Source of the DNA: Bryobacteraceae bacterium | GTDB taxonomy: Bacteria; Acidobacteriota; Terriglobia; Bryobacterales; Bryobacteraceae | Reading direction: 5' to 3' | Length of the DNA stretch: 60,075 nucleotides | NCBI GenBank assembly: GCA_025055455.1 | Contig: JANWXD010000025.1 | Coordinates: 1-60,075, forward strand | Shown here: positions 1 through 60,075 of the stretch, piece by piece | How the letters are laid out: the number at the start of each line of letters is the position of its first letter | Numbering within the stretch: position 1 is the first letter of the stretch | Made by a program: the position numbers and the translations under genes | The notes under the pieces: generated by a model | Seen by the model: only the letters and a program-made list of their open reading frames with translations | Database searches by the model: none | Told to the model about the DNA's origin: nothing

Positions 1-30
1 GTCCCAACCGATGCCGTGGCGGTATTCCAT
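1..30 (-). CDS. ispF: 2-C-methyl-D-erythritol 2,4-cyclodiphosphate synthase, N-terminal codons only
   Basis: Only the first ten codons are inside the window, reading MEYRHGIGWD on the minus strand. This matches the usual IspF start, in which a short strand runs into a G-I-G-x-D motif whose Asp binds the active-site metal. The ATG (28-30) overlaps the ispD stop (30-32) as TGATG, so the two genes are translationally coupled. IspF cyclises CDP-methylerythritol 2-phosphate in the non-mevalonate isoprenoid pathway. The call rests on ten residues plus the very common ispD-ispF gene order. Confidence 0.75.
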   Translation of the reverse strand, partial: MEYRHGIGWD

Positions 31-755
31 CACGAGGCCTTACGCTGGGCGCGCTCTTCGGCCAGGAACAGACGAGCCAGTTCCATGTCGGACGGCTTCG
101 TGATCTTGATGTTGCGGTCGCTGCCCGGCACGACGCTGACTTCGACCTGATCGAGCCGCTCCACGAGACTGGACTCGTCGGTGCCTACGAAGCCGTCTTC
201 CCGCGCCTTGCGGAAGGCCTCGAGGAGCAGGCTGTAGCGGAAAACTTGCGGGGTCTGCGCCAGCACTAATCGCTCCCGGGGAAGGGTCGCCCGGACCTTG
301 TTCTGCCGCACTTGCTTGACCGTATCCACCGGGACGATGCCCACGATCGCGGCCCCGGTCTGTGCCGCCTCCTGGATGACGCGCTCAATGATGGAGGGAT
401 CGATGAATGGCCGCACGGCGTCGTGCACCGCCACCAGATCCGTGTCGGCAGCGAGCTGGTTCAAGGCGTTCTCGACGGACTCCTGGCGGGAGGCGCCTCC
501 CTCCACAAGCCGGAGCGGCTTGGGAAGCGCTTCGCGGTCGAGCATCTGCTCGACCCAGGGCATGTCCTCCTGGCGCAGGGCCACCACGATCTCGCCGACG
601 GTGGGCACGCGCACAAACTTGCGAATCGTATGCAAGAGGATCGGGGAACCGTCCAGGAGCATGAACTGCTTGCGGCTGGTGGCTCGGTCCGGGGACCGCC
701 GACGGCCCATCCGCGTTCCCAACCCCGCGGCGGGTAGGATCGCCACCACTTTCAT
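30..755 (-). CDS. ispD: 2-C-methyl-D-erythritol 4-phosphate cytidylyltransferase
   Basis: 241 aa, the normal length for IspD, which transfers CMP from CTP to methylerythritol 4-phosphate in the cytosolic MEP isoprenoid pathway. The nucleotide-binding motif PAAGLGTRMG lies at residues 8-17 and the substrate lysine of the RKQF motif at about 29. A short Arg-rich insert separates the two. The family motif HDAVRPF is at 111-117 and a GTDES segment follows in the C-terminal half. The gene lies 18 bp downstream of the PIN/TRAM gene and overlaps ispF by one base, so the three probably form one operon. The order PIN/TRAM-ispD-ispF is the same as yacL-ispD-ispF in Firmicutes. Confidence 0.96.
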   Translation of the reverse strand: MKVVAILPAAGLGTRMGRRRSPDRATSRKQFMLLDGSPILLHTIRKFVRVPTVGEIVVALRQEDMPWVEQMLDREALPKPLRLVEGGASRQESVENALNQLAADTDLVAVHDAVRPFIDPSIIERVIQEAAQTGAAIVGIVPVDTVKQVRQNKVRATLPRERLVLAQTPQVFRYSLLLEAFRKAREDGFVGTDESSLVERLDQVEVSVVPGSDRNIKITKPSDMELARLFLAEERAQRKAS

Positions 756-773
756 AAACCGTCAGCCCCGGCC

Positions 774-1847
774 TCACCGGGACGAGGAACCTGCCGCTGG
801 CGTTTCCCGCGGCGGCCGTTCCAGTTTTTCTCCGTGCTTGTCGTACACACCGTGGGTCCTTTCGTCGTAACGGCCGAAAATCATCTTGCCGGCGGTGGTT
901 TGCAGCACGCTGGTCACCGAGATGTCAATGGTTTTGGAGATCATTTTCCGGGCGTTGTCCACCACCACCATGGTGCCGTCGTCTAAGTACGCCACGCCCT
1001 GGTTGTATTCCTTGCCCTCCTTGAGAATGAAAACGCGCATCGTCTCTCCGGGCAGCACGATCGGCTTGAGGGCATTGGCTAATTCGTTAATGTTCAAGAC
1101 TTCCACTCCGTGCAATTGCGCGACCTTGTTCAAATTGAAATCGTTGGTCACGATCTTGCAATCGTAGGCCTTGGCCAATTCGATCAGCTTCATGTCCACG
1201 TCGCGGATGTGCGGGAAGTCGTCCTCGAGGATCTGGACGTTCAGGTCGGGCATCTTCTGGAGGCGCTGGAGGACGTCGAGGCCGCGGCGGCCGCGGTTGC
1301 GCTTCATGGAATCGGCCGAGTCCGCCACCAGTTGCAGCTCCCGCAACACAAATTGCGGGATCACAATGCCGCCGTCCAGGAAACCCGTTTCGGCGATATC
1401 GGCGATCCGACCGTCGATGATCACACTGGTGTCCAGAATCTTGAAACTCTGCTTGGGCGCTTTCTCGCCCCCGAAGAGGCCGCCGAGGGCCGCCAGATTG
1501 AGCATCTCTCCTTTGCTGGCCCCCACCATGAGGCCCACGTAGCTCATCCACAGCAGCAGGCCCAGTTGAATGAAGGCAAGGGTCGTGTCGTCCGCAGGCA
1601 AGGCCCGGTTCAGCACCAGCGAGATCAGGAACGCACCTGTGATGCCCAGTACAGAGCCGATAGCCGCGCCGATGAGGCGCTTGAGACTCACCTCCCGGAC
1701 GCGCAGCTCAAACCAGATGATCGCGAGGGCCAGCGCCGCCCCCGGCAACGCTGACCACGGCGCTTTCAGACCGAACGGCTCCAGAAAATACCCGGCGCAG
1801 GCCAGCAGTGAGACGAAGAAGACGCGAATGAGTAACAAGTCCTTCAC
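774..1847 (-). CDS. PIN/TRAM domain membrane protein (YacL-like)
   Basis: 357 aa with a GTG start (AAGGACTTG follows). Residues about 5-125 hold four hydrophobic segments, giving a membrane-anchored N-terminus. A PIN nuclease-like domain (about 135-260) follows, with ILDTSVIIDGRIADI carrying the conserved acidic residues (D139, D145) and a later IVTNDFNLNKVA segment. A TRAM-like beta-barrel (about 275-335, starting near LPGETMRV) probably binds RNA. This is the YacL architecture. It is inferred to be a membrane-tethered ribonuclease or RNA-binding protein; the substrate is unknown. The tail after residue 335 is Pro/Arg/Ser-rich. It is the first gene of the ispD-ispF operon and has a -10 box 61 bp upstream. 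Confidence 0.9.
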   Translation of the reverse strand: MKDLLLIRVFFVSLLACAGYFLEPFGLKAPWSALPGAALALAIIWFELRVREVSLKRLIGAAIGSVLGITGAFLISLVLNRALPADDTTLAFIQLGLLLWMSYVGLMVGASKGEMLNLAALGGLFGGEKAPKQSFKILDTSVIIDGRIADIAETGFLDGGIVIPQFVLRELQLVADSADSMKRNRGRRGLDVLQRLQKMPDLNVQILEDDFPHIRDVDMKLIELAKAYDCKIVTNDFNLNKVAQLHGVEVLNINELANALKPIVLPGETMRVFILKEGKEYNQGVAYLDDGTMVVVDNARKMISKTIDISVTSVLQTTAGKMIFGRYDERTHGVYDKHGEKLERPPRETPAAGSSSR

Positions 1848-1907
1848 GGCGGCAACCCTCGGAGACGGGGCCGTTTACGCACATGACCCGATGATTCCTG
1901 CGACTTG

Positions 1908-1913
1908 AGTATA
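1908..1913 (-). promoter_or_regulatory. -10 hexamer TATACT upstream of the PIN/TRAM-ispD-ispF operon
   Basis: On the minus strand TATACT (5/6 to the consensus TATAAT) lies in otherwise GC-rich DNA, about 55 nt upstream of the GTG start if transcription begins 6-7 nt after it. No good -35 hexamer is visible at 16-18 bp. Confidence 0.45.
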
Positions 1914-1999
1914 GCACCCTGGCGGGCAAAGAACGTGTAAATCGTGTGAGCGGGGGCTCCCTCCCAGGGACCGGCTGGGGAGAAACGGGAAGGAAAGGA

Positions 2000-2383
2000 T
2001 TAGAGCGCTTTGGCCAGTTCTTCGGCGAAGGCGCTTTGAGGTTTCGCGTTTTCCGGCCTGTTGCGCTTGTGTCTTTTGCCGGCTCGCGGGGCGCTTTGGG
2101 AACCAGCCTTTGGCAGCGCTTGGCCCTTGGCGCGCGGAGGTCCGGCCGGATTGGCGCGCAACAGCCGATCCTCGAGCGGGGCCCGGTCGAACCGCCGGAT
2201 GATGGCCCGCCCCTCCTCCTCGTTCGGCGCTTCGATGAAGGCGAATCCCTTCGATTCTTGCGTGTCAGGGTGGCGGATCACTTTGATGGAGTCGGCGACC
2301 AAATTTTCTGCGGCCAACCAGGACCGAATGTCGTCCGCGGTGACCCACTCAGGCAGATTGCCGAGAAATACGGTGAAGCTCAT
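2000..2383 (-). CDS. RRM-domain RNA-binding protein
   Basis: 127 aa. A single RNA recognition motif fills residues 2-78, with RNP2 as VFLGNL (5-10) and RNP1 as KGFAFIEA (about 45-52), including the two aromatic positions that stack on RNA bases. The remaining 50 residues are basic and Pro/Ala-rich and look disordered (GKRHKRNRPENAKPQ). Bacterial proteins of this kind are short glycine- or Lys/Arg-tailed RNA-binding proteins, often cold- or stress-regulated. Its RNA target is unknown. It is monocistronic, and a TAGAAC hexamer 6 nt before the ATG may give a leaderless message. Confidence 0.9.
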   Translation of the reverse strand: MSFTVFLGNLPEWVTADDIRSWLAAENLVADSIKVIRHPDTQESKGFAFIEAPNEEEGRAIIRRFDRAPLEDRLLRANPAGPPRAKGQALPKAGSQSAPRAGKRHKRNRPENAKPQSAFAEELAKAL

Positions 2384-2745
2384 TCGCTAGTTCTACTCTC
2401 TCCGTGGGTTGGGATTTGCCGGGGGACGTCTCGTGGGAAGACGATCCATGCGAGCATCCCTATGCTAACAGAGTCGCGGCCGATTTGCAAACCGGATCTC
2501 GGCGCCCCCCGCTGCGAGCGCGGCTCAGGAGACGGCCGCTCGGCAATCGGCATCGGAGGAGGATCCGCGGGTCGCTGATGCCAACGGCAACTGCGGGCGG
2601 CTTGGATCCGGATCAGCTGTGAGTCGCTTGCAAGGCCGCTTGTGACGGAAAGCGTGTCGGTCGCCGCCGTCGCCGGCGTCGGCCTCGGATGTCCCGCGAT
2701 AGAATAAGTGGCGGAGCGTTCAGTTCGGTCCGAACGGAGGTTGGT
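2384..2745 (+). other. 362-bp intergenic region, divergent promoters, no supported gene
   Basis: The region separates the divergent RRM (minus) and FmdB-like (plus) genes. A 72-codon open frame near 2404-2619 has an Arg/Pro-rich product with no motif and no good ribosome binding site, so it is not called. A TAGAAT hexamer at 2699-2704 and a GGAGG at about 2735 belong to the downstream zinc-ribbon gene. I see no tRNA or obvious riboswitch fold. Confidence 0.5.
2390..2395 (-). promoter_or_regulatory. putative -10 box (TAGAAC) for the RRM gene
   Basis: TAGAAC on the minus strand ends 6 nt before the ATG at 2383, so a start 6-7 nt downstream of the hexamer would fall at the first codon. A GGAGAG stretch exists but lies upstream of the hexamer and so would not be in such a transcript. 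No clear -35. Confidence 0.3.
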
Positions 2746-2910
2746 ATGCCGATGTATGTCTTCCTCTGCAAGGATTGCAACAAGGAGTTCAACATCGTGC
2801 TGCGCATGTCGGAGCTGGACAAGGGCGGCATCAAGTGTCCCCATTGCGGCAGCGAGAAGGTCGAGCAGCAGGTGGCGGCCTTCTCCGCAGTGACATCCAA
2901 GAAAAGTTAG
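2746..2910 (+). CDS. FmdB-family zinc-ribbon protein
   Basis: 54 aa. The ATG is chosen because CGGAGG lies 6-7 nt upstream and the product then begins MPMYVFLCKDC, the classic FmdB start. One zinc ribbon is formed by C8/C11 and C31/C34 (CKDC and CPHC). FmdB-family proteins are putative regulators named from a formamidase cluster; their molecular role is mostly unknown. The tail after residue 40 is short and Ser/Lys-rich. A second FmdB-type protein occurs at 30342-30635 but the two differ outside the ribbon. The gene is followed after 25 bp by the eIF2B-like gene and probably co-transcribed with it. Confidence 0.85.
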   Translation: MPMYVFLCKDCNKEFNIVLRMSELDKGGIKCPHCGSEKVEQQVAAFSAVTSKKS

Positions 2911-2935
2911 AGGCAAAGCGTTTCGGAACGACGGG

Positions 2936-3871
2936 ATGGGGCCGGCTCCGGAAGTCTTGGCCCGCATCGCCGCAATCGCATCCGACAATCGCAGCGGGGC
3001 TGACCTCTTAGCCCGCCAAGCCGCCGAGGCGCTCGAGCTTCAGGCAGGGGAGTCTTGGCGCGCGACCTCCGAGCTGCGCGAGGCGCTGACGGGAGCTGCC
3101 CGTCGGCTCGTGGCGGCTCAGCCAGCCATGGCTCCGATCTTCCAGCTGGCCAATGCCGCGCTCTTCGCAGCCGACGGCTGTGTCGACGCGGTCTCCCTTT
3201 CCGGGGCGGTGATCGCTGTCTGCCGCCGCTTCACAGCGCGGATTCAGACGGCGCAAGAGGTCATTTCCGAGGCGGCACGCCGCGAGATCCCCGAAGGCGG
3301 AACGGTCCTCACGCACTCGTCCAGCTCCACAGTCTTGGCGGCGTTGCTGTCGGCGTGTCGCGCGGGTCGGCGATTCTCGGTCATCTGCACGGAGTCCCGT
3401 CCGATGTTCGAGGGTGTGGCCTTGGCCAAGGCGCTCGCCGCTGCCCGCATTCCCGTGACGCTCATTGCGGACGCCGCCGTCTATCACCATTTCCAGAAGG
3501 CCTCGTTGGCGGTGAGCGGCGCAGACACCATCGCCTGGCAGGGCGTGCTCAACAAGGCGGGCACCGCGTTGGTGGCTCTTGCCGCACGCGCCCACCGCAA
3601 GAAGTTTCTGGTGCTGGCGGGGACGCACAAGTTATTCCCGGCTGACCGGGAGCTGATTTGGGAGCGTTCGGAGAACCCACGGGAAATCCTCCCCGAGGAA
3701 TGTGCCGGCCTCCACGTGTCCAACCTGTACTTCGACCTCACACCCCTCGACCTCGTGACCGCCGTGGTCACCGAGGAAGGAACGTTTTCTCCGGCGACGG
3801 TGCGGCGTCGGCTGCGGAGGCTCCAGGTGCATCCGGCCCTTGCCTCCACCGGCGCCCCTCCCGCGGCCTGA
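2936..3871 (+). CDS. eIF-2B/MtnA/ribose-1,5-bisphosphate isomerase superfamily protein
   Basis: 311 aa. The N-terminal third is helical and the C-terminal part has the Rossmann-like core of the eIF2B alpha/beta/delta-MtnA family (PF01008). Visible family motifs are VLTHSSSSTVLAAL (124-137), ICTESRPMFEGVALAKAL (150-167), SGADTIAWQGVLNKAGT (194-210) and DLTPLDLVTAVVTEEG near the C-terminus. The conserved Asp is present (D197), but the position that is Cys in methylthioribose-1-P isomerase (THCN) and ribose-1,5-bisphosphate isomerase (THCHSS) is Ser128 here. Isomerase activity is therefore doubtful; a nucleotide- or sugar-phosphate-sensing role is possible. There is no methionine-salvage or AMP phosphorylase gene nearby. 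Confidence 0.82.
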   Translation: MGPAPEVLARIAAIASDNRSGADLLARQAAEALELQAGESWRATSELREALTGAARRLVAAQPAMAPIFQLANAALFAADGCVDAVSLSGAVIAVCRRFTARIQTAQEVISEAARREIPEGGTVLTHSSSSTVLAALLSACRAGRRFSVICTESRPMFEGVALAKALAAARIPVTLIADAAVYHHFQKASLAVSGADTIAWQGVLNKAGTALVALAARAHRKKFLVLAGTHKLFPADRELIWERSENPREILPEECAGLHVSNLYFDLTPLDLVTAVVTEEGTFSPATVRRRLRRLQVHPALASTGAPPAA

Positions 3872-3917
3872 GATTCTCCCGTAGCATGGAGGGATCGATC
3901 CAACCCGAGGAGGTCCT

Positions 3918-4514
3918 ATGTTCTCACGCACCATTCGGCGGATCCACATGTACCTGGGATTGTTCCTAGCCCCGTGGATGCTCTTGTACGCCGCCAGCAC
4001 GATCGCAATGAACCACCGGGCGTGGTTCCAACCTCATGACGGTGGCGCCCTGGTGGTCTGGGAGAAAGAAGCGGAGCGCGCCTGGGCTGGAGAGGCGCCG
4101 GCTGGCCCTTCTGGTCGCGCCGTCGCCGCGCGGATTCTCGAAGAGCTGGGGATGAACGGAGCGCACACGGTGGACGCGCCGGATGCGCGCGGCCAAATCA
4201 CCATCGTGCGGTCCGCGGCGCTTGCGCCGCGCCGCATTCGCTATCTTCCCGAGGAGGGCAAGCTCGTCGTGGAAAAGCAGGTCTTTCGCGCTCCCCTCTT
4301 TTTGGAGCGCATGCATCGGCGCGCGGGCTATCAGCAACCTTACCTGGCGGATGACCTCTGGGCGCTTGCCGTGGATGCCGTGGTGATCGCGATGGCGTTC
4401 TGGGCGTTTTCCGGACTGTGGATGTGGTGGGAGATCCGGGCCGCGCGGGCCTGGGGTCTGGCGTTCGCCGTTCTCGGCTTGGGACTGTTCGTCCTGTTCC
4501 TGGCGACGATTTGA
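3918..4514 (+). CDS. PepSY-type transmembrane protein, copy A
   Basis: 198 aa with a strong ribosome binding site (CGAGGAGG). Two to three membrane segments are seen: one at about 8-28 (HMYLGLFLAPWMLLYAAS) and a pair at about 150-195 flanking WMWWEIR. Between them is a soluble periplasm-size domain. The first segment begins RRIHMYLG, typical of PepSY-associated transmembrane proteins, which are often linked to iron uptake or reductase systems. The next gene encodes a close structural paralogue 8 bp downstream. Function is unknown. Confidence 0.6.
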   Translation: MFSRTIRRIHMYLGLFLAPWMLLYAASTIAMNHRAWFQPHDGGALVVWEKEAERAWAGEAPAGPSGRAVAARILEELGMNGAHTVDAPDARGQITIVRSAALAPRRIRYLPEEGKLVVEKQVFRAPLFLERMHRRAGYQQPYLADDLWALAVDAVVIAMAFWAFSGLWMWWEIRAARAWGLAFAVLGLGLFVLFLATI

Positions 4515-4522
4515 GTGCGACC

Positions 4523-5125
4523 ATGCGGTTGCTCTACTTTGTCCGCCGCCTGCACCTGTACCTGGGGATGTCCTTGCTTCCCTGGTTTCTCATGTATGGG
4601 CTGAGTTCGTTCGTGTTCAACCATCCGCGGCCCTTCGATTATCTTTATGGGCGGATTCACGGCCCAGACCAATGGACGCTGCGTCTGGAGCGGCCCTACC
4701 ACCTCGCGGTGACTCCCGACGGCGATGGGCGTGCCTACGGGGCGAAAATTCTGAGTGACCTCGGCCTGGAGGGTGCATTTGGCGTGTACTGGGCCGGTCC
4801 CCGGGAGTTTCACGTCTACCGGTTTGACTTCTGGAACGCCACGCAGGTGAAGTATTTCCTCGATGAAAAACGGCTCGTGGTCCTGGACAAGAAGTTCCGT
4901 TGGGACCACTTTCTGACGGGAATGCACGCGCGAGGCGGCTTCGAGCAGGCGGGCTTCGGCAACGATGCCTGGGCCGTGTTGGTGGATCTGGTCGCTGGGG
5001 CGATGCTGCTCTGGGTGGCGACAGGGCTTTATATGTGGTGGCACGCGCGTGGCGCGCGGTTGTGGGGCGCCTTGGCGCTCGGGGCAGGCCTGTGCAGTTT
5101 CGTAACGCTGTTGATGCTCTTGTAA
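4523..5125 (+). CDS. PepSY-type transmembrane protein, copy B
   Basis: 200 aa. The ATG at 4523 is preferred over upstream codons because it gives MRLLYFVRRLHLYLGMSLLPWFL, aligned with the start of the preceding protein (RRIHMYLGLFLAPWMLL). The layout is the same: an N-terminal membrane helix, about 110 soluble residues ending in a GMHARGG segment matching RMHRRAG of copy A, then two C-terminal helices around LYMWWHARGARLWG. The pair arose by tandem duplication and probably acts together in the membrane. No heme- or metal-binding motif beyond scattered His is certain. Confidence 0.6.
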   Translation: MRLLYFVRRLHLYLGMSLLPWFLMYGLSSFVFNHPRPFDYLYGRIHGPDQWTLRLERPYHLAVTPDGDGRAYGAKILSDLGLEGAFGVYWAGPREFHVYRFDFWNATQVKYFLDEKRLVVLDKKFRWDHFLTGMHARGGFEQAGFGNDAWAVLVDLVAGAMLLWVATGLYMWWHARGARLWGALALGAGLCSFVTLLMLL

Positions 5126-5160
5126 GACGATCCCGGTGACGGCATTCGCCGGCAGGGGGA

Positions 5161-5189
5161 TTGACAGGTGAAAGGCCTTCGACTATAAT
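5161..5189 (+). promoter_or_regulatory. Consensus sigma-70 promoter for the 5274-7367 cluster
   Basis: TTGACA (5161-5166), a 17-bp spacer and TATAAT (5184-5189) match the consensus at all twelve positions, which is rare in DNA of this GC content. The expected start is near 5196, giving a leader of about 78 nt. That leader contains a 14-nt inverted repeat CCGAGAAATTTCGG (5251-5264) running into the GGGAGG ribosome binding site of the first gene. Confidence 0.88.
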
Positions 5190-5273
5190 CGCTGCGATCG
5201 AGATTTACTCCCGGATTTGCACGAAAAATCCCTGGGAAAAATGAAGCAATCCGAGAAATTTCGGGAGGTTCCA

Positions 5274-5849
5274 ATGTCAAATCCGCGTTTTTGTGCGCGA
5301 CGCATTTTGCTGGTCTGCCCACCGGTGGGGCTGGCGGCGTTCTGCTTGTACATGGCTCTGAGTCCGGCTACGGATCTATGGGCTCAGGCGCCGCCGCAGG
5401 CGGAGGTGCGAAGGCCGCGCCCTGAGTTGTCGGCAGAGCTTCCTCCCCCCGGCACATTCGAGGTGGCTACGGCCGCTGCGGCGCCGCGCTTGGCGCGTCC
5501 GGTGCCGATCCAGAATCTGGTGGCGTTCGAGACGACCTTGGTGCAGCGCTTGAACGAAGCCATCCGGAACCCGGAGGCGCTCCGACAGGGCAGGGCGAAA
5601 GTGGTGGTCCTGGTCGACAGGAGGGTGCATAAGGACGTCATAGACACGAAGGCGGTCGTTGTCGTGGAAAGCGCGGCCACCGTCCAGCTCAACACCGCCC
5701 AGATCGCCGAGCTGCGCGACACGTTGTTGCGGCAAGTGGACAACGCGGTTCGGGCGGAACTGGCGGGCCGGGGCGGCTTGCGGCAGTTGGGCTCCGGCGT
5801 CGTCCTCGACGATGTCATCGTGGCCAACCTGAAGCCGGTCACTAACTGA
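5274..5849 (+). CDS. Exported protein of unknown function
   Basis: 191 aa from the ATG at 5274, preferred because GGGAGG lies 6-7 nt upstream; an in-frame ATG at 5241 would add 11 residues. An N-terminal signal peptide (basic CARR, hydrophobic core, cleavage after about WAQA, residue 35) indicates export. The mature protein starts with a Pro/Arg-rich stretch and then has a helical domain with VVVLVDRRVHKDVIDT and AQIAELRDTLLRQVDNAVRAEL. No family is recognised. It is the first gene behind the consensus promoter, followed by a GTG-start gene one base after its stop and then the HTTM gene, so it is probably a partner of that membrane enzyme. Confidence 0.7.
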   Translation: MSNPRFCARRILLVCPPVGLAAFCLYMALSPATDLWAQAPPQAEVRRPRPELSAELPPPGTFEVATAAAAPRLARPVPIQNLVAFETTLVQRLNEAIRNPEALRQGRAKVVVLVDRRVHKDVIDTKAVVVVESAATVQLNTAQIAELRDTLLRQVDNAVRAELAGRGGLRQLGSGVVLDDVIVANLKPVTN

Positions 5850-5850
5850 C

Positions 5851-6402
5851 GTGGAGGCCGCCGGTCTGGGCTCCGTTGGGGCGGCCCGTGGGCGGTCCCG
5901 TCGCCGGGCGCTGTGCTGGGGATTCTGGGCGTTTCATCTGACCTTTTGCCTGATCTTCGTGACCTGGCCGGCTTTCCGCACCCGAGCGAATCCATTATGG
6001 CGTTACCTGCGCGTCTACGGGGCCTATACGGGCGCCTCGAACGCTTATGGGTTTTTCGCTCCCGTGGTGCCGAACGCGCGCCGTGTGCAAGTGAAGGCGC
6101 TGTGCGGGGAACGATCCATTCCCGTGGAGATCCCGCTGCGGGGTGAGTCGCGCAACCGACTCACCAGTATCACCAGCCTTACGTCGTACCGGCAGATCGA
6201 ACAAGGCGTGGTGGCGAGTTTTGGGGCTTACGCCCTGGGCAAGTATCCGTGCGCCTCGGCGGCGCTGGTGACGGTGGAGTATTTCGCCGTGCCGTCCATG
6301 GCCGACTACCGGCGGGGAGAGCGGCCGCGCTGGAAGCTGTTGCGGATCTACCCTCTGACGCTGGCTTCCTCGCTCAAGGCCGGCGGCGGGAGGCGCCCGT
6401 GA
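5851..6402 (+). CDS. Membrane-anchored protein of unknown function, HTTM partner
   Basis: 183 aa with a GTG start immediately after the upstream stop. One membrane helix (about 22-42, ALCWGFWAFHLTFCLIFVTW) anchors a soluble domain, with sequence ASNAYGFFAPVVPNARRVQVKALC continuing into a beta-rich part and ending VEYFAVPSMADYRRGERPRWKLLRIYPL. The YGFFAP segment resembles small proteins encoded next to HTTM/vitamin-K-dependent carboxylase-like genes. Its stop overlaps the next start as GTGA, a sign of coupling. No biochemical role can be assigned. Confidence 0.65.
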   Translation: MEAAGLGSVGAARGRSRRRALCWGFWAFHLTFCLIFVTWPAFRTRANPLWRYLRVYGAYTGASNAYGFFAPVVPNARRVQVKALCGERSIPVEIPLRGESRNRLTSITSLTSYRQIEQGVVASFGAYALGKYPCASAALVTVEYFAVPSMADYRRGERPRWKLLRIYPLTLASSLKAGGGRRP

Positions 6403-7367
6403 CCCGCGCAGCCTTGCTTCACAAATTCCGCCGGTGTGCGCTGGAGGAAGACCCGGCGGCTGCGGCGCGCATGCTGGCGGTCTTCCGCATCGTGCTCGGC
6501 ACCGCGTTGCTCTGGCAAGCTCTGGTCACGGCGCAGGATCTGCCGTTGCTGGTGAGCCAGTTCGGCCTGATTCAGGGGACCCTCAACGAGGCTCTGGCGG
6601 CCGATGTCCTTCCCCGGGTAGCTTGGTTCGTGCCCGCGCCGTCTCCGGCGTGGCTGGCGGAAAAGCACGTGATTTACGGGTTGCTCAGCCTGTACCTGAT
6701 CAGCCTGTTCTTCCTCACCGTGGGATACAAAACCAAGCTCTTCGGCGCGGCCTCGCTGTTTTTTCACCTTCTTTTCAAAGCGAGCGGCGCGGCTTCCGCT
6801 TACGGCGCCCACGAATTGTCCACGAGTGCGCTGTTTTTTTGTCTGATTTTGCCCGTCGATCGGTTCTATTCGGTCTCCGCGCGGGGCCCAGTCTTCCTTC
6901 CGGACACGCTGGACATCGGACGATTCGGGCTGCGCGCCTACATGAGTCTGGTCTACGTCTCTTCCGGGATCGAAAAACTTCTGGGGGCGCCCTGGCGCAA
7001 CGGGGAGGCGATGTGGAACTTCCTCATGCGGCCGGAAGTGACGGTCATGGACTTCGGCTGGCTCAGCCAGGCGCCCTGGCTCGCCCTGCTGGGGTCGTGG
7101 GCTGTATTGGTGATCGAGATCGGATATGGACTCTGCTTGGTGGCGCCCCGCGCACGGCTTTGGTGGCTCGTCGGGACGTTTCTGCTGCATTTCGGCATCG
7201 CCATCACCGCGAACTTGTGGTTCTTTTCGTTCACGATGATGGCGCTGAATATCGCTGCTCTGGCAGGCTCGCCGCGTTGGGAGCTGCCTCCGCTCGCACG
7301 GCACTTCGGAGCGCGGCTTCTCGAGGTGGTCCGCCCCCGCCCGGTCAGCGGGGAGGCAACCAGTTAG
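6399..7367 (+). CDS. HTTM-domain integral membrane protein (vitamin K-dependent carboxylase-like)
   Basis: 322 aa from a GTG that overlaps the upstream TGA. About eight hydrophobic segments are visible, for example RMLAVFRIVLGTALLWQ, LLSLYLISLFFLTVG and LLGSWAVLVIEIGYGLCLV. The pattern, with an N-terminal RI-x-LG helix, AYMSLVYVSSGIEKLLGAPWRNGEAMW in the centre and FLLHFGIAITANLWFFSFTMM near the end, is that of the HTTM family, which includes the membrane part of gamma-glutamyl carboxylase. The family's conserved KL-x(n)-W-NG-A segment is present. No C-terminal soluble carboxylase domain is present. Function in bacteria is unknown; here it is joined to two secreted or anchored partners. Confidence 0.8.
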   Translation: MTRAALLHKFRRCALEEDPAAAARMLAVFRIVLGTALLWQALVTAQDLPLLVSQFGLIQGTLNEALAADVLPRVAWFVPAPSPAWLAEKHVIYGLLSLYLISLFFLTVGYKTKLFGAASLFFHLLFKASGAASAYGAHELSTSALFFCLILPVDRFYSVSARGPVFLPDTLDIGRFGLRAYMSLVYVSSGIEKLLGAPWRNGEAMWNFLMRPEVTVMDFGWLSQAPWLALLGSWAVLVIEIGYGLCLVAPRARLWWLVGTFLLHFGIAITANLWFFSFTMMALNIAALAGSPRWELPPLARHFGARLLEVVRPRPVSGEATS

Positions 7368-7534
7368 GTCGCGGAGGCGTTGTCACGGCGGTTGACGTCG
7401 GGAGGTGGGGGCATTACCGCCCCGCGGCGCGTGCCGGCCGCTTCCGGCGCAACCTGCGGCTGGCGCTGACGGGGCGCATCGCGCCGGGCGGGGATGCGGC
7501 CGAGGCGGAGGCTTGTTACACTGAAATCCCGGCC

Positions 7535-7705
7535 ATGGCGATCAGCAAGGAGTTGCTGGAGATATTGGTTTGCCCGCTCTGCCGGGCCCCCGTGGAACTG
7601 AAGCTGGACGCGAGTGGGCTCAAGTGCGTGCAGTGCAAGCGCGTCTACCCGATCCGCAATGACATCCCCGTGATGCTGGTGGAGGAGGCCCGGATCGAGG
7701 AGTAA
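7535..7705 (+). CDS. Trm112-family zinc-ribbon protein (YcaR-like)
   Basis: 56 aa. Four cysteines, C13-PL-C16 and C31-VQ-C34, form a zinc ribbon, followed by YPIRNDIPVMLVEEAR, the signature end of the UPF0434/Trm112 family. In eukaryotes and some bacteria Trm112 activates SAM methyltransferases. In E. coli the homologue ycaR lies in the msbA-lpxK-kdsB region. Here it precedes a GT9 glycosyltransferase and msbA, the same envelope context. There is no recognisable ribosome binding site directly before the ATG; a TTACACT stretch about 14 nt upstream could be a -10. Confidence 0.9.
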   Translation: MAISKELLEILVCPLCRAPVELKLDASGLKCVQCKRVYPIRNDIPVMLVEEARIEE

Positions 7706-7716
7706 CGGCTCGCGGC

Positions 7717-8628
7717 ATGGGCCCTGTTCTGGAGCAGTTGCCCGAGGGGTCTCGTGTCGCCGTGATCCGTCTGCGCTCCCTCGGCGATTGCGTGCTCACC
7801 ACTCCCGCCCTGGCAGTGTTGAAAGCGGCCCGTCCCGACTTGCGCGTGGCGGTGGTCGTGGAAACGAGGTTTTTCTCCGTGTTCGAGGACAACCCGTCGG
7901 TGGATAAGATCCTGCCGCCGAGCCTACGGGCGCTCCGGCAGTGGCGCCCCGTGCTGACGCTGGACCTCCATGGGGGCCCGCGGGCTCGCTGGCTGGCGCT
8001 GCTGAGCGGGGCGGCGTTCACGGCCACGTTTGCGGGCCGCCCCCACGCGGTACTCTACCGGATCCGGATCCCGACCGCGCAACAAATCCTGGGGCTGCAG
8101 CGGAAGGTTCACACCGCGGAGCATTTGGCTTCCGCTATGTTCTATTTGGGAGCACCCACCATGGAGATCCCGCGGGCGTGTGTGTATGCGGAGGCCGTGC
8201 GCAGGGAGCGTCCGTACGCCGTGCTCCATCCCTTTGCCACCGGGGCGGGCAAGGCGTGGCCGGCAGCGCATTTCGTGGCCGTCGCTCAGGGTCTTTGGGA
8301 ACAGCGGGGTCTCGAGCCCGTCTTCATCGGCTCGGCCTCGGATGACTTCACTCCCTTCACAGGCTTCCACTGCCTGGCCGGCGCCTCCCTGCGTGAGGTC
8401 AAGAACCTGCTGGCGGGCGCTTGTCTGTTTGTCGGCAATGACTCGGGTCCGGCGCACATGGCGGCAGCTCTGGACGTCCCCGCGGTGGTGATTTTTGGCG
8501 TTTCGGATCCAGAAATTTGGGGGCCCTGGCGCGCGCGCGCCGAGGTGATCGTGGCGCAGGGGCCGATCGAATCGGTCACGGTGGCGGAAGTCCTCGCCGC
8601 GGCCGAGCGGTTAGGGGTGGCCGCATGA
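7717..8628 (+). CDS. Glycosyltransferase family 9 (heptosyltransferase-like)
   Basis: 303 aa, about the family length. The start VAVIRLRSLGDCVLTTPALAVLKAARP (15-41) is the GT9/ADP-heptose:LPS heptosyltransferase N-terminus, with the RxxxxGD motif. The C-terminal nucleotide-sugar-binding segment GACLFVGNDSGPAHMAAALDVPAVVIFG (about 231-258) is also typical. The enzyme is expected to add a heptose or similar sugar to LPS core at the inner face of the inner membrane. The stop overlaps msbA as ATGA, consistent with a joint role in LPS assembly and flipping. Confidence 0.9.
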   Translation: MGPVLEQLPEGSRVAVIRLRSLGDCVLTTPALAVLKAARPDLRVAVVVETRFFSVFEDNPSVDKILPPSLRALRQWRPVLTLDLHGGPRARWLALLSGAAFTATFAGRPHAVLYRIRIPTAQQILGLQRKVHTAEHLASAMFYLGAPTMEIPRACVYAEAVRRERPYAVLHPFATGAGKAWPAAHFVAVAQGLWEQRGLEPVFIGSASDDFTPFTGFHCLAGASLREVKNLLAGACLFVGNDSGPAHMAAALDVPAVVIFGVSDPEIWGPWRARAEVIVAQGPIESVTVAEVLAAAERLGVAA

Positions 8629-10454
8629 AACAGTGGCTGCGCCTGCTGAGCTATGTGCGCCGGTATCTTCCCGCGCTGCTCGTTTCTGTGGCGCTCCTGG
8701 CGGCGGTAGGCGGGCTGCACGCCATGATTGCCTTGCTGATCCAGCCCGTCTTCGACCGCGTCCTGGAGCCGGCTTCTCCGGAGGCCCCGGTCCGCCTCTT
8801 CACGGTTCCCTTCACCGGCCGCGAGGTCCACTTGGACCAGCTCGTACCGGACTGGATCCACAACGTCTGGACCATGATCGCTTTCGCCATCCTGGCGGTC
8901 TTCCTGCTGCGGGGCCTCTGCAACTACGCGGGCAACTACTTGATCAACTACGTGGGCCTTTCGGCAGTGACCGACCTCCGGCAGCAGGTCTTCGACAAAA
9001 TCCTGCGGCTGGGGTCGGACTTTTTCGAGTCCCAGGCGACGGGCCGGCTGATGTCGTCCGTCATGAACGACATCGACAAGATTCAGCACGCGGCCTCCCA
9101 CATTCTGGCGGATTTGCTGCGGCAGTGCTTCATCGTCGCCGGCCTGCTCTACGTGTTGTTCGACAAGGATTGGAAGCTGGCTTTGGTGAGCCTCACGCTG
9201 CTGCCCTTCGTTTTGGTGCCCACGGCGCGGATCGGGCAGCGCATCCGGCGCACTACCCGGCGGGCGCAGGACGAGATGGCCGAGCTGAACCAGATCCTGG
9301 AGGAGGCCATCACCGGACATCGGGTGGTGAAATCCTTCGGGGCCGAAGAGTACGAATCGCGCCGCTTCCTCGAGGCGGCTCGCCGCCTGAAGACCAGCAA
9401 CCTCCGCTACGTGGCCCAGCAGGCGCTGGCCTCGCCCCTGATCGAATTTTTCGGCGCACTCACGATCGTCGGTCTGCTCACCTATGCCCGGACCCAGATC
9501 AAAGCGGGGGCGATGACGGCCGGGGAATTCACGGCGTTCGTCATTGCGCTGCTGATGCTTTACGAACCCGTCAAGCGCCTGGCGGGCATCCACAACATCT
9601 TTCAGCAGGCCATCGGCGCTTCACAGAGAGTGTTCGAGTATCTGGATCGGGAGGAGTCCATCCGCGAGCGTCCGGGCGCACGGGCGCTGGAGCGGTTCCA
9701 GCGCTCCATCGTCTTCGACCGGGTCAGCTTCCGATACCCCAACTCGGTCAACGGATTCCTGCTGCACAACATCAGCTTCGAGGTGAAGGCCGGGGAGGTT
9801 GTGGCGCTGGTGGGCCCCAGTGGGGCTGGCAAGACCACCCTGGTGAACCTGCTGCTGCGATTCTATGACGTCTCTGCCGGCGCCATCCGGATTGACGGCG
9901 TCGATCTGCGGGATCTTCGTCTGGCGTCCTTGCGGCGCCTGATCAGCTACGTGCCCCAGGAAACCTTTCTGTTCCACGACACCATCGCCAACAACATCCG
10001 TTACGGGCGGCGGGACGTGAGTCTGGAGGCGGTGCGGCAGGCGGCCCAGGCCGCACTGGCGGAGGGGTTCATCCTCCAGATGCCGCAAGGATATGACACC
10101 ATCGTGGGGGAACGCGGGCAGAAGTTGAGCGGCGGGCAGCGGCAGCGGATCGCGATTGCCCGGGCCCTGGTCGAAAACGCTCCGATTCTCGTGCTCGACG
10201 AAGCCACGTCGCATTTGGACGCCGAATCGGAGATGCTGGTCCAGCAGGCGCTCGCCAACTTGATGCAAGGGCGGACCGTGATCGTGGTGGCGCACCGGCT
10301 GTCCACGGTCCGCCGCGCCGACCGCATTTTGGTCCTCGACCAAGGTCGGATCTGCGAGACAGGACGGCACGACGAGTTGGTGAATGCCGGCGGTGTCTAC
10401 CAGCGTCTCTACGAGTTGCAACTGATCGCAGCGGACCAGGACGGGCGGTCATGA
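8625..10454 (+). CDS. msbA: ABC transporter, lipid A export permease/ATPase
   Basis: 609 aa half-transporter. The N-terminal membrane domain has six helices (about 15-330), including the substrate-loop region EITGHRV-type motif as EEAITGHRVVKSFGAE. The ATPase domain has Walker A GPSGAGKTT (397-405), a Q-loop (SYVPQETFLF), the signature LSGGQ (501-505), Walker B ILVLDEATS (about 521-529) and an H-loop (VVAHRLST). This is the MsbA lipid flippase pattern, moving lipid A-core to the outer leaflet of the inner membrane. It overlaps GT9 upstream and yicC downstream, both by ATGA. Confidence 0.93.
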   Translation: MKQWLRLLSYVRRYLPALLVSVALLAAVGGLHAMIALLIQPVFDRVLEPASPEAPVRLFTVPFTGREVHLDQLVPDWIHNVWTMIAFAILAVFLLRGLCNYAGNYLINYVGLSAVTDLRQQVFDKILRLGSDFFESQATGRLMSSVMNDIDKIQHAASHILADLLRQCFIVAGLLYVLFDKDWKLALVSLTLLPFVLVPTARIGQRIRRTTRRAQDEMAELNQILEEAITGHRVVKSFGAEEYESRRFLEAARRLKTSNLRYVAQQALASPLIEFFGALTIVGLLTYARTQIKAGAMTAGEFTAFVIALLMLYEPVKRLAGIHNIFQQAIGASQRVFEYLDREESIRERPGARALERFQRSIVFDRVSFRYPNSVNGFLLHNISFEVKAGEVVALVGPSGAGKTTLVNLLLRFYDVSAGAIRIDGVDLRDLRLASLRRLISYVPQETFLFHDTIANNIRYGRRDVSLEAVRQAAQAALAEGFILQMPQGYDTIVGERGQKLSGGQRQRIAIARALVENAPILVLDEATSHLDAESEMLVQQALANLMQGRTVIVVAHRLSTVRRADRILVLDQGRICETGRHDELVNAGGVYQRLYELQLIAADQDGRS

Positions 10455-11344
10455 GCGTGCGCAGCATGACCGGGTTTGCTCGGGTGCGGCGGAGCAGCCC
10501 GGCGGGCGAGGTCGTCGTCGAAATTAAGAGCCTGAACCACCGCGCCTTGGATCTGCACGTTCATCTCCCGCCGGGGTTCGAGACGATCGAAACCCGTCTG
10601 CGCGAGTTGATGCGCCGCAAAGCGGCCCGGGGACACTTTCAAGTGCGCGTGACGCTCGAGGCCGGCTTCAGCGAGCGTGCCGCCGCATGGAACCGCCCGC
10701 TGCTGGCGGCTTGGATCGCGGCGTTCCGCCAAGCCGCCCAAGAGTTCGGAATCTCCAGTGAGCCGGATCTGAACGCTGCCTTGTCCATTCCAGGAATGTT
10801 CCGCGAAGGCCCAGCCGCCGAGCCGGATGAAGGGCTCGCCGACTCGGTGCTTGCGGCCGTCGAAGAAGCCGTGGATTGCCTCAACGCATTCCGTGAGCGG
10901 GAGGGCAGCCAGATCGCTGAGGAATTGCATCGCCGTATCGCCGCTCTTGCCGAGCTCACCGGTCGCATGGAGGCGGTGCGGGCCGAGGCGCTGCCTGCCT
11001 TCCACAAGCGGCTGGAGATGCGCTTGCGGGATCTGCTAGGCGAGGCGTCCCTCGATCCCCAGCGGCTGGCCCAGGAAGCGGCCCTGCTGGTCGAGCGCAG
11101 CGATATCGGCGAAGAGCTGTTGCGCTTGAAGCTGCACGCCGAGCAGGCGGCCGCCCTGTTGGAGGCCGGAGGCGAAGCGGGCAAAAAACTCGACTTCCTG
11201 TTGCAGGAAATGGGTCGGGAAACCAACACCATTCTTTCCAAGAGCGCAGGCGCTGGCGAGCCGGGGCTGGTGCTCACGGATCTGGCCCTGGCCGCCAAAG
11301 CGGAAATCGAAAAGATGCGCGAGCAGACGTTGAACCTCGAATGA
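10451..11344 (+). CDS. yicC: YicC-family endoribonuclease
   Basis: 297 aa, normal length. The start MSVRSMTGFARVRR and the segment EIKSLNHRALDLHVHLP define the YicC N-terminal domain, and the C-terminal DUF1732 domain ends with KKLDFLLQEMGRETNTILSKS and KAEIEKMREQTLNLE. E. coli YicC is a ring-shaped RNase acting in small-RNA turnover. It is followed by gmk with a 4-base overlap, the usual bacterial neighbourhood. Confidence 0.95.
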   Translation: MSVRSMTGFARVRRSSPAGEVVVEIKSLNHRALDLHVHLPPGFETIETRLRELMRRKAARGHFQVRVTLEAGFSERAAAWNRPLLAAWIAAFRQAAQEFGISSEPDLNAALSIPGMFREGPAAEPDEGLADSVLAAVEEAVDCLNAFREREGSQIAEELHRRIAALAELTGRMEAVRAEALPAFHKRLEMRLRDLLGEASLDPQRLAQEAALLVERSDIGEELLRLKLHAEQAAALLEAGGEAGKKLDFLLQEMGRETNTILSKSAGAGEPGLVLTDLALAAKAEIEKMREQTLNLE

Positions 11345-11958
11345 GCATCGTGTTCATCATTTCGGCGCCGTCCGGCTCGGGCAAGTCCACGCTGGTGGGC
11401 AAGCTGCGGGAACGGCTTCCCGGGTTGATGTTCTCTGTCTCCTATACGACCCGATCGCCACGAGGACAGGAGCGGCAAGGGGAAAACTACCATTACATCA
11501 GCCGCGCGGAGTTCGAGGAACGCATTCGTCGGGGAGAGTTTCTGGAGTATGCGGAGGTATTCGGCAACTACTATGGCACCCACCGCAGCGTGTTGGAGCG
11601 GGCGCAGGCCGAGGGTCGGGACCTCGTGCTCGACATTGACGTCCAAGGTGCGCGACAATTGAAAAGTAAGATTCCGGATGCGGTGAGCATCTTCATTCTC
11701 GCTCCATCGCGCCAGATTCTGGAGCAACGCCTGCGCAACCGTTCGGAAGACTCCGAGGAAATGATCGCGCGCCGTTTGAAGGAGGCCGCGGAAGAGATCC
11801 AGAACTGGCGTGCCTACGACTATGTGGTGGTCAACCGGGAAGTGGAGTCCGCGGTGGACACGATGGCCGCAATCGTCAAGGCCGAGCGGGTGCGCCGCTG
11901 CCGGATGGAGCGGGAGATCCAGCCGATCCTGGAGACTTTTCAACAGGGAGGAGGCTAG
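11341..11958 (+). CDS. gmk: Guanylate kinase
   Basis: 205 aa. P-loop APSGSGKST (about 9-17), the GMP-binding stretch SYTTRSPRGQERQGENYHYISRAEF split around residues 37-60, and the EYAEVFGNYYGTH segment (about 72-85) are all present, as is the LVLDIDVQGARQLK motif. It phosphorylates GMP to GDP in the cytosol. It overlaps yicC by ATGA and precedes rpoZ by 8 bp; the yicC-gmk-rpoZ-coaBC order is widely conserved. Confidence 0.97.
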   Translation: MSIVFIISAPSGSGKSTLVGKLRERLPGLMFSVSYTTRSPRGQERQGENYHYISRAEFEERIRRGEFLEYAEVFGNYYGTHRSVLERAQAEGRDLVLDIDVQGARQLKSKIPDAVSIFILAPSRQILEQRLRNRSEDSEEMIARRLKEAAEEIQNWRAYDYVVVNREVESAVDTMAAIVKAERVRRCRMEREIQPILETFQQGGG

Positions 11959-11966
11959 CAGCAGCC

Positions 11967-12209
11967 GTGGATAAGACATCCAAGAACAACAACCAGTACG
12001 CCATTCCGGACGACCCTGAGCAAAGCACCTACCGATGGATCATCGTAGCGGCCAAGCGCGCGCGACAGTTGCAGAGCGGCGCCCGGCCGTTTTTGACGAC
12101 GACGGCGAGGAAGCCGACCGTCATCGCCATGGAAGAGGTGCGTCGCGGCCTGGTCAAGTGGGAAGACCCTGTCGCGCGGGCCGAGGCGGAGGCGCGCAAC
12201 CGGGAGTAG
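11967..12209 (+). CDS. rpoZ: RNA polymerase omega subunit
   Basis: 80 aa with a GTG start preceded by GGGAGGAGG. The omega core is recognisable in YRWIIVAAKRARQLQSG (about 22-38) followed by TTARKPTVIAMEEVRRGLVKW (about 44-64), the helices that clamp the beta-prime C-terminus. It stabilises and helps assemble RNA polymerase. Divergent in sequence, but size, motifs and place between gmk and coaBC support the call. Confidence 0.93.
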   Translation: MDKTSKNNNQYAIPDDPEQSTYRWIIVAAKRARQLQSGARPFLTTTARKPTVIAMEEVRRGLVKWEDPVARAEAEARNRE

Positions 12210-12213
12210 CTCC

Positions 12214-13425
12214 ATGCGCGTCGCCTTGGGCGTGGGCGGCGGCATTGCCGCGTACAAGGCGGCGGAGCTCGCTCGCCTGCTGGCCGAGCGCGGGGCGGCC
12301 GTGGAGGTAATCATGACGGCGGCTGCGCAGCAGTTTGTCCGGCCTCTGACCTTCGCGGCCCTCACCGGCCGCCGGGTGATCACGGCGCTGTTTCCCAACG
12401 AGGAAGCGGACGCACTCACGGCCGCCATCGAACACATCCGCGTAGCGCAGGAAAACGACCTTCTGCTGGTCGCGCCCGCCACGGCGGACCTGATGGCGAA
12501 ATTCGCCCGGGGTATCGCCGACGATTTTCTGACCACGCTGTACCTGGCATTCCGCGGTCCCGTTCTGCTGGCACCGGCCATGAACGTCAACATGTGGCAT
12601 CACCCGGCGACTCAGGAAAATCTGGGCGTCCTTCGGGCGCGGGGTCACCGCATTATCGGACCGGGCGAAGGGACCCTGGCGTGCGGCATGGCCGGCCCTG
12701 GGCGGATGGCCGAGCCGGAAGAGATTGCGGAGATCGTCTTCGCGGCCTTGTCCCGTCGGCGGGATCTGGAAGGGGAAACGGTGCTGGTCACGGCCGGTCC
12801 CACCCGCGAGGCCCTCGACCCGGTTCGCTATCTCTCCAATCGCTCCAGCGGCAAGATGGGGTACGCTCTGGCGCAGGCGGCCCTGGAGCGCGGCGCCGAG
12901 GTGATTCTGATTTCCGGCCCGGTGCACCTTGCCCCGCCAGCCGGCGCCAAAGTCGTGCGCGTGGAAACGGCGGTCGAGATGCGCCGGGCGGTGCTGGAGC
13001 ACCTGGAGCCGGCCACCATCATCGTCAAGGCCGCCGCCGTGGCGGACTACCATGTGGCCCGGGTGCCGTCCCACAAGCTGAAGAAAACCGCGGCGCGCAT
13101 CTCGCTCGAGCTCGAGCCCACGCCCGACATCCTGGCCGAGCTCGGTCAGAAAAAGGGCGATCGGCTGCTCATTGGCTTTGCGGCCGAAACCGAAAACCTC
13201 CGCGAGGAAGCCCGGCGGAAGCTGGCCTCGAAGAACTGCGACATGATCGTGGCCAATTTGGTCGGACCGGAAGGTGCCGCTTTCGAATCCGACGATAACG
13301 AAGTCGTGCTGGCGCTGGCCACGGGTGAATTCATCGAGGTGCCCCGCGCGTCGAAGCGCGAGATCGCGGACCGCATCTTCGACGAAGCGCTCAAGCTCCG
13401 GCTGGCCCTCCATGCCTCCCGATGA
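12214..13425 (+). CDS. coaBC: Bifunctional phosphopantothenoylcysteine decarboxylase/phosphopantothenate-cysteine ligase
   Basis: 403 aa. The N-terminal flavoprotein (CoaC) domain has GVGGGIAAYKAAELARLL, LLVAPATADLMAKFARGIADD, the PAMNVNMW motif (about 123-130) and the GTLACGMAGPGRM loop with the catalytic Cys. The C-terminal CoaB domain has VLVTAGPTREALDPVRYLSNRSSG (about 191-214) and the KAAAVADYH motif with the CTP-site lysine. It converts 4-phosphopantothenate to 4-phosphopantetheine for CoA. The gene starts 4 bp after rpoZ and overlaps the next gene by ATGA. Confidence 0.96.
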   Translation: MRVALGVGGGIAAYKAAELARLLAERGAAVEVIMTAAAQQFVRPLTFAALTGRRVITALFPNEEADALTAAIEHIRVAQENDLLLVAPATADLMAKFARGIADDFLTTLYLAFRGPVLLAPAMNVNMWHHPATQENLGVLRARGHRIIGPGEGTLACGMAGPGRMAEPEEIAEIVFAALSRRRDLEGETVLVTAGPTREALDPVRYLSNRSSGKMGYALAQAALERGAEVILISGPVHLAPPAGAKVVRVETAVEMRRAVLEHLEPATIIVKAAAVADYHVARVPSHKLKKTAARISLELEPTPDILAELGQKKGDRLLIGFAAETENLREEARRKLASKNCDMIVANLVGPEGAAFESDDNEVVLALATGEFIEVPRASKREIADRIFDEALKLRLALHASR

Positions 13426-14171
13426 ATCCGGAGCTGCTCCGGCGTTATCTGGCCTTCTATCGTGACCTCGGCGTACGATTCCTGTGGCGCCGCGCGCTCA
13501 CGCCCCATCCCGCTCCCGTCGCTTCGCTCGCAGCGGCGGACCCGCTGGCCGCTGCGCCGCCGGCGCCGGCTCTGTTGTTCGCCGAGGAGGCGCCGGCCGA
13601 CGATTCGCTGGCCCGGATCCGGGAGGACATCGGCGAATGCACCCGCTGCCGCTTGCACAAAGGCCGGACCAACATCGTCTTCGGTGACGGCAACGAGCAG
13701 GCCAAGTTGGTTTTCGTCGGCGAAGGGCCGGGCGCCGAAGAAGACGCCCAGGGCCTGCCCTTCGTGGGCCGTGCCGGCCAGTTGCTGACGCAGATGATCG
13801 AAGGGACCGCGCGCAAGGAGGGCCTGCACTTGCGCCGGAGCGACGTCTACATCTGCAACGTGGTCAAGTGCCGCCCTCCCGAGAACCGGACGCCGCTGCC
13901 GGACGAGATCGACACGTGCAGCCCGTTCTTGTTTCGCCAACTTGCCGTGATTCGGCCGAAGGCGATCTGCTGCCTGGGCGCCACCGCGGCGCGCGCCCTG
14001 CTGGGCCGCAAGGAGGGGGTGACCCGGCTTCGTGGGCAGTGGTATCGCTGGCAGGACATCCCCGTCATGGTCACCTACCACCCCTCGTACCTGCTGCGAC
14101 CGTACAACCAGTCCGCCAAACGAGAGGCTTGGGAGGACCTCAAGAAAGTGCTGCACTATGTCTACGACTGA
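13422..14171 (+). CDS. Uracil-DNA glycosylase, iron-sulfur type (family 4/5)
   Basis: 249 aa. After an N-terminal helix and a Pro/Ala-rich linker (about 27-55), the catalytic domain begins with ECTRCRLHKGRTNIVFGDG, in which two Cys are 4Fe-4S ligands. It continues with VFVGEGPGAEEDAQGLPFVGRAGQLL (uracil-pocket motif A), YICNVVKCRPPENRTP with further Cys, and the C-terminal VTYHPSYLLR motif. The enzyme excises uracil from DNA. It is translationally coupled to coaBC (ATGA) and overlaps tmk by 14 bp, linking uracil repair with dTMP supply. Confidence 0.92.
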   Translation: MNPELLRRYLAFYRDLGVRFLWRRALTPHPAPVASLAAADPLAAAPPAPALLFAEEAPADDSLARIREDIGECTRCRLHKGRTNIVFGDGNEQAKLVFVGEGPGAEEDAQGLPFVGRAGQLLTQMIEGTARKEGLHLRRSDVYICNVVKCRPPENRTPLPDEIDTCSPFLFRQLAVIRPKAICCLGATAARALLGRKEGVTRLRGQWYRWQDIPVMVTYHPSYLLRPYNQSAKREAWEDLKKVLHYVYD

Positions 14172-14823
14172 GCGGCGGCGTGGCCTGTTCCTCACCTTCG
14201 AGGGGATGGACGGGTGCGGCAAGACCACGCAGATGCGCCTGCTGGCGGAACGCTTGCGACGGGCGGGATATGACGTCGTGGAAACCGTGGAGCCCGGAGG
14301 CACCGCGGTCGGCCAGCAAATCCGACGCATCCTACTCGACTCGACCAACCGGGAGATCTGCCCCACCGCGGAACTGCTTCTGTATTTTGCCTCGAGGGCG
14401 CAGAACATCGAGCAGGTGATCCTGCCCTCCTTGCGCGCGGGGAAGCTGGTGCTCTCGGACCGGTTCACCGATTCCACGCTGGCCTACCAAGGAGCCGGTC
14501 GGCGTTTAGGGGAGGAAGTCGTCCGCCAGCTCGAGCAGATTGCCTGTGGCGGTCTCAAGCCGGATCTGACCGTCCTGCTCGACATCGACTTGGAAACCAG
14601 CTTGGCCCGGGCCCGGGCGCGCAACCTCACCGAGCCGCGTGCCGGCACGCGGATGGACGAACAAGGAGCCGAGTTCTACCAGCGTGTGCGCGAAGCCTAT
14701 CGGCGGCTCGCCGAGCGGGAACCGGAGCGATTCGTGGTGGTCGACGGACGCGGCGAACCCGAGGACGTGGCCGAGGCGGTGTGGGCGGCCCTGACCGCGC
14801 GCCTACCCGAGCTCCATGTTTGA
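14158..14823 (+). CDS. tmk: Thymidylate kinase
   Basis: 221 aa from ATG 14158, inside the end of the glycosylase gene; earlier in-frame codons would give residues translated from the glycosylase frame with no similarity. Motifs are FEGMDGCGKTTQ (P-loop, about 13-24), VETVEPGGT (about 43-51), LVLSDRFTDSTLAYQG (DR motif) and an Arg-rich lid ARARARNLTEP. It phosphorylates dTMP to dTDP. The next gene, holB, overlaps by 8 bp; tmk-holB is a common pair. Confidence 0.96.
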   Translation: MSTTERRRGLFLTFEGMDGCGKTTQMRLLAERLRRAGYDVVETVEPGGTAVGQQIRRILLDSTNREICPTAELLLYFASRAQNIEQVILPSLRAGKLVLSDRFTDSTLAYQGAGRRLGEEVVRQLEQIACGGLKPDLTVLLDIDLETSLARARARNLTEPRAGTRMDEQGAEFYQRVREAYRRLAEREPERFVVVDGRGEPEDVAEAVWAALTARLPELHV

Positions 14824-15868
14824 ACGCTTTTTCGGGAACGAACGGGTGGTGACCGCCCTCGAGCGCATGATCGCTCACGACCGCATTCCCCATACGCTGT
14901 TGTTCGCCGGCCCCGCGGGCGTCGGCAAGGCCACGCTGGCCCGCCGGTTTGCCGCGCGGCTCCTCGGCGGGGCGGATCGCATCGAGCAGGATGATCTGAG
15001 CCTCCCCCACAACGCCGCCCGGATCGCCGAGCGCGACAAATGGCCTGCGGAGCGCCGCAACGAGGAGCCGTTGCTGTTTGCCTCCCACCCGGACTTTGTC
15101 ACCTTCGCTCCCGACGGGCCCCTGCGGCAGATCACCATCGCCCAGATGCGCTTCCTGCGGGAACAAGCGCAGTTCAAGCCCTTGGAGGGCGCTCGCCGCA
15201 TCTTCCTCGTCGACCAAGTGGACCGCGCCAACGAACCGGCGGCCAATTCCTTGCTGAAGACGCTCGAGGAGCCGCCGGAGCACCTCATCCTGGTGATGAC
15301 CGCGGAAAACCCATATGACCTGCTGCCGACCGTCCGTTCCCGGGCGGTCCTGTTGTGGCTGGGACCGCTCAGCGACGACGAGATGGCGCGATTCGTCAAA
15401 GAGCGCGGTCTGGATCAGCCGGAGCGGCGGATCGCGCTGGCGGACGGGCGGCCCGGAGTCGCCGTTGCCCTCGACCTAGCGGAGTACGATCGCCGGCGCC
15501 AAGCCATGCTGGGACTGCTCGAAGCCGCGGCGGGGGCCTCCGGTTTTGGAGACTGGCTGGAACGGTCCGAAGCGCTGCTCGGGCGGGGCGAGCAGTTCGA
15601 GTTTGCGTTGCGAGTCCTCCTGGGCCTTTTGGAGGACTTGTTGATTCTGCACGCGGGCGGGGGCCGGATCCGAAATTTCGATTGCCGGGCCGAACTGGAG
15701 CACTTGGCCGCTCGAGTTTCTTTCGACTGGCTCCGAGCCGCCGTGGCGCGAACCGACGAGCTGCTCGATCTGCTGCGGCGAAATATCCAGCGGACCATCG
15801 CGCTCGACGCGATGGTGTTGCAGCTTCGACAGATCCCCGGCGTACGGGCGTCGAGCGCCAACGGATGA
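14816..15868 (+). CDS. holB: DNA polymerase III delta-prime subunit
   Basis: 350 aa. The AAA+ clamp-loader fold is evident from IPHTLLFAGPAGVGKATLARRFAARLL (about 23-49), RRIFLVDQVDRANEPAANSLLKTLEEPPEH (about 125-154) and TVRSRAVLL (about 174-182), which keeps the SR sensor/finger pair but has Ala in place of the usual Cys. The Cys residues that bind zinc in many delta-prime subunits are absent from the region after the P-loop. The protein works in the sliding-clamp loader. Last gene of the long coupled block. Confidence 0.9.
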   Translation: MFERFFGNERVVTALERMIAHDRIPHTLLFAGPAGVGKATLARRFAARLLGGADRIEQDDLSLPHNAARIAERDKWPAERRNEEPLLFASHPDFVTFAPDGPLRQITIAQMRFLREQAQFKPLEGARRIFLVDQVDRANEPAANSLLKTLEEPPEHLILVMTAENPYDLLPTVRSRAVLLWLGPLSDDEMARFVKERGLDQPERRIALADGRPGVAVALDLAEYDRRRQAMLGLLEAAAGASGFGDWLERSEALLGRGEQFEFALRVLLGLLEDLLILHAGGGRIRNFDCRAELEHLAARVSFDWLRAAVARTDELLDLLRRNIQRTIALDAMVLQLRQIPGVRASSANG

Positions 15869-15897
15869 GCATCCCGGGCACGTTTGCGTTTCGGGCG

Positions 15898-15974
15898 TGG
15901 TGGGCGCGGCAGGACTCGAACCTACGGCCTCCTGCGTGTGAAGCAGGCGCTCTAACCAACTGAGCTACGCGCCC
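15898..15974 (-). tRNA. tRNA-Val (anticodon CAC)
   Basis: The minus strand reads GGGCGCG (acceptor), a D-arm AGCTCAGTTGGTTAGAGCG, anticodon stem CCTGC with loop TTCACAC and GCAGG, a variable region, a TTCGAGT T-loop and CGCGCCC with discriminator A. The anticodon CAC decodes GUG valine codons. The 3-prime CCA (plus-strand TGG at 15898-15900) is encoded. It lies between holB and moxR, both on the opposite strand. Confidence 0.97.
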
Positions 15975-16050
15975 GCCGAGGGGCGGGGGGTGGCGCGGGC
16001 CGCGCGGGAGCGGGGGTATGAGGGCGGGGCGCGGCCCGACGCCACTGGGC

Positions 16051-16056
16051 TATTAT
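16051..16056 (+). promoter_or_regulatory. putative -10 box (TATTAT) for moxR
   Basis: TATTAT ends 7 nt before the ATG at 16064, so a transcript starting 6-8 nt downstream would begin at or near the first codon. No ribosome binding site lies between. No clear -35 in the GC-rich sequence upstream. Confidence 0.4.
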
Positions 16057-16063
16057 AGCAGTG

Positions 16064-17029
16064 ATGGCAGCCCGGGAGGCGGCGCAACTGCCGCCTCTGG
16101 AACTTTCCAAACTCGCGGATCTTGAAGCCAGCCTCGGCCAGGTGCTGCGCGGCAAGCCCGAGGTGATTCGCCTCTCGCTGGTGTGTCTGCTCGCCCGCGG
16201 CCACCTGCTCATCGAAGACGTGCCCGGGGTCGGCAAGACCACGCTGGCCCAAGCCCTGGCGCGCTCGGTGCAGTGCAGTTTTCACCGTCTCCAATTCACC
16301 AGCGACATGCTGCCGAGCGACGTGCTCGGCGTGGTGATCTACAACGCGCGCACCCAGTCGTTCGAGTTCAAGAAGGGCCCCATCTTCACCCATTTCCTGC
16401 TGGCGGACGAGATCAACCGCACCACGCCGAAGACCCAGTCGGCGTTGCTAGAGGCCATGAACGAGCGCCAAGTGACCATGGACGGCCGCTCCTACCGCCT
16501 GCCCGAACCGTTCATGGTCATCGCCACGCAGAACCCGGTCGAGCACCACGGCACTTATCCGCTGCCGGAATCGCAACTGGACCGGTTCCTGATGCGAATC
16601 CGCGTGGGTTATCCTGACGCGGCGAGCGAGCGGGAGATCGTGCGGAACGCGGCGACCCCGCTCGAGGCCGTGCGGCCCGTGCTCACTGCCGAAGAAGTCA
16701 CCGAGTGGCAGGCGCGCACTCAGCAGGTGAGCATCGACGACGCTCTGGTGGACTACATGATGGCGATCGTAGCCAAGACGCGGACCCACGAAGCGTTCAC
16801 GCTCGGCGTGAGCCCCCGCGGGGCCCAGGCCCTGTACCGCGCCACACAGGCGCTAGCGCTGCTCGAAGGCCGCGACTACGCCGTGCCGGACGACATCAAA
16901 CGCCTGGCCGTCCCCATCTTCGCCCACCGCGTGGTGGTCAACTCCCGCGTCGCCTTAGCCCAGCGCGCCACCGAGGTGGCCGAGGGCGTTCTCGAAGAGA
17001 TCCTCCGCCAGATCGACGTGCCGCTGTAG
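16064..17029 (+). CDS. MoxR-family AAA+ ATPase
   Basis: 321 aa from ATG 16064 (a GTG one codon earlier is possible). Walker A is VPGVGKTT within HLLIEDVPGVGKTTLAQALAR, Walker B is FLLADEINRTTPKTQSALLEAMNE and the sensor region reads VIATQNPVEHHGTYPLPESQLDRF, all diagnostic of MoxR (AAA_3). The C-terminal lid domain has SPRGAQALYRATQALALLEGRDYAVPDDIK. MoxR proteins are chaperone-like and usually act with a VWA or DUF58 protein encoded next door. Here the next gene is a YchF-like GTPase and no DUF58, VWA or transglutaminase gene follows. Confidence 0.93.
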   Translation: MAAREAAQLPPLELSKLADLEASLGQVLRGKPEVIRLSLVCLLARGHLLIEDVPGVGKTTLAQALARSVQCSFHRLQFTSDMLPSDVLGVVIYNARTQSFEFKKGPIFTHFLLADEINRTTPKTQSALLEAMNERQVTMDGRSYRLPEPFMVIATQNPVEHHGTYPLPESQLDRFLMRIRVGYPDAASEREIVRNAATPLEAVRPVLTAEEVTEWQARTQQVSIDDALVDYMMAIVAKTRTHEAFTLGVSPRGAQALYRATQALALLEGRDYAVPDDIKRLAVPIFAHRVVVNSRVALAQRATEVAEGVLEEILRQIDVPL

Positions 17030-17058
17030 GCGGCTGGCGGTAAGCTGAAGGTGGGCCC

Positions 17059-18132
17059 ATGCGAACGGCCATCATCGGTCTGCCCAGGGTGGGCAAGACC
17101 TCACTGTTCACGATTCTCACCGGACCCCACAAGCAGGCCCGTCTCGGCACGCTCGAGGCGCGCATTGGAGTGGCGCGCGTGCCGGATTCGCGCCTGGAAG
17201 CGCTGGCCCGCATCTTTCAGCCGCAGCGGGTGACCTACGCCACGATCGAATATGTGGATTTTCCCTCCATCTCGCGCGAAGCCCTCCGAGATCCGGGCTA
17301 TCTGGCCGGCTTGCGCCTGGCGGACGCCTTGGCGCACGTGCTGCGCCTGTTCGCCAGCGAGACCGTGCCGCATGAGAAAGGCTCGATCGACCCGCTCCGC
17401 GACGCGGCGGATGTCGAAACCGAGCTCATCTTGAGCGACCTCATGGTGCTGGAGAAGCGGTTGGAGCGGCTCGAGAAAGACCGCAAGAAGATGAAGAGCG
17501 CGGAGCTGGACCAAGAGTTCCATTTGCTCGAACAGGCGCGGGCGGCGCTCGAAGCCAGCAAACCGCTGCGAGCCTTGGAGCTGGCGCCGGAGGAAGAGAA
17601 GCGCCTGCGCGGTTTTCAGTTTCTCTCGCAAAAGCCGCTGCTGTACGTGCTCAACCTGGGGGAAGCCGATGCCCCGCGCCTGCACCAAATCGAGGATGAG
17701 TTCCGGCAGGGCCCGTTGGCGGCGCAGCCGCGCACGGCGGTGACGGCCATTTGCGGCAAGGTAGAGGCGGAGCTGGCGGAGCTGGCGCCGGAAGAGGCCC
17801 GGGAATATCTGGAGAGCTTCGGGCTCGAAGAGTCCGGCCTGGAGCGGTTGATTCGCGCCACCTACTCGCTGCTCGGCCTCATGTCGGTGCTGACGGGAAG
17901 CGAGACGGAAGTGCGCGCCTGGACGATTCCCCGGCACACGCCGGCCCTCAAGGCGGCGGGGGCGATTCACACGGACTTCGAGAAGAAGTTCATCCGGGCC
18001 GAGGTGGTGAACTGGAAAGACTTGGTCGAAAGCGGCGGTTTTGCAGGAGCACGAGAGCGCGGGCTGTTGCGCATCGAGGGCAAAGATTATATCGTGCAGG
18101 ACGGCGACGTGTTGTTCATCCGGCACGGCTGA
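17059..18132 (+). CDS. YchF/OLA1-like GTPase with TGS domain, degenerate G3
   Basis: 357 aa. The P-loop is GLPRVGKTS (7-15), against GLPNVGKST in typical YchF. Residues 120-200 form the helical coiled insertion (ELILSDLMVLEKRLERLEKDRKK). The G4 position has NLGE, matching the family's NxxE. The C-terminal TGS domain is very typical: RAWTIPRHTPALKAAGAIH, TDFEKKFIRAEVV and EGKDYIVQDGDVLF. The G3 motif, usually DIAGL, is replaced by DFPS (67-70), and the glycine-rich switch that follows is missing. YchF binds ATP or GTP and ribosomes; nucleotide hydrolysis by this copy is uncertain. It converges on lnt with a 17-bp overlap. Confidence 0.85.
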   Translation: MRTAIIGLPRVGKTSLFTILTGPHKQARLGTLEARIGVARVPDSRLEALARIFQPQRVTYATIEYVDFPSISREALRDPGYLAGLRLADALAHVLRLFASETVPHEKGSIDPLRDAADVETELILSDLMVLEKRLERLEKDRKKMKSAELDQEFHLLEQARAALEASKPLRALELAPEEEKRLRGFQFLSQKPLLYVLNLGEADAPRLHQIEDEFRQGPLAAQPRTAVTAICGKVEAELAELAPEEAREYLESFGLEESGLERLIRATYSLLGLMSVLTGSETEVRAWTIPRHTPALKAAGAIHTDFEKKFIRAEVVNWKDLVESGGFAGARERGLLRIEGKDYIVQDGDVLFIRHG

Positions 18133-19606
18133 AGCGGCGGTGTAAAGCACGGAGCGACTCGACCACGGAGGGCGCCAGCGTGAGCACGCCGCCGGCGGCG
18201 CACAGCCAGGCGAACCAGTCCCCGTAGCGCGTGTAGGGCGTCGTGGCGGCGATCCAAGAAAACCGCGTGCGCAGCGCGGCTTCCTGAAAAGACGGTAGGC
18301 GGTCGGTGAGACGTCCGGCCGGATCGATCGCTGTGGTGATGCCGTCGTTGGTGGCGCGCAGGAGCCACCGGCCGTTTTCGGCCGCCCGCATGCGGACGAT
18401 CTTCAGATGCTGGTCCCGGGCGGCGGTCCGACCGAAGTAGCCGTCGTTGGAAATGTTCACCAGCACCTCGGCGCCCTGGGCGGCGAAGCGCCGGACAAAA
18501 TGAGGGAAGGCCGCCTCGTAACAGATGAACACGCCCACGGCGCCGTCCGAGACGCGAAAGATCTGTAAGGTAGCGCCGGGCTGGAAGTTACCCGCCTCGC
18601 GAGTGATCTTATCGATGAAACCGAAATACTTCGGGACGAATTCTCCGAAGGGGACCAGGTGGATCTTGTCGTACCGGCCGGCCGGCTCTCCGCTGGGGGC
18701 TAGCAGCACAGCGGAGTTCAGGGGCTCGCCTCGGGGCGTGTGAGCGACCGTGCCGATCAGGGTCCAGGCCCGGCCCACACGCGCGACTCCAGTTACTAAG
18801 TTGCGAAAATAGGAGTCCGAGTAGTAATAAAACGGCGCCGGGACCTCCGGCCAGACGACCAGGTGCGGCGGAGGCTCGCCGGGGCTGAGAGAAGCCTGCA
18901 AGGACAGGTAGGCCAGGCGCCGGCCGGTTTCTTCCAGCTGGACGCGAGTCCAGTCGGCGTCCTGGGCGAGGTTGGGCTGCACGAGCACGGCCATGTGCTC
19001 GCCGGCGCGCGGGGCCGGAAGGGGCGGCAGCAGGTAGAGCAAGGGCAGCGCCAGCAGCCAGGCCAAGTGGCGGCGCGGCCGCCGCAGCAGGGCTAGCGCC
19101 AGCGCGGCGTTCATCATAGCGAACACGTAGGACAGACCGTAGACGCCCGTGAGCGGCGCCAGCCGCATGGGGACCCCCATGTCGATTCCGGCGTTCCCGA
19201 GAGCTTGCCAGGGGAATCCGAGCGGAGCGTGGGTGCGCTCGATGGCCACCCACAAAGCGGCCACGGCGGGCACGGCCCATCCCCAGGCGAGCACGGCGCC
19301 GGCGGCTACGGCGAAGGCGGCCATGTGCAGCGCCTTGATGGCGCAAAACAGCAGAAAGGCGCCCCAACTTCCCAGCAATCCGAGGCCTCCGTAGTGGGCG
19401 AGCACGTATTGAATCCAGTAACACGCGCCGAACCAGTACACTAGACCGGCGACATAGCCGCAGCGCGCGCGCTCGCGCCAGTGGCGGGCGCGTCCCAGGG
19501 CCACCAGCAGCGGCACCAGAGCCCCGGGCGCCAGCCAGGCCAGGTCGAAGCGCGGGAAGACCAATACGAGCGCCAGGCCGGTAAGAATCGACAGGACGAG
19601 GTTCAA
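18116..19606 (-). CDS. lnt: Apolipoprotein N-acyltransferase
   Basis: 496 aa from a TTG that overlaps the lipA stop as TTGA; longer upstream frames read through lipA. Seven or so hydrophobic helices (residues 1-195) precede the nitrilase domain. The catalytic triad is visible: E254 in VWPEVPAP, K314 in YDKIHLVPFGEFVP and C362 in FICYEAAFP, with another helix at the C-terminus (about 470-490). Lnt N-acylates lipoproteins in the inner membrane, which fits the lipoprotein-type signal at 22465. It is coupled to lipA. Confidence 0.94.
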   Translation of the reverse strand: MNLVLSILTGLALVLVFPRFDLAWLAPGALVPLLVALGRARHWRERARCGYVAGLVYWFGACYWIQYVLAHYGGLGLLGSWGAFLLFCAIKALHMAAFAVAAGAVLAWGWAVPAVAALWVAIERTHAPLGFPWQALGNAGIDMGVPMRLAPLTGVYGLSYVFAMMNAALALALLRRPRRHLAWLLALPLLYLLPPLPAPRAGEHMAVLVQPNLAQDADWTRVQLEETGRRLAYLSLQASLSPGEPPPHLVVWPEVPAPFYYYSDSYFRNLVTGVARVGRAWTLIGTVAHTPRGEPLNSAVLLAPSGEPAGRYDKIHLVPFGEFVPKYFGFIDKITREAGNFQPGATLQIFRVSDGAVGVFICYEAAFPHFVRRFAAQGAEVLVNISNDGYFGRTAARDQHLKIVRMRAAENGRWLLRATNDGITTAIDPAGRLTDRLPSFQEAALRTRFSWIAATTPYTRYGDWFAWLCAAGGVLTLAPSVVESLRALHRRFSRAG

Positions 19607-20499
19607 GCTCGTGCACCGGCTTCTTCGCTGATGGCGTCGGCCATGTAGGAACTGCGCACCAGCGGGCCGCTCCAGACATAGCGGAAGCCGAGCGCGAGGC
19701 CGTACCGGCGCCATGCCTCGAATTCGGCGGGCTCGACATAGCGAGCGACCGGAAGATTTCGCCGCGTCGGTTGGAGGTACTGACCGATGGTGACGATGTC
19801 CACCTCCGCCGCCCGCAGATCGTGCAACAACGCCTCGACTTCGGCGGGCTGCTCGCCGAGTCCGAGCATCAGGCCCGACTTGGTGAGCCGGTCCGGCTGG
19901 CGCTGCTTGGCGAAGCGCAGTACCTCGAGCGACTGCTCGTAGCGCGCTTGCGGCCGCACTCGCCGATACAGCCGCGGCACCGTCTCGACGTTGTGATTGA
20001 AGATATCCGGGCCGGCCTCGAGCACGGCCGCCACGGCATTCAGATTGCCGCAGAAGTCCGGAGTGAGCGCCTCGATCCGGGCGTGAGGCAGGCGACGGCG
20101 CACTGCCACAATCGTGCGCGCGAAGTGGGCGGCGCCGCCGTCGGGCAAATCATCACGGTTGACACTGGTGATCACGACGTGCCGGAGGCCCAGCAGGGCC
20201 GCCATGCGGGCGACGTTGGCCGGCTCGTCGGGGTCCGGCGGGGGCGGCGTCTTGGCCTTGGGCACGGCGCAAAAACCGCAGCCGCGCGTGCAAAGATCCC
20301 CGAGGATCATGAACGTCGCCGTGCCGCGGTGGAAACATTCGTGCAAGTTGGGACAGCGCGCCGATTCGCACACCGTGTGCAGGCGCAGACCGCGGAGATG
20401 CTGCCGGATGCGCTGGACGCTTTCGTGGTGCCGGTCAGGTTTACGCAACCAATCCGGCAGGCGGGCTGGCGTCTGGATTTGGACCAAAGTTTCCAGCAC
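19603..20499 (-). CDS. lipA: Lipoyl synthase
   Basis: 298 aa. Two cysteine clusters are present: the auxiliary CESARCPNLHEC (C44, C49, C55) and the radical-SAM CTRGCGFC (C70, C74, C77). Other signatures are DPDEPANVARMAALLGLRHVVITSVNRDDLPDGGA, FNHNVETVPRLYRRVRP and a C-terminal SSYMADAI. LipA inserts sulfur into octanoylated E2/GcvH proteins. It lies between the SPOR gene (4 bp upstream) and lnt. No lipB gene is seen in the window. Confidence 0.96.
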   Translation of the reverse strand: MLETLVQIQTPARLPDWLRKPDRHHESVQRIRQHLRGLRLHTVCESARCPNLHECFHRGTATFMILGDLCTRGCGFCAVPKAKTPPPPDPDEPANVARMAALLGLRHVVITSVNRDDLPDGGAAHFARTIVAVRRRLPHARIEALTPDFCGNLNAVAAVLEAGPDIFNHNVETVPRLYRRVRPQARYEQSLEVLRFAKQRQPDRLTKSGLMLGLGEQPAEVEALLHDLRAAEVDIVTIGQYLQPTRRNLPVARYVEPAEFEAWRRYGLALGFRYVWSGPLVRSSYMADAISEEAGARA

Positions 20500-20503
20500 G
20501 GGC

Positions 20504-21049
20504 TCAGTACTTTCGAATCATGGGCTGGAAACCAGCGGCTTCCAGCTCGGCGCGAGTCTTGGCGATTTCGTCGGGTCCAGCGAGCGGTCCGACCAAGACA
20601 CGAAACAGGTCGGCCGTGGGGTGGGGCGCGATGAGGGCGCGAAATCCTTTCTTTTTCAGAACATCAGCGACGATTTCCGCTTCGGTGCGTTTGACGGCCG
20701 CCACTTGCAGGAATGTCTGTCCCGGCGCCGGCTCGGTCTCGGGCGTGGGGGTCGGAAGCGCGGTTTGAGGCGGTGGGGCGGCTTCGCCAGGCGTCGGGTC
20801 GGGCGGAGCCGTGGCGGTTTCCGGGACTGCCACTGGGGGACCGGCGGGCGAAGGCGCGGCCGGAGACGCGCGAGGGGGTTCCGCTGGAGGTTCCGTCTGT
20901 TTGGCGGCTTCCACCGGCTGGGCGGAATTCCGGCCGAGAATGTAGCCCATGGTGAAAAAGACGCCGAGCAGGATCACGACGATGAATAGAATGCTGAGCA
21001 ACTGACGATTACCCAGCACGACTTCAAATTGGCCGTCCTCTTTCGGCAT
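20504..21049 (-). CDS. SPOR-domain membrane protein
   Basis: 181 aa. A single transmembrane helix (about 17-40, LLSILFIVVILLGVFFTMGYILG) is followed by about 65 Pro/Ala/Thr-rich residues that probably span the periplasm, and a C-terminal SPOR domain (about 108-180: TFLQVAAVKRTEAEIVADVLKKKGF, FRVLVGPLAG). SPOR domains bind denuded septal peptidoglycan, so a role in division or wall maintenance is likely. It is the first gene of the SPOR-lipA-lnt unit. Confidence 0.88.
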   Translation of the reverse strand: MPKEDGQFEVVLGNRQLLSILFIVVILLGVFFTMGYILGRNSAQPVEAAKQTEPPAEPPRASPAAPSPAGPPVAVPETATAPPDPTPGEAAPPPQTALPTPTPETEPAPGQTFLQVAAVKRTEAEIVADVLKKKGFRALIAPHPTADLFRVLVGPLAGPDEIAKTRAELEAAGFQPMIRKY

Positions 21050-21206
21050 GGTTGTTACTTTCCGAGCTTAGCGCATCGCGTCCAGGGGTGGAGCAGAACG
21101 GGAGCGGAGCGGCAGCAGGAGCCCTGCACTCGTGGCCTGTGGGGAGTGGGAGCGCCGTCGTGGTCTCGTGCGAGGAGGTCGCGGCTCGTTCGGCGGGCTC
21201 GCCGGG

Positions 21207-21235
21207 CTGACCGTTTTCCGCGATTTTTGTACAAT
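21207..21235 (+). promoter_or_regulatory. sigma-70-type promoter for the PH-domain/SDR/lipoprotein operon
   Basis: CTGACC (21207-21212), a 17-bp spacer and TACAAT (21230-21235). The predicted start, 6-7 nt further on, falls at or next to the GTG at 21243, so the message may be leaderless. Confidence 0.6.
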
Positions 21236-21242
21236 AGCGCGG

Positions 21243-21713
21243 GTGAGAGAGGCTGTGGCCGAAACCGTCATTCGTCCGAGCATGAAATTGATCCGCGCCG
21301 CTTACTGGGCGGTGTTTCTCGTCCTATTTTTGTCTGTGCTCGCCTATGTCAACAACGAGAAGATCGGTTCCTACAACCCGGCCGTGCTGCTGATTCCGGC
21401 GGCCCTGCTGTTGTTTCCCATCCGCAGCCACCTGCGGCAGCACTTTACCCGGCTGACGCTCACCGACGGCAAGCTGCGCTACGAAACGGGGATCGTGAGC
21501 CGCAGCAGCCGCTCCATCCCCTTGGCGCAGGTTCAGAACGTGCGCGTAGACCAGACGTTGTTCCAGCGCCTGCTCCGCGTCGGCGACATCTCTGTGGAGA
21601 CCGCGGGAGAAACCAGCCTTCTGGTGGTCAAAGACCTGGACGATCCCGAGGCGGTGGCGGACCTGATTCTCGGGGCGGCCCCGCCGCGTTCCCGCAAAGA
21701 AAAGTCGGAATGA
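21243..21713 (+). CDS. Membrane protein with bacterial PH (bPH2/DUF304) domain
   Basis: 156 aa from GTG 21243; a GTG at 21255 is an alternative. Two membrane helices (about 22-42 AYWAVFLVLFLSVLAYV and 52-68) precede a PH-like beta domain, HFTRLTLTDGKLRYETGIVSRSSRSIPLAQVQNVRVDQ, GDISVETAG and LLVVKDLDDPEAVADLI. This is the bPH_2 pattern (often YdbS/YdbT-like). The family's function is not established. It is coupled to the next gene by ATGA. Confidence 0.75.
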   Translation: MREAVAETVIRPSMKLIRAAYWAVFLVLFLSVLAYVNNEKIGSYNPAVLLIPAALLLFPIRSHLRQHFTRLTLTDGKLRYETGIVSRSSRSIPLAQVQNVRVDQTLFQRLLRVGDISVETAGETSLLVVKDLDDPEAVADLILGAAPPRSRKEKSE

Positions 21714-22468
21714 GCGAACCCAACCTGTCCCACCGCGTGGCGCTGATTACCGGAGCGAGCCGCGGCCTGGGCAAGGCGATGGCTCTGGCGCTGGCCGGCG
21801 CGGGCGCGCGCTTGGCGCTCGTGGCGCGCGACCTCGAGCGGCTGCGCCAGACGGCGCAGGAAGCGCACCACCTGGGTGCCGAAGCGGAGATCTTCTGCGC
21901 CGACGTGACGGACGAAGCGCAGGTGCGGCAGCTGGAAAAAGACGTCATCGCGCGCTTCGGCACACTGCACATCCTCATCAACAACGCGGGCATCAATGTC
22001 CGCAAACCCCTCACGGAATTCACGCTCGAGGAGTGGCGTAAGGTAGTGGACACCAACTTGACGGCGGCGTTTTTGCTGTGTCGGGCTTTCGTCCCGCACA
22101 TGAAGGGCCACGGCTACGGGCGCATCATCAACATGACCTCCATCATGAGCCATGTCTCCATCGCCGGACGCACGGCCTACTCGGCGAGCAAGGCGGGCCT
22201 GCTGGGTTTCACGCGGGCGCTGGCGCTCGAATTGGCGCCGGAGGGGATCACGGTGAACGGCATCAGTCCCGGGCCCTTCGCCACGGAAATGAACACCCAG
22301 CTGATGCAAAACCCGGAGCTGAACCAGCAGTTCATTTCCCGGATTCCTCTGGGCCGGTGGGGCAAAGTGGAAGAGGTCGGCCGGCTGGCCCTTTATTTGT
22401 GCTCGGAAGAGGCGGGGTTCATCACGGGCACGGACATTTTGATCGACGGGGGCTGGTGCGCACAGTGA
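21710..22468 (+). CDS. Short-chain dehydrogenase/reductase (FabG/gluconate dehydrogenase-like)
   Basis: 252 aa. The Rossmann motif TGASRGLG (about 14-21), NNAGI (about 91-95), catalytic S and YSASK (MTSIMS ... YSASKAG, about 139-159) and the C-terminal SSEEAGF-type segment (CSEEAGFITGTDILIDGG) identify a classical SDR. Arg rather than Asp at the end of beta-2 (VARD) favours NADP(H). The neighbour is a sugar-binding lipoprotein, so a sugar acid or polyol is a plausible substrate, but a 3-oxoacyl-ACP reductase cannot be excluded. Confidence 0.88.
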   Translation: MSEPNLSHRVALITGASRGLGKAMALALAGAGARLALVARDLERLRQTAQEAHHLGAEAEIFCADVTDEAQVRQLEKDVIARFGTLHILINNAGINVRKPLTEFTLEEWRKVVDTNLTAAFLLCRAFVPHMKGHGYGRIINMTSIMSHVSIAGRTAYSASKAGLLGFTRALALELAPEGITVNGISPGPFATEMNTQLMQNPELNQQFISRIPLGRWGKVEEVGRLALYLCSEEAGFITGTDILIDGGWCAQ

Positions 22469-23427
22469 AGAAAGCACTGCCGGTACTGCTGGCGCTGGCG
22501 TTGGCGGTGGCCGGTTGTCGGGGCAGCCGCAGGAAAGTCATCGCCGTCATTCCCAAGGGCACTTCGCACCTGTTCTGGCTTTCGGTGCAGGCAGGAGCCG
22601 TCGCAGCGGGTCAGGATCTGGGCGTCGAAGTGCTCTGGAATGGGCCCGCGACGGAGACCGAATACAGCCGCCAGATTCAGATCGTGGATTCGATGATTGC
22701 GCGGCGCGTGGACGGCATCGCCCTGGCGGCCGCCGAGCGCAAGGCCCTGGTTGGCGTCGTGGACCGCGCCATGAAGGCGGGCATCCCCGTAACGGTCTTC
22801 GATTCCGGGCTCGACTCGGACAACTACACCAGCTTCGTCGCCACGGACAATTACCAAGCCGGGCGTCTGGCGGCGCGCACGCTGGCCCGGCTGCTGGGCG
22901 GCAAGGGCAAGGTCGCGGTGGTTATGCACGCTCCGGGCAGTTTTTCGACGATGGAGCGGGAGCGCGGCTTCGACGAGGCCGTGGCGCAAGAATTTCCCGG
23001 CATCCAAGTGGTGGCGCGGCAGTTCGGCCTTTCGGACCGGGCCAAAGCGGTGGCAGCCACCGAGAACATCCTCACGGCACACCCAGACATCGATGGACTG
23101 TTCGCCTCTACGGAGCCAAGCTCGACCGGAGCCGCCCTGGCGCTGCGCGCCCGGAACCTGGCGGGAAAAGTGAAATTCGTGGCCTTCGACTCGAGCGAAA
23201 GCATGATCGCCGATCTGAAGGCGGGCGTGATCGACGCGATGGTGGTGCAGGATCCGTTCCGTATGGGCTACGAAGCGGTGCGGACGCTGGTCGAAAAGAT
23301 CAACGGGGGAAACCCGCCAAGGCGCATGGATTTGCCTGCCCGGGTGGTGTCTCGCGACAATCTCCACGATCCGGAAGTCCAGAAGCTAATCTCGCCGGAC
23401 TTGGACCGATACTTGAAGAGGCGTTGA
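22465..23427 (+). CDS. Sugar-binding lipoprotein (periplasmic-binding protein type 1)
   Basis: 320 aa from a GTG overlapping the SDR stop (GTGA). The lipobox is LALAVAGC with Cys at residue 18. The mature part is a ribose/xylose-binding fold: VIAVIPKGTSHLFWLSVQAGAVAAGQDLGVEVLWNGPATETEYSRQIQIVD opens the domain and SSESMIADLKAGVIDAMVVQDPFRMGYEAV closes it. It should bind a monosaccharide in the periplasm. No ABC permease or ATPase is encoded nearby, so it may feed a distant transporter or act as a sensor. Confidence 0.87.
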   Translation: MKKALPVLLALALAVAGCRGSRRKVIAVIPKGTSHLFWLSVQAGAVAAGQDLGVEVLWNGPATETEYSRQIQIVDSMIARRVDGIALAAAERKALVGVVDRAMKAGIPVTVFDSGLDSDNYTSFVATDNYQAGRLAARTLARLLGGKGKVAVVMHAPGSFSTMERERGFDEAVAQEFPGIQVVARQFGLSDRAKAVAATENILTAHPDIDGLFASTEPSSTGAALALRARNLAGKVKFVAFDSSESMIADLKAGVIDAMVVQDPFRMGYEAVRTLVEKINGGNPPRRMDLPARVVSRDNLHDPEVQKLISPDLDRYLKRR

Positions 23428-23433
23428 CCCGCC

Positions 23434-23934
23434 TCAATCGCATTTGATGCGGTTGCTCTTGAGGCGGTGCGGATCCGCCCTCCGTTGGTCCCAGATGTGC
23501 ACCACGGACCAGCCGCGCTCGACGAGCGCATCCGAGACCCGGCGGCGGTGGCACTGGAACCATTTGATCTCCGCGCACATGTAAGCCGTGGGTTTCTCCC
23601 GGGCCAGCCGCTCCAGCTCGGCTAAACCGGAGCGAAACGCTTCTGTTTCCATGTGAGCGAGGTAGCCGCCGCTGCGGTAGCCGCCCAGCCGCTCGATCCA
23701 GATGTATTCGATGCCGGCCGCCGGCAACGCCCGCTCGAGTTCCGCGCGGTTGAACTGCGGGTTGTGGCGGCTCACGGGGAAGTGCCGGATGTCGACGAGG
23801 CGCCGGATGCCGTAGTACTGGAGCACGGCAAGGAACTCATCCAACCGCCGGGTGGAGTGACCGATGGTGTAAACCCGGGGCCCTTGTGCCTCCGCGCTCG
23901 CTCCGACCGGGAACAGCGCCTGCTGTTCGGCCAT
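23434..23934 (-). CDS. DUF488 family protein
   Basis: 166 aa from ATG 23934, chosen because GCGAGGACC precedes it; a start at 24060 would add 42 residues and place the TonB receptor promoter region inside a coding sequence. Family features are VYTIGHSTRRLDEFLAVLQYYGIRRLVDIRHFPVSRHNPQFN, IEYIWIERLGGYR and CAEIKWFQCHRRRVSDAL. DUF488 proteins are uncharacterised; the conserved Cys, Arg and His suggest a nucleic-acid- or nucleotide-related enzyme. Convergent with the lipoprotein gene 6 bp away. Confidence 0.85.
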   Translation of the reverse strand: MAEQQALFPVGASAEAQGPRVYTIGHSTRRLDEFLAVLQYYGIRRLVDIRHFPVSRHNPQFNRAELERALPAAGIEYIWIERLGGYRSGGYLAHMETEAFRSGLAELERLAREKPTAYMCAEIKWFQCHRRRVSDALVERGWSVVHIWDQRRADPHRLKSNRIKCD

Positions 23935-24053
23935 GGGGTCCTCGCGTTCGGATTCTACCGCCGCCAGCAGATCGGGAGGCAAAAGTGGGGATTTGGGCCG
24001 CCGCGTGCCGCCGCGCTTGGGCGGGTATTTGAAACTTGCGTCCCACCGGGTGC

Positions 24054-24081
24054 TTGACACCGGTGGCTACTTAACATTAAG
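24054..24081 (+). promoter_or_regulatory. Putative promoter/operator upstream of the TonB receptor
   Basis: A perfect -35 TTGACA (24054-24059) is followed at 24070-24081 by the inverted repeat CTTAA-CA-TTAAG, an AT-rich island in GC-rich DNA. The repeat covers the expected -10 zone, so it may be an operator, or part of it may serve as a poor -10. Downstream, GAGGTGCC (24101) and GGCATGCCTC (24130) can pair with a 2-nt bulge in the leader. Confidence 0.4.
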
Positions 24082-24189
24082 CTTGACGCAAACGAATGGA
24101 GAGGTGCCGCGTGCGAGGAGGCGCGCTCTGGCATGCCTCGGCGGGACGCCCCCCGCGCGGCTCTGAGATATGGCCAGGAGGAAACGCCA

Positions 24190-27100
24190 ATGAGGATGCG
24201 GTGGCTTTTGCCTACGCTGTTGGTTAGCCTGTCGCTCGTAAACAGCCAGGAGCTCACCACGGGAACGATTGTCGGTGTGGTGTTGGATCAAACCGGCGCC
24301 GTCGTGCCCGCGGCCACGGTGGTCGTCACCAACGCCGCGACGGGCGCCGAGCGACGCACGACCGCTTCGCCGACCGGCGACTTCTTGCTGCCCGGTTTGG
24401 CCCCCGCAACCTACAACCTCCGCGTGGAAAGCCCCGGATTTCGCGCCTACGTCGTGGAAGGCCTCGAGTTGCGCGTCAACCAGGTGCTCCGGCTGACGGT
24501 GAGGCTGGAAGTCGGACAGGTGACCGAGGCAGTGACCGTGACTGGCGAGGTGCGACTGCTGGAAACCGACACCGCCGCACTGGGCCAGGTGATCGACTAC
24601 CGGCGGATTACCGATCTTCCCCTGAATGGCCGAAATCTGGTCACGCTGGCTCTTATCAGCGCCGGCATTTCCCCCAAACCGTTCTACCGCGGCACGCAAT
24701 TCGGCGTACGGGATCAGTTCGTCACCATCGAAGGCGGGCGGGAATCCTCCACCAACTACCTGATGGACGGCGTCATGGCGCGGTCGCTGCGCTTCAACAA
24801 TCTCTCCATTCGCGTCAACATCGACGCCGTTCAGGAGTTCAAGGTGAACCGGAACTCCTTCTCGAGCGAATTCGGTCAGGGCCAGTCGGTCATCACCGCC
24901 GTCACGCGCTCGGGCACCAATGAGTTCCACGGCAGCGTGTACGAGTTCCTGCGCAACGACAACCTGGATGCCCGGCGCTTCTTCGACGCGCGAAGGCCCG
25001 AGTTTCGCAGCAACCAGTTCGGCGCCGCGGTGGGCGGTCCACTGGCGCGCAACCGGGCTTTCTTCTTCGCCGCGTACGAAGGCCTCCGCCTGGCGCAGGG
25101 TCGCACCTTCCTGGGCGTCGTGCCCGAGCCGCGTTTGCTCGAGGGCGACTTTTCGGCCAGCGCAACCCAGCCCGTGGACTTCACCACGGGGGCGCCCTTT
25201 CCCGGGGGCCGCATCCCGCCCACACGGTTCTCCCGATTCGCCACTACTTACCGCAAGTGGATCCCCGCGCCCAACTCTGCGCCCCCGAACAATTGGCGTC
25301 GTGTCGCCGACTTCCGGGACGCTTATGATTCGCTGACCCTCCGTTTTGACCAGAACCTGAGCAGCCGGCACCAACTCTTCCAACGCTACATGTGGTACGA
25401 CAGCGAGCAGGTCTCACCGGGCGTGTTTTTCGACATCAACTACCCGCAAAAAGGTCAAAATTTGACGGTTCAAAGCACTTACGCGCTGCGGCCGACGCTG
25501 GTCAACGAAGGCAAGATCGGTTACAACCGCGCCCTCCACTACATCCTTCCCATCAACCCTGGCGGCAACCCGGTGCAGGAGCTGGGCCTGCGGAATTTGG
25601 CCGGGGCTACCGACCCGATCAACTTCGGCGTGCCCTTCGTGAGCATTGCCGGCTTCACGGGATTGGGTAACGGCACCATCACCCAGGGTTCCGTGGAGAA
25701 TATTTACACGTTAGCGGACAACTTGAGCTGGGTGCGCGGGTCCCATACCGTCAAATTCGGCGCCGAGGTGCAACACCGCCGCTACCATCAGCTGACGGAA
25801 GTTCCCCCGCGGGGCAGTTTTAGCTTTAACGGCCAGTACACGCGCGTGGGCCTCGCCGACTTCCTGCTGGGCGTGCCCAACTCGGCCACGGGCGCCCTGG
25901 GCTCGTCTCGTTCCCAATACCGCTCGAATTACTTGGCGACGTTCGTCCAATACGACTGGCGCGCTTCACAGAAGCTCACGTGGAACTTCGGGCTTCGTTA
26001 CGAATATGCGGCCCCCTGGAAGGAACAGAGAGACTTAGAAGGGTTTTTCAACCCGGTGACGGGGCTGATCACCTATCACAAAGTGCCTGCCACCATCCCG
26101 CCGGCGCTCCGCGGCCTCTACGACCCTCAGGGCGGCAGGGTGAAGAAGGGCATCATTGATCCGGACAAGAACAACTTCGCCCCACGGATCGGTCTGGCCT
26201 GGAGACCATTTGGAGAAAACACCGTCATCCGCGCCGGCTTCGGCGTCTACTACGACAACGTCAATCTCAACGAGCTGCAATTCACGCGTCTAGTGGCGCC
26301 CTTTTATGGGATCTTCACGCTCGTTGGCGACGCTCGCACGCCGAACGTTTTCGTAGACCGGCTGTTCCCCTCGCTCGACGAGATCGAACGGTTCCCGGCG
26401 CCGTTCTCCGTGATGCCGAACAATCGCACGCCGTACTCGATCCAGTACAACTTCAACATTCAACGGCAACTGCCGCGCGGCTGGCTGCTGGAATTGGCGT
26501 ACTCCGGCTCGAACTTTCACAAGCTCTGGAAGCGGTTCAACCAGAATCAGGCGTATTTCGATCCCACGGGCACGATCCCGATCCGCAACCGGCTGCCGTT
26601 TCCGCAGTTCGACCCGGGCATCCTCACCTCGGCCAACGACGCCAACGGCCACTGGAACGGCGCCTCCATCCGCGTGGAGCGCTCGTACACCTCGGGCTTC
26701 CACTTCCTGGCCAATTACACCTTCGGGAAGGTCATCGACAACAACTCCGGCGAAATCGAAGCCAACGACACCCGCGACGCGCGCAACAAGCGCCTGGAGC
26801 GGGGCCGGGGGCGTCACGACCAGCGGCACCGTTTCGTGAGCAGCTTCAGCTACGAGCTGCCTTTCGGGCGGAACAAGCGTTGGCTCACCGGCGTTCGGGG
26901 CTTGCCCAGCGTGTTGGTCTCCGGGTGGCGGGCCCAAGGAATCGTGCTGCTTCTTTCAGGGATGCCGTTCCATCCCACGGCCCCGTCCGTGCACAACACC
27001 GGATCCTTCATCCCACAGTACCCGAACCGGGTAGGAAATGGGAAACTGGACCGTCGCGGACCGAACGCGTGGTTCGACGTGAGCGCCTTCCGGATACCCC

Positions 27101-27354
27101 CCGTCGGAACGCAGGGCAACAGCGGGCGCAACATCCTGGACGGGCCCGAAACCCAGCAGTTCGACTTCTCGCTGATCAAGGAACACGCCTTAGGCGAGCG
27201 ACTCCGCTTGCAATTTCGCGCCGAGTTCTTCAACCTGCCCAACCATCCCAATTTCGGCCTCCCGGTGACCGATATCTCCTCACGGGCTGCAGCCACGATT
27301 ACTTCCGTGGCCGACGGCCGTGACATTCAGTTCGGGTTGCGATTGAGCTGGTAG
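24190..27354 (+). CDS. TonB-dependent receptor, Oar type with carboxypeptidase-regulatory-like N-terminus
   Basis: 1054 aa from ATG 24190, preceded by CAGGAGG. A signal peptide (MRMRWLLPTLLVSLSLVNS) leads to a carboxypeptidase-regulatory-like beta-sandwich (about 22-110: TGTIVGVVLDQTGAVVPAATVVVTNAATG), then a plug domain (about 120-260 with LPLNGRNLVTLALISAGIS and DGVMARS) and a large outer-membrane barrel. The plug-barrel region VNRNSFSSEFGQGQSVITAVTRSGTN is the Oar/Acidobacteria receptor signature. The C-terminus ends in an aromatic (LSW), as outer-membrane barrels do. It should import a large nutrient such as an oligosaccharide or glycopeptide. It is monocistronic with a probable dedicated promoter. 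Confidence 0.93.
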   Translation: MRMRWLLPTLLVSLSLVNSQELTTGTIVGVVLDQTGAVVPAATVVVTNAATGAERRTTASPTGDFLLPGLAPATYNLRVESPGFRAYVVEGLELRVNQVLRLTVRLEVGQVTEAVTVTGEVRLLETDTAALGQVIDYRRITDLPLNGRNLVTLALISAGISPKPFYRGTQFGVRDQFVTIEGGRESSTNYLMDGVMARSLRFNNLSIRVNIDAVQEFKVNRNSFSSEFGQGQSVITAVTRSGTNEFHGSVYEFLRNDNLDARRFFDARRPEFRSNQFGAAVGGPLARNRAFFFAAYEGLRLAQGRTFLGVVPEPRLLEGDFSASATQPVDFTTGAPFPGGRIPPTRFSRFATTYRKWIPAPNSAPPNNWRRVADFRDAYDSLTLRFDQNLSSRHQLFQRYMWYDSEQVSPGVFFDINYPQKGQNLTVQSTYALRPTLVNEGKIGYNRALHYILPINPGGNPVQELGLRNLAGATDPINFGVPFVSIAGFTGLGNGTITQGSVENIYTLADNLSWVRGSHTVKFGAEVQHRRYHQLTEVPPRGSFSFNGQYTRVGLADFLLGVPNSATGALGSSRSQYRSNYLATFVQYDWRASQKLTWNFGLRYEYAAPWKEQRDLEGFFNPVTGLITYHKVPATIPPALRGLYDPQGGRVKKGIIDPDKNNFAPRIGLAWRPFGENTVIRAGFGVYYDNVNLNELQFTRLVAPFYGIFTLVGDARTPNVFVDRLFPSLDEIERFPAPFSVMPNNRTPYSIQYNFNIQRQLPRGWLLELAYSGSNFHKLWKRFNQNQAYFDPTGTIPIRNRLPFPQFDPGILTSANDANGHWNGASIRVERSYTSGFHFLANYTFGKVIDNNSGEIEANDTRDARNKRLERGRGRHDQRHRFVSSFSYELPFGRNKRWLTGVRGLPSVLVSGWRAQGIVLLLSGMPFHPTAPSVHNTGSFIPQYPNRVGNGKLDRRGPNAWFDVSAFRIPPVGTQGNSGRNILDGPETQQFDFSLIKEHALGERLRLQFRAEFFNLPNHPNFGLPVTDISSRAAATITSVADGRDIQFGLRLSW

Positions 27355-27419
27355 AGCGGAGGGCGCCGGAGAGACGGTGTAGTGCGCGTCGCCAGCCTCC
27401 GAAGCGCTCGCTGGGGACA

Positions 27420-27436
27420 CGGCTCGTTGTGAGCCG
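27420..27436 (+). terminator. possible terminator hairpin after the TonB receptor
   Basis: CGGCTC (27420-27425), loop GTTGT, GAGCCG (27431-27436). Stem of 6 bp; only a short T-containing stretch follows, so rho-independent activity is uncertain. Confidence 0.3.
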
Positions 27437-27549
27437 GCTCGATCTTGGTCCCGGCCGCGCGCACGAAACGACCGAAACAGTATCGTCACGCCACAGCGGC
27501 AGCGCGCCTTGCCCGTCAAGGCCTTCCGTAGGCGGCGCCCGCTGTACCG

Positions 27550-27555
27550 TAGAAT
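27550..27555 (+). promoter_or_regulatory. putative -10 box (TAGAAT) for xseB
   Basis: TAGAAT ends 6 nt before the ATG at 27562, so transcription would start about at the first codon. No ribosome binding site is visible. Confidence 0.4.
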
Positions 27556-27561
27556 GAGAGC

Positions 27562-27807
27562 ATGCCGGAGGAACAACCCAAGCCCCTGGCGGGTTTCGAG
27601 GCGGGTCTCGACGAGCTGGAGAAGGTGGTGCGGGAACTGGAAAGCGGAGACCTGACGCTCGAAAAAGCGCTGGAACTGTTCGAGCGCGGCGTGGCGCTCA
27701 GCGAGGCCTGCCGCAGGCAGCTGGAGGAAGCCGAAACGCGGGTCGAGGTGCTCTTGAAGCGGGACGGCAAGATTCAGCCCGAGCCATTTCGTCCCGACAA
27801 CGGATGA
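27562..27807 (+). CDS. xseB: Exodeoxyribonuclease VII small subunit
   Basis: 81 aa. The family signature is plain: FEAGLDELEKVVRELESGDLTLEKALELFERGVALSEACRRQLEEAE, a helical hairpin. XseB binds XseA to form the single-strand exonuclease. No xseA lies upstream here (the preceding gene is the TonB receptor), although the two are usually adjacent. The stop overlaps ispA by ATGA. Confidence 0.93.
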   Translation: MPEEQPKPLAGFEAGLDELEKVVRELESGDLTLEKALELFERGVALSEACRRQLEEAETRVEVLLKRDGKIQPEPFRPDNG

Positions 27808-28688
27808 GATTTTCGGAATACCTGGCCGCCCAGCGCCAGCGCATCGAGACGGAACTGCATGGAATTTTGCCCTCGGAGGCCACACCTCCGGAGGTGCTAC
27901 ACCAAGCCATGCGCTACAGTGTCTTTGCCGGCGGCAAGCGAATCCGCCCGCTGCTGTGTGTGGAGGCGGCGCGGGTGATCTCGGAGGAGGTCGCGGGCAT
28001 CGAGCGGGCCGCCTGCGCCGTTGAGTTGGTGCATACCTATTCGCTCATCCACGACGATCTTCCGGCTCTCGACAATGACGATTTCCGGCGCGGGCGGCTG
28101 ACTTGCCACAAGGTCTTCGGCGAAGCCATGGCCATTCTGGCGGGCGACGCGTTGCTTACATTGGCCTTCGAGGTGCTCGCGAACTTGCCGTGCGTGGACA
28201 GCGAGCGGCGCGCGCGCATGATGGGCGAACTGGCGGCCGCCGCAGGCAGTTGCGGCGGCATGATCGCGGGCCAGGTGGCCGACCTCGAAGGGGAAGGCAA
28301 GCCGCCGGAGCCCGGCCGGCTCGAGACGATTCACCGCGCAAAAACCGGAGCGCTCATCCGGGCCTCCGTGCGGATCGGAGGGATCTATGCCGGTGCGGAC
28401 GGCGAGCAGCTTGCGGCGCTGTCCTCTTACGGCGAGCACGTGGGGCTGGCGTTTCAGATCGTGGATGACCTGCTGGACGTGGAAGCAACCTCCGAAACGC
28501 TGGGCAAGACCACGGGCAAGGATGCCGCGCGGAAGAAGATCACGTTTCCGGCAGTCTACGGCATCCAGCGCTCGCACGAGCTGGCCGAAGCCGAGCGGCG
28601 CGCCGCCCGGCAGGCGCTGGAATGTTTTGGGAACCGCGCCGTGCGTCTGGCCGAACTGGCAGACTTCATCGTGTACCGCCGCGCATGA
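27804..28688 (+). CDS. ispA: Polyprenyl diphosphate synthase (farnesyl/geranylgeranyl type)
   Basis: 294 aa. The first Asp-rich motif is DDLPALDND (84-92), with the FAGGKRIRPLL segment (about 41-51) binding pyrophosphate. GKT and the second Asp-rich motif DDLLD come at about 217-221. The length and the two residues inserted in the first Asp motif fit short-chain trans-prenyl synthases (IspA). It makes FPP or GGPP for quinones, undecaprenol and carotenoids. The chain length cannot be judged reliably. It is flanked by xseB and tlyA with 4-base overlaps. Confidence 0.93.
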   Translation: MRFSEYLAAQRQRIETELHGILPSEATPPEVLHQAMRYSVFAGGKRIRPLLCVEAARVISEEVAGIERAACAVELVHTYSLIHDDLPALDNDDFRRGRLTCHKVFGEAMAILAGDALLTLAFEVLANLPCVDSERRARMMGELAAAAGSCGGMIAGQVADLEGEGKPPEPGRLETIHRAKTGALIRASVRIGGIYAGADGEQLAALSSYGEHVGLAFQIVDDLLDVEATSETLGKTTGKDAARKKITFPAVYGIQRSHELAEAERRAARQALECFGNRAVRLAELADFIVYRRA

Positions 28689-29416
28689 GCGCCTCCCGGC
28701 GACGCCTGGACCAGCTGCTGGTCGAGCGCGGGCTGGCGGAGTCTCGCGAAAAAGCCAAGGCGCTGATTGTCGCCGGCGCCGTCTTCGTGGATGGCCAGCG
28801 GGCTTCCAAGCCCTCGCAGCTGGTGGCCCTCGAAGCGGAGCTGTCTCTGGCGGCGCGCGCTCCGTATGTCAGCCGGTCCGGCAAGAAGCTGGAGGCGGCG
28901 CTGGACTTCTTCCGCATCCCCGTCCAAGGCCGCGTCTGTCTGGACGTGGGTGCCTCGACGGGAGGTTTTACGGACTGTCTGCTCCAGCGCGGCGCCCGGC
29001 GCGTGTACGCGGTGGACGTGGGCAAAGGCCAGTTGGACTGGCGGCTGCGCTGCGATCCCCGCGTGGTGGTTCGCGAAGGAATCAATGCGCGCTATTTGCG
29101 GCTGGAAGACATCGGCGAGCAGGTGGATCTGGCGGTGTGCGACGTCAGCTTCATCTCGGTCACTTTGATCCTGCCGGCCGTGGCCGCGCTGCTGCAGCCC
29201 GCCGGGGAAATGGTTATACTCGTCAAGCCCCAGTTCGAAGTGGGCCGCGGACAAGTGGGCAAGGGAGGGATTGTCCGCGACCCGGCGCTGCACCGGTTCG
29301 CGTGCGACCGCGTCGAACGCGCGGTGCGCGCGCTCGGCTACACGGCGTCCGTGATCGAGAGCCCCCTCCCGGGCGCGGAAGGCAACAAGGAATTCCTGCT
29401 CTATGCCCGTCATTAG
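28685..29416 (+). CDS. tlyA: TlyA-family rRNA 2'-O-methyltransferase (hemolysin A family)
   Basis: 243 aa. An N-terminal S4 RNA-binding domain (RRLDQLLVERGLAESREKAKALIVAGAVFVDG, about 5-37) is followed by YVSRSGKKLEAAL and the SAM-binding motif CLDVGASTGGFTDCLLQRGA (about 82-101). The catalytic-type region includes LAVCDVSFISV and ILVKPQFEVGR. TlyA methylates 16S/23S rRNA ribose positions. In many bacteria dxs lies between ispA and tlyA; it is absent here. The end overlaps nadK by 14 bp. Confidence 0.93.
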   Translation: MSASRRRLDQLLVERGLAESREKAKALIVAGAVFVDGQRASKPSQLVALEAELSLAARAPYVSRSGKKLEAALDFFRIPVQGRVCLDVGASTGGFTDCLLQRGARRVYAVDVGKGQLDWRLRCDPRVVVREGINARYLRLEDIGEQVDLAVCDVSFISVTLILPAVAALLQPAGEMVILVKPQFEVGRGQVGKGGIVRDPALHRFACDRVERAVRALGYTASVIESPLPGAEGNKEFLLYARH

Positions 29417-30266
29417 AACCGTCGGTGTCATGACCAAGCCGAACGTGCGCCGCGCTGGGGAAGTCGTGCCCGAGTTGCTGGCGTGGCTGCGCGCACGCGG
29501 CATCGAGGTGCGGTGCGACGAAACGACCGCGGAGTACGCGGGGGAAGCGGGAGGGCTGCCCCGTGAGCAAGTCCCCGAGGGTTGCCAACTGGTGATCGTG
29601 CTGGGCGGCGACGGCACCCTGCTTTCCGCCGCCCGGGCCATCGGGGGCCGGGAGGTGCCGCTGTTTGCGGTGAATCTGGGCGGTCTGGGATTTCTCACCG
29701 CCATTACCGTGGAGGAGATCTATCCGGAACTCGAGCGCGCCTTCCGGGGCGAACACCGTATCGGCAAACGCAGCATGCTGCACTGCGAGCTGGTGCGGGC
29801 GGAGCGCACCGTGTCCGCCTACGAGGCTCTGAACGACGTCGTGCTCACCAAGGCGTCCATCGCGCGCATGATCGATCTGGACGTGCACGTGGATGCGCAC
29901 TTCGTCTGCGCCTACAAGGCGGACGGGCTGATCGTTTCGACGCCCACCGGCTCGACCGCCTACTCGCTCTCCGCCGGCGGGCCGATCATTTTTCCCACGG
30001 TCGCCGCCCTGTGTTTGACACCCATCTGTCCTCACATGCTCACCAACCGTCCCGTGATCGTGCCGGATTCAAGCGTCATCCAGGTCTTGAACCTCGGCCC
30101 GGACGGGGAGACGTACCTGACGATTGATGGGCAGGTGGGCGAGCCGCTCCGACGGTACGACCGCGTCGTCTGCCGCCGCTCCAACCATTCGCTGCTGTTG
30201 GTGCGCCCGCCGAAGATGATGTTCTTCGACGTGCTCCGCGAGAAGCTGAAATGGGGCGAGCGCTGA
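29403..30266 (+). CDS. nadK: NAD kinase
   Basis: 287 aa. The kinase motif is LGGDGTLLSAAR (67-78), with NLGGLGFL (about 92-99) and the C-terminal domain motifs YEALNDVVLTK (NE/D region), DGLIVSTPTGSTAYSLSAGGPI and TIDGQVGE. It phosphorylates NAD to NADP in the cytosol. The xseB-ispA-tlyA-nadK order is common in bacteria. A 6-bp stem hairpin follows 70 bp downstream. Confidence 0.96.
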   Translation: MPVIRTVGVMTKPNVRRAGEVVPELLAWLRARGIEVRCDETTAEYAGEAGGLPREQVPEGCQLVIVLGGDGTLLSAARAIGGREVPLFAVNLGGLGFLTAITVEEIYPELERAFRGEHRIGKRSMLHCELVRAERTVSAYEALNDVVLTKASIARMIDLDVHVDAHFVCAYKADGLIVSTPTGSTAYSLSAGGPIIFPTVAALCLTPICPHMLTNRPVIVPDSSVIQVLNLGPDGETYLTIDGQVGEPLRRYDRVVCRRSNHSLLLVRPPKMMFFDVLREKLKWGER

Positions 30267-30335
30267 GGCGTGCGCCGGAGGCACACTCACGCCCCCGGCG
30301 GCTCGTCCTCCAGTCGGCAGCCCGCTAGGACCGCT

Positions 30336-30350
30336 GACGCCTCAGGCGTC
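30336..30350. terminator. possible shared terminator hairpin between nadK and fmdB-like gene
   Basis: GACGCC-TCA-GGCGTC is a perfect 6-bp stem with a 3-nt loop, followed on the plus strand by GTTCTT. The loop is also the minus-strand stop codon of the converging fmdB-like gene. Candidate terminator for nadK, weak for the other strand. Confidence 0.4.
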
Positions 30351-30635
30351 GTTCTTGGAGGCGGCGGACGGAGACTCGGCTTTCTTGCCGTCCGAGGTGC
30401 TGCTCGTCTCGGCTTTTCCGTCGGCCCCCTCTTTGGACTTGCTGCCGTCCTTGCCCTGACGGGCGTAGTCGGTGATGTACCAACCCGTACCCTTGAACTG
30501 GAACGCGGGCGGGGAAATGAGCCTTTCCAAGCGGCCTCCGCAACCCTCGTGCACCGCCAGAGGCGCCTCAGCCGCCTTTTGCATCACCTCAAAGACGTCT
30601 CCACACGTCTCGCAACGGTACTCGTAAAGAGGCAT
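30342..30635 (-). CDS. FmdB-family zinc-ribbon protein with charged disordered tail
   Basis: 97 aa, with AAGGAGGG ahead of the ATG. The ribbon is MPLYEYRCETCGDVFEV with C8/C11 and H29/C32 as the second pair, so one of the four usual Cys appears to be replaced by His. The motif FQFKGTGWYITDYARQG (about 46-62) is the standard FmdB C-terminal segment. Residues 63-97 are Lys/Ser/Glu-rich and probably disordered. Role unknown. It lies just downstream of the S41 homologue, and the two may be co-transcribed. Confidence 0.87.
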   Translation of the reverse strand: MPLYEYRCETCGDVFEVMQKAAEAPLAVHEGCGGRLERLISPPAFQFKGTGWYITDYARQGKDGSKSKEGADGKAETSSTSDGKKAESPSAASKNDA

Positions 30636-30653
30636 GGTGTTTCCCTCCTTGCG

Positions 30654-31955
30654 TCAGCCCCGTGGCGAGGCCACGTCGGCAGCCGCCGGCGCGGCGCGAG
30701 GCAGGATGCGAGCGGCCTGGGCAGGCGCGGAGCTTTTCAGCACCTCGATGGCCTTCTTCAGCAAGTTGTCCTCTTCGGGTTTCACCGCCGGCGCCGGCGC
30801 GGCAGGCTGCTCCGGGGCTTGTTCCTCCTCGAGTTCCACGAAGGGTTCGGATTCCACGTAAGGAACCGAGGGGACTACCCCTGTGTCCTGTATGGCCTTG
30901 CCGCGCGGTGAGTAATACTTGGCCACCGAAAGGATGATCGCTCCGCCGTCCTGCATGGTGATGGCGCGGCGCAGCGCCGCGTCGCCGAACGTGCGTTCGC
31001 CCACCACCTCGGCGCGTTTGTTCTCCAGGAGGGCCGCCGCTGCAATCTCGGCCCCATCGGCCGTGCCTCGGTTGGTCGTCACCACCACCGGCAGCCTCCA
31101 GACCGTGTTCTTGGGGCTGGCTTCGAAATTCTGCCGGGGCACCTTTTGCCCCTCCAAATACGTCATGAGGCCTTTATCCAAGAAAAGATCCGCCAGCAAA
31201 ATACCTTCTTCGGCCGAGCCGACGGCGCACTGCCGCAAATCCAGGATGAGTCCTTTGGCGCCCTGCGACTGGAGGCGCTCCAGGGCCCGGGCGACCTGGT
31301 GGGCCTTGCCCTTGCTTAGACTTTGGGGGCGGACGTAGCCGATCTGATCCGGCAACATCTGCACAGCGAGGGGCGGATCCTCGATTCGGGCCCGCGTCAG
31401 AGCGATTTTCAACGGCTCGGCGCCCCCGACGCGCAGCATGGTGACCTCCACGGTGGTTCCCGGATCGCCGCGGAGCAACAGCTCCGCATACGCCAGGGGC
31501 ATGTCGCGCGTGGCCACACCCTGAATACTTTCGATGAGGTCTCCGGTGGTCAGACCCGCCTTGGCAGCCGGCGAACCGGCAAGCGCCCCTACGACGGTCA
31601 GGTAACCGAACCGCTTGGCGAGCACCAGTCCGACGTCCGCTTTGGCGGCACCTTGCTGCTTCAAGTACAGGTTGTACTGTTCGGCGTTCAGGTAACTGGC
31701 GAAAGGATCAATGGCCTCCAGCAAGCCGTTCAGCGCGCCGAGCGTGACGCTCTTGAGGTCGGGCTCCTCCACGTAGTCGCTCTTTATGCGGTGGAGCACC
31801 TCGGTGAAAACCGCCATCTGCCGGTAGGCGCCTTCGCCGGGCGAGTTGCTGCCACCAACTTGCGCTCCTACGAGCAACAGTGCTGCCAGGCACGCTGAAA
31901 CCGTAATAAAAACAAGCTTGAAGCGGTTTTTCATCGGTGCTAGCTGTTTACGCAT
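30654..31955 (-). CDS. S41 (CtpA/Prc) peptidase homologue, catalytic dyad lost
   Basis: 433 aa. A signal peptide or anchor (about 11-31) is followed by the N-terminal helical region (HRIKSDYVEEPDLKSVTLGALNGLLEAIDPFASYLN), a PDZ domain (about 106-190, with GSPAAKAGLTTGDLIESIQG) and the S41 core. The region equivalent to SASASEI reads TADGAEI: the nucleophile position is D300. The lysine 25 residues later (FGKG in active enzymes) is D325 in TFGDA. Active CTPs use Ser and Lys at this spacing, so the protein is predicted to be inactive as a protease; a scaffold or regulatory role is likely. The tail (370-433) is Pro/Ala/Glu-rich. M8 is an alternative start. Confidence 0.88.
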   Translation of the reverse strand: MRKQLAPMKNRFKLVFITVSACLAALLLVGAQVGGSNSPGEGAYRQMAVFTEVLHRIKSDYVEEPDLKSVTLGALNGLLEAIDPFASYLNAEQYNLYLKQQGAAKADVGLVLAKRFGYLTVVGALAGSPAAKAGLTTGDLIESIQGVATRDMPLAYAELLLRGDPGTTVEVTMLRVGGAEPLKIALTRARIEDPPLAVQMLPDQIGYVRPQSLSKGKAHQVARALERLQSQGAKGLILDLRQCAVGSAEEGILLADLFLDKGLMTYLEGQKVPRQNFEASPKNTVWRLPVVVTTNRGTADGAEIAAAALLENKRAEVVGERTFGDAALRRAITMQDGGAIILSVAKYYSPRGKAIQDTGVVPSVPYVESEPFVELEEEQAPEQPAAPAPAVKPEEDNLLKKAIEVLKSSAPAQAARILPRAAPAAADVASPRG

Positions 31956-31983
31956 TTCCCGGTCCGCCGGGTCGTTTGTTCTC

Positions 31984-31989
31984 AGTATA
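31984..31989 (-). promoter_or_regulatory. -10 hexamer TATACT upstream of the S41 homologue
   Basis: TATACT on the minus strand lies about 29 nt before the ATG at 31955, in the gap after the lytic transglycosylase gene. No strong -35 is visible. Confidence 0.4.
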
Positions 31990-31997
31990 CCAGATGG

Positions 31998-32642
31998 TTA
32001 CCGGCGTTCCGGCGCAGGGTCCGGGGGTGAGGGCGCGTAAAGTCTGAGCACGCGCTCGATATAGCGCAGGGTCTCCTGGTAAGGGGGCACGCCGCGGTAG
32101 CGCTGGACCGCGCCGGGGCCCGCATTGTAGGCCGCCAGCGCCTTGCGCACCTGCCAAGGATCGTCCCGGTACTGCAGCAGCAATTCCCGGAGATACCGCA
32201 CGCCCGCCTCCACGTTTTGTTTCGGATCGTCGGGATCCGCGCCCAACCGCCGGGCTGTGGCAGGCATGAGCTGCATCAACCCCCGCGCCCCTTTCCTAGA
32301 GATAGCGTCGGGGCGGTAAGCTGACTCGACTCGTACGACGCTGTGAACAAAACCAGGAGGCAGGCCATGCCGCAGCGCGGCTTCCGTAATCAGTTGATGG
32401 GGGGAGAGTTGACGGCCCATCGGTGGCGCCGATGCCGCAACAGTTTGGGTTGGCTCCACCCGCTCGAAGCTGACGACAGCGCGGGCAGGCAGCTCGATGA
32501 AGCCCCCGTCTCGGTGGAGGCGGATGGTATCGCCGTGACGTTCATGGCGCTCCGCGTAGAGACGAAAACCCGTCTCGAGGACCGCGTACTCCCCCGCTGT
32601 AGCCATCAGAGCAGCGGTCAGCAGGGCTAAGAGGCGGAGCAT
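31998..32642 (-). CDS. Lytic transglycosylase (SLT domain)
   Basis: 214 aa from ATG 32642; an N-terminal extension upstream has no signal-peptide logic. The signal peptide MLRLLALLTAALMATAGEY is followed by a small beta region and the SLT domain (about 80-195): LITEAALRHGLPPGFVHSVVRVESAYRPDAISRKGARGLMQLMPATARRLG holds the catalytic Glu of the RVES motif, and AAYNAGPGAV is the conserved AYNAG segment. It cleaves peptidoglycan glycan strands with 1,6-anhydro ends. It could be co-transcribed with the S41 homologue 42 bp downstream. Confidence 0.9.
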   Translation of the reverse strand: MLRLLALLTAALMATAGEYAVLETGFRLYAERHERHGDTIRLHRDGGFIELPARAVVSFERVEPTQTVAASAPPMGRQLSPHQLITEAALRHGLPPGFVHSVVRVESAYRPDAISRKGARGLMQLMPATARRLGADPDDPKQNVEAGVRYLRELLLQYRDDPWQVRKALAAYNAGPGAVQRYRGVPPYQETLRYIERVLRLYAPSPPDPAPERR

Positions 32643-32703
32643 TTTACCCCTATTGGAAAGGACGTCTGGACGGCTGCAAGCGCGCAAGCATCTCCAGGCC
32701 CGC

Positions 32704-33015
32704 TCAGTCGAGATCGATGTCGCGCGTGGGAGGTTTCGAATCCGGACTTGACGTGGCCTGCTTGAAGAGCTCGTCGAACTTTCGCGCCAGGACCTCCTTG
32801 GATTTTTTCTCGGCTTCGATGGATCTTAGGAAGGCCTCTTCCCTGCGAGCTGCCTCTCCCTTGATGCGCTCGAGAGCTTCATCGATGTTTTGGTAGGTGC
32901 GGGGTTTTTCCGGCTCTTTGTAGCTGATCACGGCTTCGGTTTCCGGATCCACCTTGAGGAGCGCCTGGCAGCACGGGCAGCAGACTTCGAGCAACTTGCG
33001 AGCGCCTCTGGCCAT
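32704..33015 (-). CDS. Small zinc-ribbon/coiled-coil protein of unknown function
   Basis: 103 aa. The N-terminus LEVCCPCCQALLKVDPETEAVISY has four Cys (CCPCC plus neighbours) and looks like half a zinc ribbon. Residues 40-90 form a charged helix with a heptad-like pattern (DEALERIKGEAARREEAFLRSIEAEKKSKEVLARKFDELFKQA). No family is recognised. A TACGAT hexamer at 33026-33031 is close to the ATG. It is transcribed toward the lytic transglycosylase and may belong to that unit. Confidence 0.65.
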   Translation of the reverse strand: MARGARKLLEVCCPCCQALLKVDPETEAVISYKEPEKPRTYQNIDEALERIKGEAARREEAFLRSIEAEKKSKEVLARKFDELFKQATSSPDSKPPTRDIDLD

Positions 33016-33106
33016 AGCGTTCCCTATCGTAACGCAACCGGCGGAGAGACGGTGGTTGTTCTTGCCTCGGCAGGCGACCGGCGTTAATCTGAGAGCGGGG
33101 GATGAG

Positions 33107-33766
33107 ATGAACGGCGCAGGACGTTATTTGGTTGTGGCGGCCGCCGCGGCGGCGATGTGGGCCCAGCCTGCGGGCTCCGGTGCCCGCCACAGCTTTGGAA
33201 ACGTGGTCTTTCCCGGCACCGGGAGGCCGCCGCTGGTTCGCCACGGGCTCGCGATCACGACGCCCGGCTTCGCCCACAACCTGAGCGGAATCGTGTCCGG
33301 TTTCCGGCCGTACACGGGTGCGCCGTTCGGCCGGCGCGGCGTCGGAGCGTTCGTGCCCGTCTACGTTCCTGTGGCCTATCCCGTTTTGGTGGGAGGCTAC
33401 GCCTCGCCGCCTCCGGTCAACGTGGTGGTCGTCAATTCGCCCCCGCCCCAGCCTGTGGTGATCAACCAGAATTTCGGCCCCGAGGCACAGGCTCCGCCGC
33501 GCGAGTCCAACAGCGGGGTGACCGTCTATCAGGCTCCCAGCGCCTTCGGCACGGCGCCGGAGCCCAAGCCGACGGTTTACTTGATCGCGTTCAAAGACGG
33601 CTCGATTTACTCCGCGCTGGCTGCGTGGGTCGAGGCTGACACTCTCGTGTACGTGACGACGCAGGGCCGGCTCAACAAGGCTTCGCTTCAGCTTGTGGAC
33701 CGGGAGCTGACAGAAAAGCTGAACCGCGAGCGCGGACTGGAGCTCCGTCTCACACCCTCCCGCTAG
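33107..33766 (+). CDS. Exported Gly/Pro-rich protein of unknown function
   Basis: 219 aa. The ATG at 33107 follows GCGGGGG and gives a signal peptide (MNGAGRYLVVAAAAAAMWAQPAG). The middle is Gly/Pro/Val-rich with a membrane-like run YVPVAYPVLVGGYASPPPVNVVVVNSPPP. The C-terminal 70 residues have a folded look: KPTVYLIAFKDGSIYSALAAWVEADTLVYVTTQGRLNKASLQLVDRELTEKLNRERG, possibly a small beta domain. I recognise no family. It converges on the Nudix gene with a 17-bp overlap. Confidence 0.7.
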   Translation: MNGAGRYLVVAAAAAAMWAQPAGSGARHSFGNVVFPGTGRPPLVRHGLAITTPGFAHNLSGIVSGFRPYTGAPFGRRGVGAFVPVYVPVAYPVLVGGYASPPPVNVVVVNSPPPQPVVINQNFGPEAQAPPRESNSGVTVYQAPSAFGTAPEPKPTVYLIAFKDGSIYSALAAWVEADTLVYVTTQGRLNKASLQLVDRELTEKLNRERGLELRLTPSR

Positions 33767-34163
33767 ATTGCGCCAAACGCTGGACGAAGTCGGCATCCCC
33801 TTCCAGGAAGTCGTATTCGGGCAGCCGTTCGGAGCGTTCCCACCGGATTTCTTCGAAGGCGAGATTACGCGGCTCGCCCGTGAACTTGCGGACCCGGTAG
33901 AAGATCAGCCGGACCTGCAAGCCATCCGGGTATTCATACACATAGCGTTCCATCTCTTCGAATGATTCCGGCTTGATGCCGAGTTCTTCCTCGAGTTCCC
34001 GGCCGAGGGCGCGTTCCGGGGATTCGCCAAGTTCCACTTTTCCCCCGGGGAACTCCCATTTCAGGCCGTGGCGGTCACCGGGGCGCCGCCGGCAGATCAG
34101 AATCCGGCCGTCTCGCTCGATGACGGCGGCCGCGACGGTTATGGGGCCGGAGGCGGGGTTCAC
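33750..34163 (-). CDS. Nudix (MutT-type) hydrolase
   Basis: 137 aa from a GTG overlapping the radical SAM stop as GTGA; the frame is open further upstream but that part lies inside the radical SAM gene. The Nudix box is GGKVELGESPERALGRELEEELGI (residues about 40-63) with the Glu pair for metal binding. The end, FEEIRWERSERLPEYDFLEGDADFVQRLA, matches MutT/NudG-type (8-oxo-dGTP or CTP pyrophosphohydrolase). Coupling to a radical SAM enzyme is unusual for a sanitising enzyme. Confidence 0.92.
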   Translation of the reverse strand: MNPASGPITVAAAVIERDGRILICRRRPGDRHGLKWEFPGGKVELGESPERALGRELEEELGIKPESFEEMERYVYEYPDGLQVRLIFYRVRKFTGEPRNLAFEEIRWERSERLPEYDFLEGDADFVQRLAQSSGRV

Positions 34164-35326
34164 GCCAGTTCCAGGGCTCGGAAGCGTTCGAGTTCGGCCA
34201 AAGGGATCTCGGGAAGCCGCTCGAGGCGCTGGCGCAGCCACGCCCAGGGGATCTCGAACAGTTGGACCCGCGGCGAGAACTTCGAGCTGTCCTGGATGAA
34301 GCAACTATGGGTGCACCAGCAGTTGTCGGCGGGAATGCGCGCCACCTCCGAGCGCAGGGCGGGGGAGGCCAGCGCCGCCCGGACGTCGAAATCGAACTCT
34401 CGCAAGTGGCCGACGATGCCCCGAAGCTCGCATGCCCGGAAGGCCCCGTTGTGGTCGACCACGAGGGAAGTCTCGCCGGCCGTGCAGGCCATCGGCCAGC
34501 GCCGGGGCCCCTCGAAACACCGCTCGTGAAGCTCGAAGTGCAGCCGCACGTTGCCGAGGTAGTACATCGTGGCGAAGAAGCGGGCCGGGGCGGGCAGGCC
34601 CGAGAAGAGCCGGCGTGCGTAGTGGCGGTGGACAGGCATGAGCCGGCGGTGCAACTCCGCCAAGCGCTCGCGGGAGAGCTGTTTGAGCGTCATGTCAGGC
34701 GCCGTGCCGCGGATCACTTCGAAGTAATGTCCGTCGGCCCGGCCTTGCTCGAGAATGTGAAGCGCTAAGGCGACCAGTTCCTGATAGTTCTCGCGCGTGA
34801 TGACGCTCACCACGTTCTTGCGGAGCCGCCGGATGCCCCGCCAGCGGCGCGCCGCTTCTTCGAGCGTGGCCAGCGTGCGCTGGAAATTGTTCGGCACGCC
34901 CCGGATGGCGTCATGCGTGTTGGCCAGGCCGTCGAGCGAGAAGTTCAAGTCAATCGAGAGGTCCGGGTTTTGCTCCAGCATGCGGTCCACGGCGCGGAAG
35001 ATCTTTTCGGGAAGCAGGCCGTTGGTGGGAAGATTGACCTCCCGGACGCCGTTATTGCGCACGAAGGTGGTGACGATTTCGGCCAGTTCTTCGCGCAGGA
35101 ACGGCTCGCCGCCGGAGAGCCAGAGCTTGCGGAAGGGCGGGGCCGAAGCCGAGATGCGCTCGATTTCGGCGAACGTCAGATCGTCGGCCCGGTTGAGCTT
35201 GTCAAAATAGAAGCACGTGCGGCAGACGGAGTTGCAGCGCGAGGTGACGAACAAGAAGAGGGAGTGGAACTGACGCGGGCGTACGCGTTCCCGGACCACA
35301 GTCAGGTAGCTGCGCCAGCCCGCCAT
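34160..35326 (-). CDS. Radical SAM protein with SPASM-like C-terminus
   Basis: 388 aa from ATG 35326 (a GTG seven codons earlier is possible). The CxxxCxxC cluster is CNSVCRTC (C31, C35, C38), followed by LWLSGGEPFLREELAEIV (GGEP motif) and NLPTNGLLPEKI. The C-terminus has more Cys, in AWCxAG-like CTAGETSLVVDHNGAFRACEL and DNCWCTHSC, as in SPASM auxiliary-cluster enzymes that modify peptides or act on alcohols and sugars. The substrate is unknown; no precursor peptide gene is seen nearby. A Nudix gene follows by overlap, and an IscU-like gene is divergent 41 bp away. Confidence 0.87.
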   Translation of the reverse strand: MAGWRSYLTVVRERVRPRQFHSLFLFVTSRCNSVCRTCFYFDKLNRADDLTFAEIERISASAPPFRKLWLSGGEPFLREELAEIVTTFVRNNGVREVNLPTNGLLPEKIFRAVDRMLEQNPDLSIDLNFSLDGLANTHDAIRGVPNNFQRTLATLEEAARRWRGIRRLRKNVVSVITRENYQELVALALHILEQGRADGHYFEVIRGTAPDMTLKQLSRERLAELHRRLMPVHRHYARRLFSGLPAPARFFATMYYLGNVRLHFELHERCFEGPRRWPMACTAGETSLVVDHNGAFRACELRGIVGHLREFDFDVRAALASPALRSEVARIPADNCWCTHSCFIQDSSKFSPRVQLFEIPWAWLRQRLERLPEIPLAELERFRALELA

Positions 35327-35367
35327 CTCGAGACCATTGAAACACACGAGGAGGCTGTCGGCCGCGG

Positions 35368-35727
35368 ATGTTCAGCGAACGGCTGCTCGATCACTTCAAG
35401 AACCCAAGAAACGTGGGTGAACTGGACCCGCCGGCGGTGACGGTGGAGGTCAGCAATCCGGTCTGCGGGGACATCCTGCGGCTTTCGGTGCGATTCGAAG
35501 CCGAGGTGGTGGCCGAGGCGCGCTACAAGGTGCGGGGCTGCACGGCCTCGATCGCGACCGGCTCGGCGCTCACCGAGTGGTTGATCGGGAAGAACCGCGG
35601 CGAGCTGGCGCGTCTGCGGGCGGAGGTGGTCGAAGCGGCGGTGGGGGGGCTGGGCCCTGAGTCCAAACACGCTGCGGCCCTGTGCCTGGACGGGGTGCGG
35701 GCCATCTTGCAACGAATGTCCGGCTGA
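35368..35727 (+). CDS. IscU/NifU-N-like iron-sulfur scaffold protein
   Basis: 119 aa, preceded by GAGGAGG. The three scaffold cysteines are present: C33 in NPVCGD, C58 in GCTASIATGSALTE and C106 in AALCLDGV, with the conserved Asp after the first Cys. It starts FSERLLDHFKNPRNVGEL, typical of IscU/SufU. The third motif lacks the usual CALL or HC context, so it may be a divergent SufU-like protein. No IscS or SufS lies in the window. It would assemble Fe-S clusters, which the adjacent radical SAM enzyme needs. Confidence 0.87.
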   Translation: MFSERLLDHFKNPRNVGELDPPAVTVEVSNPVCGDILRLSVRFEAEVVAEARYKVRGCTASIATGSALTEWLIGKNRGELARLRAEVVEAAVGGLGPESKHAAALCLDGVRAILQRMSG

Positions 35728-35748
35728 GCGGGCCACCCCGGGCAAAGC

Positions 35749-37917
35749 TTATCGAGGCGGAGCTCCCTTCAACTCTCGCTCGAAGAACGCCGTCATGAGC
35801 TCGTACATGTGCCGGCGGTAGGGCCCGGTGACGCCGTGGGATTTGAGCGGATAGATCATCCACTCGAACTGCTTGCCGGCGCGCTGAAGCGCAGCCGCCA
35901 TCTGAAGGCTGTTCTGGAACAGCACGTTGTCGTCCTCGAAGTTGTGAATCAGAAGCAGCTTCGCCTTCAGTTTGTCGGCGAAATGAACCGGCGAGCTGCG
36001 GCGGTAGCCTTCGGCATTTTCCGAAGGCAGGCCCATGTAGCGCTCGGTGTAGATCGTGTCGTAGTTGCGCCAGTCGGTGACCGGGGCGCCTGCGACGCCC
36101 GCGCGGAACAGCTCCGGGGCGTGCAGCAGGCTGTACAGCGTCATGTAGCCGCCGTAGCTCCAGCCGTAGATGCCGATGCGGTCGCGGTCGACGAAGCCGA
36201 GGGAGAGCAGGTGCTGGAGGCCCGCCTTCTGATCTTCGAGCTCGCGCGCGCCGAAGTTCCGAAACACGGCCGCCTCCCAGCGATGGCCGCGCCCGGCCGA
36301 GCCGCGGTTGTCGAGCTGCCAGATCACGAAGCCCTTGTGCGCCATGACTTGCTCCCAGGAGATGCCGGCCCAGGCGTTGCGCACCGCCTGGGCGTGCGGG
36401 CCGCCGTAAACGACGACCACTGCCGGGTACTTCTCGCCGGGCCGAAAGCCGGCCGGACGGATCAGGCGGGCGTAGAGCAGGGCGCCGTCGGGCGCCTTGA
36501 CTTCCACAATTTCCGTGGGCAGAATCTCGTACTCTTCGGCGCGTTTGCGGTCGGCTTCGGCAAAAACGGCCCATTCGGCCCCGTCCCGCGTATGGATGGT
36601 GCGGCGGGGCGGGGAAGCCAAGCTCGACCACGTATCCAGGTAGTGGCCGCAGCCGGGCGGCATCGAGACGGCATGCGTCCCCGGCTCACGACTCAAGCGT
36701 TTGCGTTCCGAGCCGTCCAGCCGCACGCGCCAGAGGTGGCGTTCGAGCGGACTGGGTTCGGTCGAAACATAGAAGATTTCGCCCGCCGCTTCGTCCACGC
36801 AGGCGACACTCGTGACTTCCCACTCGCCCGACGTGAGCCGCCGCAGAAGCTGACCCTCGGCCGAGTACAGGTAAAGGTGACGGAACCCGTCCCGCTCGCT
36901 CGCCCAGAGCAGCTCCTTTCCGTCGCGCAGCGGCCGGAGTTCGTCGTGGACGTTGATCCAATACGGGTCTTCCTCACGAAACACCACCGAACGCTCGCCG
37001 GTTGCAGCCGTGACGCGCAGCAACTCCAAACGGTTCTGGATCCGATTGAGCCGCTGGACCAGCAGCGAGCGCGAGTGCGGCTCCCAGTGAACGCGGGCCA
37101 GCAGCGCGTCGCGCGTCTCTCCGGTATCCATCCAGCGCGTCGGCCCCCCGCCGGCGGCTACAACTCCGAGCCGGACGTCCGCGTTGGGTTCGCCGGCTTT
37201 CGGGTAGCGCTGCGGTTCGTAAATCGGCGCAAGCGGCAACAGGTCCGCATGGGGGTAGAGTGGCTGGCGGCTCACATCGAACTGCAAGTAGGCGATGAGC
37301 CTGGAATCCGGCGACCACCAGTGGGCCGTGCCGAGGTCGAGTTCCTCCGGATACACCCAGTCCAGCCGCCCGTTCCAGAGGGTTTCAGAGCCGTCGTGGG
37401 TAAGCTGCGTGACCTTCCGGGAGGCGAGCTCGATCACGTACAGATCGTTGCCCCGGCGAAAGGACACGCGCGAGCCGTCTGGGGAAAGCTTCGGGTCGCG
37501 TTCCGCCTCAAGCGTCGAGGTCAGTTGGGCCCAACCCCCCGCGGCAAGACGAAACACGAACAGGTCGCCGCCGGCCGCAAGGAGCAGGCTGTCGCCCGAG
37601 GGAAACCACTGGACGGTTTCCTCCCGGACCCGGCGGTTTTCCCAGTGGAAGGGCCCAGTCTCGGGGCGGGTTATCGCAGCCTTCTCCAAAGCATCGAGCG
37701 CCAGCAGCTTGCGTCGGGAGCGGCTGGCCAGTTCATAGAGCCAAAGTTCGCCCCCTTCGCGGTACACGAACCGGCTGCCGTCGGGGGCCCAGACCACGGC
37801 GGTCGGTGTCGGCGGACGGGTCTCGACTAAGGCCTCGATCGTGACCGGTTTTTTCTGAGATGCAAGACTCGTGATCCCACACAGCCCGCACAGGACGCGG
37901 CGGATCCAGACACGCAT
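35749..37917 (-). CDS. Dipeptidyl-peptidase IV-like S9B serine peptidase
   Basis: 722 aa from ATG 37917; the TTG three codons earlier is less likely. A signal peptide (MRVWIRRVLCGLCGITSLAS) is followed by a beta-propeller (about 30-480) of WD-like and DPPIV-type blades with the Glu segment DWVYPEELDLG. The alpha/beta hydrolase domain has GWSYGGY with Ser587, Asp662 in FEDDNV and His694 in KSHGVTG. The enzyme should trim X-Pro/Ala dipeptides in the periplasm. Apart from small gaps the triad is intact, so the protein looks active. It is divergent from the GT4 gene. Confidence 0.93.
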   Translation of the reverse strand: MRVWIRRVLCGLCGITSLASQKKPVTIEALVETRPPTPTAVVWAPDGSRFVYREGGELWLYELASRSRRKLLALDALEKAAITRPETGPFHWENRRVREETVQWFPSGDSLLLAAGGDLFVFRLAAGGWAQLTSTLEAERDPKLSPDGSRVSFRRGNDLYVIELASRKVTQLTHDGSETLWNGRLDWVYPEELDLGTAHWWSPDSRLIAYLQFDVSRQPLYPHADLLPLAPIYEPQRYPKAGEPNADVRLGVVAAGGGPTRWMDTGETRDALLARVHWEPHSRSLLVQRLNRIQNRLELLRVTAATGERSVVFREEDPYWINVHDELRPLRDGKELLWASERDGFRHLYLYSAEGQLLRRLTSGEWEVTSVACVDEAAGEIFYVSTEPSPLERHLWRVRLDGSERKRLSREPGTHAVSMPPGCGHYLDTWSSLASPPRRTIHTRDGAEWAVFAEADRKRAEEYEILPTEIVEVKAPDGALLYARLIRPAGFRPGEKYPAVVVVYGGPHAQAVRNAWAGISWEQVMAHKGFVIWQLDNRGSAGRGHRWEAAVFRNFGARELEDQKAGLQHLLSLGFVDRDRIGIYGWSYGGYMTLYSLLHAPELFRAGVAGAPVTDWRNYDTIYTERYMGLPSENAEGYRRSSPVHFADKLKAKLLLIHNFEDDNVLFQNSLQMAAALQRAGKQFEWMIYPLKSHGVTGPYRRHMYELMTAFFERELKGAPPR

Positions 37918-38024
37918 GGTCAGCAACGATTGTACTGCTCGGCGATCGCCCCTAAGAACCGGCGAAAATGAGAGTTCGATTCTAAGGCTTCGGAGCAGAC
38001 GGACGAAAGATACCGGGTGGATCC

Positions 38025-39299
38025 GTGTCGGCGAAATCCAAGGTTCTGATTCTCAGCCCATACGATATTCGTAACCCCACAAGCGGGGGAGAAATACGAA
38101 GTTACCATCTTGCCAGGCAGTTGAGCGCGTTTCTCGAGGTGACGTATCTTTGTTTCCGCCGCGAAAGCGGTGGCCAGCTCGCGCGGCAATTGATCCCGAG
38201 TCTGAGCGGCGACCCGATCGAGGTGCTTCACCTCCCGCGCCCGCCACGCTACACGGGCTGGAAAATCCTTTGGGGGCTGGTCGGGAAAACTCCATTACCG
38301 CTTTTGAATTACCGCTCGCGCCCCATGCGGGGTCTTCTGCGAACCATCCTGAGGTCGAATTCGTTCGACTTCGTGCACATCGAGGGCGTGCACATGTCGA
38401 GCTACGTGGGCGAAGTGCTCTCGCTTCCGGACCCCCCCTCAGGCGTCGTCGCAGACTGGCACGACGTGGAATCCGAGCTACTGCGAAGGTATAGCTGTCG
38501 GGAGCGCGCTGTGTGGCGGCGCTGGTATGCCGCCCGGACCGTTCCAAAACTGCGTGCCGCCGAGGTCCGCTTTCTCAGCTTGGCGGACGCCCACCTGGCC
38601 GTGAGCGAACCGGAGCGGCGTTTGCTGGAGAGCCTTGACCCGAGGGCGCGGATTTGGGTCGTCGAAAACGGGGTGGACGCACGCTATTTCGCCGAGGCCT
38701 GCGGCCCCCGGGAGGGCCGTTTTCGGGTGCTATTCGTGGGAGCCATGGATTACTACGCCAACGCGGACGCAGCGGTGTGGTTCGCGCGGAAGGTTTGGCC
38801 GCAGCTGCGGGGGCAAGGTCGGGTGTTCACGGTGGTGGGCCGCTCTCCGTTGCCGACGGTGCGGGCGCTGGCTGCGGATGGGGAGATCGAGGTTACGGGC
38901 ACCGTCCCCGACGTGCGACCGTACTACCGGGAAGCGTTGGTCCACGTGGTGCCCCTGCGAGTCGGGGGAGGGACGCGGTTGAAGATTCCGGAGAGCATGG
39001 CAGCGGGCGTTCCCGTGGTGACCACCGCCTTGGGCGCCGAAGGCTTGCGGGTCCGAGCGGGCGAACACTGCCTGTTTGCCGAAACACCGGAAGACTTCCG
39101 CGACGCCATCGCCCGGCTCCTCGCCGACCCGGATCTTTGGCGCCGCCTCTCCCTCACGGCACGCGAGTTCGCGCAGCGGGAGTACGATTGGTCCGCGGTG
39201 TGCGCTCCGCTGCGGGAGATTTATGGGGAGCTGGTGGGTCGCAGCGAGCGGCAACCGGTCTCCCGCTCTAGATCGGCTTGGCGGCCCAATCGCATCTAG
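38025..39299 (+). CDS. Glycosyltransferase family 4 (GT4), A
   Basis: 424 aa with a GTG start. The N-terminal GT-B half contains VLILSPYDIRNPTSGGEIRSYHLARQLS (glycine-rich loop, about 8-35), the C-terminal half contains VLFVGAMDYYANADAAVWFARKVWP and the donor-site segment VPLRVGGGTRLKIPESMAAGVPVVTTALGAEGL (about 304-336) with the E-x7-E-like region. The enzyme probably transfers a nucleotide-linked sugar to a cell-envelope or secreted glycan. It converges on the next GT4 gene; the two share the palindromic CTAG as stop codons. Confidence 0.9.
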   Translation: MSAKSKVLILSPYDIRNPTSGGEIRSYHLARQLSAFLEVTYLCFRRESGGQLARQLIPSLSGDPIEVLHLPRPPRYTGWKILWGLVGKTPLPLLNYRSRPMRGLLRTILRSNSFDFVHIEGVHMSSYVGEVLSLPDPPSGVVADWHDVESELLRRYSCRERAVWRRWYAARTVPKLRAAEVRFLSLADAHLAVSEPERRLLESLDPRARIWVVENGVDARYFAEACGPREGRFRVLFVGAMDYYANADAAVWFARKVWPQLRGQGRVFTVVGRSPLPTVRALAADGEIEVTGTVPDVRPYYREALVHVVPLRVGGGTRLKIPESMAAGVPVVTTALGAEGLRVRAGEHCLFAETPEDFRDAIARLLADPDLWRRLSLTAREFAQREYDWSAVCAPLREIYGELVGRSERQPVSRSRSAWRPNRI

Positions 39300-40507
39300 G
39301 CCATTAGCCTACGGGCGCATTCCTCCCACAAGCGTCGGTAAAAGCGACGCAGGGAGTGCTGATACGCCTCCGGAGTAAAACGGGATTGGACGAGCTCGAA
39401 AGCCGCCGAAGCCAGACGCCGACGCTGTTGCGGGCAACTCAGGAGCCGCTCCAAAGCCGCAGCCATGGCCCGGGGGTCGCGCGGGGGGACCAGCAGAGCG
39501 GTCTGCTGGTCTAAGGCGATTTCGGGGACACCCCCCACGCGCGTGGCCACCACCGGCACTTGCGCCGCCATCGCCTCCAGCAGCACATTGGGCGAGCCTT
39601 CCGAGTGGGACGGTAGGACCACTATGTCGGCGAGGCGATAGAAGGGCGCGACATCGTCTCGGTGCCCCACGAAGGTGACCGCACGTTCCAGGCCATAACG
39701 GCGCCGCAGTCCTTCGAGCCGGCGGCGCTCCTTTCCCTCGCCTACGACGACCAGGTGGAACGGCAGCCCGGGCCGCATGCGCCGCAGCTCGGCCAGGCTC
39801 GCCAGCAGATCCGCGTGTCCCTTTTCTCGAGAGAGGCGTCCGACGCTGAGCAGGACCGGCGTGCCGTCATTCAGGCGCAACGCCTCCCGGAGGCGGTGCC
39901 GTTCGTGCTCGGCGACCGTGGCGGGCGGCTCCACGCAGTTGTGCTGCACCGTGATGCGTTCCCTGGCCACACCGCGCGCGGCCAGTTGGCGGGCGAAGGC
40001 GTGGCACACCGTCACGACGCGGTCCGGGGCGCGCAGCGACCAGCGATCGAGTTGGTTGTAGACGAGCATTTTCAGATCCACACGCGTGTAGCCGTGGTGG
40101 AATGCCACCCAGAGGCGCTGTCGGTGGAGACGGCTCAGGCGGACCAGAAAATGCGATTTGACTTGGTGGGTCTGGATCACGTGAGGCTGCCACGCCTCGA
40201 TCACTTGCCGCAGTTGGGGAAGGACGCCCCAGTCGAAGCGCCGGCGCTCCACTAGGATTTCCACCGGCAGCCCTGCCCGGCGCGCCTCGTCGGCAAACGT
40301 AGTCTGTCCGGGGGTGGAGGAGCGGCTGTAGGTGATGATCAGCACCTCCAGCCGCGGCAGTCCCGGCTCCGACGTCCGGGCGCGTTGGGCGAACCGAAGC
40401 AGATTCTTGGCGGGGCCCGTGATCCACCCCCCCTCGAACACGACCGCCACGCGGAGGGGATCCGGGATGGGCGCTCCGATGTCACAACGCGGGGTCGCGG
40501 CGCTCAT
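39296..40507 (-). CDS. Glycosyltransferase family 4 (GT4), B
   Basis: 403 aa from ATG 40507, which overlaps the preceding membrane transferase stop (ATGA); a longer frame would lie inside that gene. The N-terminal half has VAVVFEGGWITGPAKNLLRFA; the C-terminal half has VLLSVGRLSREKGHADLLASLAEL, LVVVGEGKERRRLEGLRRRYGL and VVLPSHSEGSPNVLLEAMAAQVPVVATRVGGVPE (about 307-340) with the GT4 EGxPxxxLEA donor motif. Like the other GT4 it is soluble and cytosolic. Last gene of the five-gene minus-strand glycan operon. Confidence 0.92.
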   Translation of the reverse strand: MSAATPRCDIGAPIPDPLRVAVVFEGGWITGPAKNLLRFAQRARTSEPGLPRLEVLIITYSRSSTPGQTTFADEARRAGLPVEILVERRRFDWGVLPQLRQVIEAWQPHVIQTHQVKSHFLVRLSRLHRQRLWVAFHHGYTRVDLKMLVYNQLDRWSLRAPDRVVTVCHAFARQLAARGVARERITVQHNCVEPPATVAEHERHRLREALRLNDGTPVLLSVGRLSREKGHADLLASLAELRRMRPGLPFHLVVVGEGKERRRLEGLRRRYGLERAVTFVGHRDDVAPFYRLADIVVLPSHSEGSPNVLLEAMAAQVPVVATRVGGVPEIALDQQTALLVPPRDPRAMAAALERLLSCPQQRRRLASAAFELVQSRFTPEAYQHSLRRFYRRLWEECARRLMA

Positions 40508-41955
40508 GGCAGCGCGTAGACCAGATGGTCCGGGTTCTCGTACAAGAGCCGAAGCCGGTCGCGGTTCCGCGCGATGAATGGCAGGAGCTGCTCGCGGTCT
40601 TCCTCCACATGGCGGAAGACCACGAGGTGGGTGGCGCGGGTTTCCCGGAGGCCCTGCCAGAACCTCCGATCGTCTCGGGCATAGGGATACCGCACCGAGG
40701 GACGTTCCGTGTAAAAGGCGATGACGCGGGGATTGGAGGAAGCGAGCACGTCCGCCGCCGTGGTGTGCCGGGCCAGGAATTCGCAGAGGGCGGCGAAGGT
40801 CGGCTGCGCGACGCCTTCGGGAATGGGCCCTCGTGGGGCGCGGCCAACGTTGAAAGCGATCCCCACCGCCAGCGTGGCGATCACGAGTCCGCGAACGGCC
40901 CGTTCCCAGCTCGGGACGAGCTTTTTCGCCCACCACCGGGCGCCTTCCATGGCGTAGATGAGAAAGAGCGGGAAAAAGCCGGCCATATACCTGGGCGAGC
41001 GCCCCGAGGTGTAAAGAAGCACCGTGCCGACGGTCACCCACGAGTACCACTCCGCAATCGTCGGCCTGAAAACAGTCCTACGGACCAACTCGGTCCCCGC
41101 CAGCAGTAAAGCCGCGAGGGTCACCGGATAGCGAAACCACCTCCACGCTCCGCCCCAGAGGGTGGCGGGGGAGCGGACGTAATAAACCAGGTTCGTCCAG
41201 TAGCCCTCCCAGTCCAACCGGAACTCCTGACCATAGCTCCGGAAGTCGTAGACCGTAACAGCAACAAGCGACACGCCAGCCAGGAAGGTCCCCGCGACGA
41301 CGATCTTGAACAGCATCCCGCGCCGCCAGTTGAGGATTTCCTGAAATACAAAAGCCACCGTCAGCGCCAGCCCGGCCACACGCGAGCCGTAGGCTAAAAG
41401 AAACAGCGCCGCAACGGCTAAACCTGCGCTCACGGGTCGCGTTAGGTGCCAGCCGCGGCAATAAGCCAGCGTGGCAACATAGAGAGCAGCTCCGGCAAAC
41501 AGAGAGTATGCACCCTCGGATATAACCGACTCCTTTAGGGTCAGCACGAGGGCGCTCAAGCCGAACCCGAGCGCTGCGATCGCCGACTCAGGCATCTCCC
41601 CGCCCCGTAGACGCGCGAGCGCGTAATAGAAAGGCAGCGAGAGAGCAAAGCAGACCGCGACCACCAATTTGAGCGCGGTGTAATTCAGGCCGAAAGTCGC
41701 ATACACGGGCGCAAGCAGAAAAGGAAAGACGGGTGGGTAGGCGGGCGGATGGTCCAGAATCGACTCGGCCGTAGGCCGAAACGGGGTCTCCGAATACGGC
41801 CTTCCCTCGACAAGATTCCGCGCATGCCCGAGATAAACGCTGAAGTCGCCGCCCCAATCATGACCGGGGCGGAGCGTGACCACATAGACCCCCAGCGCGA
41901 GCGTCGTGATGACCACGACGGCGATCCAGTCTTTTCGACGAAATTCAGTCTGCAA
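40504..41955 (-). CDS. Polytopic membrane glycosyltransferase (GT39/ArnT-like)
   Basis: 483 aa from a TTG at 41955 (another TTG at 41985 is possible; no ATG precedes the conserved part). About ten or eleven hydrophobic helices are visible. The luminal-type motif WGGDFSVYLGHARNLVEGRPYSET after the first helix resembles the acidic D-x-Y motif of PMT/ArnT family enzymes, which use polyprenyl-phosphate sugars. The C-terminal 90 residues form a soluble tail (ARHTTAADVLASSNPRVIAFYTERPSVRYPYARDD) facing the periplasm. It overlaps the GT2 gene upstream by 11 bp and the GT4 gene downstream by 4. It could transfer the sugar made by the adjacent GT2 enzyme. Confidence 0.75.
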   Translation of the reverse strand: MQTEFRRKDWIAVVVITTLALGVYVVTLRPGHDWGGDFSVYLGHARNLVEGRPYSETPFRPTAESILDHPPAYPPVFPFLLAPVYATFGLNYTALKLVVAVCFALSLPFYYALARLRGGEMPESAIAALGFGLSALVLTLKESVISEGAYSLFAGAALYVATLAYCRGWHLTRPVSAGLAVAALFLLAYGSRVAGLALTVAFVFQEILNWRRGMLFKIVVAGTFLAGVSLVAVTVYDFRSYGQEFRLDWEGYWTNLVYYVRSPATLWGGAWRWFRYPVTLAALLLAGTELVRRTVFRPTIAEWYSWVTVGTVLLYTSGRSPRYMAGFFPLFLIYAMEGARWWAKKLVPSWERAVRGLVIATLAVGIAFNVGRAPRGPIPEGVAQPTFAALCEFLARHTTAADVLASSNPRVIAFYTERPSVRYPYARDDRRFWQGLRETRATHLVVFRHVEEDREQLLPFIARNRDRLRLLYENPDHLVYALP

Positions 41956-42670
41956 GGCGATACCGCAGCAGCGTCCAGACCGCAATCAATCCGTCGGAAG
42001 CCCGAATTTTCTTGCCCTCTTCGCGTGAGCGGGGGAAGTAAGCGATAGGGACTTCGACGATCCGCAAGCCCATCCGCAGCAGCTTGGCGGTGATTTCGTG
42101 ATCCGTTTCGAAGCCGCTCGTGCGTAACCGCAGGCTCTTGACTACCGAAGCGGGATATAGTTTGTAGGCCGTCAAGGTGTCGGTAATCCAGCGGCCGAAC
42201 AAGATCCAAGTCCAAGCCGAGAGAATGATGCCGGCCAGCCACGGACCGATTCCCTGCTGAGGGTGACGTCCCGGGAACCACGTCCAGCGCGGCTGCACCT
42301 GCCGCTGGCCGAGAAACCGGCTACCATACACTACGTCGGCGCCCTCTCGGAGCGCGCGCAGCATGGGCAAGTAGTCCTGCGGATCGTATTCGAGGTCGGC
42401 ATCCTGAATCAGGATGTAATCGCCCGTTGCCTCCCGCAAACCGCGCTGCACGGCTCTGCCTTTGCCTTGATTGGGGACCTGCGTGAAGCACTTCACTTCG
42501 GGAAAGCTGCGCGCTACGGCTTCCGTATTGTCCGTCGAGCCGTCATTGACGACGAGGATTTCTTTCTGAAAGCCGACGGTCTCAGTGGGGACGCGCAGGA
42601 TGCGCTCCAGCAGTGTTCCTAGGAAGGCGCCTTCGTTATAGGCCGGAATGACAATCGAAAGCACGGGCAT
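41945..42670 (-). CDS. GT2 glycosyltransferase (polyprenyl-phosphate-sugar synthase-like)
   Basis: 241 aa from ATG 42670; residues before it would be read from other genes. The fold starts LSIVIPAYNEGAFLGTLLERI with the nucleotide motif EILVVNDGSTDNTEAVARS and ILIQDADLEYDPQDY (DAD), then YGSRFLGQRQ, matching dolichol/polyprenyl-phosphate mannosyltransferase-type GT2 enzymes. It lacks clear C-terminal membrane helices apart from one region (WLAGIILSAWTWILFG). It is separated by 5 bp from the CofD-GT2 fusion gene upstream. Confidence 0.9.
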   Translation of the reverse strand: MPVLSIVIPAYNEGAFLGTLLERILRVPTETVGFQKEILVVNDGSTDNTEAVARSFPEVKCFTQVPNQGKGRAVQRGLREATGDYILIQDADLEYDPQDYLPMLRALREGADVVYGSRFLGQRQVQPRWTWFPGRHPQQGIGPWLAGIILSAWTWILFGRWITDTLTAYKLYPASVVKSLRLRTSGFETDHEITAKLLRMGLRIVEVPIAYFPRSREEGKKIRASDGLIAVWTLLRYRLAD

Positions 42671-42675
42671 CTGAG

Positions 42676-44736
42676 TCAGCCGCGAAAGCGATAGCGCACT
42701 AGGGCTGCCAGGGCCGCTAATCCGTCGTGGACCGTGATCTTCTTGCCCGCGGCCCGCGTGCGGGGTTTGTAGTCGACCGGCAACTCCAGAATGTACTCTC
42801 GTCGCCGGGCGAGCTTGGCCACGATCTCGGTCTCGAGATCGCGCCCGTTGGACTCCAAAGCCAGCGACCGCAGCAAGGAGGCGTCGAAGGCCTTCACACT
42901 GCTCAGCACATCGGAGACGTAGCGGTTGTAGAGCAACAGCGTCACTACGCTCAAAAGCATGCCGCCGTACTTGCTCGCCAGATACAATCCCCACTGCTTC
43001 TGGTAGATCTGTTTGAGTTGCTCCGTGAGGCTGGCGCACGTCACGGCCCGCGTGCCGAAGACTGCGCGAAATCGAGATCGGAGCAGCGGGGTCACGAGCG
43101 TGTACAGATCTTCCGGCATGTACTCCGCGTCGCCGGGGAAGAACACCACGATGTTACCGCGCGCCTTTTCGAGGCCCAGCCGCAGCGCCGCGCCCCGTCC
43201 CCGGGGTCGCTCCAGACGGAACACCCGCACGTTGCGGATCGAGCGGGCGATCTCGACGCTCTTGTCCGTCGAGCCGCCGTCGACCACGATGATCTCTTTG
43301 GTCAAACCCAACGGCTGAAAGTCGAGCGCCGTGAGCGACTTCAAGACCCCTTCAAGGGTGCGCTCCTCGTTCAGCACGGGCACCAGGATCGACACCATGT
43401 GCTGGACCTGCTCGAGCTCGACGTCGATGCGCGACTGCACGATCTGGCGCACCTCGTCGAGCACAAAGCCGCCGCCATGGCCCCCGGCTTCCGACTCCCA
43501 GTCCTTCAACCGCACCGTCTCCAAGGGGAAGGGGAAGGTGGTGTGATCGAAGGGGATGTAACGGGCGTGCTCTGAGCCTGTCTCGTCGCCGGGATGCTGG
43601 AGGAAAAAGTGGGAGACTACGTCCGGCCAGTTGACGGCGATCTGGCCTTTTCGGCTCATGGCGTGCATGAACTTCCGCGCCAGCTCGTTGGCATCCTCCT
43701 GCTGGATGTCGTAGTCGCGGCGGATGTTGCCGACGAAGATCTTGTCGGCCTGGCGGTTGGCCATGATGGCTTCGGCGACGCCCTCGGTCATGTAGGACGG
43801 AAACAGCGAGGAATGCTGCGTGCCGGGTCCGTAGATGATCACGTCGGCCGCCAACAACGCCTCTCGCGCCCGGGGATTGATCTGCGGCACGCGGTACGCC
43901 TGACGGAAGAACGCCGCCCAGCCCTCGGGGGGCTCTGCGGCCCCGTTTTCTACGTGTTGCCGGTACAGGCCCGCGTCCAACAGAAACAACTCCGCAATGC
44001 GCGCCGTGCTCTGTGCGCTGACAATTTCCGCCTCGCTCCGGAGCACGGTCCCATCCTCTTTGAGTGCGACCAAATATAAGTTCTCGCCCTGCGTGACGTT
44101 CAGCAGCATGTGTGGGGGGACCTCGTAGAAGCGGCAGAACGCCTCCACGGCTCGGTTGAAGTCCTCCCCTTGCTGCAAAAAACAACCCGCGAAGAGCAGG
44201 TTACCCACCGCGCAGTCCGTGAAGTCGAAGCTCTGGCCCGCGGCCTCACGCCGGTGGAAATAGTCGCAAAACGTCCTCAGGAACGAATGCAACTGCCGCG
44301 CCTGGCTCACGGTGAGGCGTTCGAGAGCTTCCGCCACGGCCCGCGGCAAACGCCCTTCCCGGCCCTCGAGGATGTCCTCTAGAAAGCGCAGGGCTTCCGC
44401 ACGGGGGATGCCGACCGGCAGCCGGTAGTCGGAGACGAACCGCAAGGCCTGTTGACTGCGCTCGGCGGAGGGCATGAGCCGGTTGACGTTCTTGCGAACG
44501 TCGGATGGCCCGAGCATGGAGGGAATGAAGCGCCGCAGCCGGCCCGTGGAGTGGCCGTCGTCGTAGGCGTTGATGAGGATTTGCAGGGAAATCTGCGGGT
44601 GCCGCACCAAGGCTTCCGTGATGCTCCGCGTGCCGGTGCCACCGGAAAACAGCACCACGTTGATGCGGGAACGCTGCGGGGAGGACGGCTCCGCCTCGCG
44701 CGAAGCTTGTGGAACGACGCTGTCAACCATGGACAT
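42676..44736 (-). CDS. CofD/YvcK-like domain fused to GT2 glycosyltransferase
   Basis: 686 aa from ATG 44736 (44730 possible), overlapping the upstream gene by 14 bp. Residues about 25-430 form a CofD/YvcK-type domain: INVVLFSGGTGTRS (about 25-38), NAYDDGHSTGRLRRFIPSMLGPSDVR (about 56-81), NLLFAGCF and ADVIIYGPGTQHSSLFPS (about 297-314). Residues about 447-686 are a GT2 domain, MVSILVPVLNEERTLEGVLKSL, EIIVVDGGSTDKSVEIA and VVFFPGDAEYMPEDLY, ending with RYRFRG like the neighbouring GT2. CofD moves a phospho-lactyl group to a flavin; YvcK binds UDP-GlcNAc. The role of the pair is unknown. Confidence 0.85.
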   Translation of the reverse strand: MSMVDSVVPQASREAEPSSPQRSRINVVLFSGGTGTRSITEALVRHPQISLQILINAYDDGHSTGRLRRFIPSMLGPSDVRKNVNRLMPSAERSQQALRFVSDYRLPVGIPRAEALRFLEDILEGREGRLPRAVAEALERLTVSQARQLHSFLRTFCDYFHRREAAGQSFDFTDCAVGNLLFAGCFLQQGEDFNRAVEAFCRFYEVPPHMLLNVTQGENLYLVALKEDGTVLRSEAEIVSAQSTARIAELFLLDAGLYRQHVENGAAEPPEGWAAFFRQAYRVPQINPRAREALLAADVIIYGPGTQHSSLFPSYMTEGVAEAIMANRQADKIFVGNIRRDYDIQQEDANELARKFMHAMSRKGQIAVNWPDVVSHFFLQHPGDETGSEHARYIPFDHTTFPFPLETVRLKDWESEAGGHGGGFVLDEVRQIVQSRIDVELEQVQHMVSILVPVLNEERTLEGVLKSLTALDFQPLGLTKEIIVVDGGSTDKSVEIARSIRNVRVFRLERPRGRGAALRLGLEKARGNIVVFFPGDAEYMPEDLYTLVTPLLRSRFRAVFGTRAVTCASLTEQLKQIYQKQWGLYLASKYGGMLLSVVTLLLYNRYVSDVLSSVKAFDASLLRSLALESNGRDLETEIVAKLARRREYILELPVDYKPRTRAAGKKITVHDGLAALAALVRYRFRG

Positions 44737-46198
44737 GGCGATCGCGCAAGAACGCCTCGACCGCGGCAGCATCTTCGGGGGAATTGACACCCACGGTTTC
44801 CTCGACAGCCATCAAGCGCGGTGTCAGGACCGCTCCGTCCTCTCGGGCCAACAAGGGTATGAGCGGCAACAAGTTGAACTCCCCCGTGCGCCGGCCGCGC
44901 GCTTGTGGCGCGCCCCGGTGCGTCTGCAGCAACGCCCGCAGGTCCTGCGTGCGGAAGCAGAAAAAGCCCGTGTCACTTTCCCCGCTGTCCGGCAGATCGT
45001 CTCCTTCCCGTGCCTGCAACACGCCGCGCAGTTCTCCCCGCGGACCTCGGAGGAAATGGATGTAAGGGCGGTCGCGCCACACGGTCGGGCAGGTGATCCG
45101 GGGCGCCAGCCAACCTTGATGCAGCCGCAGGCACGCCTCTACCGACTGGGAACGCAGGGCCACTTGATCTCCCCAAACCACGGCCGCATGGAGCGTTTCG
45201 ACCGCCTCCAAGCCCACCGCCACCGCGTCACCCATTCCTGTCGGTTCTGCCTGAATGGCGATGCGATAGCGTCCTGGCGCCCGCTGCGACAGCCTTTCTT
45301 CGACGGCCGCCCTTCCGGCTGGCGATAGCACCAGCACGACCGTCTGGCAGAAGGGCAACAGCAGGTCCATCAGCCACTCCAAGATCGGGCGGCCCGCCAC
45401 CGGATACAAGATCTTGGGTTTGTCGAAGCCCATCCGGGAGCCTCGACCGGCGGCCGGAATTACCGCCGTCCATATCATCGGCAGAACCTTGGGAGCCGCA
45501 TACGCCTCCCAATTTCCTAAGTGAAGCCCATCGCGGGGAAGGCTTTGCTCGCGTCGCGCAAGCCAGCTGGGGACTTCGGCGACGCCAGTCAACACGGCAT
45601 CCGCCCCGGAATCGATCAGCTCCTGATGGGAGGACGTTCCCACCAAGCCGACAGCCGTCGCACCCGCCGCCTTGGCCGCTTGAACGCCCGCGGCTGCGTC
45701 CTCCACCACGAGGCACTCGCGCGCCTCCACGCTGAGGCGTCGGAACGATTCCAGGTAGATCTCCGGAGCCGGTTTCGCCTTTTGGACGTCCTCTCCGGAT
45801 AACACCGTGCGGAAGCAGTCCGTCAAGCCGCTCCGCCTCAGAAACAATTCCACGTTGCGGCGCGAAGCCGAACTGGCCAGGCCCAGGCGGTAGCGCTGAC
45901 TCAACTGCCGCAACGTTTCAACGCATTGCGGCATGAGGGCGCTGCCGCGCTCCAATTCCTGTCGGGCGAGCTGCCGCTTGCGCTCGACGGCCCGGGCGAG
46001 GTCAGCGTCGGAGAACGACCGACCCGCTTGTCGAAGGACCGTGGCAAGGACGTCTTCGGTTCGCCAACCGGCGAATCGAGCGTAGTCGAAACCTTCGACG
46101 CCGAACTCGCGGAGCACGGACGCGAAGGCCGCGCGATGGCAATGCGTGGAATCCCACAGCACTCCGTCCAAATCGAAGACGATGCCGCGGATGGCCAT
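44723..46198 (-). CDS. HAD phosphatase fused to sugar nucleotidyltransferase
   Basis: 491 aa from ATG 46198. Residues 1 to about 215 are a HAD domain of the beta-phosphoglucomutase type: FDLDGVLWDS (D9, D11), LGLASSASRRNVE, KPAPEIYLESFRRL and CLVVEDAAAGVQAAKAAG. Residues about 241-491 are a GlmU/HddC-like nucleotidyltransferase: VIPAAGRGSRMGFDKPKILYPVAGRPILEWL (P-loop 248-257, K262), then VVWGDQVALRS, EAREGDDLP and TGEFNLLPLIPLL. Fusion of a sugar-phosphate phosphatase or mutase to a nucleotide-sugar pyrophosphorylase suggests consecutive steps in sugar activation. It is the first gene of the glycan operon. Confidence 0.88.
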   Translation of the reverse strand: MAIRGIVFDLDGVLWDSTHCHRAAFASVLREFGVEGFDYARFAGWRTEDVLATVLRQAGRSFSDADLARAVERKRQLARQELERGSALMPQCVETLRQLSQRYRLGLASSASRRNVELFLRRSGLTDCFRTVLSGEDVQKAKPAPEIYLESFRRLSVEARECLVVEDAAAGVQAAKAAGATAVGLVGTSSHQELIDSGADAVLTGVAEVPSWLARREQSLPRDGLHLGNWEAYAAPKVLPMIWTAVIPAAGRGSRMGFDKPKILYPVAGRPILEWLMDLLLPFCQTVVLVLSPAGRAAVEERLSQRAPGRYRIAIQAEPTGMGDAVAVGLEAVETLHAAVVWGDQVALRSQSVEACLRLHQGWLAPRITCPTVWRDRPYIHFLRGPRGELRGVLQAREGDDLPDSGESDTGFFCFRTQDLRALLQTHRGAPQARGRRTGEFNLLPLIPLLAREDGAVLTPRLMAVEETVGVNSPEDAAAVEAFLRDRHVHG

Positions 46199-46260
46199 TC
46201 GCTTTCCGAGCTTAGCATGGCCCTGGATCCCACCGAGCCCCGCCACGGGCGCCGCGCGGC

Positions 46261-46833
46261 TCACGGCAAGGGCGCAGGATCGAGCGGGGCGTCCCTGTCT
46301 TCGGCCCTTGCGAGGCGGCGTTTCTTCCGCAGCAGCATGCCCGCCACCACGACACCGAGCGCCAGCTTAACCGTTTCGATGAGGGAATAGGTCGTGTGGA
46401 GACCCCAAAAGCGGCCGCGGTCCGGGGTGAACACTTGGGCTGGGACAAAGTCGATGTTTCGCCCCAGCCGGATGATTTCCGGCGTCAGCAGCCAATGTTG
46501 CGCGGCCGTAAGAACGAAAATCAAACCCGTCAGCAACAGCAGAGGCGGGCGCGCTTCGGCCCAAAAAAACAGCACCGCCAGCAGAAGCGGCGCGAAGACG
46601 AGCTGCATGCGCTCCCAGGCCCGGAAATACCAGCGGTTGAGTTCAGACGCCTGGTATCGCAGCAGCGGACGCGCGTTGCCGTCCAGCGCCTTGAGCAGCG
46701 GAGCGGCAGCCGTCGAGGGCGCTGCCAGCAGCCGGTCCACGCCCCGAAAATTTTGGGTGGCCACCACCATCATCAGGAGGCTGCCCGAAAGCCAAGCCCC
46801 CACCAGTAGGCTGGCCAAACGCCGATAATGCAT
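46261..46833 (-). CDS. Small membrane protein of unknown function
   Basis: 190 aa from the ATG at 46833. Four hydrophobic segments (about 7-26 ASLLVGAWLSGSLLMMVVATQ, 78-98, 105-120, 150-170 TVKLALGVVVAGMLL) are visible, with a basic tail KKRRLARAEDRD. The N-terminal motif MHYRRLASLLVGAWLSGSL resembles DUF4149-like four-helix proteins, but I would not insist on it. It lies 62 bp upstream of the HAD-nucleotidyltransferase gene, in the same direction, and may be in its operon. No function can be given. Confidence 0.65.
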   Translation of the reverse strand: MHYRRLASLLVGAWLSGSLLMMVVATQNFRGVDRLLAAPSTAAAPLLKALDGNARPLLRYQASELNRWYFRAWERMQLVFAPLLLAVLFFWAEARPPLLLLTGLIFVLTAAQHWLLTPEIIRLGRNIDFVPAQVFTPDRGRFWGLHTTYSLIETVKLALGVVVAGMLLRKKRRLARAEDRDAPLDPAPLP

Positions 46834-46878
46834 ACCGGAAAAGCTACAGTGTATCCCATCCTGTGTGAAAATCTGGAC

Positions 46879-47973
46879 ATGCGCGGGCGGCAAGATCAGC
46901 GCGGGATCACGCGCCGCGGCTGGCTCAGTGGCAGTGTGGCGGCCTTGTGGGCCCAGGCAGCGCCACAGGCGGTCCGGCTGCCGCGGCGGGTGCGGGTGGC
47001 GATCGTGGGCTTCGACGGCCACTACGGAGAGATTCTCGGGCCGCTGCCGCGCCTCCCGGATGTGGAGATCGTGGCGATTTGCGACCGGGACGGCGCCGTG
47101 CTGGAGCGCATGGCGCGGCGGCCGGCGCTGGCGCACGCGCGCCGCTACACCGAATTGGAGCGGATGCTCGACGCCGAACGCCTCGACCTAGTGGCGGTCT
47201 GCAACAACAACGGCGAGCGCGCCGCGGCCATCCTGGCGTGCGCCGCGCGGAAGCTCCACGTGATCGCCGAAAAGCCCTTGGCCATCGAGCGTGACAGCCT
47301 TCGGCGCGTCCAAGAAGCCATCGCACGCAACGGCGTGGAACTCTCGATGCTGCTACCGATGCGCTTTGCGCCACCTTACTTAGCCATGAAACGCATCGTC
47401 GACTCCGGGGAGATCGGCGAGGTGGCTCAGATCGGCGCCCAGAAGTCTTACAAAGTCGGCCAGCGGCCCGAGTGGATGAAGCGGCGCGCCACGTTCGGCG
47501 GCACCATTCCCTGGATCGGCATTCACATGGTGGATTTGATGCGCTGGGCGAGCGGGCGCGAGTTCGTCGAAGCTGTATCGTTTCAGGCCCGCGTCGGCTT
47601 TCCGGAGTTGGGCGAGATGGAGAACACGACCGCGACGCTATTTCGCTTGGACAACGACGGCGTGGCAGTGTTGCGCATGGACTATTTGCGCCCGGAGACG
47701 GCCCCGACGCACGGGGATGACCGGCTCCGCCTTGCCGGAACGAAGGGCATCGTGGAGTATCAGCCGGCCACGGGCGTCACCGTCATGTCGGCGACGCGCA
47801 AGCCGGAGGTTGTCCGGGACTTGCCTCCGCCCGGTTCCGTGTTCGTGGATTTCCTCGAAGCGGTGTACGCCGGCAAGCCGCGCCAACTGACCCTGGCCGA
47901 CATTTTCCGGGTCAACGAAATCGTCCTCACCGCCCGGGAGGCGGCGGAAAAGCGCGCCGTCCTGGCTCTTTGA
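46879..47973 (+). CDS. Gfo/Idh/MocA oxidoreductase, Tat-exported, A
   Basis: 364 aa from the ATG at 46879; a frame open earlier gives no sensible N-terminus. A Tat-type start, TRRGWLSGSVAALWAQAA, with a twin-Arg at residues 12-13, indicates export. The Rossmann domain VRVAIVGFDGHYGEIL and the C-terminal domain with the motif EKPLAI follow. The middle has PWIGIHMVDLMRW, the H-x-x-D catalytic-like pair. The first glycine-rich loop (GFDGHYGE) is not the usual GxGxxG, so cofactor binding may be altered. It may oxidise a sugar or alcohol in the periplasm. Confidence 0.85.
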   Translation: MRGRQDQRGITRRGWLSGSVAALWAQAAPQAVRLPRRVRVAIVGFDGHYGEILGPLPRLPDVEIVAICDRDGAVLERMARRPALAHARRYTELERMLDAERLDLVAVCNNNGERAAAILACAARKLHVIAEKPLAIERDSLRRVQEAIARNGVELSMLLPMRFAPPYLAMKRIVDSGEIGEVAQIGAQKSYKVGQRPEWMKRRATFGGTIPWIGIHMVDLMRWASGREFVEAVSFQARVGFPELGEMENTTATLFRLDNDGVAVLRMDYLRPETAPTHGDDRLRLAGTKGIVEYQPATGVTVMSATRKPEVVRDLPPPGSVFVDFLEAVYAGKPRQLTLADIFRVNEIVLTAREAAEKRAVLAL

Positions 47974-48042
47974 GCGACCGGCCCGTGCGGCGCCTGGCCG
48001 CCTTCCCGCCGCGCCGCCGCCGTCTCCGGCGCGGGCGAACTC

Positions 48043-49257
<1,215 letters not shown>

Positions 49258-49263
49258 GTGCGA

Positions 49264-49269
49264 ATTATA
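49264..49269 (-). promoter_or_regulatory. -10 box TATAAT for the Gfo/Idh gene at 48043-49257
   Basis: TATAAT, a perfect -10, ends 6 nt before the ATG at 49257, so a transcript would start at about the first codon. No ribosome binding site between them. No consensus -35. Confidence 0.5.
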
Positions 49270-49306
49270 CCGCGGCTGCGGCACTACTCTACAGAGAGGA
49301 AGACTC

Positions 49307-49699
49307 ATGAGGCGAGCCGGGCGGTTATGCGCCAGCGCGTTGTTGTGTGTTTACCTGTGCGGGGCCGACAAACGGACTCCTGTCCCTCGATCCGCACTGA
49401 CCGACGCCCAGCTGGAGGCCGCCATCCGCGAGCGCTTCGCCAAATCCAAGGTCGCTGAAGACGGCTTCACCGTCCGCGTGCAAGGGGGCGTTGCTACGAT
49501 CGAGGGGCGCACCGATGTTGTCCAACGCAAAGGAGCCGCGACACGCATGGCTAAGAGCGCCGGCGCCAAGAAAGTCGTCAACAAGGTGGTGGTAAGTGAT
49601 GCCGCGCGGCTGAAGGCCTCCAACAACCTCACCACGGGCCGCCGCCGCGCGCAGGTCCGGCGGGGTCAACCTCGGAGCGAATCTGGCTCGTCGCGCTGA
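49307..49699 (+). CDS. Exported BON-domain protein
   Basis: 130 aa with AGAGAGGA ahead of the ATG. A signal peptide (MRRAGRLCASALLCVYLCGA) is followed by the BON domain (about 30-95: ALTDAQLEAAIRERFAKSKVAEDGFTVRVQGGVATIEGRTDVVQRKGAATRMAKSAGAKKVVNKVVV). The tail is basic and disordered. BON domains bind membranes or peptidoglycan-linked structures in OsmY-like stress proteins. It is transcribed divergently from the Gfo/Idh gene, with 49 bp between starts, and followed by a possible terminator. Confidence 0.85.
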   Translation: MRRAGRLCASALLCVYLCGADKRTPVPRSALTDAQLEAAIRERFAKSKVAEDGFTVRVQGGVATIEGRTDVVQRKGAATRMAKSAGAKKVVNKVVVSDAARLKASNNLTTGRRRAQVRRGQPRSESGSSR

Positions 49700-49708
49700 A
49701 CGAGAGAA

Positions 49709-49726
49709 GCGTCCCGCAAAGGACGC
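49709..49726 (+). terminator. possible terminator hairpin after the BON gene
   Basis: GCGTCC (49709-49714), loop CGCAAA, GGACGC (49721-49726). A TATTTT run starts 12-13 nt beyond the stem. Confidence 0.35.
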
Positions 49727-49879
49727 CGCGGGCTGCGGTATTTTCCCCCAGTTCGTCTCAGGCATACCCCGCGCCACAATCGATCGGATTCCTGGATCCG
49801 CTCTCAGGCCCTCGGCGCCGAAAGCTTCAGAGGGACGGCGTCACAGCCGCCGGCTTGGGGCGCGCCCTGAATCGGCATC

Positions 49880-51904
49880 ATGCACTGTCTCTACTGTGGG
49901 AAGCCGCTGGGGTTCTTCCGAGGGCTCACCGACGGCGAATTCTGTTCCAGTCGGCACCGCAAACAACACAAGAAGTTGACCAAGCTCGCCCTCGAGCGGC
50001 TCCTGGAACGGCCAGAAGCCGGTCCCTATCTCGTCTCAAACCGTGGGAAGGCCTCCGACGCCGAATCGGCACCCCCACCGCTACGAGAGTTTCGCACCCC
50101 GGGCCCGCGGCCAGCCGCTGCGCCCTGGCGCTGGTGGGCGGCCGGTGCGGCAACGCCAGCGGCCAATCTCGCCCGCCCTAGCTTGCAAACCTCCAGCAAG
50201 GCGCGGTTCGCCTTCATCACGGCCCCACCCCTAGCGGCTGCCCCGGGACGCCCCGTTCCGGACACGGTCCAACCGCGGTCGATTAGCCTGCTTGGGTTTT
50301 CGTCGGCCGCCATGAGGCCGGTAACCAGCGTGATGAGCACCAAGCCGAGGCTGTTAGAGGCCCCCCACGCCAGCATCCTGGCATCCGTAGCCGACTCTGC
50401 CTCGGCTGTGCCTTCAGATGCCGTCGCTTTCTCGACGGCTTTACCCTGGAGTCGGCAATGGGGAACTGAGCTTCAGCCGACGGCCGCGTGGGAGGAGCTG
50501 ACGCTATGGGACCGAGTTCCCGAACACGGCGCCGTTTGGCTGCCGGTCGCGATCCCCCTGCAACGCCCGCCGCTGCGAGCGTCGCCGCACATCGGTCCTC
50601 TCCACTGGGTCACACGGACTTGGATACCGGCGGCCGTGATATCGCCGCTCGCACCGAAGGGACTCCTTCCGGGGCCGCCACAGCTTATCGAGCCGGTGGT
50701 CTGGAGGCGGGCCGCGATGTCCGGCGCCCCAGAACCGTTTCCAGCCACGCCTCGGCTGACTCTGGCCACGCCCCAGTCGGCGCACCGCAGCCGCCAGTCG
50801 GTCCGAGCCGGAGGTCTGGTGTTGCCTCAGGCTGTCCCCGTCGGCGGCCCCGCAGCGTGGCCACCCCGTCATACGCTCGCACCGTTCCCGGATGTGGAAC
50901 CAAGTTTGCCTGCCCTGCTGCTGATCTGGCCGGGCGCTCTTCGATTCGCCAATGAGCTCGGACGCATTCGGGCGGTAGGGCGGGAGGGTTCGCAGGCGTT
51001 CCCCGCGCTGGGACCGGTCAAACCGCACTCGGCCTCGGCTGCACCTTGGCGGTTGCGCAAGCCGATCCCGCCTCGGGGTGAGCTTCTGAGTTTACGAGCG
51101 GCAAATTCGTGTTCGCTGCGACCCGGCTTCCGGGGCCATAGCTCCTTTGAAAAAGCTGCGGGGTACTGGCAAACCGTGCGGCCGTACGTCAGCTGGGCCG
51201 CGGGCAGCACAGCCCTGGCCGGAATGCTGTGGGTGGCGACGACGCGCCTGTGGACCAGTCAGTGGCTTCAGGACCGCTGGACGGCTTTCCAGCGCGCCAT
51301 CGAGAACCGTGCGGCCGTCGAGTTCAGTGATGACTTCCGGGCCGGGCTGGAACATTGGGAGGCGACGGGAAGCTGGACGGTGACGCCGGAGGGCTTCGTT
51401 CGACCCGGCCGTCTCGCCCTGTTCAAGCCTTCGCGACCGATGCGGGATTACCGCCTGGAATTTTTGACCCAAATCGAACGCAAGGCCATTGGCTGGGTCT
51501 ACCGGGCCCAGGATACCAACAACTACTATGCCGCTAAGATCACCGTCGCTAAGCCCGGACCGTTACCGTCGCTCTCGCTGGTGCGTTATGCCGTCATCGA
51601 AGGGCGCGTCGAGCGGCGCACCGAGATCCCGGTGCGGGTCGTCATCCAAGGTGCCGTTCCTTACTCGGTTCAATGCGTGGTGCGGGGCGACACGTTCACC
51701 ACTTCCATCGCCGGTGAGGTCGTGGATGTCTGGGGTGACCGGCGGTTGGATCGGGGTGGGATCGGGTTTTTCGCCGACCCTGGCGAGAGTGCGCGCCTGT
51801 ACTGGGTGCGAATCTCCCACCAGGACGATCTGCTCGGCAGAATCTGCGCGTACCTCCGCCGGCCTCCGGTGGCCGTTTTCCCCGGGCAGGAGAGCACGCC
51901 ATGA
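49880..51904 (+). CDS. Zinc-finger/disordered/TM/LamG-like protein of unknown function
   Basis: 674 aa. The N-terminus has a Cys-rich finger (MHCLYCGKPLGFFRGLTDGEFCSSRHRKQ, with C3, C6, C22) like MYM/FCS-type fingers. A Pro/Ala/Ser-rich low-complexity stretch of roughly 350 residues follows, then a hydrophobic segment (about 440-456, SWAAGSTALAGMLWVATTRLW). The C-terminal domain (about 475-660) looks like a concanavalin/DUF1080 jelly roll: VEFSDDFRAGLEHWEATGSWTVTPEGFVRPGRLALF, GWVYRAQDTNNYYAAKI and DRGGIGFFADPGESARLYWVRIS. This suggests a sensor or ligand-binding domain outside with a finger inside. It is coupled by ATGA to the TPR gene. Confidence 0.7.
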   Translation: MHCLYCGKPLGFFRGLTDGEFCSSRHRKQHKKLTKLALERLLERPEAGPYLVSNRGKASDAESAPPPLREFRTPGPRPAAAPWRWWAAGAATPAANLARPSLQTSSKARFAFITAPPLAAAPGRPVPDTVQPRSISLLGFSSAAMRPVTSVMSTKPRLLEAPHASILASVADSASAVPSDAVAFSTALPWSRQWGTELQPTAAWEELTLWDRVPEHGAVWLPVAIPLQRPPLRASPHIGPLHWVTRTWIPAAVISPLAPKGLLPGPPQLIEPVVWRRAAMSGAPEPFPATPRLTLATPQSAHRSRQSVRAGGLVLPQAVPVGGPAAWPPRHTLAPFPDVEPSLPALLLIWPGALRFANELGRIRAVGREGSQAFPALGPVKPHSASAAPWRLRKPIPPRGELLSLRAANSCSLRPGFRGHSSFEKAAGYWQTVRPYVSWAAGSTALAGMLWVATTRLWTSQWLQDRWTAFQRAIENRAAVEFSDDFRAGLEHWEATGSWTVTPEGFVRPGRLALFKPSRPMRDYRLEFLTQIERKAIGWVYRAQDTNNYYAAKITVAKPGPLPSLSLVRYAVIEGRVERRTEIPVRVVIQGAVPYSVQCVVRGDTFTTSIAGEVVDVWGDRRLDRGGIGFFADPGESARLYWVRISHQDDLLGRICAYLRRPPVAVFPGQESTP

Positions 51905-53562
51905 GCCGCGAAAGATCGCATCCGGGTTTCGGAGGCGCGCCCAAGGCGGTCGCGTCGCTCCGGGGACCGGCCGGGCGGGCCCGCAGCACCTCGCCGGCCT
52001 TGGCGCGAGCAGTGAGCCTCCATCTGGAGGGCAAAGTGCACGAGGCCCTCGACCAGTTGTATACGGCCGTGGGCCAAGGCGAGCGAGACCCCGAAATCTA
52101 CTCCGCGCTCGGGCGCCTGCATTTCGAACTTGGCCAGTATGAAGAGGCTGCCGCCAGTTACCGCAAGCTCCTCCAGATGAGCCCGAATTACCCCGGGGCG
52201 GCCTTCAACCTGGCGGTCTGCTTGGAAAGGCAGGGGCGATGGGGCGACGCGCTAGAGAAATTCCAGAAGGCCCTCGAGGAAGATTCCGCCTCCGCTGACA
52301 GCTATCTGGGCAAAGGGATCTGTTGCCTGCACTTGGAAAGATGGGAGGAGGCAGCCGAAGCCTTCACGCGTTGCTTGGAACTCGAGCCGCAACGGAACGC
52401 GGCTGCGCTGGGCCAGGCGGTGGCGCTTCACCTGGCGGGCCGTCTGGAAGAAGCCGGCCAGCTGTATCGGCGGATCCTGCACCGTAACCCGGCCACCGAA
52501 GAGGCCCTCGTCAACCTGGTGAGCTTGGAGATGGCGCGCCAGAATCACGAAGCGGTCCGAGAGGTGGCCGGCCAACTGCTGGCGCTGAATATGCAGTCGC
52601 GCGTGGCGCACGAAGCGCTCGCTGCGGCGGCGCTGGCCCAAGGGGATTGGGAGGAAGCGGCGGCGCGCTGCAGCTGCCTCGTCGAAATCTGTCCGGAACA
52701 CTTCGAGGGCTGGTTCAATCTGGGCGTGGCGCAGCAGAAACTGGGACGGCTGGAGGAGGCCGCCCGCGCCTACGCACAGGCGGGGCGCTTACGGCCGGAT
52801 TGTCCCCAAGTGCACCTGAATCTGGGTACGGTGAACCAGGAACTCGGTGACCTGGCGGCCGCCCGCAAGGCTTACGAACGGGCCCTCAGGCTCGACCCGC
52901 GCCTCACGGCCGCCTGCTGGAACTTAGCGCTCGTGCTGGAACAGAGCGGCGAGCTAGAGGCGGCCGAGAAGCTCTACGCGAGAGTCCTCGAAGCCGACAG
53001 CGAATGCCACGAGGCGCGCTTCCGAGTCGGCTATCTCCAGTTGTACCGTGGCGACTTGCCCGCGGCGGTGGACCTGTTCGAGCAGTGTGTGGCCCGGCGG
53101 CCGGACTGGGTCCCCGCTTGGATCAATTTGGGGATCGCGCGCTGGAAGCTCGGCGACCGCCCGGCCGCCCGCCTCGCCTTCCAGAGGGCCCTGGCGGCAG
53201 ACCCGCAAGCCACGGAGGCGTTGCGCGGGCTGGCAGTGCTAGCCGTCGAAGAAGACGATGAGGCAACCGCGCTGGAACTCTACAGGCGGCTGATCGAGCG
53301 CGGCGACCGTTCCCCGGAGATCCTCTACAATGCGGCGCTGCTCCGGCAAAAAGCCGGGCAGTTGGAAGAAGCTGCCGCCTATTACCGCCAAGCCCTGGAG
53401 GCAGATCCTCAATTTGCCGAAGCGCTGCTCAACCTGGGTCATGCCCTGAGCGCGCTGGGACAGCAGGAAGAGGCCCGCCAGTGCTGGCGCAAGGCGCTCG
53501 AAATCCAGCCAGATTTCGCCCGCGGGTACTTCGACCCCGAGGACGGGCGTCGCGGCACTTAG
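51901..53562 (+). CDS. TPR-repeat protein
   Basis: 553 aa of about 14 tetratricopeptide repeats starting near residue 45; examples are PEIYSALGRLHFELGQYEEAAASYRKLLQMSPNYPGAAFNLAVCLERQGRW and VHLNLGTVNQELGDLAAARKAYERALRLDPRL. No signal peptide or enzyme motif is seen. Such superhelical arrays form scaffolds. It overlaps the zinc-finger/LamG-like gene by ATGA, and the two are probably partners. The stop overlaps the stop of the FG-GAP gene by 4 bp (converging). Confidence 0.9.
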   Translation: MSRERSHPGFGGAPKAVASLRGPAGRARSTSPALARAVSLHLEGKVHEALDQLYTAVGQGERDPEIYSALGRLHFELGQYEEAAASYRKLLQMSPNYPGAAFNLAVCLERQGRWGDALEKFQKALEEDSASADSYLGKGICCLHLERWEEAAEAFTRCLELEPQRNAAALGQAVALHLAGRLEEAGQLYRRILHRNPATEEALVNLVSLEMARQNHEAVREVAGQLLALNMQSRVAHEALAAAALAQGDWEEAAARCSCLVEICPEHFEGWFNLGVAQQKLGRLEEAARAYAQAGRLRPDCPQVHLNLGTVNQELGDLAAARKAYERALRLDPRLTAACWNLALVLEQSGELEAAEKLYARVLEADSECHEARFRVGYLQLYRGDLPAAVDLFEQCVARRPDWVPAWINLGIARWKLGDRPAARLAFQRALAADPQATEALRGLAVLAVEEDDEATALELYRRLIERGDRSPEILYNAALLRQKAGQLEEAAAYYRQALEADPQFAEALLNLGHALSALGQQEEARQCWRKALEIQPDFARGYFDPEDGRRGT

Positions 53563-54707
53563 CGTCCCGACGGAGTCCCACCAGGCGCTTTGCTGAGATT
53601 TTCGAACACAAACAGGCCGCTTTTGCCCGCGACGGCAAAATCCGGGTCGCCGTCGCCGTCTAGGTCCGCCACGGGAATCTGCATGCCACCGCCGGTGCGC
53701 GTACTGTAGTCCACGATATGCCGAATCCACTGGATGCCCGCCTCCGTCGGCCGGTACTCGTACCAATACACGCCGAGGGGCTCCCGCTCGCCCGGGTCTC
53801 GCCCGTTGTGCGCCATATAGCGCTTGCCGGTGATCAGCTCCGGTCTGCCGTCGCCGTTGAGGTCCGCTAGGGTGAGGGCGTGGGCCTGAGACCAGGAGTC
53901 GTCGATGACGTGCTTGCGCCAGGAGCCATCCTCGCGCCGCTCCAGCCAGAAGATGCCGTAGTCGTGCGCCATCGAGCCCACGATGTCCGGGCGGCCGTCT
54001 TCGTTCACGTCCAGCACGTGCAAAAAGCCGGTCGCGCCGAGGTTGAAGTGGGGGTGGAAGGTCCACGGACCGGAGCGCGGATCCGGCGGCGCCTCGAGCC
54101 ACCCGCGGGGCGTCAGGATGTCCGTGCGGCCGTCACGGTTCACGTCGCCGGCGCCGATTCCATGTCCCATGCTGGTGGGAAAAGCCAGATGGCGCACGAA
54201 GGCGCCTCCTCGGAGGCTGTACCAGACCAGCGGCGCCTGTTCTTGGCCGAATTGCGGAAGCAGCTCCCGCGCGCCGCCATCGTTATCCAAATCCGCCAGA
54301 ATGGCGAACTCGACCGGAAAGCCGCTGTCGATCACCGTTTCCGGCCATGAGCCTCCGGCGGGGCCCGGGTTGCGGTGCCAGGTGATGCGGCGGCGGAACC
54401 AGGACACGCTGATGATGTCGGTGCGCCCGTCGCCGTCCACGTCGAGCGGCAGGTCGCTGAAGTTGTCCACGTAGTTGTTGGTGAAAAGAATTTCCCGGAA
54501 GCGCTGCGGCTTCCAGTCGGGCGCTTCGTACCAGAACTCGCCCGAGATGATGTCCAAGCGCTGGTCGCCGTTGAGGTCCGCGAAGGCGCACGTTTCGCTG
54601 GCGCCTAGGTCCACGACATGCTTGCGAAACGGGATCTCCGGCGGCCGGCTCTGGCCCCAGATGAGCGCGGCGACGGCGCCGGTGAGAATCGCAAGCCATG
54701 CCCGCAT
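53559..54707 (-). CDS. Secreted FG-GAP/VCBS-repeat protein
   Basis: 382 aa. A signal peptide (MRAWLAILTGAVAALIWG) precedes a repetitive beta-propeller. Six calcium-binding D-x-D-G-D-x-x-D style motifs are visible: DLNGDQRLDI, DVDGDGRTDI, DVNRDGRTDI, DVNEDGRPDI, DLNGDGRPEL and DLDGDGDPDF. Repeats of this kind bind calcium, carbohydrate or integrin-like partners. The family is frequent in Planctomycetes and Acidobacteria next to sugar-oxidoreductase genes, as here. The divergent neighbour is a Gfo/Idh pair. Confidence 0.88.
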   Translation of the reverse strand: MRAWLAILTGAVAALIWGQSRPPEIPFRKHVVDLGASETCAFADLNGDQRLDIISGEFWYEAPDWKPQRFREILFTNNYVDNFSDLPLDVDGDGRTDIISVSWFRRRITWHRNPGPAGGSWPETVIDSGFPVEFAILADLDNDGGARELLPQFGQEQAPLVWYSLRGGAFVRHLAFPTSMGHGIGAGDVNRDGRTDILTPRGWLEAPPDPRSGPWTFHPHFNLGATGFLHVLDVNEDGRPDIVGSMAHDYGIFWLERREDGSWRKHVIDDSWSQAHALTLADLNGDGRPELITGKRYMAHNGRDPGEREPLGVYWYEYRPTEAGIQWIRHIVDYSTRTGGGMQIPVADLDGDGDPDFAVAGKSGLFVFENLSKAPGGTPSGR

Positions 54708-54713
54708 GGCGCG

Positions 54714-54719
54714 ATTCTA
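54714..54719 (-). promoter_or_regulatory. -10 box TAGAAT for the FG-GAP gene
   Basis: TAGAAT ends 6 nt before the ATG at 54707, as at several other starts in this window. No ribosome binding site is visible between them. Confidence 0.45.
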
Positions 54720-54785
54720 CCGCGGATGCCTCGGCGGCAGCCGCCCCTGCGATGGGTTTAGAATGGGAAGCCTCCGAGGTGAACC

Positions 54786-56120
54786 ATGCCACACGAGGAC
54801 CCGAATCACGTATCGCGGAGATCCTTCCTGAGAGGCTCGGCAGTTGGGGCCTCCTCGTTCTTGATCGTCAAGCCGGAGTTGGTGCGCGGCACGGGCAAAG
54901 CCAAACTCAAAGCCGGCCTAGTAGGGTGTGGGGGCCGCGGCACGCAGGCCATCGTGGACCTGCTGACGGGAACCGAGAACGTCGAGGTCGTCGCCATGGG
55001 TGACCTGTTCGAAGACCGGCTCGAGCAGTCCCTGCGGCGCCTCCGGGATGCTCAGAAGTTTCCGAAGATTCAGGATCGCATCAAGGTGGATCCGGAACAC
55101 CGCTTCGTGGGATTCGACGCCTACAAGAAGGTGCTGGCCTCCGACATCGACATCGTGATGCTGTGCACGCCGCCGGGCTACCGTCCCGAGCATTTCGAAG
55201 CGGCCGTCGAGGCCCGAAAGCACGTGTTCTGCGAAAAACCCTTCGGCACCGATCCGGTCGGAGTGCGGCGCTTCATGGCGGCGGCCAAGAAATCCGAGGA
55301 GCTCAAGCTGACCGTGGTCTCGGGCGCGCAGCGGCGGTTTGCCCGCGATTACCAAGAAACCATCGAGAAGATCCAAAACGGCGCCATCGGCGAGGTGGTG
55401 GCCACGTATGCGTACTGGATCGGCTCGCCGGTACTGCAGTTCCTCAGTCCCAACTGGCCGGGACCGAAGGGGAGGCGCGACCCCCGTTGGGGTGACATGA
55501 CCTGGCAAAACCGGAACTGGTATTCGTTCCTGTGGCTGTGCGGCGATCAGGTGGTCGAGCAGCACATCCACAACATCGATGTATGCAACTGGGTGATGGG
55601 CACGCATCCGGTGAAAGTGGTCGCCTCGGGGGGCGTGGCTTGGCGGCCGCGGGAAGAGCCGTATGGCAACATCTACGACCACCTGAGCGCGGACTTCGAG
55701 TATCCGAACGGCGTCCGCCTGACGAGTCACTGCCGGCAGTATCCGCGAGGTTCGGCGGAAAACGTCAGTGAACTGGTCGTGGGCACCAAGGGGCGCAGCA
55801 ATTGCCACGATATGGGGAGCGGAACGGGACAAGACGTGCGCACCCGCTTCCGCGATCCACTCGAAAACCCCTACGTGCGGGAACAGATTGCCTTGGTCAA
55901 CAGCATCCGCGGCGACGGTCCGTACGTCAATCACGCGATGGCGGTGGCCATCAGCACCATGACGTGCATCATGGCGCGGGAGGCGGCTTACTCGGGCCTG
56001 GAGATTACCTGGGACATGATCATGAACTCCAAGCTCGACCTCTATCCCAAAGCCTTCGACTATGACGCTAAAGTCGAGGTGCCGCCCCTGCCCGTGCCGG
56101 GCCAGTACAAGTTCATTTGA
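54786..56120 (+). CDS. Gfo/Idh/MocA oxidoreductase, Tat-exported, C
   Basis: 444 aa. A Tat signal, SRRSFLRGSAVGASSFLIV, starts the protein. The Rossmann motif is LKAGLVGCGGRGTQAIVDLL; the EKP motif is VFCEKPFGTDPVGVRRFM; the catalytic region reads DQVVEQHIHNIDVCNWVMGTHP with the His-x-x-D. A short insert (VLQFLSPNWPGPKG) distinguishes it from the next gene. A TAGAAT hexamer (54759-54764) lies upstream and CCGAGG precedes the ATG. Substrate unknown; a sugar or cyclitol is likely. Confidence 0.9.
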   Translation: MPHEDPNHVSRRSFLRGSAVGASSFLIVKPELVRGTGKAKLKAGLVGCGGRGTQAIVDLLTGTENVEVVAMGDLFEDRLEQSLRRLRDAQKFPKIQDRIKVDPEHRFVGFDAYKKVLASDIDIVMLCTPPGYRPEHFEAAVEARKHVFCEKPFGTDPVGVRRFMAAAKKSEELKLTVVSGAQRRFARDYQETIEKIQNGAIGEVVATYAYWIGSPVLQFLSPNWPGPKGRRDPRWGDMTWQNRNWYSFLWLCGDQVVEQHIHNIDVCNWVMGTHPVKVVASGGVAWRPREEPYGNIYDHLSADFEYPNGVRLTSHCRQYPRGSAENVSELVVGTKGRSNCHDMGSGTGQDVRTRFRDPLENPYVREQIALVNSIRGDGPYVNHAMAVAISTMTCIMAREAAYSGLEITWDMIMNSKLDLYPKAFDYDAKVEVPPLPVPGQYKFI

Positions 56121-56142
56121 GGCGCACTCCTAGGAGGCCAGA

Positions 56143-57387
56143 ATGAGCCAACTCTCTCGCAGACAGCTCATGGGCGTCGGCGCTTCGACGTTTCTGATCG
56201 TCAAGCCGAAGCTCGTTCGGGGCACCGGTCCGGCCTTGCTGAAGGCGGGCTTGGTGGGCTGCGGCGGCCGGGGCACCCAAGCCGTGCTGGATTTGCTTTC
56301 GGGCACGGAAAACGTCGAGGTCGTGGCCATGGCCGACATTTTCGAGGATAAGCTGGAGCAATCCTTGGCTCGCGCGCGCCAGAGGCGGCCGGACCTGGCG
56401 CCGCGCATCAAGGTGGATCCGGACAAGCGTTTCGTCGGTTTCGACGCCTACAAGAAACTCATCGCGACGGACGTGGACATCGTCCTGCTGTGCACCCCGC
56501 CGGGCTACCGTCCCGAACACTTCGAGGCGGCCGTCAGCGCCGGCAAGCACGTCTTCTGCGAAAAGCCTATCGCCACCGACCCGGTGGGCGTGCGCCGCTT
56601 CATGGCAGCGGTGAAAAAGGCGGAAGAGAAAAAGCTCACCGTGGTCTCCGGAGCGCAGCGGCGCTCGCAGCAGGAGTACATCGAAACCGTCGAGAAGATT
56701 CGGAACGGCGCCATCGGCGAGATCGTGGCCTTGTACTCGAATTACTTGAGCGGCCCGGTGATGCACGCCAAGGCGCGGGATCCCCGCTGGGGCGATATGG
56801 AGTGGCAGCACCGCAACTGGTACTCCTTCCTTTGGCTCTGCGGCGACCAGATTGTGGAGCAGCACTTCCACAACATCGACTTCATGAACTGGCTCATGGG
56901 AACGCATCCGGTGCGGGTGGTGGCCTCGGGTGGAGCGGCCTGGCGGCCCCGCGAGGAACTCTACGGCAACATCTACGACCACATGTCCTCGGATTTCGTC
57001 TACCCGAACGGCGTGCACCTGTCGAGCCACTGCCGCCAGTACCCGCAGGGCTGCTACCGCCGCGTAGACGATCTCATCGTGGGCACGAAAGGCCGCAGCA
57101 ACGGACTCGATCTGGGCACCAAAGGCCCGGTGAGCCCGTACGTGCAAGAGCACATCAACATGGTCAAGAGCATCCGCGGCGAAGGGCCTTACATCAACCA
57201 CGGCATGGCCATGGCCGAGAGCACCCTGACCTGCATCATGGCGCGCGAGGCGGCCTATTCCGGCCTCGAGATCACCTGGGAGATGATCATGAATTCCCGG
57301 CAGGATCTCCAACCGAAGGCTTTCGACTACAAACTGCCCATGGAGGTGCCCCCCTTGCCGGTGCCTGGGCAGTACAAGTTCGTCTGA
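56143..57387 (+). CDS. Gfo/Idh/MocA oxidoreductase, Tat-exported, D (tandem copy of C)
   Basis: 414 aa, 22 bp after copy C and highly similar to it along the whole length (shared TGRS-like blocks VEVVAM, DPVGVRRFMAA, LTVVSGAQRR, NWYSFLWLCGDQ). The signal, SRRQLMGVGASTFLIV, is Tat-like. The Rossmann motif is LVGCGGRGTQAVLDLL, the EKP motif FCEKPIATDPVGVRR. The catalytic part is EQHFHNIDFMNWLMGTHP. Both end VPPLPVPGQYKF. The pair looks like a recent duplication that may form a heteromer. It precedes the converging mscL. Confidence 0.9.
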   Translation: MSQLSRRQLMGVGASTFLIVKPKLVRGTGPALLKAGLVGCGGRGTQAVLDLLSGTENVEVVAMADIFEDKLEQSLARARQRRPDLAPRIKVDPDKRFVGFDAYKKLIATDVDIVLLCTPPGYRPEHFEAAVSAGKHVFCEKPIATDPVGVRRFMAAVKKAEEKKLTVVSGAQRRSQQEYIETVEKIRNGAIGEIVALYSNYLSGPVMHAKARDPRWGDMEWQHRNWYSFLWLCGDQIVEQHFHNIDFMNWLMGTHPVRVVASGGAAWRPREELYGNIYDHMSSDFVYPNGVHLSSHCRQYPQGCYRRVDDLIVGTKGRSNGLDLGTKGPVSPYVQEHINMVKSIRGEGPYINHGMAMAESTLTCIMAREAAYSGLEITWEMIMNSRQDLQPKAFDYKLPMEVPPLPVPGQYKFV

Positions 57388-57388
57388 G

Positions 57389-57799
57389 TCACGCCGGGGC
57401 TACCACGGCCGTGCAGTAGGCGCAGCGACGCGCGGCCGCCGGGATTTCGCTCAAACATTCCGGGCACTGCTTCGTCGCCGGAAGTGCGGGGGCTTCGGCT
57501 TTCGCGGTCCTGGCCGCAATCGTCTTCGTCGGCAGGACCACGAAGAAATACACCGCGGTCCCCACCAGCAGGAAGGAGACGACCGCGTTGATGAAATCTC
57601 CGTAGAGGAACTTACTGTTGTTGATCGTGAAAGTAAGCCCCGAGAAGTCGGGTTGTCCTCCGATCGCGGCGATCAGCGGCGTCAGCAAGTCCTTGACAAA
57701 GGCGTTCACCACGGCGCCGAAAGCGCCACCCATGACTACCGCGACGGCCAGATCGATCACGTTGCCACGAAACAGGAACTCGCGCAATTCCTTGAGCAT
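57389..57799 (-). CDS. mscL: Large-conductance mechanosensitive channel with C-terminal zinc ribbon
   Basis: 136 aa from ATG 57799, preceded by GGAGGG. The first helix FRGNVIDLAVAVVMGGAFGAVVNAFVKDLLTPLIA (about 10-44) and the second helix NAVVSFLLVGTAVYFFVVLP (about 71-90) are typical MscL. The end does not continue as the usual helical bundle: it holds KQCPECLSEIPAAARRCAYC with two CxxC pairs (C112/C115, C126/C129), a zinc ribbon. The channel gates on membrane tension; the ribbon would sit in the cytosol. It is convergent with copy D, one base apart. Confidence 0.93.
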   Translation of the reverse strand: MLKELREFLFRGNVIDLAVAVVMGGAFGAVVNAFVKDLLTPLIAAIGGQPDFSGLTFTINNSKFLYGDFINAVVSFLLVGTAVYFFVVLPTKTIAARTAKAEAPALPATKQCPECLSEIPAAARRCAYCTAVVAPA

Positions 57800-57861
57800 G
57801 GAACCCTCCACACGGTCCGAAACACTTCCCGGTCAGAATATTGCCGCGCGGCGGTGCTTGT

Positions 57862-58836
57862 CTAGTCTGCGACGATGGCGCGGATGGTTTCCGGAGCATT
57901 GCCCTCGAGGCGATTGTTGACGAAGATGTACGCCGTCTGCCGCGCCTGTCGGGTCCGCTGAATGAGCGACCGCAGGGCCGCGCGAACCTCGGGATTGGGG
58001 TCTTGGATGCGGTCGTAGGGTTGGAACATCCGCACGGCGTCTTCGTAGCTCCGGCCCCGCCGCAGCAGCGCGCGGCACACCGTGAAGTTCGTCGTGAAAG
58101 CTTGCGGCAGGCGCAACTGCAGCTCGAGTTCGGGCATGCGGGTCCAGGCGTTGAACACGTGGGCCACGCCGTGTGTGCGAAGGCAGTCGAAGTACTCCGA
58201 GACCAGAAAATTCGGGTTTCGAATCTCGACTGCATAACGGAAGATTTGTGGAAGCGCCGAGAGAAACTTGTCGAGATCGGCGGCGAAGGCGCCCGCGTCC
58301 CGGTAGCTTTGGCGTGAGAAGGCGCCGAACTCGAAGATAATTACCGCGACTTGCGCGCGGTAGGGTACGAGCAGCTGGAGAAACTCCGCCTCGAACCGCT
58401 TCGCATCCAGAAAAAATTCGTTCTTCGTTCCGGCCTGGGAGCCATAGCGGTCGTGCCGGGGAAACGTCTCGACCGTGATCTGTTCCGGTGCTTTGAAGGC
58501 GTAAAGCAAGGTGGGCGGCGCCGAGGCGAACAACCGCCGCCAGTAGGCCGCCGACGGGAATTGGTAGAAGGAAAAGTCACCGCAAACGATCGGGAACGTC
58601 TCGGCGTATTCGGCCAGGCACGTGCTCTGGAACAGTTTTTCAGAGAACCGGCCGCGCTCGAGGTAGCGCTCGCGGGTGTAAACCTGCCCGATCCAACCCT
58701 CGTACTTCCAGGAGCTCGTGCCGATCCAGACTCCCTCGGCAGCGAGCTGGCGGAGCCGCGCCGCCAGGCCCGCACGGTCGAACGATCCCGGCTCTTCGAA
58801 CAGGGCCGGCTGCCAGGCGTGACGGTGTGGTTCCAT
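57862..58836 (-). CDS. DUF72 family protein (YecE-like)
   Basis: 324 aa. The family is recognised by WIGTSSWKYEGWIGQVYT (about 37-54), YAETFPIVCGDFSFYQFPS and AVEIRNPNFL, a TIM-barrel-like fold with conserved Trp, Tyr, Glu and Arg. Its biochemical function is not known. A TATGAT hexamer (58848-58853) lies about 12 nt before the ATG at 58836. The neighbours are mscL (downstream, same strand) and the UxuA-like gene (upstream, same strand). Confidence 0.88.
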   Translation of the reverse strand: MEPHRHAWQPALFEEPGSFDRAGLAARLRQLAAEGVWIGTSSWKYEGWIGQVYTRERYLERGRFSEKLFQSTCLAEYAETFPIVCGDFSFYQFPSAAYWRRLFASAPPTLLYAFKAPEQITVETFPRHDRYGSQAGTKNEFFLDAKRFEAEFLQLLVPYRAQVAVIIFEFGAFSRQSYRDAGAFAADLDKFLSALPQIFRYAVEIRNPNFLVSEYFDCLRTHGVAHVFNAWTRMPELELQLRLPQAFTTNFTVCRALLRRGRSYEDAVRMFQPYDRIQDPNPEVRAALRSLIQRTRQARQTAYIFVNNRLEGNAPETIRAIVAD

Positions 58837-58885
58837 CCCCAGGCCGTATCATACCCTCGCCGCGCCATCGGACGCCTTCGCGCCT

Positions 58886-60075
58886 TCAGTCCTCCGCAGA
58901 CACCAGTTGGATCAGAGCCTGGATGTAGCCGAACGCAAAGGCGAAGGCCTGGCGGCTTTGCTCGTCGCCTTCGATCTTGGGCACGTGGTCCGGCATGATC
59001 ATGCCGTCGTAGCCGACCTCTTTGTAGACGCGCATGGCCTTGATCATGTCCACGTCGCCGTCGTCGGGGAAAGTTTCCCGAAAGTCGAGGAACTTGCCCT
59101 GGATGTTGCGGAAATGCACGTTGAAGATCTTGCCGCGCGTGCCGAAGTAACGGATCACGTCGAAGATCTCTTCCCGCGGGTTTTCCAGCATCTCCGCCAC
59201 GGTGCCCTGGCAGAAGTTCAGGCCGTGGTAGGGACTGGCTTTGATCTCGACGAAACGTTTCAAGCCTTCGACGCTGCCGAGCACGGTCTCGACGCCGCGA
59301 AAGCCTTTGCCGCGCGGCATGGGTGGATCGTGCGGGTGGCAGGCCAGACGAACCTTGTACTCTTCGGCTACCGGCACGACCCGTTCCAGGAAATACGTGA
59401 TCCGCTCCCACATCATGTCCTCGGTGACACGCCCGGCCTCGGTGAGCGGCGGCTCTTGGCGCGCTTTGTCATAGACGAAGGTGCTATAAAGCGCCCCGCC
59501 GCGCCCCCGCGTCGGCTCCGTGCGCACCACGCCCAGAATGGTCAAGTTGTACTTGACGGCGGGGATCCCCGCTCGCGCGCAGTTGCGAATCATCTCGCAG
59601 ATGTGGTCGATTTCCCGGTCCCGCTCCGGGCTCTTGCCGAGCAGGATGTTCGGCATTTCCGCCCGGGTGATGTAGTGGGAGCTGAGCGGCAGCGGCACCA
59701 TGTCCAGGTGGATGCCGAAGCGCTCGATGCGCTCGCGGAGCCGCAGCAACCCCTCGGCCGACCAGTTTTCGTCGAAACGGGGCGACGGCAGTTCGCTGCA
59801 GATGTGATGGACCCCGAAGGCCGCCAGCACGCGCAACACGTCGTCGGAAGAACCATGCTGGGTGCCGGCCTTCATGCGGGCCTTGCGCGGCCGTTCGCTC
59901 TGCGCGCTCGCCGCTGGCGCAGCGGCCGCTCCGCCGGCGGCTTTGAGGGCGTCCTCCACGATGCTGCCGCGCGCCAGTGGGTACACGCCCGGCGTCCTCA
60001 CCGCACCGAGCACGTACACACGTACCGGCGCAGGCGTGGGCGCTTCGGCCAGAATCACCGGTTGGCCCGCAGGGC
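58886..60075 (-). CDS. UxuA-like mannonate dehydratase with an SLBB-like N-terminal segment; open to the window edge
   Basis: The frame is open through the right edge, so the start is not in the window. From the edge to about 59920 it reads [33 protein letters not shown], an SLBB domain like that of ComEA or polysaccharide-export proteins. From about 59910 it becomes a UxuA/sugar-acid dehydratase: [64 protein letters not shown] and MIMPDH. A periplasmic SLBB domain fused to a cytosolic TIM barrel is odd; APAASAQSE at the join looks like the end of a signal peptide. Confidence 0.75.

Follow-up and report, generated by a model that had tools for sequence, protein, structure and literature searches.

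Proteases of the C-terminal processing (CTP) type have been studied as proteolytic controllers of peptidoglycan hydrolases. How such proteins serve the Acidobacteriota, a phylum abundant in soil whose cell-envelope biology is little known, is the subject of this work. In the excerpts of the papers that we cite throughout, B. subtilis CtpB uses a Ser309-Lys334-Gln338 triad, and exchange Q338E abolished its activity (PMC3808539). When P. aeruginosa CtpA was assayed in vivo, S302A and K327A abolished activity, whereas Q331A had a minor and H84A a moderate effect (PMC11021448). H. pylori CtpA has the triad S300/K325/Q329, the sensor residue Arg162, and also Phe105 and His85, the last described there as conserved in CtpAs and not in CtpBs; within the CtpA family, dimerisation occurs through N-terminal helices and further assembly through a C-helix (PMC12749690). 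The gene order in P. aeruginosa is envC-ctpA-PA5135, and PA5135 has an E. coli orthologue, SddA (PMC12569750), which deacetylates denuded glycan strands and is linked to amidase activation (PMC12440217). In S. meliloti we find the order rlmH, envC, S41, deacetylase, RNA pyrophosphohydrolase.

We analysed a stretch of 60,075 nucleotides (the window; contig JANWXD010000025.1, our C63) from a 3.95-Mb Bryobacteraceae assembly with a completeness of 98.75%. On its minus strand, a complete open reading frame at 30654..31955 encodes P0001, a protein of 433 residues. An earlier, sequence-only reading had taken this frame for a CtpA-type protein with a PDZ domain, and Pfam agrees: Peptidase_S41 matches residues 205-364 with 120 bits and PDZ_6 matches residues 121-174, the CTP arrangement of subfamily S41A (CtpA/CtpB/Prc). 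The C-terminal processing peptidase model TIGR00225 scores 207.5 bits, below its curated cut-off of 218.6. Mean pLDDT of the structure model is 84.6; averaged in blocks of ten, residues 181-360 reach 92 to 98. It starts with a helix that covers the hydrophobic stretch at about 10-34, followed by N-terminal helices (41-82), the PDZ domain (about 105-187), cap and core (188-364), a low-confidence linker and a last helix (397-417). By sequence (phmmer) as well as by fold, the nearest solved relatives are the CtpA proteins of P. aeruginosa and H. pylori. Besides 31955 there is a second candidate start, Met8 (31934-31932); since a methionine stands there in 18/18 aligned sequences, P0001 included, residues 1-7 may be untranslated and the numbering may shift by 7.

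The alignment places Asp300 (codon GAT, 31056..31058, minus strand) at the position of the nucleophile, opposite the Ser of 7rpq and the Ala of 7rqh; the latter is by its entry title the S302A mutant of P. aeruginosa CtpA and fixes the serine position independently. Asp325 (GAC, 30981..30983, minus strand) and Arg329 (CGC, 30969..30971, minus strand) lie opposite the general-base Lys and the Gln of the FGKGSVQ motif. Direct reading of the GAT and GAC codons bears out the original claim that both catalytic residues are replaced. The losses reach further than these two residues, to other active-site and sensing positions: Gln329, His85, aromatic 105 and Gly245. P0001 keeps Arg162, with Phe85 and Lys105 instead of His85 and an aromatic residue. 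It lacks the Ser-Lys dyad of S41A, the Gln of the triad, His85 and aromatic 105. We hold it very likely to be non-proteolytic. That the triad of H. pylori CtpA carries the same numbers, 300, 325 and 329, is a coincidence.

Is this a peculiarity of one protein? We read 272 related loci, 200 of them distinct over the aligned core; those of the wider phylum were hand-picked from the best matches listed, not drawn at random. Three rows (L210, L211, L224) are canonical CtpA by tree and were set aside, leaving 197 distinct members with 39 Acidobacteriota family codes. The dyad is absent from 194/197, and the three that keep it (L170, L207, L208) all belong to family f27. None of 109 Bryobacteraceae members has it (family f1, to which named loci were assigned by similarity), nor does any of the 29 in f4, all of which have Gly300. 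Ser300 alone is left in 16/194 and Lys325 alone in 3/194. Residue 300 of the 109 Bryobacteraceae proteins is G in 38, D in 25, N in 17, S in 13, A in 5, R in 5, T in 3, E in 2 and Q in 1, while residue 329 is R in 102. The expectation that close homologues might share both aspartates did not hold, with Asp300 in 25/109 and Asp325 in 91/109 Bryobacteraceae orthologues. What the clade has in common is the loss, not the two Asp. We rejected the idea that these aspartates form a novel, conserved pair of catalytic residues, because position 300 is variable, with nine residues in Bryobacteraceae. A shifted alignment that hides a dyad was rejected as well. The sequence-only reading had named a correct alignment with Ser and Lys elsewhere as grounds against it; with 3 positions of slack on either side, a Ser around 300 and a Lys around 325 are found in the same protein in 4/194 members, and both in register in 0/194.

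We compared the 194 members with 35 catalytic proteins: two paralogues of this genome (Pfam), 29 loci similar to one of them, the three set-aside rows and one S. meliloti protein (L202, a pseudoprotease of genome G376, was left out). His85 is found in 0/194 members versus 35/35 comparators, aromatic 105 in 0/194 versus 33/35, Gly245 in 18/194 versus 35/35, Arg or Lys at 162 in 72/194 versus 34/35, and Gln329 in 78/194 versus 33/35. Gly109 and Glu303 are present in all 194 members and all comparators. Since the sensor residues are altered, binding by the PDZ domain need not be to free C-termini, and its established mode of recognising C-termini may have been lost. An acidic residue at 325 is paired with Arg329 in 93/194 members, and a salt bridge may have replaced Lys-Gln. 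Families other than f1 and f4 contribute 56 members; three of these (f10, f20) have acidic 325, each with Arg329. Could these proteins still be enzymes, with other residues? The acidic 325-Arg329 pairing, which also holds for 3/3 acidic-325 rows outside f1 and f4, and the Ser-Lys-Gln of the three f27 proteins speak for it. We nevertheless consider it very improbable: nine different residues stand at position 300 within a single family, the clade has lost His85, aromatic 105 and, for the most part, Gly245, and no replacement set of residues was seen across it. The f27 keepers L170, L207 and L208 retain Gly245-Gly246 together with Ser-Lys-Gln; they, too, have neither His85 nor aromatic 105.

Loss of catalysis is a classical sign of a decaying gene. 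Matches at E 1e-20 or better, however, exist in 199/200 genomes of the family, and an orthologue-grade match (E below 1e-80, read from the E-value table) in 191/200, the window's own genome included; of the nine without, four are more than 90% complete. Strong matches extend through order and phylum. Among 104 close pairs (at least 80% identity and dS <1.5; 142 pairs reach that identity, and pairs share branches), dN/dS by Nei-Gojobori has a median of 0.09 and a range of 0.014-0.24. The pseudoprotease gene is under purifying selection, as the remark that it is not a decaying gene had anticipated. Across many genera the frames are open and purifying selection is strong; there is next to no chance that the gene is decaying or an assembly error, and we dismissed this explanation. 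A protease fold without catalytic residues that is evolutionarily conserved makes the protein a pseudoprotease.

A quick tree comprised 109 rows, chosen representatives from which 6 near-duplicate rows of other families were left out; it was here that L210, L211 and L224 grouped with canonical CtpA. For a careful tree of 87 rows, 29 of the 109 were removed (2 flagged long, the others for size) and 7 from other phyla were added; clade membership of distinct relatives outside the trees was judged by similarity. In the careful tree the pseudoproteases form a clade of 56 rows with support 100/99, separate from canonical Acidobacteriota CtpA and from the seven CtpA of other phyla. Because families with several rows group together, the clade looks vertically inherited and old. 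The Ser-Lys-Gln rows of f27 are nested within it, beside L209 (Gly-Lys-Gln) and f42 (Gly-Lys-Arg). A grouping of the f27 rows outside the clade was rejected (AU p 4e-8; the grouping was chosen after the tree was seen). Did f27 regain the dyad or never lose it? The minimum number of changes on the careful tree is 2 for the dyad (4 for Ser, 3 for Lys), and parsimony favours a single loss followed by a regain in f27. The f27 serine codons (TCA, TCC, TCC) are more than one step from the GGC of its sister L209, which leans the other way, to retention in f27 and, by our count on the tree, about six losses. L209 itself may mark a step in a series from protease to pseudoprotease. In a contig scan, 79 of the best 80 of 431 relatives are labelled Acidobacteriota and one (L278) Acidimicrobiia, though the contig of L278 is as long as G030:C5, a contig of a family genome. 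The other genome-contig scan found no relatives. Seven of 210 plasmid records with a match were read, and all seven have Ser-Lys-Gln.

Which protein does the proteolysis in these cells? The source genome holds three S41 genes, and the other two keep Ser and Lys, so that the search for a second, complete ctpA proposed by the sequence-only reading was successful. The canonical Acidobacteriota CtpA (about 540 residues; here on contig C64, with a second on C71) shares S41 and PDZ domains and the same cell with P0001; unlike P0001 it has Ser and Lys intact and belongs to a different clade. The second paralogue, L002 (genome G000, contig C71, 27339-27863), has Ser and Lys but Glu for the triad Gln. 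For the contrast of pseudoprotease and active paralogue we took 24 genomes in which both are present and which form 276 genome pairs; as such pairs are not independent, the figures are a contrast and not a p-value test. Identity for pseudoprotease and active paralogue, respectively, is 0.383 and 0.397 in the N-terminal region (pseudoprotease lower in 143/276 pairs), 0.383 and 0.415 in the PDZ domain (167/276), 0.253 and 0.386 in the cap (246/276), and 0.393 and 0.614 in the core (276/276). Set against the active paralogue, the pseudoprotease shows nearly equal conservation in its dimerisation and PDZ regions and a relaxed catalytic core. Such unevenness is what one would expect if constraint on catalysis had been relaxed and the parts for assembly and binding had been kept.

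The pace of the N-terminal region, close to that of the active paralogue, would also suit a regulatory subunit that assembles into hetero-oligomers with the cell's own intact CtpA and modulates how active it is. Excerpts on the CtpA structures of H. pylori and P. aeruginosa report a single active subunit in each dimer (PMC12749690, PMC11021448), and a dead subunit could therefore fill the resting place. A search with the active paralogue, moreover, found an S41 protein that has both Ser and Lys in 26/27 genomes. We still think such a subunit unlikely. In G376 (f66, 87% complete; L096/L202) the pseudoprotease is the sole S41 match. The two proteins are about 30% identical and are not neighbours. 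Most f25 genomes gave one match at E of about 1e-36 to 1e-40, and the one that was read, L194, is Ser-Lys-Gln; f25 and some other families seem to hold intact CtpA only, with absence of the pseudoprotease read from E-values alone, so CtpA does not need it. A role as decoy for an active protease, another early suggestion, received no direct support.

In the window, an SLT-domain lytic transglycosylase gene (31998..32687, minus strand; Pfam SLT) lies 42 bp upstream of the pseudoprotease gene, and from this spacing the two are probably co-transcribed. The TTG start of the transglycosylase frame is mechanical; an ATG at 32642 opens a signal-peptide-like sequence. Further upstream follows a frame of 103 residues without a Pfam match (32704..33015, minus strand), and 18 bp downstream of the pseudoprotease lies a Zn_ribbon_8 (FmdB-type) gene (30342..30635, minus strand; Pfam). 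These four genes are likely to form an operon. Convergent to it are ispA-, tlyA- and nadK-like genes (27804-30266). The same trio occurs about 1.4-7.2 kb from the pseudoprotease in f26, f31, f48, f60 and f64; no tlyA or nadK was seen at other Bryobacteraceae loci within the flanks read, and one Bryobacteraceae contig (L113/L228) has an ispA-like match of 33%. Across 96 distinct Bryobacteraceae loci with enough flank, the zinc ribbon is found within 900 bases in 69, SLT in 6 and MtgA in 1. The lytic transglycosylase was on these counts rejected as a general conserved partner. The cell-wall link drawn in the sequence-only reading fails in the form in which it was made, adjacency to a transglycosylase, which is local. 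It stands as a setting across the phylum, through other genes: an EnvC-like M23 protein, a YibQ-like deacetylase, MltG and MtgA.

MtgA lies within 900 bases at 23/29 loci of f4. Many deep families have ruvX-mltG beside the pseudoprotease, mostly divergent, and in many HU and thrS follow. An EnvC-like gene (a label given for an M23 domain, a long N-terminal part and position) is found no more than about 40 bases upstream at one or more loci of f10, f20, f21, f27, f42, f46, f48, f50, f56, f60, f64, f67, f77 and f80; Pfam confirmed M23 in 10/10 candidates, from eight of these fourteen families. It likewise confirmed Polysacc_deac_2 downstream in 4/4 candidates, YceG (MltG) in 2/2 and Transgly (MtgA) in 1/1. 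The Polysacc_deac_2 gene follows the pseudoprotease in f10, f21, f27 and f80, which gives the full M23-S41-deacetylase order in f10, f21 and f27 by Pfam and in f80 by Pfam for the deacetylase and by HMM for the EnvC-like gene. As f46, f48, f60 and f77 hold both EnvC-like and MltG genes, the two arrangements are tied together. In addition, nine families encode a protein of about 700-790 residues close to the pseudoprotease and on its strand (L089, L095, L159, L174-L176, L214-L216, L218, L219, L221); we take it to resemble a type I phosphodiesterase/nucleotide pyrophosphatase.

A listed peptidoglycan gene (EnvC-like, MltG, YibQ, MtgA or SLT) is found within 900 bases at 58/179 clade loci versus 0/31 loci of the other CtpA; each locus was counted once, all flanks were trimmed to the same 900 bases, and the neighbour HMMs were seeded from this clade's own neighbours. 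Such genes occur in 24/36 families, in the majority of loci in 21. Much of this linkage is one inherited gene order, and the families are therefore not independent evidence. For the clade alone, the counts are 53/149 loci and 27/34 families within 1500 bases, and 50/134 loci and 26/31 families within 3000 bases. No listed gene was found within 900 bases in 12/36 families, nor within 3000 bases in f3, f72, f34, f79 and f22 (5/31 families).

We favour, at somewhat better than an even chance, the reading that P0001 is a CtpA which the Acidobacteriota converted to a non-catalytic role in the envelope, as a scaffold or adaptor in peptidoglycan remodelling. It would probably descend from the CtpA of the envC-ctpA-yibQ order known from Pseudomonas and Sinorhizobium. 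It would be anchored in the membrane with its domains in the periplasm and would still oligomerise through its N-terminal helices and C-helix. Its PDZ domain, with altered sensing residues, could bind peptidoglycan enzymes, or the factors that regulate them, and leave them undegraded, the protein serving as a scaffold, an adaptor or a sequestering factor; proteolysis would be left to the separate intact CtpA of about 540 residues in most of these genomes. The presence of this disarmed protein in many relatives across the phylum points to a second role maintained over a long time, probably that of a scaffold to which cell-wall enzymes bind. At the window itself, this reading draws its sole support from the lytic transglycosylase neighbour. 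Several findings speak against it: the altered PDZ sensor (Arg or Lys at 162 in only 72/194, aromatic 105 lost), the peptidoglycan genes near at most 7/96 Bryobacteraceae loci and near none in 12/36 families at 900 bases, the occurrence of the pseudoprotease with no other CtpA in G376, and the three f27 members of the clade with Ser-Lys-Gln.

Could the change lie early in the history of the phylum? Tentatively, and with more doubt than confidence, we consider that proteolysis was lost early in Acidobacteriota, in one step or in several independent ones, from the CtpA of the envC-ctpA-yibQ order, and that much of the phylum retained the protein to organise the remodelling of septal or lateral peptidoglycan without catalysis. 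Cell-wall enzymes would then have come to be controlled through binding instead of degradation. If so, f27 would be a living series of intermediates (S-K-Q and G-K-Q, with G-K-R in its relative f42) in which the conversion can be studied stepwise, and the non-catalytic parts (dimerisation, PDZ, membrane anchoring) would carry a function of their own. A catalysis-free relative of CtpA is a natural means of separating scaffold from protease roles. For annotation, it follows that "S41 peptidase" can name a non-peptidase in Acidobacteriota.

How does P0001 compare with other S41-fold proteins? Unlike P0001, vertebrate RBP3/IRBP consists of tandem modules and serves retinoid and fatty-acid transport, and it is not known to have a CTP-type PDZ domain. 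As in our clade, an S41-fold lineage has lost catalysis there, and excerpts describe RBP3 as carrying retinoids and fatty acids (PMC11750400). Its modules match the P0001 model with Z 17-19. By analogy, the fold might have been recruited here as a ligand binder, for example for lipids. With the PDZ domain, the N-terminal helices and the C-helix of CtpA all kept, and no lipid-related neighbour noticed in an unsystematic look, we judge this quite unlikely and retain the scaffold or adaptor as our preferred reading. Pseudoproteases are already known as a kind of protein, and so is RBP3 as an S41-fold non-protease (PMC11750400, in excerpt). Among the papers listed in searches of the open PMC library, none was seen to describe a clade of bacterial CTP pseudoproteases, an inactive homologue of a CTP or an S41 pseudoprotease, in Acidobacteriota or elsewhere.

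Among bacterial CTPs, B. subtilis CtpB has a domain order like that of P0001 (resting state 4c2e: Z 35.5, rmsd 4.0, 368 residues), whereas its Ser309/Lys334/Gln338 are lost in P0001. Arg168, the polar sensor of CtpB, has no conserved counterpart in the clade, although the window protein has Arg162. H. pylori CtpA (9ku0) is the best structural match (Z 38.3, rmsd 3.0, 345 residues); its triad, Phe105 and His85 are all lost in P0001. P. aeruginosa CtpA, of the LbcA-CtpA system, fits the model with Z 36.9, rmsd 3.7 and 32% identity over 352 residues (8sxe) and has the PDZ domain and the N- and C-terminal helices in common with it. Its Ser302/Lys327/Gln331 and His84 are absent from P0001, and while it degrades cell-wall hydrolases, P0001 should not. 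The P. aeruginosa locus has envC and deacetylase neighbours; the locus in the window has neither, with SLT upstream and the zinc ribbon downstream. In four deep Acidobacteriota families, the envC-ctpA-PA5135 order of P. aeruginosa is found again as EnvC-like M23, S41 and deacetylase.
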